Source of the DNA: a virus
DNA: 25,747 nucleotides
Reading direction: 5' to 3' (one strand)
Virus record (IMG/VR): IMGVR_UViG_3300028840_002714
Coordinates: 1-25,747 of that record
The notes under the pieces: generated by a model
Databases searched by the model: none
The model's input: only the letters and a program-made list of their open reading frames with translations
Told to the model about the DNA's origin: nothing
Translations under genes and position numbers: made by a program
Shown: positions 1-25,747 of the stretch, in pieces
How positions within the stretch are numbered: the first letter of the stretch is position 1
Layout: each line of letters opens with the position of its first letter

Positions 1-96
1 GGTATATGCATACGAGTTTTCGTGTACTTCCCGAAATTTTTTTTTCGAGGTAACACACAAACGTAAGTTACTGAATTTTAAGTATTTAAAAAAACC

Positions 97-768
97 ATGA
101 ATAAACCGAAACAATCATCAAATACCAAACGAGACAACACACATAACAGCCAGCCGAACAACTTAACAACCGTCAATGTCAAACGTACAGGTATAGGCTG
201 TCCGGGCCTAAAGAAATTCAAACTGAGCCAACTCAAAGAAAGCGAATACAATCCGAGAATAATCGACAACGAGACATTGCAAAGCCTGAAAAACTCAATA
301 AACCACTTCGGCTGTGTGGAACCGATAATAGTAAATGTAAGGCGTGGGCTTAATAGAATTGTCGGAGGCCATCAAAGATACAAAGTATTGAGCGAATTAA
401 AAGTGAAGGAGTGTATTTGCGTAACGGTGAATTGCAGCCAGTCGGAAGAAAAGCTGTTGAACATAACTTTGAACAATCAACACTTGCAGGGCAAGTTTAT
501 CGATAGCATTGCTGTTTATATCGACGAATTAAAAAGCCAATTGCCTGATTATCTGAATAAGCTTGATTTGAAAATTGAAAAATTGCGTGAACAGATCGGG
601 AAAAACGAAAAAAAGACAAAGCCGGCCTATGCAGAGGAAACTATAAAACCATACAAGAAAACTCATGTGCTTTTATCTTTTGAGCCAAAGTTACTTGTAA
701 AGATACTGCCACACCTGGAATCAATCCTGAAAGTTAAAGGCGTTCAATATGAACAGGGTTCGAACTGA
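97..768 (+). CDS. ParB/Spo0J-like nuclease-fold domain protein
   Basis: This 223-residue protein has a basic, Asn/Gln-rich N-terminal 35 residues, then a ParB N-terminal-type domain at about 40-125. Visible hallmarks are the YNPR strand (51-54), SLKNSINHFGCVEPIIV (63-79) and GGHQRYKVL (90-98), the counterpart of the ParB box that binds CTP or nucleotide in the family. There is no obvious C-terminal centromere-binding helix-turn-helix, and a lysine-rich helical linker leads to a short tail (about 185-223). Phage-borne ParB-fold proteins of this size commonly sit beside methyltransferases and are thought to act on DNA as nucleases or regulators rather than in partition. Here the next gene, a methyltransferase, overlaps its end by 20 bases, suggesting coupled translation. 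No clear Shine-Dalgarno site precedes the ATG. Fold assignment is firm; biochemical role is inference. Confidence 0.8.
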   Translation: MNKPKQSSNTKRDNTHNSQPNNLTTVNVKRTGIGCPGLKKFKLSQLKESEYNPRIIDNETLQSLKNSINHFGCVEPIIVNVRRGLNRIVGGHQRYKVLSELKVKECICVTVNCSQSEEKLLNITLNNQHLQGKFIDSIAVYIDELKSQLPDYLNKLDLKIEKLREQIGKNEKKTKPAYAEETIKPYKKTHVLLSFEPKLLVKILPHLESILKVKGVQYEQGSN

Positions 769-1306
769 TAATACATTTCTTGAAACGAAAATAAGATTGA
801 GACTCGACAATCTGCCGGCTGGTGATTGCAGAGTTTTAGATTGCTATGCCGGCACAGGTCTTATTTGGAGAACAATAAAAAAACGAAGCAAAAAAAAGAT
901 AAATGTTCTCGGCATTGAAATCGAAAACAGAGACGGAATATATTTGCAGGGTGACAATAGAAAGTTTCTGTCGTCGATGGATTTAAGTGCTTTTAATGTG
1001 ATAGACCTTGACGCTTACGGTGTACCGTATGACCAGCTGAGGATAATATTTTCGAAAAAGCCCAGGCCTGAGGCTGTTATATTTGTGACATTCATTCAAA
1101 TAATGTACGGCGGTTTGCCACACGGCATGTTAAGGGACATCGGATACAAAACATCGATGATTAACAAGTGTCCGGCATTGTTCTATAAAAACGGCTTTGA
1201 AAAATTCAAGCAGTACCTTGCATTTAACGGAATCGGACAAATCAGGCACTATTCGCATCAAAAAAAACATTATTTGTGTTTTAAGATAAAAAAAAGCGGC
1301 TCATAA
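749..1306 (+). CDS. SAM-dependent methyltransferase (Rossmann fold, DLDAYG motif)
   Basis: 185 residues. SAM-binding motif I is visible as VLDCYAGTG (29-37), an acidic post-motif-I strand as GIEIEN (55-60), and a motif IV-like segment as NVIDLDAYG (83-91). The DLDAYG form recalls the D-D-P-[FY]-G catalytic loop of the Trm1/RsmD-like RNA methyltransferases more than the DPPY or NPPY loop of adenine or cytosine DNA methylases, so the substrate (DNA or RNA) is open. It has no separate target-recognition domain, so sequence-specific DNA methylation of the restriction type is unlikely. It overlaps the ParB-like gene by 20 bases and has an AAAGG Shine-Dalgarno-like stretch about 10 bases upstream, within the ParB-like coding region. 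Together they look like a two-gene module. Enzyme class is well supported; substrate is not. Confidence 0.75.
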   Translation: MNRVRTDNTFLETKIRLRLDNLPAGDCRVLDCYAGTGLIWRTIKKRSKKKINVLGIEIENRDGIYLQGDNRKFLSSMDLSAFNVIDLDAYGVPYDQLRIIFSKKPRPEAVIFVTFIQIMYGGLPHGMLRDIGYKTSMINKCPALFYKNGFEKFKQYLAFNGIGQIRHYSHQKKHYLCFKIKKSGS

Positions 1307-1360
1307 AGATTGACTATACGCACGCTTACGGGAAAAGCGGAAAAAGCAGCCAGTTTTTCG

Positions 1361-1389
1361 TTGACAAAAACGCCATAAGTCGTTATTGT
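1361..1389 (+). promoter_or_regulatory. Candidate sigma70 promoter
   Basis: A perfect TTGACA (1361-1366) is followed after 17 bases by TATTGT (1384-1389), which matches four of six -10 consensus positions. It lies in the 137-base gap before the clamp-loader-like gene at 1444, so it would drive the operon beginning there. A second TATAAG at 1389-1394 is too far from the -35 box. Host sigma-factor preference is unknown. Confidence 0.55.
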
Positions 1390-1443
1390 ATAAGAAGTTA
1401 TGAACTTTTGATAATAACAAAAAACATACAGAAAGGACAAGTT

Positions 1444-2094
1444 ATGGCGAATATTTACGAAAAATACAGACCAAAGAAGTGGTCACAGGTAAAGGGACAA
1501 TCGAGAGCCGTACAAATCATCAGGCAGATGAAACAGAGAGGGCTTGCCGGCAGAGCTTTTTGGATTAGCGGTATATCCGGAAGTGGCAAGACAACGATTG
1601 CAAGACTAATCGCCAGCGAAGTCGCAGACGAGCTTTTTACAAAAGAATTTGACAGTGCAGAGGAATTTAACCAGGAAGCTTATCAGGAAGTTGAGCGGGA
1701 AATGTATCTTTACGGCGGCGGCAAAAAGCGTGGCCGTGCTTTCATCATTAATGAAGCACACGGATTAAGAGTGTGGATGATCAGACGCTTGCTCGGATTG
1801 CTTGAACGAATACCGAAGCATGTTGTTTTTATCTTCACGACAACGAAGGCAGGACAGGCCGGATTGTTCGAACAACAAATCGATGCCGGACCACTTTTGA
1901 GTAGGTGTGTAAACATTCCGCTCAATAGTAACGACGGTTTGGCTAAAGTTTTCGCTAAGCATTGTAAAAGAATCGCCGAGGCCGAAGGTCTGGACGGAAA
2001 ACCGCTTTCAGTCTATATCGAACTTGCCAGGGAATTAAAGAACAATTGCAGAGCTATGCTTATGGCAGTCGAATCAGGACAGATGATTAAATGA
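1444..2094 (+). CDS. Clamp-loader-like AAA+ ATPase (RFC/DnaX type)
   Basis: 216 residues from the ATG at 1444, chosen because AGAAAGGACA (about 1431-1440) gives a good Shine-Dalgarno site and the family signature YEKYRPKKWSQVKGQ begins at residue 5. An in-frame ATG at 1408 lacks a good site. AAA+ motifs appear in order: Walker A GISGSGKT (43-50), Walker B FIINEAH (100-106), sensor 1 around FIFTTT (129-134), the clamp-loader SRC motif LLSRC (151-155) and a sensor-2-like CRAML helix (202-206). Walker B reads NEAH where DEAH or DExH is usual. The Cys4 zinc module of bacterial DnaX and a collar domain are missing, making it much shorter than DnaX. No DNA polymerase or sliding clamp is in the window, so it may act with host subunits. 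Family placement is good; role is inferred. Confidence 0.8.
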   Translation: MANIYEKYRPKKWSQVKGQSRAVQIIRQMKQRGLAGRAFWISGISGSGKTTIARLIASEVADELFTKEFDSAEEFNQEAYQEVEREMYLYGGGKKRGRAFIINEAHGLRVWMIRRLLGLLERIPKHVVFIFTTTKAGQAGLFEQQIDAGPLLSRCVNIPLNSNDGLAKVFAKHCKRIAEAEGLDGKPLSVYIELARELKNNCRAMLMAVESGQMIK

Positions 2095-2108
2095 AAGGAG
2101 AGTGAAAA

Positions 2109-2945
2109 ATGATTTACAGAATTGGAGCCGACGGATTAGAAAATATAAGTGTTACAGAAGATGACAATAAAAACAACCTGCCAGTAGGTACAATCCTACA
2201 GCTGAATGGCTATGACAATCCGCGATACGTGATAATCAAGAACCTCGGAGTACATGAAAGGTACAGAAGTCACGGTGCTCGATACATGACGGTCAAGCTT
2301 GATGATTACACGTTTTCTCAGCATGATGCGTTCTCGATGAATCATATCGACACGAAGAAAGACAATCGAATCCACATGTATTACACGTCCGAAGTTATGC
2401 CGGAAGATAAGGTGCTTGAAATCTGGGAAAAAGCAAAACTGGTAGAACAACAAAAAAAGGAAGCGAAGGAAAAGGCCGAAAAGATTGCAGCTGAAAAAAA
2501 AGCCCGGGGACGTAAGCTGTTCGAAAAACATATTCCGCCAGAGGCACAGGCATTAATTGTCGCCAAGTGCGAACGCGATGATTGTGATTTGCAGACAGAC
2601 TATTTTGCGACATCGACGACGGCGACTGTGATTCTCGGATGGTCGAAACACAAGCGGGATTTGTTTTCTGAAATGCGTAAACACGCGGACCGGATATCGG
2701 AAACGGCACATCTTAAAAACAAACCCACAGTCGATTCAAACAATGAACCAAAGACGGAGCAAAATAAATCATGGTGGCATCCAAAAGACGAACACCGCGA
2801 AAAATACAGCATGGGAAAAGGCTACTATCTTAAAGACGGCAATGCTTATTCGACTGGATGGCTGATTCAAAAAGTGTGCAAATATCAAGACTGGTCACCA
2901 AGTCTTTATATCTCAATGGCCGAACGATGCATATTTGAGAAGTAA
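2109..2945 (+). CDS. Accessory protein of unknown function with conserved C-terminal domain
   Basis: 278 residues, with a strong AAAGGAG site just upstream of the ATG. The N-terminal third (1-100) is beta-rich. A highly charged coiled-coil-like helix follows (about 104-140, rich in Lys, Glu and Ala). The C-terminal half contains TDYFATSTTATVILGWSKH, LFSEMRKHA and the EHREKYSMGKGYYL block near residue 235. That combination of strings is familiar from proteins carried on mobile elements and phages, but I do not know a demonstrated function. It is 14 bases downstream of the AAA+ gene and so probably in the same operon. No catalytic motif can be named. Confidence 0.6.
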   Translation: MIYRIGADGLENISVTEDDNKNNLPVGTILQLNGYDNPRYVIIKNLGVHERYRSHGARYMTVKLDDYTFSQHDAFSMNHIDTKKDNRIHMYYTSEVMPEDKVLEIWEKAKLVEQQKKEAKEKAEKIAAEKKARGRKLFEKHIPPEAQALIVAKCERDDCDLQTDYFATSTTATVILGWSKHKRDLFSEMRKHADRISETAHLKNKPTVDSNNEPKTEQNKSWWHPKDEHREKYSMGKGYYLKDGNAYSTGWLIQKVCKYQDWSPSLYISMAERCIFEK

Positions 2946-2964
2946 TGGAAAGGAAGTGACAGAA

Positions 2965-3267
2965 ATGGAAAATACATTAGTTGTCGAAAAATCGATTCAC
3001 GAAATAGCAAAAAGGGCAAACATTGAAATCGACAAAGTTGATTTAGGCATAACATTGAACGTGGCAATGAATGACGAACAGGTCAGAGACCTGGTTGCGA
3101 TGATGGGATTTTTGGTCGGTCAACAAATGGAGCCCGGGCAAATACTGGCAGAGTTGTATCACGACTTAAACGCTTTCAAACAAATACATCTTAATCCTGG
3201 TACTGAAAGATGTTTTTCGCCGAGGTCAGCGGGATACGCACAAAAGGTATTGCGTTCGCAAATATAA
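2965..3267 (+). CDS. Small protein of unknown function
   Basis: 100 residues from the ATG at 2965, which is preceded by GGAAAGGAAG. The longer in-frame reading from a TTG at 2935 would overlap the previous gene and lacks a better site. It is mildly acidic and predicted mainly helical (MNDEQVRDLVAMMGFLVGQQ). No recognisable domain, signal peptide or membrane segment is seen. It is followed at once by the tRNA-like hairpin. Confidence 0.55.
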   Translation: MENTLVVEKSIHEIAKRANIEIDKVDLGITLNVAMNDEQVRDLVAMMGFLVGQQMEPGQILAELYHDLNAFKQIHLNPGTERCFSPRSAGYAQKVLRSQI

Positions 3268-3274
3268 GAAAACA

Positions 3275-3313
3275 GCCCCGAACGGAACGCCGGTTCGACT
3301 CCGGCACGGGGCA
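3275..3313 (+). ncRNA. tRNA-like minihelix (T-arm plus acceptor stem remnant)
   Basis: An outer stem GCCCCG (3275-3280) pairs with CGGGGC (3307-3312). Inside it is a perfect T-arm: GCCGG (3289-3293), loop TTCGACT (3294-3300), CCGGC (3301-3305). One base after the T-stem the 3' acceptor-type strand begins, as in a tRNA, and A3313 would be the discriminator base. CCA is not encoded. Only eight bases (AACGGAAC) occupy the place of the D and anticodon arms, so it cannot be a working canonical tRNA. It could be a tRNA relic, the tRNA 3' end carried by an attachment site, or an mRNA hairpin between two genes. There is no U-tract, so a terminator is unlikely. Confidence 0.45.
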
Positions 3314-3344
3314 TTATTAAAAATAAATTTGAGGGATAAAAACA

Positions 3345-3692
3345 ATGGCAACATATAGTTTCAATCAGAAGAAAACAAGAGAGCTACAAACGGCAATACA
3401 AAACGCTCCGGAAGGATATGAAGCATTTTTTCAGCCAACACATCATAGAGGTTGCGTCCAAGTATTGAGGTTCACTGACAAGGAAAAATACAAAACTGAT
3501 TATTGTGTCAACACGTTCAGATCGCGAGACATCAATCACGAAGCTTTTTATAAAAAACTATCAGTGACAGAGAATGATGTTTTGGAATTAAGCCAGGAAT
3601 GGATTGACATGATATTAAAAGCCAAGAGGCTTAAATTCTACGCGAACAAAAGAAAAGGCCGAGTAATTGTTCGGCTGAGAATATTCAAATAA
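3345..3692 (+). CDS. Small basic protein of unknown function
   Basis: 115 residues, ATG preceded by GAGGG. It is rich in Lys and Arg, especially in the last 25 residues (AKRLKFYANKRKGRVIVRL), which could bind nucleic acid, but no named motif is present. It lies between the tRNA-like hairpin and the radical-SAM gene in a co-directional run. I do not recognise a family. Confidence 0.55.
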   Translation: MATYSFNQKKTRELQTAIQNAPEGYEAFFQPTHHRGCVQVLRFTDKEKYKTDYCVNTFRSRDINHEAFYKKLSVTENDVLELSQEWIDMILKAKRLKFYANKRKGRVIVRLRIFK

Positions 3693-3726
3693 ACAGACAA
3701 AAGAACATATTAGAGAAAGGATTAAC

Positions 3727-4482
3727 ATGCCAGTAATTTACAGACCCAGTGGAAGGGCGCTCGAGTATTCATTTCTTGCGTTAAATCATTATATAGGCTG
3801 CACGCATGGTTGTTTTTATTGCTATGTGCCTACAATGCCATTATTCAAAGAACGTGACTTTACAAATCCGGACGTTAGGCCGGATATAATTAACAGGATC
3901 GAAAAAGAAGCTCCACGATATGCAGGTACGAACGAACGCGTTTTATTATGCTTCACGTGTGACCCATATCAGCCAATTGATAAAAAAGAAAAAGTCACCA
4001 GGTCAGTTATTAGAGTTTTGAGAAAGTACAATATACCTTTTCAAATTTTGACCAAAGGCGGCCTTAGAGCCAAAAGAGATTTTGATTTATATGGAGCAAG
4101 AGACGCGTTCGCAACAACATTAACTTTTATAAAAGAAGATGATTCTAAAAAACACGAACCGAACGCAGCAACGCCAGGCAATAGAATAAAAGCATTGATT
4201 GAGGCTCATAGTCAGGGGATTGAAACGTGGGTTAGCCTCGAACCGGTTATCGACATAAGACAGACTTTGGAATTGATCGAGATAACTCAAAACTGTGTTG
4301 ATTATTATAAAATCGGAAAACTTAATCACCTAAAGAGCGATATAAACTGGCGGGATTTCGGAATCGAAGCAATAAGAATTTGTGAGAAGTACAATAAACC
4401 ATATTACATCAAAGATGACCTTGCATATCATTTGAACGGAATCGAATTTACAAATACAGACAAACGATTAGCAACTATATAA
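3727..4482 (+). CDS. Radical-SAM protein, SplB/photolyase-like family
   Basis: 251 residues, with AGAAAGGA upstream of the ATG. The Fe-S cluster motif CTHGCFYC (Cys25, Cys29, Cys32) is the CxxxCxxC signature of radical-SAM enzymes. The N-terminal YSFLALNHYIGCTHGCFYCY, the FTCDPYQP segment, QILTKGG and WVSLEPV follow the barrel layout of the SplB-type group, which includes spore photoproduct lyase and many uncharacterised relatives. It would use SAM and a [4Fe-4S] cluster to make a 5'-deoxyadenosyl radical. Its length fits the small SplB-like members without extra domains. Substrate is unknown: DNA repair, nucleotide or tRNA modification are all possible. It ends two bases before the terminase small-subunit ATG. 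Enzyme superfamily is certain; function is not. Confidence 0.85.
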   Translation: MPVIYRPSGRALEYSFLALNHYIGCTHGCFYCYVPTMPLFKERDFTNPDVRPDIINRIEKEAPRYAGTNERVLLCFTCDPYQPIDKKEKVTRSVIRVLRKYNIPFQILTKGGLRAKRDFDLYGARDAFATTLTFIKEDDSKKHEPNAATPGNRIKALIEAHSQGIETWVSLEPVIDIRQTLELIEITQNCVDYYKIGKLNHLKSDINWRDFGIEAIRICEKYNKPYYIKDDLAYHLNGIEFTNTDKRLATI

Positions 4483-4484
4483 AC

Positions 4485-5651
4485 ATGGCCAAGGATGATA
4501 TTAGTGAAGTTGCTTGGCGGCAGAGATATTTAGTTCTGTTGCAGAAAGTCAGTTCTGGGGACACATTGTCAAAGAGTGAGCTTACAGAGCTAAGAAAATA
4601 TGAGCGCCTATCCGAAAAGAGCAAATCCAAAAAAAAGCCATTAATCATCGATAGAAAACCAACTGACAGGTCACGCAAATCTAAAAAGAAAAAAGCCAAA
4701 GGGAAAAGTAATTCATCACCGGTATCGCCGGCGGACGTAAAACTTTTAGGCCTTGAATGTGACAGCTTGACCGAGGCTGATGCGGCATTGAAAACAGAAG
4801 TATCGTTGAGTGAGCTTTTCATAAAATTTCCGAAACTAAGGAAGGCATGGGACAGAGGCAGATTGCTAAGAAATCTCAGAGACTTTGCAAGAACAGGGAC
4901 AAGCATATCCGCAGCGGCTAAGAAGTTAAAATATAACAACGGCCAGCAGCTGAGGGAAATTATCGACGGCGATTCTGAGCTTAGTGACTTGTGGGAACAA
5001 ACAAACCTCGAATTGCATTTTGAGATTAGGTCGGCAATTATCGAGGAAGCCAAACAGGGAAATCTAAAAGCTCTTAAAACCGTTGACGGTTTACTGTCAC
5101 AGGACGAAGAAATCAAATCGGTTGATTTTTCTCATGTATCGGTACAGGAGCTTGCTGATTTGACATGCAAGAGCAGAAAAACAATATATGAATGGTTCGG
5201 GAAAGGTTTGCCCAGGAACGAAGATAAAACGGTTGACCTTAGTATATTTTTGACGTGGTACGAAAACTATTTGATTCAAAGAAACGGCAAAGGCATAAAG
5301 GATTTTTCAAGCTCAACAGACCCGTTAAGAAGTATCAGAGCGGAGAAATTAAGAGTAGAGCTTAACAAACATCGAAATCAGTTACTGGACAGGGACGAAG
5401 TTATCATGGGACAGATCGCGTGGGTTCAGAACATTCTGGATTTCTGCAAAAAGGGCGTTGAGAGTTTGGCAAGAATGTGCGTAAGCCAGCCGCGGGAAAA
5501 AATTATTGAGATATTAAAAGTATTTTTCAGTGACTTACATGGAGAGTCATCGAAAGTGCCGCATGAATTAAAACTACCGGAAGAAAAAGAAAAGCAGCTG
5601 AGAGAGTTTTTGCTTAGCTTAAAGCCGCACGATAAAAAAGATGATACTTAA
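4485..5651 (+). CDS. Terminase small subunit, Nu1-like C-terminal half with long N-terminal extension
   Basis: 388 residues. Residues about 218-310 resemble lambda gpNu1: a winged helix (VSVQELADLTCKSRKTIYEW), an LTWYENYL helix corresponding to the gpNu1 WYAE segment, and RAEKLRVELNK, where small subunits enter their coiled region. In the family this part binds the packaging site and recruits the large subunit. gpNu1 is about 180 residues, so the first ~215 residues are extra: a Lys/Ser-rich disordered stretch (43-80) and a second helix-turn-helix-like part (ARTGTSISAAAKKLKYNN, 135-152). The large terminase gene overlaps its end by 11 bases, which is the expected order. There is no clear Shine-Dalgarno site, so translation may be coupled to the upstream gene. 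Confidence 0.75.
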   Translation: MAKDDISEVAWRQRYLVLLQKVSSGDTLSKSELTELRKYERLSEKSKSKKKPLIIDRKPTDRSRKSKKKKAKGKSNSSPVSPADVKLLGLECDSLTEADAALKTEVSLSELFIKFPKLRKAWDRGRLLRNLRDFARTGTSISAAAKKLKYNNGQQLREIIDGDSELSDLWEQTNLELHFEIRSAIIEEAKQGNLKALKTVDGLLSQDEEIKSVDFSHVSVQELADLTCKSRKTIYEWFGKGLPRNEDKTVDLSIFLTWYENYLIQRNGKGIKDFSSSTDPLRSIRAEKLRVELNKHRNQLLDRDEVIMGQIAWVQNILDFCKKGVESLARMCVSQPREKIIEILKVFFSDLHGESSKVPHELKLPEEKEKQLREFLLSLKPHDKKDDT

Positions 5652-7557
5652 TAAAAGACCATTGCAGACATTGGAGGAGGTGAAGGACGCATGGGCGGAC
5701 AAGGAAATCCCGTCTTTGTCCGAGTGGGCCGAAAACAATTACATCTTGCCAAAAGAAACAGCAGAGCTTTCCGGCCCCTGGTCAAACGAATATGTACCGT
5801 TTTTACAAAAACCCATGGAGTGGCTTTCGGACGTAGGCACAAGGCAGGTGACAGTCGCGGCATGTAGTCAGGGGGCAAAAACTGAATTAGGTAATATTTT
5901 CATCGGTCGAACAGTCGATGTCGCACCGGCACCGACGATGATAGTCATGCCAAGGGAAGTTGACGCGAAAAGGAGAATTGCAACAAGATTAAGACCGATG
6001 TTCAAATCAACACCGACTTTATTAAGTCACCTTGGCGGCAATCTTGAGAAGCTTAACACAGGCAAAGAAACGGTGCTCGACAATATGATTTTTTATATAG
6101 CCTGGTCGAATAGCCCAGCTGCGTTGTCTGATAATCCGGTATGTCACATAATCCTTGACGAAGTAGGTAAATTTCCACCGTCGAGCGGTAAAGAGGCGGA
6201 TCCAGTGAGTTTGTCTAAAAAAAGGCAGAGAACATTCAGGACACGTTCAAAACTTCTTGTCTTATCGACGTTCGTTGAGGAAGGTGACTTGTTCGATGCT
6301 GAATTTCAAAAAGGTGACATGAATGAGTTTTTCGTCAAATGTCAGCTTTGTGGAATTTACCACATAATGGCAAACAAAAATTTGATAATGGACAAAACGA
6401 AAAGCGGTAAGTTACTGCATCCGGAGAAATACAAAAACGGCGGACATGCAAGATACGTCTGTCCGTTTTGTCAACGCCCCTGGTCCGAGTATCAAAGATG
6501 GGATGCTGTTTTCAGTGGAGTATATGCACCAGCTGGTTGTAAGGTTGACAGGAGCGGTCAAATAATCGGCAATATGCCGGTGACAAGTCATCATAGTTGC
6601 AGGATATCGGCTTTTATGTTGAATCCGGCTTTCCAAACAATGGATGACTTAGCAGCTGATTGGGCTAACGCAATGACTGAAAAGAAAAAAAGAAATGTTA
6701 AGCCCCTGCAGGATTATGTCAATTCACAGCTTGCCGAAACATGGAAGGAGACGGAAAAAGAAACCGATATCACACCGCTGTTGGCTCATGTCGGAAATTA
6801 TGAACAAAGCAAAGTACCGAAAGGCGTGCAGATGATAAGCTGCGGTGTCGATATCCAGATAGATCACATATGGGTAAGCGTAGAGGGATGGGGATATCTC
6901 TCAGAGGTTTGGTCTATTTACGAGGCACGTTTAGAGACCGGAAGCACGAAGGAGCTTGAAAACTGGGAATTGCTAAGAAGATTTCTGAAAACTCCCTGGC
7001 AGAGCGAAGATGATAATAACAAGATACCGTTTTATATTTATGTCACTGCGATAGATACAGGATACAGGCCGGAAGTTGTAAAAGACTTTTGCTCTCAATG
7101 TACTGAGCTTAATCTGTTACAGGTACGCGGTGACGATAGTGTCCGCAATCGTCCGTTCAGGGCTTCCAAGATAGCCGGTGGATTAATGATTCGTTATGAC
7201 CTTAATCTTAATTCATACAAAGGCCGGCTCTACAGGTTACTATTCGAATCCAAAACCCCGGGCCCGGGCTACTGGCATTTACACAAAGAGACAACGGAAG
7301 AAACGTTGCAGCATTTAACATCTGAGGAACAAAGACCGGTAAGAACCAAAAGAAAACAATCTTACGAATTGATTTGGGTTTTGAAAAAAGAGCATCTGCC
7401 GAACCACTTGTGGGACTGTAAGGTGTATTCATCTTTTGCGGCAGAAATAAGCGGTGCTCAGTCATTACAACCATTGACGAATGAGCCAAAAGTGAACGAA
7501 TCAAATCAGAACAAACAGGGAACGGGTTTTCTCGATGATATACCGAAATTATTCTGA
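5641..7557 (+). CDS. Terminase large subunit (lambda GpA family)
   Basis: 638 residues, close to lambda gpA (641). The N-terminal ATPase translocates DNA: Walker A-like AACSQGAKTE (73-82), Walker B HIILDEVGKFP (169-179) and a coupling-type LVLSTF (206-211). A zinc-knuckle-like CQLC (234-237) and CPFC (274-277) pair separates the ATPase from the nuclease. The nuclease domain contains CGVDIQ (401-406, Asp404) and AIDTGY (470-475, Asp472), the acidic residues expected for the metal-dependent DNA cutting that makes genome ends. It overlaps the small subunit. The C-terminus, GTGFLDDIPKLF, is echoed at the start of the zinc-ribbon protein at 8032. Confidence 0.93.
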   Translation: MILNKRPLQTLEEVKDAWADKEIPSLSEWAENNYILPKETAELSGPWSNEYVPFLQKPMEWLSDVGTRQVTVAACSQGAKTELGNIFIGRTVDVAPAPTMIVMPREVDAKRRIATRLRPMFKSTPTLLSHLGGNLEKLNTGKETVLDNMIFYIAWSNSPAALSDNPVCHIILDEVGKFPPSSGKEADPVSLSKKRQRTFRTRSKLLVLSTFVEEGDLFDAEFQKGDMNEFFVKCQLCGIYHIMANKNLIMDKTKSGKLLHPEKYKNGGHARYVCPFCQRPWSEYQRWDAVFSGVYAPAGCKVDRSGQIIGNMPVTSHHSCRISAFMLNPAFQTMDDLAADWANAMTEKKKRNVKPLQDYVNSQLAETWKETEKETDITPLLAHVGNYEQSKVPKGVQMISCGVDIQIDHIWVSVEGWGYLSEVWSIYEARLETGSTKELENWELLRRFLKTPWQSEDDNNKIPFYIYVTAIDTGYRPEVVKDFCSQCTELNLLQVRGDDSVRNRPFRASKIAGGLMIRYDLNLNSYKGRLYRLLFESKTPGPGYWHLHKETTEETLQHLTSEEQRPVRTKRKQSYELIWVLKKEHLPNHLWDCKVYSSFAAEISGAQSLQPLTNEPKVNESNQNKQGTGFLDDIPKLF

Positions 7558-7586
7558 AAATCGGAGAAATAATGCTTAAAACCGCT

Positions 7587-7711
7587 CAAATCGCAAAAAG
7601 GGGTATTATTACACTAATGGAGCCAAAAAAGTTGCTCTACGGGCTTCCTACAGCCTCAAATCCGGCTGAAAACGGCATAAATCCACCAATTTTGCTTTTG
7701 AGTGATATTTT
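7587..7711 (+). repeat. Non-coding interspersed repeat, copy A
   Basis: This 125-base stretch aligns without gaps to 17829-17953. The first ~94 bases are roughly 85 percent identical, including a 16-base perfect run AAAAAGTTGCTCTACG, and the rest is weaker but ends in a shared GATATTTT. It fills most of the gap after the large terminase gene. The conserved AGCC and GGCT segments (about 7651-7667) can form a short hairpin. No ORF shared by both copies is evident. Orientation is the same as copy B. Its function is unknown. Confidence 0.75.
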
Positions 7712-7758
7712 CAGGCATTGCGCGGATCGCGGAGAAACATTTTGATAAAGGTGACATA

Positions 7759-8016
7759 ATGAGAATTGAACGAAATATCAGGGCATGGCAAACAGTGAAA
7801 ATACGTTTTACAAAATTACTTGTATATACCTGGTTTTGGGACAGGTTCGAAGATTGCTTGATTCTTGTTTTTTTATTTTGGAGATACATCGACTTGGAAG
7901 ATGTAGAAACAAAATCACAGGTTAGAGCGGTTCGGTCTTTTAGAATTTGGGCCGGCTTCATGTCAGAGGCAAGGGGTGAACATTGGGATAATAAATCACG
8001 AAGGGGTATTAAATAA
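7759..8016 (+). CDS. Hypothetical protein, weakly supported
   Basis: 85 residues from the ATG at 7759, chosen because AAAGGTG lies just upstream and because the earlier in-frame ATG at 7702 falls inside the repeat. The protein is rich in Arg, Trp, Phe and Ile, with a hydrophobic stretch (DCLILVFLFWRYI) that could be one membrane segment. It resembles nothing I recognise and sits between the repeat and the zinc-ribbon gene. It may be a real accessory gene that arrived with the insertion, or a chance ORF. Confidence 0.35.
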   Translation: MRIERNIRAWQTVKIRFTKLLVYTWFWDRFEDCLILVFLFWRYIDLEDVETKSQVRAVRSFRIWAGFMSEARGEHWDNKSRRGIK

Positions 8017-8031
8017 AACACGGACGTTGAG

Positions 8032-8274
8032 ATGGGAAATGGATTTTTAGACGATTTGCCGGACCTCGATTTGCCTCGAAGAAAAAAGAGAAATCCGGCT
8101 GATGACAAAAGCCAGGTTGTTGAATACATCAGGTTAAGATGTCCTGAGTGTAACAGCACCAATTGCCCTGTTTACAGCAGCAGGGATTTGCCTGTACGAT
8201 ATCATAAATGCGGTAAGTGCGGCCATACATTCAAGAGCATCGAATTGAATTATCAGCCGGAAAACGATTCCTGA
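8032..8274 (+). CDS. Small zinc-ribbon protein
   Basis: 80 residues. CPEC (about 38-41) and CGKC (60-63) with spacing typical of a treble-clef or zinc ribbon, followed by GHTFKS, indicate one zinc-binding site of the Ogr/Com or TFIIS-like style; this may bind nucleic acid or protein. The N-terminus GNGFLDDLPDL closely resembles the last residues of the large terminase (GTGFLDDIPKL), 475 bases upstream. Mu-type phages carry a small zinc-ribbon regulator (Com), and P2-type phages carry Ogr, which activates late transcription; a similar role is possible but unproven. The upstream GGACG is a weak ribosome-binding site. Confidence 0.65.
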   Translation: MGNGFLDDLPDLDLPRRKKRNPADDKSQVVEYIRLRCPECNSTNCPVYSSRDLPVRYHKCGKCGHTFKSIELNYQPENDS

Positions 8275-8293
8275 TAGCAGAAAAAATTTTAAT

Positions 8294-8318
8294 CTTTGTA
8301 CTAATAATTAGTACAAAG
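8294..8318 (+). terminator. 25-bp perfect palindrome: terminator stem or operator
   Basis: Two 12-base arms, CTTTGTACTAAT (8294-8305) and ATTAGTACAAAG (8307-8318), are exact reverse complements around the single base A8306. Downstream, CTTCTTTTT (8322-8330) is T-rich, which suits a weak intrinsic terminator after the zinc-ribbon gene, read either way. The near-zero spacer also fits a dimeric protein operator. TTGGCA (8332-8337) and TATAAG (8358-8363), 20 bases apart, lie just downstream as a poor promoter candidate for the gpW/portal operon. Confidence 0.5.
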
Positions 8319-8392
8319 GCACTTCTTTTTATTGGCATATCTCTATAGTGTTCGAATTATAAGCATTAATTAAAGCCATTGGAGAACGTGTT

Positions 8393-8587
8393 ATGGCTAC
8401 TCTGGCAGAGCAATTAGAAAGCGTACAGGAAGCAATCGCAAGGATTGAGGAAGGTGCACAGAGCATAACGAACAAAGGTAAAACGACTAATTATGCTCAG
8501 CTGAATGTGCTATACGAAAGGGAAAGAGATTTACTTGCCCGGATAGATGCTGAGAGCAGAGGCAGGATTATTGTAGCGGAAACATGA
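8393..8587 (+). CDS. gpW-like head completion / head-tail joining protein
   Basis: 64 residues, close to lambda gpW (68), and in the exact gpW position between the large terminase and the portal. It has two predicted helices around a short beta turn: LAEQLESVQEAIARIEEGAQ, then a Thr/Asn turn (NKGKTTNYAQ), then LYERERDLLARI, matching the gpW helix-hairpin-helix plan. In the family it plugs or extends the portal after packaging so the tail can attach. GGAG precedes the ATG, and its stop overlaps the portal start in ATGA. Identity rests on size, pattern and position rather than strong sequence similarity. Confidence 0.6.
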   Translation: MATLAEQLESVQEAIARIEEGAQSITNKGKTTNYAQLNVLYERERDLLARIDAESRGRIIVAET

Positions 8588-10074
8588 GAGAAGTTATACA
8601 GCCAAAAGAGTCATTTAGCAAAAGGTTGTCGATCAAGCTCGATGACTACATCAGCATATTGTCGCCGAAAACGGCAATGAATCGAAAGGCGTTTCGGTTC
8701 AGTTATGAAATTCTCGACAAACACAGGCTGAGAAAAAAACGCTCCAACCTGGGCGGTACCGGCGATAATCATTTGACCGAAACAAGGCACGATTCATTGA
8801 GAGAAATTTGTCGTGACCTTTCCCGTAACAATCCGCTTGTTAAAGGTATTTTCAGAAAGCTATCTACTAAAGTTGTCGGCACATCAACAAAAGTACAATC
8901 GATAACTGATGATGATGGGTGGAACAAAGAGGCCGGCTATCTTTGGGAAAATGAAATGGTTAATCAGCCCTGTGAGGTTACAGGCCGATTTAATATTCAT
9001 ACATATCTTAAGCTGTTGTATCACTCATATTGCCAGGACGGTGACATATTTACGCTATTTACAAGAGACGGAATCCAGCCGATTGAAAGCGAGCTATGTG
9101 GTACTCCGTACGGCATGGATAAAAAGCCAAAGAACTATCGAATCGTAAACGGTATAGCCATAAGCAATAAAACGAATCGTGTCATCGGCTATTATATAGG
9201 CAAATCATCGAAGTGGGGTTACATACAAAATGACAGTTACAAAAAGTATGAGGCTTCTTTTGTTCATCACAGTTTCAGTCCTGATAGATTCAGCTACTCA
9301 AGAGGTGAGCCGATTCTTGTTAGTGCTGTTGACGCTATTGATAAACTGTTTGGTTATGTCGATGCGGAGCTCGTTGCGGCAAAAATTAACGCATGTTTTC
9401 CAATGATGGTGACAACGAAAACCGGCTCAGGCAATCCGGTACCTTTTACCGGCGGTGTACATTCATCGGGCAAAGACGAATACAATCGCTCGGTTCAGAA
9501 AGTCGATCCCGGCTTGATTTGGGAAGGCCGGCAAGGTGAGGATATTAAAGCAATCGGCTCGACGAGGCCGGCACAGGCGTTTGACCCGTTTATGATGCGG
9601 ATTTTAATGATTATCGGAAATCCGGTGAACATGCCGCTGATGATAATGACAGGTGACTACAGCGGTGCTACTTTTATGAATTCGCGGGTTGCATATTCCG
9701 AGGCCCGGGATACCTGGAACGATGAGCAGGAATTGTTAATCAAGCCTTTTGTTAGAACGCTTTATTTGTACAAGCTCAAAGAATGGATTGCCAGGAAAAA
9801 ATTGTCGGAGCGGATCGACTGGAACAGATTTAATGTTTCCTGTAAACGATGGCCGTATGTTGACCCGTTTAAGGAAGCAAAAGCGGACGAACAGCAGTTG
9901 AAAAACGGAACAACAACAAGGACTCAAATTTGTCAGCGTCAGGGTTATGATTTTAACGCAATAACAGAAGAGCGGGAAAAAGAAGAAAAGCTGCTTACTG
10001 AGAAAAATATTTCTTTGAGCCCTGAAAAAAAGAGCCAGCCCAAATTCGATGACTCTGTCATAGTTACGAATTAA
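8584..10074 (+). CDS. Portal protein (lambda gpB family)
   Basis: 496 residues (lambda gpB is 533). Characteristic portal_2 features include the N-terminal LRKKRSNLGGTGDNHLTETRHDSLREICRDLSRNNPLVKGIFRKL region, with early Arg/Asp-rich helices, the YCQDGDIFTLFTRDG strand pair, IESELCGTP, GVIHGY-type segments read here as VIGYYIGK, VHHSFSPDRFSYSRGEP (clip/stem boundary) and the late NMPLMIMTGDYSGATFMNSRVAYSEARDTW block that is highly conserved in this family. A dodecameric ring of this protein forms the packaging vertex and contacts the terminase and connector. The acidic/Lys-rich tail after 460 is expected. It starts inside the gpW stop codon (ATGA), so the two are translationally coupled. Confidence 0.92.
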   Translation: MREVIQPKESFSKRLSIKLDDYISILSPKTAMNRKAFRFSYEILDKHRLRKKRSNLGGTGDNHLTETRHDSLREICRDLSRNNPLVKGIFRKLSTKVVGTSTKVQSITDDDGWNKEAGYLWENEMVNQPCEVTGRFNIHTYLKLLYHSYCQDGDIFTLFTRDGIQPIESELCGTPYGMDKKPKNYRIVNGIAISNKTNRVIGYYIGKSSKWGYIQNDSYKKYEASFVHHSFSPDRFSYSRGEPILVSAVDAIDKLFGYVDAELVAAKINACFPMMVTTKTGSGNPVPFTGGVHSSGKDEYNRSVQKVDPGLIWEGRQGEDIKAIGSTRPAQAFDPFMMRILMIIGNPVNMPLMIMTGDYSGATFMNSRVAYSEARDTWNDEQELLIKPFVRTLYLYKLKEWIARKKLSERIDWNRFNVSCKRWPYVDPFKEAKADEQQLKNGTTTRTQICQRQGYDFNAITEEREKEEKLLTEKNISLSPEKKSQPKFDDSVIVTN

Positions 10075-10087
10075 AGGAGTAATAATT

Positions 10088-11470
10088 ATGCCTTATCCAA
10101 ACGAGCACAGTGCCAGGCTGAGAAATCCGGACGATTTCGATAAAGAGACATATCGAAGAACCGAAGGCGGCACGATTTTCGGCAAAACAAAAGTGCCGAA
10201 AACGATATCGATAGTTTGGGCAAAGCTCAAAGGTAAAACAAAATCTTCGGATCCGCCATTGCCCCAGGCCCTGCGGTTTCCTATAAAGTCATGGACTGAA
10301 TCAAAGGCAAAGGCCTGGCTTAAGACAAACAAAGTCAAGTATGTATTATTCGAAGCGGCCAAGCCTAAAGACAAACAATCGGCATTAGAAAATGAAGCTC
10401 CGCCCCAGGCATGTGTCTTAAGTTCTGATATGCTTGAAAACATGACTTTCGCCGAGAACAAAGACAAGGCCGGTGGTTTCAAAATCGTTGGATATTCGGG
10501 CGGTATTATAAAACATTTTTACTGGGGCAATCTGGCTATCGATTTGCAGGGTACTAAATTTTATAAAAAGCCTTTGCCGGTCCTCGAATCTCATTTTACA
10601 GACAAGCGAATCGGTTTTTCAACGAATCAAACTATTGACGGAAATGTCACCATAGAGGGAAAGTTTCTTGATAACGAAAATGCACAGTCATTAAGAAACG
10701 ATATGGAAGCCGGTTTCCCGATGGAAGCAAGCTTGTTTTGTCCGCCATCTGTCATAGAGCGTGTTGCGGAGGGTTCGAGTGTCAAGGTGAACGGTCTTAC
10801 ATTAAAAGGCCCGGGTGCTGTTTTTCGAAAATCAATAATCAAAGAGATAAGCATGTGTGTCTTTGGTTATGATTCGAATACTAAGTCATCGGCTTTTGCC
10901 GGTATGGAGAATGTCAAATTCAATTCAATTCAGGAGAATAAAATCATGTCAGAACAATTAAATATTTCAGAAATGAACCTGGACCAGCTAACACAGGAAC
11001 GTCCGGACCTGGTAAATGAAATCTTCGAAAAAGCCAAAGTCGATGGCGTTGCAGAAGGTAAAAAAGGTGTGATGGATTATTTCTCGGAAATCAAAGAGGC
11101 TTGCGGCGGCGATGCTGAATTAATCGTTCAGTGCTTCGAGGAAAACAAAACGGTCAAGGAAGCAAGCGCCTTGAAGATCGATAAACTCAAAGCCGAAAAC
11201 GAGCAGTTGAGTAAAACAAACACAGAGCTTAGCCAGAAACAGCAAACGAGCGAAACTAACAAAGTCGATCCGGCTTTGGCTGAATTCAATGACGAGCAGC
11301 AGGAAACGACAACCACGACAGACAATAAAGGCAGCGACGATGAAAAGCTCGAAGCGGAGTTCAACGCATCGAGTGAATTACAGACAGAGTTCGGCGGTGA
11401 TGTAAAAGCTTATATTGCTTTTAAGAAAGCAGAGGCTAACGAACAGGTTCGAATATTAGCGACAAAGTAA
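10088..11470 (+). CDS. Capsid maturation protease with C-terminal scaffold
   Basis: 460 residues, with AAAGGAG before the ATG. Residues 1-92 (MPYPNEHSARLR through KVKYVLFEA) form a separate small domain seen at the N-terminus of phage head proteins. Residues about 130-275 have the layout of a prohead serine protease: PVLESHF (His near 170) and GFPMEASLF (Ser near 217) are the likely catalytic His and Ser. From about 287 the chain becomes helical and acidic, with a coiled coil (DKLKAENEQLSKTNTELSQKQQ) and a Thr/Asp/Glu-rich linker, typical of a scaffold. A second start at codon 287 would release this part alone. This arrangement parallels lambda gpC/Nu3 and Mu gpI/gpZ. Catalytic residue assignment is by pattern only. 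Confidence 0.75.
   Translation: MPYPNEHSARLRNPDDFDKETYRRTEGGTIFGKTKVPKTISIVWAKLKGKTKSSDPPLPQALRFPIKSWTESKAKAWLKTNKVKYVLFEAAKPKDKQSALENEAPPQACVLSSDMLENMTFAENKDKAGGFKIVGYSGGIIKHFYWGNLAIDLQGTKFYKKPLPVLESHFTDKRIGFSTNQTIDGNVTIEGKFLDNENAQSLRNDMEAGFPMEASLFCPPSVIERVAEGSSVKVNGLTLKGPGAVFRKSIIKEISMCVFGYDSNTKSSAFAGMENVKFNSIQENKIMSEQLNISEMNLDQLTQERPDLVNEIFEKAKVDGVAEGKKGVMDYFSEIKEACGGDAELIVQCFEENKTVKEASALKIDKLKAENEQLSKTNTELSQKQQTSETNKVDPALAEFNDEQQETTTTTDNKGSDDEKLEAEFNASSELQTEFGGDVKAYIAFKKAEANEQVRILATK
10932..10936 (+). promoter_or_regulatory. Internal ribosome binding site for scaffold start
   Basis: AGGAG lies nine bases upstream of the in-frame ATG at 10946 inside the protease gene. It is as strong as the sites before the virion genes of this window and sits exactly at the boundary between the protease domain and the helical scaffold part. 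Confidence 0.65.
10946..11470 (+). CDS. Nested scaffolding protein from internal start (lambda Nu3 style)
   Basis: 174 residues, in frame with and identical to the C-terminal part of the protease ORF. The evidence is an AGGAG site at 10932-10936 with nine-base spacing, an ATG at the domain boundary, and product features expected of a scaffold: acidic, helical, coiled coil in the middle, and a C-terminal helix (FGGDVKAYIAFKKAE) that could bind capsid protein. Residues 12-30 contain the motif LDQLTQERPDLVNEI, which recurs twice in the next gene. Scaffold would be made in excess over protease, fill the growing prohead and then be degraded. Existence of the separate product is inferred. Confidence 0.65.
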   Translation: MSEQLNISEMNLDQLTQERPDLVNEIFEKAKVDGVAEGKKGVMDYFSEIKEACGGDAELIVQCFEENKTVKEASALKIDKLKAENEQLSKTNTELSQKQQTSETNKVDPALAEFNDEQQETTTTTDNKGSDDEKLEAEFNASSELQTEFGGDVKAYIAFKKAEANEQVRILATK

Positions 11471-11567
11471 AAAACGATTCGTTTTTCAGTGACGACGTGG
11501 GCAATGATTAAGAGATTGTTTTTTTTGAAAATAGTTTATAACCACAAATTAAAAACGAGGTAACAAA

Positions 11568-12188
11568 ATGGCAAAAGAGGACAAGAAAACTGATATTGAA
11601 ATAAAAACCGCCCAACAACTCAAAGAAGCTTTTCCGGCTTTGGTATCTGAAATTGAGGCCGAGGCGAGAAAACCTTTTCAGATAGAAAATGCCTCGTCTT
11701 TAAGACAGGCATATCCGGAGCTGGTCAATGAGATCGAGGAAGCTGTTGTCGGTGTTATAAACACAACCGATGCGAAAAGTGCACAAAAACGTTTGCCTAA
11801 ACTTTACGAAACATTGGTTCAGTCAGCGGCTAACGTTGTTAATAAAATGCCGTCCGGCCCGGGCTTCATGCTTGATATTGATGACCCGTTCTCCGAAGGT
11901 GCTTTGCGTACATATCAAAATTTGACCGGAAAGAAAAATCTGAGACTGCCTTTTGTTATACCGTTCAGCGACAAGAGCAAGTCGCCGGTCAATAAAAAAC
12001 TTTGTGAAGGCAAATTCGAAAAATCGGAAACACTGAAAAGCGAATTCAAAAACGTCAATGCTTACATAGAGTTCGAGAGCTTGAATATCGTCAAGGCAAT
12101 AAGAAGATATATTCTAAGTGCGGACGGTGCCGGTGACAAAGAACGTTCGACAAATGCTTACAGAGCATTATTGAAAATAAAAAAGTAA
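11568..12188 (+). CDS. Scaffold-related head protein of unknown function
   Basis: 206 residues with GAGG before the ATG. The N-terminal 60 residues hold two copies of a short motif, QLKEAFPALVSEIEAEA (17-33) and SLRQAYPELVNEIEEAV (44-60), which match the start of the upstream scaffold (DQLTQERPDLVNEIFEKA). The segment LKSEFKNVNAYIEFES near 155 resembles the scaffold C-terminal LQTEFGGDVKAYIAFKK. The gene therefore looks like a relative of the scaffold with a different centre. It lies between scaffold and decoration protein, so a head-assembly role is likely. No enzyme motif is present. The 97-base gap before it holds nothing clear beyond a T-run (11519-11526). Confidence 0.55.
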   Translation: MAKEDKKTDIEIKTAQQLKEAFPALVSEIEAEARKPFQIENASSLRQAYPELVNEIEEAVVGVINTTDAKSAQKRLPKLYETLVQSAANVVNKMPSGPGFMLDIDDPFSEGALRTYQNLTGKKNLRLPFVIPFSDKSKSPVNKKLCEGKFEKSETLKSEFKNVNAYIEFESLNIVKAIRRYILSADGAGDKERSTNAYRALLKIKK

Positions 12189-12259
12189 GTCTTAAGTTCT
12201 AATCAGAGCCTGAGATCAAGAATATAAACGAGTGTAAATCTTTGTAAGGAGATAAGCTA

Positions 12260-13021
12260 ATGGCAACTCTAACAGCGGATAGCCCTCTTGATGTAATGGT
12301 GGGCAATATTGGTTCAATTCCCGCCGTCGCTTCGGACATTGTCTATGAAGGTGCGATGGTTGGTGACAATGGTGCCGGTTACGGAAGGCCGCTTGTAGCC
12401 GGCGACAAGTTTGTCGGTCACAACATCGAGCAGGTTGACAATTCGAGCGGTTCAGCCGGCGACAAGAACATAAAACATTACACGGGCAAATATCGCCTCG
12501 TTGTTTCTCTTGTCGGTTTAATCACGGACGTTGGACAGCCGGTCTATGCTTCCGATGATGCGACATATACATTCGTTGCAACGGGCAACAGCTATGTTGG
12601 CAAGATTTCGCGTTATGTGTCGGCAACTAAAATGGAAGTTGAGTTCGATCCGCTTGGTTATGATGAATTCGGTGCAAACGAAGCCAGAGAAACAAAGAGT
12701 GACAACTATACAGTTGACGCCCTGGACGGCGGTAAAATCATCTATGTTGACACCGATGCAAAGACAATCACTCTGCCGGCCACTGATGCAGGTATCAAAG
12801 TAACAATAGTCAATGCCGGTTCGTTCGGTACTGTAGCTGTTACAATCAGCCCGAACGCAAACGACCAAATTAACGGCAATGATGTTACTGCAGCGGACAA
12901 TAAAGACCTTGTCAACACAAAGGCCACGGCACAAAGAGGCGATTTTGTTACTCTTGTAGCGGATGGAACGGACGGCTGGTTTATAGAGGCCATGCGTGGA
13001 ACATGGGCAAGAGAGGCTTAA
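12260..13021 (+). CDS. Two-domain capsid decoration-like protein
   Basis: 253 residues with AAGGAGA before the ATG. Residues about 8-135 (SIPAVASDIVYEGAMVGDN, GDKFVGHNIEQVDNS, YRLVVSLVGLITDVGQPVYASDD, GKISRY) have the pattern of the DUF2190/gpD-like beta-rich capsid cement proteins that clamp the mature shell. Residues about 147-253 form a second beta domain (GGKIIYVDTDAKTITLPAT, VTIVNAG, VTISPNANDQING, RGDFVTLVADGTDGWFIEAMRGTW), a module seen repeatedly in phage structural proteins, probably exposed on the surface. Its position just before the major capsid gene matches lambda gpD before gpE. A terminator follows. Confidence 0.65.
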   Translation: MATLTADSPLDVMVGNIGSIPAVASDIVYEGAMVGDNGAGYGRPLVAGDKFVGHNIEQVDNSSGSAGDKNIKHYTGKYRLVVSLVGLITDVGQPVYASDDATYTFVATGNSYVGKISRYVSATKMEVEFDPLGYDEFGANEARETKSDNYTVDALDGGKIIYVDTDAKTITLPATDAGIKVTIVNAGSFGTVAVTISPNANDQINGNDVTAADNKDLVNTKATAQRGDFVTLVADGTDGWFIEAMRGTWAREA

Positions 13022-13092
13022 TTAATTTAAGCTGATTTGCATTAAGTGACATAAAGTTTTAGACGTATTATAAAAATTAAAATCCGGGCGAT

Positions 13093-13116
13093 TCTTCCGA
13101 TAGGCCAGTCGGAAGA
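13093..13116 (+). other. Hairpin upstream of capsid terminator
   Basis: TCTTCCGA (13093-13100) and TCGGAAGA (13109-13116) are perfect 8-base inverted repeats with an 8-base loop. No T-run follows directly, so it is more likely an RNA processing or protective stem than a terminator. TATTAT at 13066-13071 resembles a -10 box, but no convincing -35 box accompanies it. Confidence 0.35.
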
Positions 13117-13132
13117 TGACGAAAAAACAATG

Positions 13133-13171
13133 ACGGCAAGCAGGTGCCTGTTAATCTGCTTGCCGTTTTTT
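13133..13171 (+). terminator. Intrinsic terminator between decoration and capsid genes
   Basis: An 11-base perfect stem, ACGGCAAGCAG (13133-13143) with CTGCTTGCCGT (13156-13166), has a 12-base loop and runs straight into six T residues (13166-13171). A smaller hairpin, CCGCT/AGCGG (13177-13189), follows. Placed before the most abundant virion gene, it implies partial termination, a promoter for the capsid gene, or a 5' stabilising structure. Confidence 0.75.
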
Positions 13172-13222
13172 GTTGCCCGCTGTAAGCGGTAAATCACAAA
13201 ACTTATTTTTAGGAGACTACAA

Positions 13223-14179
13223 ATGGGAGCTCAAGGTTTAGGAAGTCGAGCGATAATTGGGAAATTCTTTGCAGCGCTCGAGGAGTACACAGGCAAGTCG
13301 TGGGTTGACCTTGTGTCGGTTCATTTCGATTCGGACCAGGCATCGGAGACTTACAAGTGGCTTGGCATGGTACCGGCAATGCGTGAATGGATTGGCGGCA
13401 GGCAGGCAAAAGGTTTTCGCGAAAACGGAATCACGATTGAAAACAAAACGTTCGAAGCTACTTTGAATATTCTGTCTGACTGGATTCGCCGTGACAAAAC
13501 CGGCCAAATCGACATTCGTATAGCCGAGCTTGCTCAAAGAGCGGTTGGACACTGGGGCAAGCTTTTAAGCACGCTCATATTGAACGGTACCGGATCGACG
13601 AGCGGTCTTTGCTATGACGGTCAATACTTCTTTGACAGTGACCATAGCGAGGGCGAAAGTGGCACTCAAAAGAATTTGCTTACTTCCAGTGAAGTTGCGG
13701 CCCTCGATGTCACTACAGCAACAACTCCGACGGTAACAGAAGCAATCAAGGCGATACTCGGCGTTATTGCTTACATGCTCGGTTACAAAGATGACCAGGG
13801 CGAACCAATGAATTCGGAAGCCAAAAACTTCATTGTTCAGACGAGCGTGACATTATGGCCCTATCTGGTTCATGCGACATTGGGTGAGCCTGGCAACGTC
13901 AACGAATCGAACGTTCTTAAGGCCTTGAAAAAGGAAGGCTTTGAGGTTTCCGTTGTTCCTAATCCGCGTTTGACATTTACGACACAGTTCGCCGTATTCC
14001 GGACAGACGCACCGGCCAAGGCACTAATCAGACAAGAGGAAGAAAAGATTTCCGTAGGTGCCAAAGCCGAAGGCAGCGAGTTCGAGTTTGACAATAATAT
14101 GCATCAGTACGGCATCAAGGCTGTCCGAAACGTCGGCTATGGTTACTGGCAGTATGCTGCACACGCGACATTAAGCTAA
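13223..14179 (+). CDS. Major capsid protein (Mu gpT-like)
   Basis: 318 residues, about the size of Mu gpT (305), with TTAGGAG before the ATG. Residues 33-90 carry the gpT pattern: SETYKWLGMVPAMREWIGGRQAKGF, then ITIENKTFEATLNI followed by a D-I-R-x-D-like strand (LSDWIRRDKTGQIDIR) and AQRAVGHWGKLLSTLILNG. CYDGQYFFDSDH (around 133-144) matches the conserved F-x-x-x-H loop of that family. gpT-type proteins have the HK97 fold and build the icosahedral shell. No N-terminal delta domain is present, consistent with the separate scaffold encoded upstream. This family differs from the lambda gpE type expected beside a lambda-like terminase, portal and decoration protein. Confidence 0.85.
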   Translation: MGAQGLGSRAIIGKFFAALEEYTGKSWVDLVSVHFDSDQASETYKWLGMVPAMREWIGGRQAKGFRENGITIENKTFEATLNILSDWIRRDKTGQIDIRIAELAQRAVGHWGKLLSTLILNGTGSTSGLCYDGQYFFDSDHSEGESGTQKNLLTSSEVAALDVTTATTPTVTEAIKAILGVIAYMLGYKDDQGEPMNSEAKNFIVQTSVTLWPYLVHATLGEPGNVNESNVLKALKKEGFEVSVVPNPRLTFTTQFAVFRTDAPAKALIRQEEEKISVGAKAEGSEFEFDNNMHQYGIKAVRNVGYGYWQYAAHATLS

Positions 14180-14218
14180 AAGTTTTTTGCTCTTTTCATA
14201 AGAGTTTAACTTGTTCGG

Positions 14219-14258
14219 GTATAGCCTGGTGCGTTAAGGCGGTTCGACCAGGCTATAC
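14219..14258 (+). terminator. Perfect 12-bp inverted repeat after the capsid gene
   Basis: GTATAGCCTGGT (14219-14230) and ACCAGGCTATAC (14247-14258) are exact reverse complements with a 16-base loop. Only TT follows, with TTTTT 12 bases later (14271-14275), so it is a weak or factor-assisted terminator, or an mRNA-stabilising stem for the capsid message. A smaller CTCTT/AAGAG hairpin ending in TTT lies upstream at 14190-14207. Confidence 0.55.
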
Positions 14259-14289
14259 TTAATACATTGATTTTTATACCGAGAGAAAA

Positions 14290-14526
14290 ATGTCGCTAAC
14301 TGAACAGGACACAAATTATATACGCGAAGTCGTAACGAACGTTGCTTCTAAAGTTTCTAAGGAAGTCATTTCAGATGTTTTAAAATGGCATATTCAATCT
14401 TGTCCCCACGGCAAGACAATACTTGCGTCAAAATGGGGTTTAATTGGTTTGTGTGTTGGCTCAGGATTGACCGGAGCGTTTGGCGGCATTTCAATTTTTG
14501 CAGCGATTTCAAAAATGTTGGGTTAG
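14290..14526 (+). CDS. Small membrane-anchored protein
   Basis: 78 residues with GAGAG before the ATG. An N-terminal amphipathic helix (TNYIREVVTNVASKVSKEVISDVLKW) leads to one hydrophobic segment (about 50-76, GLIGLCVGSGLTGAFGGISIFAA). A SCPHGK turn separates them. A single membrane segment near the C-terminus with a helical cytoplasmic part is seen in holin-like and accessory proteins of phages, but its position between capsid and connector genes is unusual for lysis. No endolysin is adjacent, so a holin role is only a possibility. Confidence 0.5.
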   Translation: MSLTEQDTNYIREVVTNVASKVSKEVISDVLKWHIQSCPHGKTILASKWGLIGLCVGSGLTGAFGGISIFAAISKMLG

Positions 14527-14530
14527 ATCA

Positions 14531-14875
14531 ATGACCTTAAAAACGTTTGATGAAATGTTAGTTCAAAACGCGACCATACAATTAGCTTTGTATGGTATAG
14601 CGGGTGTTTATCAGCCTGGTGTTCTGGATCGGGATATAACATTAATCATCGAATATGTGTCTGATGATGATGTTGTTGAACCGGTTCAAAGAAGGCGAGG
14701 GCCAAGAATAGAGATTCAGGTTGCTAACAATTCAACGACTGGTATCACTCCTGGTGAATTTACATCGGGGCAAAAAATAAGTGCACCGCCAAGATCGGGT
14801 GAATCGGCAAGAAATTTTCATTTAGCAAGGATTATCGAACAGGACGCAGGCATGGTGACATTTGAGGCTCATTAA
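14531..14875 (+). CDS. Probable head-tail connector protein
   Basis: 114 residues from the ATG at 14531, four bases after the previous stop. An in-frame upstream ATG at 14480 would overlap the membrane protein by 47 bases and is rejected. The product is beta-rich, with a basic middle (VQRRRGPRIEIQVAN) and an exposed Ser/Gly/Pro loop (KISAPPRSGESARN). Size, beta content and position immediately before the Z-like gene fit the lambda gpFII-type connector that binds the tail terminator. The sequence itself is not diagnostic. It overlaps the next gene by one base. Confidence 0.45.
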   Translation: MTLKTFDEMLVQNATIQLALYGIAGVYQPGVLDRDITLIIEYVSDDDVVEPVQRRRGPRIEIQVANNSTTGITPGEFTSGQKISAPPRSGESARNFHLARIIEQDAGMVTFEAH

Positions 14876-15438
14876 TGTTGGCTGTAAAAGTACAATTCGA
14901 CGAAAAAAGTTTCAAGGAAGCTGTTTTTCTTTTAAGAGCAATTCCGAGGGCTGTGCCGAGGGTATTTACTCGTGCTATTAACAGGGCTGTTGATTCGGCA
15001 GCCGTTGATTTAAAACGCAGAGTCGGCAGTATATTGAATGTAAGAAAAGGTGACATTGCCAAGGCATTAAAAAAACGAAGGGCGTCATATTCGAATTTGA
15101 CAGGTACTATATCAGCCGGCGAGTTCAGACCTGGTTTGATTGCTTTCACAGGGACAAGACAAACGAAACGCGGTGTGACATATAGGATAATGAGAACAAC
15201 AGGCCGCAAGCTTTTACCGCACGGTTTTATTCAAAGAATGTCAAGCGGTCATCGCGGGGTTTATAAAAGGAAGGGGATCTCGAGACTTCCTATAAGTGAA
15301 CAGCGTGGACCATCAGTCTGGAGAGTGATAACGAATTCAAAAGACCTCTTAAAAGATGCGACCGATGCGGCCGGTGATAAGATGGCAAAAATGATTAATC
15401 AGCAAGTTGGATATGAATTGAGAAAATGGAACCGATAG
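14875..15438 (+). CDS. Minor tail protein Z-like
   Basis: 187 residues, close to lambda gpZ (192). It is very basic. The N-terminus FDEKSFKEAVFLLRAIPRAVPRVFTRAINRAVDSAAVDLKRRV has the Ala/Arg-rich helix typical of gpZ and of HK97 gp10-like tail completion proteins, and it continues with VRKGDIAKALKKRRAS and later FIQRMSSGHRGVYKRKG. gpZ helps make functional tails and the head-tail joint in lambda. The start follows the previous stop in an overlapping TAATG, and the following gene overlaps its end by 13 bases, so the three are translationally coupled. Confidence 0.7.
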   Translation: MLAVKVQFDEKSFKEAVFLLRAIPRAVPRVFTRAINRAVDSAAVDLKRRVGSILNVRKGDIAKALKKRRASYSNLTGTISAGEFRPGLIAFTGTRQTKRGVTYRIMRTTGRKLLPHGFIQRMSSGHRGVYKRKGISRLPISEQRGPSVWRVITNSKDLLKDATDAAGDKMAKMINQQVGYELRKWNR

Positions 15439-15884
15439 TTGAACGAATCGCAGTTTGGATCAAAGACGCTATAGATGGCGCTCAAGACGAGGACCAAACA
15501 ATCACTCTGGCGGCTGTACGACCTACGATAGTTGATTGGAATGTCGAGGATTATAAAAACAACGATGCAATAATTGAAATCATCGACAAAGTGACACTTG
15601 AAAAAGCAGGCTCGAAAAGAAAAGAAGTTGCGGAGTGGAAGATATACGGAATCATAAGAGAATTGCCGGCTAATACCGCAGCCGATACTCACTTATGCAG
15701 AATGTGTGAGACAATTCGTCGAGTAATGTTCAGGGGAAATGTAAAAGGCCAGGCCTGCGGAGGGCTGGCTTTGAATATAGATTGTCCGGAAGATAATTTT
15801 TCCATAATGACAGGTGGTATCGTGGCCGAGGTCACTGTGCAGGTTCAGTATTGGACTGCGATTGATAGCGGTTACAGACAATAA
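15426..15884 (+). CDS. Tail terminator, gpU-like
   Basis: 152 residues. It overlaps the Z-like gene as Z and U adjoin in lambda. Its alpha/beta pattern matches the gpU/tail-terminator fold: an N-terminal helix (EPIVERIAVWIKDAIDGAQ), strands (ITLAAVRPTIVDW, EWKIYGIIRELPAN), a helix with CETIRRVM, and final strands (MTGGIVAEVTVQVQYWT) ending in a short hydrophilic tail. The terminator caps the tube at its correct length and binds the head. The call rests on pattern and gene order; direct similarity to lambda gpU is not evident by eye. Confidence 0.6.
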   Translation: MEPIVERIAVWIKDAIDGAQDEDQTITLAAVRPTIVDWNVEDYKNNDAIIEIIDKVTLEKAGSKRKEVAEWKIYGIIRELPANTAADTHLCRMCETIRRVMFRGNVKGQACGGLALNIDCPEDNFSIMTGGIVAEVTVQVQYWTAIDSGYRQ

Positions 15885-15921
15885 AGAATTAAAATTAAAT
15901 ATTTGTTAAAGGAGAATACCA

Positions 15922-16335
15922 ATGGCAACGAACGCTATTACTGCACTCGGCACAGTAGTAACTTTTGATAGTGCGACAATCGGCGAGATAATGAGCCTTA
16001 CGGGTAATCGGTCATGCCGAATCATTGATATTTTAAGCTGTGACAGCACGAATTCTGCGGTCGAAAAAATAGCAGGTGCATTAAACGAAGGTGACGTGAC
16101 TGTTCACATCGTTTATGATGGAAGCAGCGGAGGTGTTTATAACACGCTCAATACAAAATATCAGGCTCGCACAAAAGGTACTTTGCTTATTACTTATTCA
16201 GACACAAGCAGCCATTCAATTGATGCGATTATTTCATCTCTTGGGACACCATCATTCAGCGAGGGTGATGGAACGGTTGAATTAGATGTCACTTTTGCAC
16301 TTAGCGGAAGTGCAACGTTCACAGACGTAGTATAA
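15922..16335 (+). CDS. Major tail tube protein
   Basis: 137 residues with AAGGAGA before the ATG, one of the best sites in the window, as expected for an abundant product. It is beta-rich and Ser/Thr/Gly-rich with few Lys, has the start TALGTVVTFDSATIGEIMSLTG typical of siphovirus tube proteins (first strand and loop), and ends in a FSEGDGTVELDVTFALSGSATF hairpin. Its place between the tail terminator and the G/GT chaperone genes is that of lambda V. It would stack as hexamers around the tape measure. Shorter than lambda gpV (246), which has an added C-terminal Ig domain absent here. Confidence 0.75.
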   Translation: MATNAITALGTVVTFDSATIGEIMSLTGNRSCRIIDILSCDSTNSAVEKIAGALNEGDVTVHIVYDGSSGGVYNTLNTKYQARTKGTLLITYSDTSSHSIDAIISSLGTPSFSEGDGTVELDVTFALSGSATFTDVV

Positions 16336-16348
16336 GGGGTAAATAGCA

Positions 16349-16531
16349 ATGTTGAAAGAAGGCGATGTCATCGAATATCTGGCCGATGTCCGGAGTCCGT
16401 CATCACAGGCCGGCACGAAAGGTCAGACAAAAGAGGTTGGCCGGGAAATTACAGTTTTTGCCGCCAAACTGTTATTGAACGGTAGCTATGTAAAAGTAAA
16501 AACGGCGGCGAAAAAGCAAAAGGAAAAATAA
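16349..16531 (+). CDS. Small basic tail-region protein of unknown function
   Basis: 60 residues with AAGGGG upstream of the ATG. The first half reads GDVIEYLADVRSPSSQAGTKG, and the C-terminus is rich in Lys and Ala (VKVKTAAKKQKEK), like a nucleic-acid or protein binding tail. It lies between tube and chaperone genes, three bases before the next start, so it belongs to the tail operon. No family is recognised. Confidence 0.5.
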   Translation: MLKEGDVIEYLADVRSPSSQAGTKGQTKEVGREITVFAAKLLLNGSYVKVKTAAKKQKEK

Positions 16532-16534
16532 AAC

Positions 16535-16975
16535 ATGGAAACGAACAAGTCAGACAATTCAGAACAGTTAAGCTTAAAAGAAATCAAAACAAAAATTTTG
16601 AATCTTCGAAATGAAATACCAAAAGAGGAGGCGGAAATCGCCGGCGTTACAGTTTGGATTCACGGTCTATCATCTTACGGCCTTGAGTCATGGCGTCTTG
16701 TTAAGAACAATAACGACCCGGCAATCGCAAAATTGGCAGCGGCCAAATTGATACAACTTACGATGCGTGATGCAGATGGTGTCAGAGTATTCGAAGATAA
16801 TGAATTGACTATAATTGCCGGCTTGCCAGCTGTTGAGCTTGAGCCGCTCTGCAGGACGGCAATGAAGTTGAGCGGTTACGGTATTGAGGCACAGGCTGAA
16901 ATACTAAAAAACTTACTGACGACCCCTGGCGACGATGGCTCGTCCGAACCGCCAGAGAATACAAATGCAGTGTAA
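16535..16975 (+). CDS. Tail assembly chaperone, G-like (unshifted product)
   Basis: 146 residues, close to lambda gpG (140). AAAGGAAAA precedes the ATG. The chain is helical and acidic: RNEIPKEEAEIAGVTVWIHGLSS, an AKLAAAKLIQLTMRDADG stretch and an Asp/Glu/Ser/Pro-rich end (GDDGSSEPPENTNAV). In lambda-type phages gpG and its shifted form gpGT bind the tape measure and recruit tube subunits. Position after tube and before tape measure matches. The slippery heptamer A AAA AAC at 16906-16912 lies near its end, 20 codons before the stop. This is the short, abundant product; see the longer form. Confidence 0.75.
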   Translation: METNKSDNSEQLSLKEIKTKILNLRNEIPKEEAEIAGVTVWIHGLSSYGLESWRLVKNNNDPAIAKLAAAKLIQLTMRDADGVRVFEDNELTIIAGLPAVELEPLCRTAMKLSGYGIEAQAEILKNLLTTPGDDGSSEPPENTNAV

Positions 16976-17238
16976 CGGAATTCTGTAAACGACATACGGG
17001 ATGCGAAGTCTTAGAGCTTTATGTCGCAGAACATTTTTGGCCTACAGGTGAGCCGGCTGATACATTGAGAATTATGATGGCTAAGCACATGGAGCAAGCA
17101 ACCAGAGGAAACGCACAGGCTTTGTTGGAAGCCAGGAGAATGTTTGAAAAACTAATTGGTACTGCAAGCCCGGAAACGGCCAACAGCAGACGAATGAGTA
17201 GAAGGCAAATTAAAAATGTTATGAATGGCCTGGTTTAA
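16535..17238 (+). CDS. Tail assembly chaperone, GT-like -1 frameshift product
   Basis: Slipping back one base at 16906-16912 joins the G-like frame to a second open frame that runs uninterrupted from the slip to TAA at 17236-17238. The added T part reads LTDDPWRRWLVRTAREYKC, then SVTEFCKRHTGCEVLELYVA, then HFWPTGEPADTLRIMMAKHM, then RGNAQALLEARRMFEKL and a basic end. The aromatic and Arg-rich T start, the helix before a P-x-x-P-like bend and the basic end suit gpT-type extensions. The frame has no start codon of its own placed for independent translation and is closed upstream at TGA 16897-16899. Total length is about 233 residues (lambda gpGT about 280). It would be made in small amounts and bridge tube subunits to the tape measure. 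Confidence 0.8.
16906..16912 (+). promoter_or_regulatory. -1 programmed frameshift slippery site
   Basis: The heptamer A AAA AAC is in the zero frame (codons CTA AAA AAC), a canonical X XXY YYZ site. Thirteen bases downstream, CTGGCGACGA (16926-16935) can pair with TCGTC (16940-16944) and GCCAG (16951-16955), giving a two-part stem with a 6-base bulge as the stimulator. Confidence 0.85.
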
Positions 17239-17259
17239 TATATTTTGGGAATATAAAAA

Positions 17260-17772
17260 ATGGCGAGTGGCACAAATCTAACAGGCAATTCGATTATCAA
17301 GCTTGATATCGATTATGAAAACAATCTGTCAACAAAGTTAAAGGCAACACTCGACGCCCTGAGTATCGAAACAAAAATCAAGTGGACATTCGGCACAGGA
17401 GCAAAGCAGTCGAATGTATTATTTCACGAGAAGTTGACAATTGCCCAGGGAGCAAACCAGACATTAAACCTTTATGACAGTGGAACGCTTAAAGATGTTT
17501 TCGGCAACGCCTTAACGATGGAAGCAATAAAACTGCTCTATGTATTCAACAGATCAACGACACTTGATGTTTCTCTTTTTAGCGGGACAGCCGGTCTTTT
17601 GATTATGAGCGGTACCACAGACAAGTATGTGCTTAAGCCTGATTGTTCTCATTTGTGGCAATGTCCCACAGCAGCGGGCATAGTGACGACAACAAACAAA
17701 AACTTAAGACTTGAAGTGTCAGCCGGATCGGGTTCGGCAATTATTGACGTTGTCGCTATGGGTAACGACTAA
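17260..17772 (+). CDS. Conserved phage beta-rich virion-type protein
   Basis: 170 residues with TTGGGAA before the ATG. The central block, LFHEKLTIAQGANQTLNLYDSGTLKDVFGNALTMEAIKLLYVFN, and the C-terminal TTNKNLRLEVSAGSGSAIIDVVAMGN form a recurring phage pattern: a beta protein with an N-G-N turn, found among structural genes. It may be a minor tail or head accessory protein. It stands alone between the GT frameshift gene and the non-coding repeat before the tape measure. Virion location is inferred from similarity of pattern and context; function is unknown. Confidence 0.6.
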   Translation: MASGTNLTGNSIIKLDIDYENNLSTKLKATLDALSIETKIKWTFGTGAKQSNVLFHEKLTIAQGANQTLNLYDSGTLKDVFGNALTMEAIKLLYVFNRSTTLDVSLFSGTAGLLIMSGTTDKYVLKPDCSHLWQCPTAAGIVTTTNKNLRLEVSAGSGSAIIDVVAMGND

Positions 17773-17828
17773 AATTCAGCTTTTCACTGAAAAACTGTTA
17801 AAAAGGGTTAAAAGTGTCTAATTTCGGC

Positions 17829-17953
17829 CAAATCGCAAAAATGGTTAATATAACACTAAGGGAGCCCAAAAAGTTGCTCTACGAGCGTCCTACGGCCTCG
17901 AATCAGGCTGATAACGGCCTGATTCCGGGTTTTTGGCAAATTGGCGATATTTT
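17829..17953 (+). repeat. Non-coding interspersed repeat, copy B
   Basis: This is the 125-base gap-free counterpart of 7587-7711. It fills most of the 219-base gap between the 170-residue gene and the tape measure. Besides the shared core it holds a perfect inverted repeat, ATCAGGC (17902-17908) with GCCTGAT (17917-17923), and GGCAAA (17935-17940) with TTTGCC (17951-17956). Its ends, GGCCAAATCGC and the complement of GCGATATTTTGCC, resemble imperfect terminal inverted repeats. No ORF is shared with copy A. Confidence 0.75.
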
Positions 17954-17991
17954 GCCTGGTAAATGACTAATCGGAAAAACGTTTTACAAAA

Positions 17992-19965
17992 ATGGCAGCA
18001 AGTGACTTAAAACGCAGAATCGTTGCTCAATTCTCAGCTGAGAATAAAGCCAAGGGTGTAATAGCCGGTTTTCGTCAAGACCTTGACTCGACAGGCAGGA
18101 CGATGCGTCGTATGGCTTCAAGCGTTTTGGCGCTTGCCGGCATTGGTGGTTTAGGTTATCTGCTCAAGCAGACGATGTCATCTATAGACCGTATGGCTAA
18201 GATGTCAGACGAGTTGCATATATCAACGGAGGCCCTGGGCGGTTTAGAACACGCGGCAAAAATAAGCGGCACAAGTATTGAAAATCTGCACAAGGGTTTG
18301 GAAATATTTGTCCGCCGGATGGGTGAAGCGAAGCACGGAATTGGTGAGGGTGTCCGCGGCCTTGAAATGCTCGGCATGTCAGCTGATGAAGTTATCTCGA
18401 TGGGTACAGAGAAAGCTTTCATGGAGATAGCTGAAAGGATATCCGAGGCAGGTACAGCAGCTGAACAGGCCGGCATTGCTTATAACTTTTTTGGCCGTCA
18501 AGGTATGCAATTATTAAATATGTTCCAGCAGGGTAAAGTTGGAATTGAGGAATTAACAGACGAAGCCGAGAAATTAGGGCTTACGTTTTCACGTCTTGAC
18601 GCGGCGAAAGTCGAGGCCGCCAACGATGCATTAACCCGGGCCCGGGGTGTTATAACCGGACTTGTTAGATCGGCGACAATAGAGCTTGCCCCATACATAG
18701 AAGTCCTGGCGACTAAATTTGTTGACTTGGCGACATCAGGCGAGGGGATGGGACATAATGTCACGAACGTATTTGAATTAATGACACAAGCGGCCGTAAG
18801 GTTAGGCTCTACAATACAAATGCTCGGTGTCAGACATAAGCAGATAAACGCTATTGCTCTGGAAGGTATGGCCAAGTATTTTGGATTTTTGGAAAAGATT
18901 GATTTTATCCCGCAATTCAAAGGGATGGAATATTTATTTAAAAAGAAGTTTGGAGTAGGCTTCGGCGAATTTAGCGAGACACTTCGTGAAGAGGCTAAAG
19001 AATGGAAAAGCGAGCTTGCAGACCTTGAAAAAACTACAAAAGAAAAAACCAGTCAGGTAGAAAAGTTTTTTGATGATTTGAGATCCAAAGCTGAGCAGAG
19101 AAGAATCGAGCTTGAGAAAAAATCAACAGAACGCATGGCAGCTTACGGCGGCACAATAGATTTGGATGTTTCGACTGATGATAAATGGGAACAATACTGG
19201 AATAATCTGCCATACGAAAAATCGTATCAGGCCATGCAGGAAAGGATGGCTAAACAAAAATATGAGACGAGCCTTGCTGTCACTACTAAAATAATGGAGG
19301 AGGAGAAAAAACAGGCTGAGCAATTGGAGAGGTGGCAAAAAGAACACAACTTGAAAAAGGCTGAGGAACAACTCGAATTGATGCAAAATCAAATTGCAAA
19401 ACGCGAAGAAATGGAAAAACAGTCAGCTGAAAGGCGTAAGCGAATAGCGGAGGATGTCGCATTGAGCATGGCCCGGGGCTGGACAAATGCACTTGACCGG
19501 ATGATGTTCGAAGGTCAAAAGTTCTGGGATTCGATGAAACAAATGTCACGCAGTCTTATACGTGAAATTGCTAATATAATACTTTATAAAAAAGTTGCTG
19601 AGCCTATTGCTTATAGTCTTATGGGATTAATGCCAACAGGTCAAACAAAATATGGCCAGTATGAATTACCAACGGTTGGTAAAGTGCCTTCAGCGGCCGG
19701 GGGTACAATGGCAAAATATCAAACCGGTGGATTAGCTAAAGAAACAGGACCGGCCTGGCTTCATATTGGAGAGGAAGTATTAAGACCGGATCAAAGACGT
19801 TCTGGTGACATAGAATTTCATGTCCATAACGAAGGAAACGACAAGCTCGAAGTTACCAGGTCGGAACAATATATATTTAGCGACAAACGTATTATTGATG
19901 TCACTATGGGTGCAATGTCAACAAACGTTCAATATCAGATGGCAATTGCAAGGGCGGCAAGGTAA
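17992..19965 (+). CDS. Tail tape measure protein
   Basis: 657 residues. The N-terminus has the family pattern: LKRRIVAQFSAENKAKGVIAGFRQ, then DSTGRTMRRMASSVLALAGIGGLGYLL (hydrophobic, 36-56) and the conserved ELHISTEALGGLEHAAKISGTSIENL block, followed by EAGTAAEQAGIAYNFFGRQG. A long central coiled coil (about 320-500, Lys/Glu/Gln-rich) and a C-terminal lambda-H-like part (MARGWTNALDRMMFEG through IREIANIILYKK) follow, ending with IEFHVHNEGN. It sets tail length; at roughly 0.15 nm per residue it predicts a tail near 100 nm. There is no Shine-Dalgarno site just before the ATG (a run of A and T), unlike neighbouring genes, so its low expression may be built in. Confidence 0.9.
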   Translation: MAASDLKRRIVAQFSAENKAKGVIAGFRQDLDSTGRTMRRMASSVLALAGIGGLGYLLKQTMSSIDRMAKMSDELHISTEALGGLEHAAKISGTSIENLHKGLEIFVRRMGEAKHGIGEGVRGLEMLGMSADEVISMGTEKAFMEIAERISEAGTAAEQAGIAYNFFGRQGMQLLNMFQQGKVGIEELTDEAEKLGLTFSRLDAAKVEAANDALTRARGVITGLVRSATIELAPYIEVLATKFVDLATSGEGMGHNVTNVFELMTQAAVRLGSTIQMLGVRHKQINAIALEGMAKYFGFLEKIDFIPQFKGMEYLFKKKFGVGFGEFSETLREEAKEWKSELADLEKTTKEKTSQVEKFFDDLRSKAEQRRIELEKKSTERMAAYGGTIDLDVSTDDKWEQYWNNLPYEKSYQAMQERMAKQKYETSLAVTTKIMEEEKKQAEQLERWQKEHNLKKAEEQLELMQNQIAKREEMEKQSAERRKRIAEDVALSMARGWTNALDRMMFEGQKFWDSMKQMSRSLIREIANIILYKKVAEPIAYSLMGLMPTGQTKYGQYELPTVGKVPSAAGGTMAKYQTGGLAKETGPAWLHIGEEVLRPDQRRSGDIEFHVHNEGNDKLEVTRSEQYIFSDKRIIDVTMGAMSTNVQYQMAIARAAR

Positions 19966-19973
19966 AGTAAATC

Positions 19974-20459
19974 ATGGCAGATATAACAGTAACACCGTCA
20001 ACATTAGAATTGAGTCTTACGATTGAAAGTGTGACTTTGCCAGGTGCGGAGCATATCGAATATCCGTCAACATTAGCACTTGACTTGCAGGTGAAATCCC
20101 CAAAGCTGCTTTGTCAATTTCCAATATTAACAAGAGATCCGAATTTGAATTTCAGGGATGAGCCATCAGCCGGATCGGTGTTATTAGGTGAAACAGGTTC
20201 AGGATATCCGGTATTAAATAAAATCAATACATTTAACGGCAGAGATATCGAATTCGACATGCCGTCTGTGCCGGATGCTGATAAAGTTCAGTATATTGCA
20301 TTTTACGAGGCCAACAAAGACACATATTTTCCATGGTACAACAAGCAGGACGGAGTGACATATAATGTGATTTTTGCCGAAAGGCCGAGATGCAGACTTG
20401 CGGATGGCATAGGTGACACATGGAACATGACTTTTCATTTTATTCAAGTCAGTGATTAA
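19974..20459 (+). CDS. Minor tail protein, M-like, with N-terminal repeat units
   Basis: 161 residues. Residues about 6-43 are two diverged copies of the 22-residue repeat found in the L-like protein (VTPSTLELSLTIES and EYPSTLALDLQVKSP). The rest, from LLCQFPILTRDPNLNFRDEP to the ending DTWNMTFHFIQVSD, has the beta pattern of tail-tip proteins of the lambda M/DUF2460 type: a GSGYPVLNKIN start, a substrate-like WYNKQDGVTYNV loop and final strands. Its place directly after the tape measure is that of lambda M. It starts eight bases after the tape measure, preceded by AAGG. Fold assignment is moderate; the repeat match is visible. Confidence 0.55.
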   Translation: MADITVTPSTLELSLTIESVTLPGAEHIEYPSTLALDLQVKSPKLLCQFPILTRDPNLNFRDEPSAGSVLLGETGSGYPVLNKINTFNGRDIEFDMPSVPDADKVQYIAFYEANKDTYFPWYNKQDGVTYNVIFAERPRCRLADGIGDTWNMTFHFIQVSD

Positions 20460-20474
20460 TCAGAAAGGAGAATT

Positions 20475-20678
20475 ATGACAGGTAAGATAGTAAAACACGA
20501 AGGTAAGGATTATCTTCAAATTCAGGACAAGTTAATCCCGATTCAAGGCTACGACGATAGCGGCAAGCCGATAATTAGCTGTTGGTCGGAAGAAAAAACC
20601 AATGAGAGCGGTGGCAAGGATTGTACCGTCCACGTCCCCTGTTTTCAGTTAGGGTCAAAACAGCAAAAAGTATCTTAA
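20475..20678 (+). CDS. Small protein of unknown function in tail-tip operon
   Basis: 67 residues with a strong AAAGGAG site. The fold looks beta: KIVKHEGKDYLQIQDKLIPIQGYDDSGKPIISCWS is a probable SH3-like or hairpin start, with Cys residues in the second half (CTVHVPC). It could be a tail-tip accessory. No family is recognised. Confidence 0.5.
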   Translation: MTGKIVKHEGKDYLQIQDKLIPIQGYDDSGKPIISCWSEEKTNESGGKDCTVHVPCFQLGSKQQKVS

Positions 20679-20727
20679 ATAATTAACTGGAACCGCCGTA
20701 ATAAAAAAACATTTTGAAAGGTGAAAT

Positions 20728-21141
20728 ATGGCTTCGGGAATTTACGACAGATACAAAGCTAATCTTATGAACAAAGAAGTTGATATGGAAGCGGACACTA
20801 TCAAGGTCATGTTACTTGATAACAGTCACAGCTTTACATCAACACATAATCAGAAATCGGAAATTGTCGCAAATGAGATTTCTGGAACCGGTTATACGGC
20901 CGGTGGTGAAGCTTTGACAACCAAGGCGGTAACGCAGGGTGCAACAACGAAGTTTGATGCAGATGATACTCAATGGACAAGCGCCTCTTTCACTGCCTAT
21001 CATGCAGTTATCTATGATGACACTTTAACTAATGATGATTTGATTGCTTCCATAGATTTTGGTGGTGCTAAACAAGTCACTTCCGGCACGTTTACTATTC
21101 AGTGGCACGCGAACGGAATTCTCACTCTGGCGACTGTATAG
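20728..21141 (+). CDS. Conserved phage virion-type protein
   Basis: 137 residues with AAAGGTGA before the ATG. The pattern IYDRYKANLMNKEVDMEADTIKVMLL, then NEISGTGYTAGGEALTTKAVTQ and FDADDTQWTSASFTAYHAVIYDDT, ending in IDFGGAKQVTSGTFTIQWHANGILTLA, recurs in many tailed phages among tail genes as an all-beta protein. It may coat the tail or be a tip/fibre accessory. A terminator follows, so it probably ends a transcription unit. Confidence 0.65.
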   Translation: MASGIYDRYKANLMNKEVDMEADTIKVMLLDNSHSFTSTHNQKSEIVANEISGTGYTAGGEALTTKAVTQGATTKFDADDTQWTSASFTAYHAVIYDDTLTNDDLIASIDFGGAKQVTSGTFTIQWHANGILTLATV

Positions 21142-21172
21142 TAATTCGAACACTTAGAGCTTTGATAAACAA

Positions 21173-21203
21173 AACCAGACCTTAGCCGGTCCGGTTAATT
21201 TTT
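21173..21203 (+). terminator. Intrinsic terminator in the tail-tip region
   Basis: AACCAGACC (21173-21181) pairs with GGTCCGGTT (21188-21196) with one internal A-C mismatch and a 6-base loop. AATTTTT (21197-21203) follows. It lies in the gap after the 137-residue virion-type gene and separates it from the 84-residue gene at 21239. Confidence 0.6.
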
Positions 21204-21238
21204 CATTTCATCAATACAATTGTGTTCGGAGATTTATC

Positions 21239-21493
21239 ATGGCCGAGTTATTAATATTAGACATTGATAACTGGATGGACAAATTGCCAGCCGCCGAGTT
21301 GGCAGAAAAACTGAAAGACGCAGCGTTCAAAGCAAAATACGATATGCGATCTCAGTCAGGTGACGTAGTGGAAATCCGGGAAGATGGTGGCTTTAAGAAC
21401 GCCGACAAATACACAAAGTTCAGGGTTGTCAAGCTGCCTGGCGTAAAGAAGGATGATGTCATGTATCTGCTTGCCGCGGACTGGACAAAGTGA
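21239..21493 (+). CDS. Small conserved phage protein of unknown function
   Basis: 84 residues with GGAG before the ATG. It begins LLILDIDNWMDKLPAAELAEKLKDAAFKAKYDMR and is followed by a beta part (GDVVEIREDG, YTKFRVVKLPGV). Such proteins are seen in tail-fibre or tip regions, where some are small structural or chaperone subunits; I cannot say more. Its stop codon overlaps a GTG start of a tiny ORF. Confidence 0.5.
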   Translation: MAELLILDIDNWMDKLPAAELAEKLKDAAFKAKYDMRSQSGDVVEIREDGGFKNADKYTKFRVVKLPGVKKDDVMYLLAADWTK

Positions 21494-21597
21494 CAATAAG
21501 CCACAAGAAAAGATTTAGTGTCACTTCTGGTGCCGGCAAAAAAATAGAGGTTGTAAATAGCATTAATGAATTATCCGTGACTGACAAGAAGGTTTAA
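21490..21597 (+). CDS. Tiny basic ORF linking two tail-tip genes
   Basis: 35 codons from a GTG start at 21490. It overlaps the previous stop in GTGA and the next start in TAATG, both signs of translational coupling. The product is short, basic and Thr/Val/Lys-rich (TISHKKRFSVTSGAGKK). It may be a real peptide or only a ribosome bridge that delivers ribosomes to the L-like gene. No family is recognised. Confidence 0.4.
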   Translation: MTISHKKRFSVTSGAGKKIEVVNSINELSVTDKKV

Positions 21598-23978
21598 TGG
21601 CACAAGTAATCAGATATGTTGACCCGGACGCAACGGGTGCTAACAACGGTACTTCGTGGGCTGATGCCTATACATCGCTGAGTGCGTGGGAATCCGCAGA
21701 GCAGACAGACCTGGTCAGTGACGGTGACTATCACACAGTGTACTGTCGATCCTCAGGGGGAACAGATGATACGACTTATGTCGTTATCAACGGCTGGAAT
21801 ACAGGTGTATCTAATTACATAGAGATCATAGGCAATGACTTCCCCTCAAATGCACAATGGGATGGAACTAAATATGTTATTGGGACATCAGCCACTTATG
21901 ATATCGCAATTTACGAGCAGTACGTTTATATTATAAACATTCAAGATGCCCCAACTGCTGGATCAGGAATCTACCCGACCGTAGCGAATTGCTATATCGA
22001 TTCTTGTTATCTTAACGGTGGAAATAATTCGGTCATTGGCGTCAACAATCAAAGTGGTGGTACGGTTTATATTTACAACACTATCCTTGAAGATGGTAGC
22101 CAGGCTGTTAAAAATTATGGCACTGCATATATTTACAATTGCACTATTTATGATTGGTCAGGTCAGGGTATTTATAATATCTCAGGAGGGACATTAACAG
22201 CTAAAAACTGCGCTGTAGGTAATTGTGGTGATGATTTTCTAAATAGCGGCTCTATAACAATAGATTACTGCTGTTCTGATGATGGCGATGGAACGAACTC
22301 ACAGAATCCATCAGGTAGTAATTGGGATAATGAATTTACTACTCCAGGCACGGACTTTTCGCTTGAGAGTGGCGGTAATTGCGTCGGTAATGGTACGGAT
22401 GACCCAGGAAGCGGGTTATATTCTGACGATATCATAGGAACATCAAGAACAAGCACTTGGGACATTGGAGCTTTTGAATTAACAAGCGGTGATGAAACAG
22501 TAACACCGTCTGCCCAGGCATTGGGTGCTACATTACAAAGCCCGACGGTTGTTGTAGATTGCACAGTCACGCCGAGCACTCTTGCATTAGGAATGACACT
22601 TGAAACGCCAACTGTTTTGGCCGGTGTAATAGTCACGCCCTCTGCTCTCGATCTGGGCTTAACGCTCGAAACACCTACTCCGGTCATCGATTGCACAGTC
22701 ACACCCTCTGCTCTTGATTTAGGATTAACACTTGAAACACCTACGCCGGTCATAGATTGCACAGTCACGCCGAGTACTCTTGCATTAGGAATGACACTTG
22801 AAACCCCTACTGTTTTGGCCGGCGTAATAGTCACGCCCTCTGCCCTCGATTTAGGCTTAACACTTGAGACACCGACATTGGTGATTAATTCTATTGTTAC
22901 ACCGTCAACGCTGGATTTAGGCATTTCACTTGAAACGCCGACAGTATTTGCCGGCATAGCAGTCACGCCCTCGGCTCTTGATTTGGGCTTAACACTTGAA
23001 ACACCTACGATAATTGTCGATTGCACGGTTACGCCCTCGGCTCTTGACCTTGGATTAACAATTGAAACGCCGAGTGTTTACGCTGGATCGATAATCACTC
23101 CGAACGCCCTTGATCTGGGCTTAACACTTGAAACACCTACAATATCTATCGATTGCACAGTCACGCCCTCTGCTCTCGCTTTGAGCATAACAGTTGAAAC
23201 GCCAAATGTGCTAACAGACAATTTATTTTCTCCGAGCACATTTGCATTAGGTTTAACACTTGAGACACCTACAATTTTAACGACAACAAATTTCGTGGCC
23301 CCGCCAACTTTAGAAATGGGGATGACTTTACATGAGCCAACGATAATAACCCGCTTTACTGATATTCCGCCGGCAATGGAAGAAACATTGATAGACCCGT
23401 ATTTCGGCGGTGCCTGGCTGTGGCTGTGTGAAGTTGTAATGATCGGGCAGGATACCATAAGAATCGCACGCAATACAGACGATGTAGATTATGATAGAGA
23501 GACATTCTTAAAATCAAACTTCAAAATTGGAGAGCAAATATTTAGCGGTGATGGAACCATCCCCAGAGTGACATTGCGAGTCGCACAAGACGCGAATCGT
23601 TTAATGGAAACATTGATCAATGACACCGAAGGTGCTCTGGGTGCAAATATAAAACTTATCAAAGTAAATGAGAATTTTCTAACAACGCCGGTATCGGCCT
23701 TGGAGTATGACTATGACGCCCTGTCTTCTGAAAGTGACACAGAATATGTGACATTAACCCTCGGTATTCCGAACCCATTAACTCAAAGATTTCCTTTGAG
23801 GTTATACAGTAGCAAGAAATGTTGGAAGGCAACACCGACATTATTCAAAGGTCCGGAGTGTCAATATGCAGGTGCGGACTCAACATGTACCGGTACTTAT
23901 GAGGATTGTTATTTAAAAGGAAACGCGGTTAATTGGGGCGGCGAATTGGGGCTGGACCCGAACGTGTTAAAGGTATGA
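21597..23978 (+). CDS. Tail-tip L-like protein fused to beta-helix-like domain and 22-residue tandem repeats
   Basis: 793 residues, far longer than lambda gpL (232). Three parts are visible. Residues 1-300 are Asn/Gly/Tyr/Ser-rich and start like secreted or phage beta-helix proteins (IRYVDPDATGANNGTSWADAY), with many short strands such as VYIYNTI and AYIYNCTIY, fitting a right-handed parallel beta-helix. Residues 302-588 are 13 copies of a 22-residue repeat (VTPSALDLGLTLETPT plus six variable residues). Residues about 600-793 carry the gpL-type C-terminal domain, including a four-cysteine set (Cys742, Cys755, Cys764, Cys771) and a WGGELG end, as in gpL homologues that bind an iron-sulfur cluster. 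It lies just before the K-like gene as in lambda. A tail-tip hub with an added host-surface binding domain is inferred. Confidence 0.8.
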   Translation: MAQVIRYVDPDATGANNGTSWADAYTSLSAWESAEQTDLVSDGDYHTVYCRSSGGTDDTTYVVINGWNTGVSNYIEIIGNDFPSNAQWDGTKYVIGTSATYDIAIYEQYVYIINIQDAPTAGSGIYPTVANCYIDSCYLNGGNNSVIGVNNQSGGTVYIYNTILEDGSQAVKNYGTAYIYNCTIYDWSGQGIYNISGGTLTAKNCAVGNCGDDFLNSGSITIDYCCSDDGDGTNSQNPSGSNWDNEFTTPGTDFSLESGGNCVGNGTDDPGSGLYSDDIIGTSRTSTWDIGAFELTSGDETVTPSAQALGATLQSPTVVVDCTVTPSTLALGMTLETPTVLAGVIVTPSALDLGLTLETPTPVIDCTVTPSALDLGLTLETPTPVIDCTVTPSTLALGMTLETPTVLAGVIVTPSALDLGLTLETPTLVINSIVTPSTLDLGISLETPTVFAGIAVTPSALDLGLTLETPTIIVDCTVTPSALDLGLTIETPSVYAGSIITPNALDLGLTLETPTISIDCTVTPSALALSITVETPNVLTDNLFSPSTFALGLTLETPTILTTTNFVAPPTLEMGMTLHEPTIITRFTDIPPAMEETLIDPYFGGAWLWLCEVVMIGQDTIRIARNTDDVDYDRETFLKSNFKIGEQIFSGDGTIPRVTLRVAQDANRLMETLINDTEGALGANIKLIKVNENFLTTPVSALEYDYDALSSESDTEYVTLTLGIPNPLTQRFPLRLYSSKKCWKATPTLFKGPECQYAGADSTCTGTYEDCYLKGNAVNWGGELGLDPNVLKV
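22500..23360 (+). repeat. 13 tandem 66-bp coding repeats
   Basis: Thirteen units encode residues 302-588 of the L-like protein, each 66 bases except one carrying an extra codon before the last unit. Units 2 (from 22566) and 5 (from 22764) differ at only four of 66 bases, and units 3, 4 and 6 are likewise close, so a three-unit block was duplicated recently. Copies near both ends are more diverged, the pattern produced by internal gain and loss. Confidence 0.9.
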
Positions 23979-24343
23979 TTGCTAAACAAATACAAGAGAT
24001 ACTTAATGAACCATTTGGTCAGAACCTTGCCGGCCAAAGCAGAAAGTATGTCTGTTGGGCTTTTTGCCGGCATGTTTACAGATTGCTCGGCTTGCCTCGA
24101 TTAAAAAACTTACAACATCAAACGCAGATGAAAAAAATTGACAAGCCGGTTGTGCCATGCATTGTGCTTTTTAATATGGGCGGTGACTGGCATAGCGGAG
24201 TTGTCTATCCGGATACACTACATTTCATACATGCAACGCCGGTTGACATTAAAGACAGAAACACAAATCAATATGTGGCTTGCAGGGAGCGGTTGACCGG
24301 CTGGCCCTGGAGTTTAATAATCGAAGGTTATTATGAACCATGA
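23975..24343 (+). CDS. NlpC/P60-type peptidase domain, gpK-like
   Basis: 122 residues from the ATG at 23975, which overlaps the L-like stop in ATGA; an in-frame ATG at 23933 would overlap by 46 bases. Likely catalytic residues are Cys27 in YVCWAF, His73 in WHSGVV and His86 in FIHA, matching the Cys-His-His triad of NlpC/P60 fold enzymes. In lambda, gpK carries this domain next to an N-terminal MPN-type domain, which is absent here; the length fits the peptidase part alone. It would cut peptidoglycan stem peptides during entry or act in tail-tip assembly. Gene order L-K-I/J supports the call. Confidence 0.7.
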   Translation: MIAKQIQEILNEPFGQNLAGQSRKYVCWAFCRHVYRLLGLPRLKNLQHQTQMKKIDKPVVPCIVLFNMGGDWHSGVVYPDTLHFIHATPVDIKDRNTNQYVACRERLTGWPWSLIIEGYYEP

Positions 24344-25747
24344 TTCATCAATATACGTGGCTATTTTAAGTCATCCTTTTAATAAAGGTGACACAACAGT
24401 TGTTCGAGTACCATTCAAGGGACAGAACATCGAGCAATTGAAAAGTCAATTACACTTGCCGGCTAATGACCTGTGTGTTGTTGACAATAAAGAAAACGGT
24501 CAAATTAGAGCGGGTTCGAAAGTGGTGTTCGCTCCTGCAGCTGCATGGGCTGTACTATGGGAGATAATAAAGGGGATTGCCTGGTCGGCGCTCATAACAG
24601 TCGGTGTGTATTACTTGACAAGGGGATTATTCGACCAGACGTTACCGGAGAAAAAAGAGCTACCGGAGACACAGTCTTTTGGCTGGGATTCATTCACACA
24701 AAGGCGAGAAGGTATTCCAATGCCGGAACCTTACGGAAGGAATATGCATTATGGAAACATAGTTGCAAAGTGGACAGACGTTGACGATAGCGGTAGTGAG
24801 ATTTTATATTTGATTCTCGATTATGGCCGTGGACCGGTTCAAGGCAGGGGATCCAACATTGTTTATATAGATGACCAGCCGGCTGGCAATTTTTCAAACT
24901 TAACTGTGCAGGATAGATTAGGTACGACTAATCAGACCTGCATGACAGGTTTTGAAAAACACAAGAACGAATACAGGACTAAAGGCTACGAGTTTACTTA
25001 TGATGATGGCCCGGTGACATGGACAACACCTAATCAGAATTTTAATGATATCGAATACACTCTCGAATTCCTACGCGGCATTTGGCATTATACGGACATG
25101 GGCGACCAGGTCGCTCATTCGATAGGTGTCAAAGTTGAGATTAGCGAAAGAGGTTTGGCGACGTGGACAACTCTGCTTAATACAAGTATCAGTGAAAGTC
25201 AGATGTCGCCTGTCTATAAAAAATATAGCGTCAATGAACAATCGCCGGGCTATGTGGAACGCGGCAAGAAATACGATTTAAGATTCACCAAAACAACAGC
25301 AGACCAGGGAATTGTTCGTTTTGGCGACGATGTCGGTGTAAGGTCGGTTAGGGAGGTCATTGACGTAGCGTTTAGAAGGCCTGGTCGTGCATTGCTCGGT
25401 ATAATAGCCCTGGCAACAGAGCGGTTGCATGGAAGCTTCAATGTCAAGTGGGTTGCTGATGGCAAGCTTGTCAATATTTACAACGGGACATCATGGTCGA
25501 TTGGTTACACACGAAATCGAGCATGGATATATTTTGACCAGGTGACACAGCCTGTAATTAGCGGTGACGGAGCGGGAGAACCATATACGATTGAGCGGTA
25601 CGAAGGGCTAAGCCCGACGAGGGTTGATACTGCTTTCATTTATGAGTGGGCTGAGTGGTGTTCTCAGCAGGTTGACGATGGTAACGGCGGTACAGAAGAT
25701 AGGATGACATGTGACATAATCTGCGATTTTTCAACAGATGTGTGGCG
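24333..25747 (+). CDS. Tail-tip attachment protein, I/J-like (3' truncated by window)
   Basis: An open frame of 471 codons begins at the ATG at 24333, overlapping the K-like stop by 11 bases, with GAAGG upstream, and runs off the window without a stop. Residues 1-66 look like a small beta-grasp part (VVRVPFKGQNIEQLKSQLHL, then RAGSKVVFAPA). A hydrophobic segment at about 67-99 (AAWAVLWEIIKGIAWSALITVGVYYL) recalls gpI. Downstream, GIPMPEPYGRNMHYGN and ILDYGRGPVQG have the G-x-P-x-P-x-x-Y-G strand of gpJ-type hubs. Thus it appears to be an I-like head fused to a J-like central hub, which attaches the fibre and determines host range. C-terminal domains lie beyond the window. Confidence 0.75.
   Translation, partial: MNHDSSIYVAILSHPFNKGDTTVVRVPFKGQNIEQLKSQLHLPANDLCVVDNKENGQIRAGSKVVFAPAAAWAVLWEIIKGIAWSALITVGVYYLTRGLFDQTLPEKKELPETQSFGWDSFTQRREGIPMPEPYGRNMHYGNIVAKWTDVDDSGSEILYLILDYGRGPVQGRGSNIVYIDDQPAGNFSNLTVQDRLGTTNQTCMTGFEKHKNEYRTKGYEFTYDDGPVTWTTPNQNFNDIEYTLEFLRGIWHYTDMGDQVAHSIGVKVEISERGLATWTTLLNTSISESQMSPVYKKYSVNEQSPGYVERGKKYDLRFTKTTADQGIVRFGDDVGVRSVREVIDVAFRRPGRALLGIIALATERLHGSFNVKWVADGKLVNIYNGTSWSIGYTRNRAWIYFDQVTQPVISGDGAGEPYTIERYEGLSPTRVDTAFIYEWAEWCSQQVDDGNGGTEDRMTCDIICDFSTDVW

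Follow-up and report, generated by a model that had tools for sequence, protein, structure and literature searches.

The window analyzed here, that is, the complete 25,747-base IMG/VR virus record IMGVR_UViG_3300028840_002714, carries tail genes in the order tape measure - M - L - K - J, with M assigned by position only (Table 1). The L position is occupied by a plus-strand ORF (21597-23978) of 793 codons that is uninterrupted by a stop and has a Shine-Dalgarno-like AAGAAGG ending 4 nt before its ATG. The 793 aa product consists, from the N-terminus, of a right-handed beta-helix (aa 1-297), 13 repeats that start at aa 302, and a hub domain (aa ~593-793), with about 590 aa preceding the hub. 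The protein is a fusion, namely, a hub of the phage lambda gpL type with an N-terminal arm, in which the folds of the hub and the beta-helix are those predicted by modeling. The unusual domain make-up of this ORF had been noticed in a sequence-only reading and was confirmed, with exact coordinates, by the agreement of repeats, models and profiles.

Table 1. Features of the tail region in the window
Feature	Coordinates	Strand	Basis
Tape measure protein, gpH equivalent	17992..19965	+	phrog_9483, E 8e-53
gpM-position (distal tail) protein	19974..20459	+	Follows the tape measure gene, the place of M in lambda and nickie; putative family
Tail-region protein	20728..21141	+	phrog_644, E 7.4e-33
Right-handed beta-helix head, predicted pectate-lyase-like fold, ending at 22487 in the motif STWDIGAFE	21597..22487	+	AlphaFold2, Foldseek
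Repeat stalk with 13 tandem units, each about 22 aa long, VTPSALDLGLTLETPTxxxDCT	22500..23366 (aa 302 to about 590)	+	Self-match, TRF
gpL hub domain I, predicted tube-like beta-sandwich	23373..23789 (aa about 593-731)	+	Foldseek, VIA, phrog_18
Four-cysteine C-terminal domain (Cys 742, 755, 764, 771), putative [4Fe-4S] site	23820..23975	+	Cysteine conservation
gpK-like NlpC/P60 peptidase	23975..24343	+	PF00877, E 0.0019, below cut-off; phrog_329, E 1.3e-5
gpJ central tail fibre, continues past the contig end	24333..25745	+	phrog_31, E 7.7e-60; PF24801, E 5.4e-15

Phage nickie also encodes the tape measure, the M-position protein, L, K and J in this order, and its L is a plain protein of 212 aa. 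In lambda, gpI is present and M and L are not separated by additional ORFs; the window contains three small ORFs between these two genes, absent from nickie as well, and no gpI was recognized in it. The gpM-position ORF has no Pfam or PHROG match. The ORF directly upstream of the hub gene (21239-21493) encodes 84 aa compared to 126 aa in the near-twin contig IMGVR_UViG_3300017963_000478 (L022), with which the window is otherwise identical. The difference is due to 22 bases missing from the window, through either a real deletion or an assembly difference. The start of the gpK-like gene overlaps the stop codon of the hub gene (ATGA). A gpK-like gene follows the hub in the window and in the related loci L023, L026, L030 and L031; in L028, L032, L033, L034, L038, L039 and L042, it was not seen, and a gpJ-like ORF comes directly after the hub.

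The assignment of the C-terminal part to gpL is based on PHROG and fold matches, invariant cysteines and gene order, and substantiates the earlier proposal that the last ~190 residues are of the gpL type with four cysteines. In the AlphaFold2 model used for the hub comparison (aa 298-793), the block values of pLDDT across hub domain I are 72-90, with a single dip to 51. Among solved structures, the best Foldseek match of the hub is lambda gpL (8iyk_L, E 4.5e-9), followed by T1, Sf11, JBD30 and T5 pb3, all at E <= 0.001 (9l9p_J, 3.7e-6; 9occ_F, 8.0e-6), and by the hubs of Chi, RcGTA and R4C at E 0.001-0.01. VIA aligned 8iyk_L over 191 residues (Z 14.4; rmsd 19.4 across both domains) and Sf11 9occ_F over 125 residues (Z 13.7, rmsd 2.8), and the agreement of the whole model with lambda gpL in Foldseek is modest (TMt 0.51, rmsd 19.7). 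Given that the model aligns from aa ~588 onward with residues 3-228 of lambda gpL, the arm joins the hub where lambda gpL starts.

At the sequence level, the hub domain alone matches phrog_18 (E 9.5e-11; 2e-151 for lambda gpL itself) and phrog_396 (5.1e-5); the full-length protein matches only phrog_396 (E 0.00059), with no match to PF05100 or phrog_18 at E 1. Against PF05100, the hub domain scores 18.2 bits versus the curated cut-off of 25, and among 10 relatives scanned, two pass (L025, with a hub domain 71% identical to that of the window, at 35.4, and L034 at 25.8), three score below the cut-off and five have no match. A sequence search of the PDB with the hub domain gave no match at E 1, and NCBIfam yielded no useful match for the protein.

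The four C-terminal cysteines are invariant in all 27 aligned hub domains (an alignment that omits the incomplete L043 and L044, L021 and L048, which are similar or identical to nickie (L020), the twin L022, and L062-L064), and a fifth hub cysteine, Cys611, is not conserved. Lambda gpL (PF05100, phrog_18, 8iyk_L) shares with the window protein the hub domain I fold, the four C-terminal cysteines and the tape measure - M - L - K - J gene order, but, at 232 aa, it has no arm, as had been pointed out, in contrast to the ~590 aa that precede the hub here. The spacing of the cysteines also differs, being 13/9/7 in the window protein and 9/23/7 in lambda according to the residue numbers in the available part of the lambda tail report (PMC10721106). 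The [4Fe-4S] cluster at these cysteines is putative: of the L-type fold with a metal site envisaged in the sequence-only reading, the hub domain I fold and the cysteines are supported, and a lambda-like fold of the Fe-S domain is likewise putative, this domain being modeled with a pLDDT of about 43-69.

The 13 tandem repeats reported ahead of the C-terminal domain start at aa 302, 324, 346 and so on through 567; repeats 1-11 are exactly 22 aa long, the 12th is 23 aa long and the 13th is without a sharp end. The mean BLOSUM62 self-match is 2.66 at lag 22 and 2.90 at lag 44, whereas none of 200 shuffles exceeded 0.12, and TRF recovers the same array from the DNA. The 11 full units differ mainly at silent sites (mean pN/pS 0.41, uncorrected for saturation; pN<pS in 55 of 55 pairs), and the codon-level comparison indicates that the repeats are under protein-level constraint. 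The stalk is modeled with low confidence (pLDDT about 47-68), such that the suggested division of the first 590 residues into separate domains is supported for the beta-helix (pLDDT 83), the repeats being at most a candidate domain. Foldseek and VIA likened the stalk to the HK620 tailspike and CsgA solenoids; these matches were set aside because of the low pLDDT and because AlphaFold tends to build solenoids out of near-perfect repeats.

Across 19 stalk regions, which were delimited by eye and are not 19 independent cases given that many belong to the stalk class of the window, 18 show their strongest self-match at a period of 20 or 22 or at a doubling of one of these, although the sequence classes differ. 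This period beats every shuffle in 16 of the 18 regions, the exceptions being L025 and L030; the one remaining region, that of the serine-rich L050, follows a different period. Among loci of the window's stalk class, the number of repeats ranges from 1 to 11 by a conservative motif count, which is an undercount given that it found only 11 of the 13 units in the window. The L050 hub ORF (3-5621) encodes 1872 aa or more, of which Ser/Pro-rich SPSAS repeats make up about 1280 aa, followed by LamG and then the hub.

The AlphaFold2 model of the head (built from 10 sequences) has a mean pLDDT of 83.3. Its top PDB match in Foldseek, and the only one at E <= 0.001, is the pectate lyase Pel9A (1ru4; E 8.2e-5, TMq 0.55, rmsd 8.9), with rhamnogalacturonan lyases next at E 0.0013. 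Structural proteins of phages and a tail fibre are among the matches in BFVD, and the weaker viral matches, with E of about 0.01, comprise, among others, a tail spike and a K1 capsule depolymerase. The match of the head to PF13229 (E 0.023) is under the cut-off; that of L004 is above it. The lyases among the closest solved folds, together with the viral depolymerase and tail spike, speak for the possibility that the arm is a depolymerase, the beta-helix acting as a polysaccharide lyase on capsule or exopolysaccharide, in which case the hub would carry an enzyme and not a simple adhesin. We consider this somewhat unlikely. The invariant or nearly invariant columns of 10 aligned beta-helix relatives include one Arg and no Lys, so that no common lyase-type catalytic set is apparent, and these columns revealed no conserved active or binding site; furthermore, other relatives substitute LamG or F5/8C, usually binding folds, for the head. 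Activity toward glycans is common among LamG, F5/8C and pectate-lyase-like beta-helix folds.

A tblastn search of cultured phages for the beta-helix gave no match at E 0.01. Beta-helix modules akin to the head of the window (48% identity in L004, 47% in L005) occur elsewhere as standalone proteins or in other fusions. In L004 (3992-6172), the 48%-identical module is joined to another kind of tail protein (phrog_1082, E 6e-89), a fusion which suggests that the head domain may be mobile; in L006 and L009, such modules are joined to other repeats.

Relatives of the hub protein were collected by pattern-seeded hub-domain scans, which were not exhaustive. Among the 29 rows analyzed (L022-L050), 24 and the fragment L044 group with the window in a clade of uncultivated phages, and L045-L048 form the outgroup; L062-L064 were left out of the arm count. 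Two scans of genome contigs for possible hosts found no hub-domain relatives, with the limitation that distant relatives can escape the short peptide seeds used. When the full L003 protein was compared to cultured phages, four records matched, all within query aa 303-753 (repeats and LamG, outside the hub), and the one that was inspected is a hypothetical protein adjoining a capsid gene. The start of the protein is bounded by an upstream stop in 16 clade rows (near-twin L022 included), of which 13 have an arm of 107-759 aa and three (L026, L031 and L038) have 20-27 aa before the hub; the remaining eight clade rows are truncated by the end of the contig and show 1 to 1666 aa ahead of the hub. 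Given these three armless members, the arm is not essential to hub function. The short-armed L031 has a separate 535-aa LamG gene upstream (2304-3911), as though head and hub were encoded separately; in L026 and L038, the only ORFs between M and L are of 70-133 aa.

The nearly unarmed relatives also fit a scheme whereby an internal start near codon 598, or proteolysis, yields an unarmed gpL ring, with the armed form being a minority or a separate protein. Codon 598 is a TTG with GGAAG 5 nt upstream, so that unarmed gpL might also be made. Nevertheless, we regard a dual product as unlikely, considering the Shine-Dalgarno-like sequence at the full-length start, the poor internal alternatives (by eye, candidates 567, 574, 576 and 594 have no well-placed signal and 615 has a weak GAAG) and the protein-level constraint on the repeats.

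The fusion itself, sought in other phages as had been proposed, is present in other phage contigs with a variable number of repeats. Beta-helix, repeats and hub occur in the same order in L003/L032, L037 and L040, with identities of 40-53% for the heads and 49-62% for the hubs. Since the window consists of one metagenomic contig and the near-twin was likewise recovered from metagenomic data, a chimeric contig joining unrelated genes had to be considered; this possibility was rejected as extremely improbable in view of the recurrent domain order and of the near-twin, which has 0 mismatches to the window in the hub gene.

Within the set of relatives, the hubs are 47-75% identical to that of the window while the heads and the stalks (period 20 or 22) change. 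Beta-helix heads were identified by alignment to the head of the window in L022, L032, L037 and L040, and LamG (PF13385) is above the cut-off in L023, L025, L028, L030, L033, L034, L036 and L050 as well as in L003 (equivalent to L032), which combines a beta-helix head with a LamG domain inside the stalk. L035 has an F5/8C head (PF00754), L039 and L042 have repeats alone before the hub, and the head of L043 is of no assigned type. When mapped on a hub tree of 28 rows, with strong support on only 4 of 25 inner branches, the head label changes at least 9 times (19 labelled rows, 6 states) and the stalk class at least 10 times (22 rows, 7 states); these figures are counts only, without a shuffle control, and the labels were assigned by eye, with L032 scored as beta-helix despite its LamG and the short SASD-like start of L038 scored as no stalk. 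In the pair L023 and L025, the hubs are 78% identical, but the LamG heads are only 26% identical and the stalk classes differ; a counter-example is the pair L033 and L034, in which the hubs and heads are both 56% identical. Thus, related hubs carry different heads and stalks.

The reading that we favor, and consider probable, is that the arm is an adhesin on a lambda-type hub and that the N-terminus of gpL is a site at which adhesin arms are exchanged. A more elaborate version, in which this N-terminus serves as a dedicated plug-in site where heads swap independently of stalk cassettes, the 20- and 22-residue classes, unrelated as they look, are interchangeable and adopt one rod fold (having the same even period), and a matching pair of repeats on the adjacent gpM-type ring protein helps anchor or orient the arms, is possible but rather doubtful.

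The gpM repeats in question comprise the first ~45 aa of the gpM-position protein (19974-20108), where two 22-aa repeats of the VTPSxLxL class of the stalk are found. Repeats of the window's class are also present on the gpM-position proteins of L030, L033, L034 and L043, so that two such repeats occur in five of the seven loci with the window's stalk class versus none of the eight with another class or no stalk (Fisher p 0.007; read by eye in loci with a visible gene, the rows being non-independent). This association could mean that gpM and gpL interact, and it speaks for a reading of the arm as a collar or spacer that serves assembly or tail stability and not adhesion. Such a role appears quite improbable given the lectin- or lyase-like character of the heads and their rapid exchange, the existence of nearly unarmed relatives, and the derivation of the M-L association from related, non-independent sequences.

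If the arm is an adhesin, as we favor, each copy of gpL would extend a stalk of 20-22-residue repeats tipped by the beta-helix head, the arms leaving the tail ring with their heads held toward the host. Lambda gpL is present in three copies in the last tail ring, according to the available part of the same report (PMC10721106), and we infer three arms per virion, oriented outward, with their reach set by the number of repeats. The head would bind, or possibly trim, the host surface polysaccharide before the committed contact is made by gpJ, glycan binding being inferred from the folds of the heads. Heads and stalk cassettes would be swapped and the number of repeats altered while the hub is conserved, and different heads on the same hub probably provide grip on different host surfaces. 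Should this be the case, host-surface contact evolves not only at the fibres and gpJ but also at gpL, which is usually treated as a conserved structural part; a simple sequence rule, a long N-terminal arm before a gpL domain, would find adhesins overlooked by annotation; and the relatives, which differ in head and stalk length but share one hub, would constitute a natural series for testing the effects of reach and specificity on adsorption.

Several known systems bear on the originality of this arrangement. In the RcGTA hub g13 and the hub of roseophage R4C, an oligosaccharide-binding domain splits the Fe-S domain into two halves, as described in the available parts of the respective reports (PMC7296036, PMC10276861). 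These gpL-type Fe-S hubs thus resemble the window protein in bearing a putative sugar-binding module; as far as those parts describe it, however, that module is one small internal insert, unlike the long, stalked N-terminal arm exchanged among relatives of the window. The evolved Dit and Tal proteins of siphophages of Gram-positive bacteria, in the accessible sections of PMC7291167, carry CBMs in the loops of the Dit galectin domain or in the Tal N-terminal domain. They are similarly core tail-tip ring proteins decorated with carbohydrate-binding modules, but, on that description, the carrier is Dit or Tal instead of gpL and the module is not terminal on a repeat stalk. Given that its carrier is of the gpL type, the window arm may be said to work like evolved Dit and Tal without being a member of that group. 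The LSH1 paper, in its available portion (PMC13243795), describes variable additions around the gpL/gpJ junction. A literature search, which covered titles and abstract openings among the matches listed, found no description of a stalked or N-terminally armed gpL. The sequence-only reading had called this an unusual route to adhesion; that view has to be qualified, and the surprise is lowered, by the sugar-binding inserts of RcGTA and R4C, as far as the available parts of those reports go, and by additions of ~180 residues to gpL in two cultured phages. The N-terminal, stalked and exchangeable gpL arm is new in form; the principle of a decorated tail-tip ring is already known.

These two phages emerged from a survey of 18 cultured gpL records that were selected by eye for host diversity and are neither random nor exhaustive (15 from 60 listed of 1506 lambda-gpL matches and 3 from 7 L025 matches). 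With starts as annotated, 16 of the 18 proteins are 221-259 aa long and two are 421-423 aa long, namely, those of Klebsiella phage vB_KpnS_Op1_ER4 (423 aa, PF05100 E 3.6e-43) and Enterobacter phage ATCEA23 (421 aa, 5.1e-44). Both resemble the window protein in carrying extra residues on a member of the gpL family, but the addition amounts to about 180 residues ahead of the PF05100 match and contains no repeat stalk; as read by eye from the sequences, it appears to be inserted behind the first strand of hub domain I. In the corresponding records, the extended gpL (L085, 2757-4022, in ATCEA23; L086, 3549-4820, in Op1_ER4) is annotated merely as a minor tail protein.
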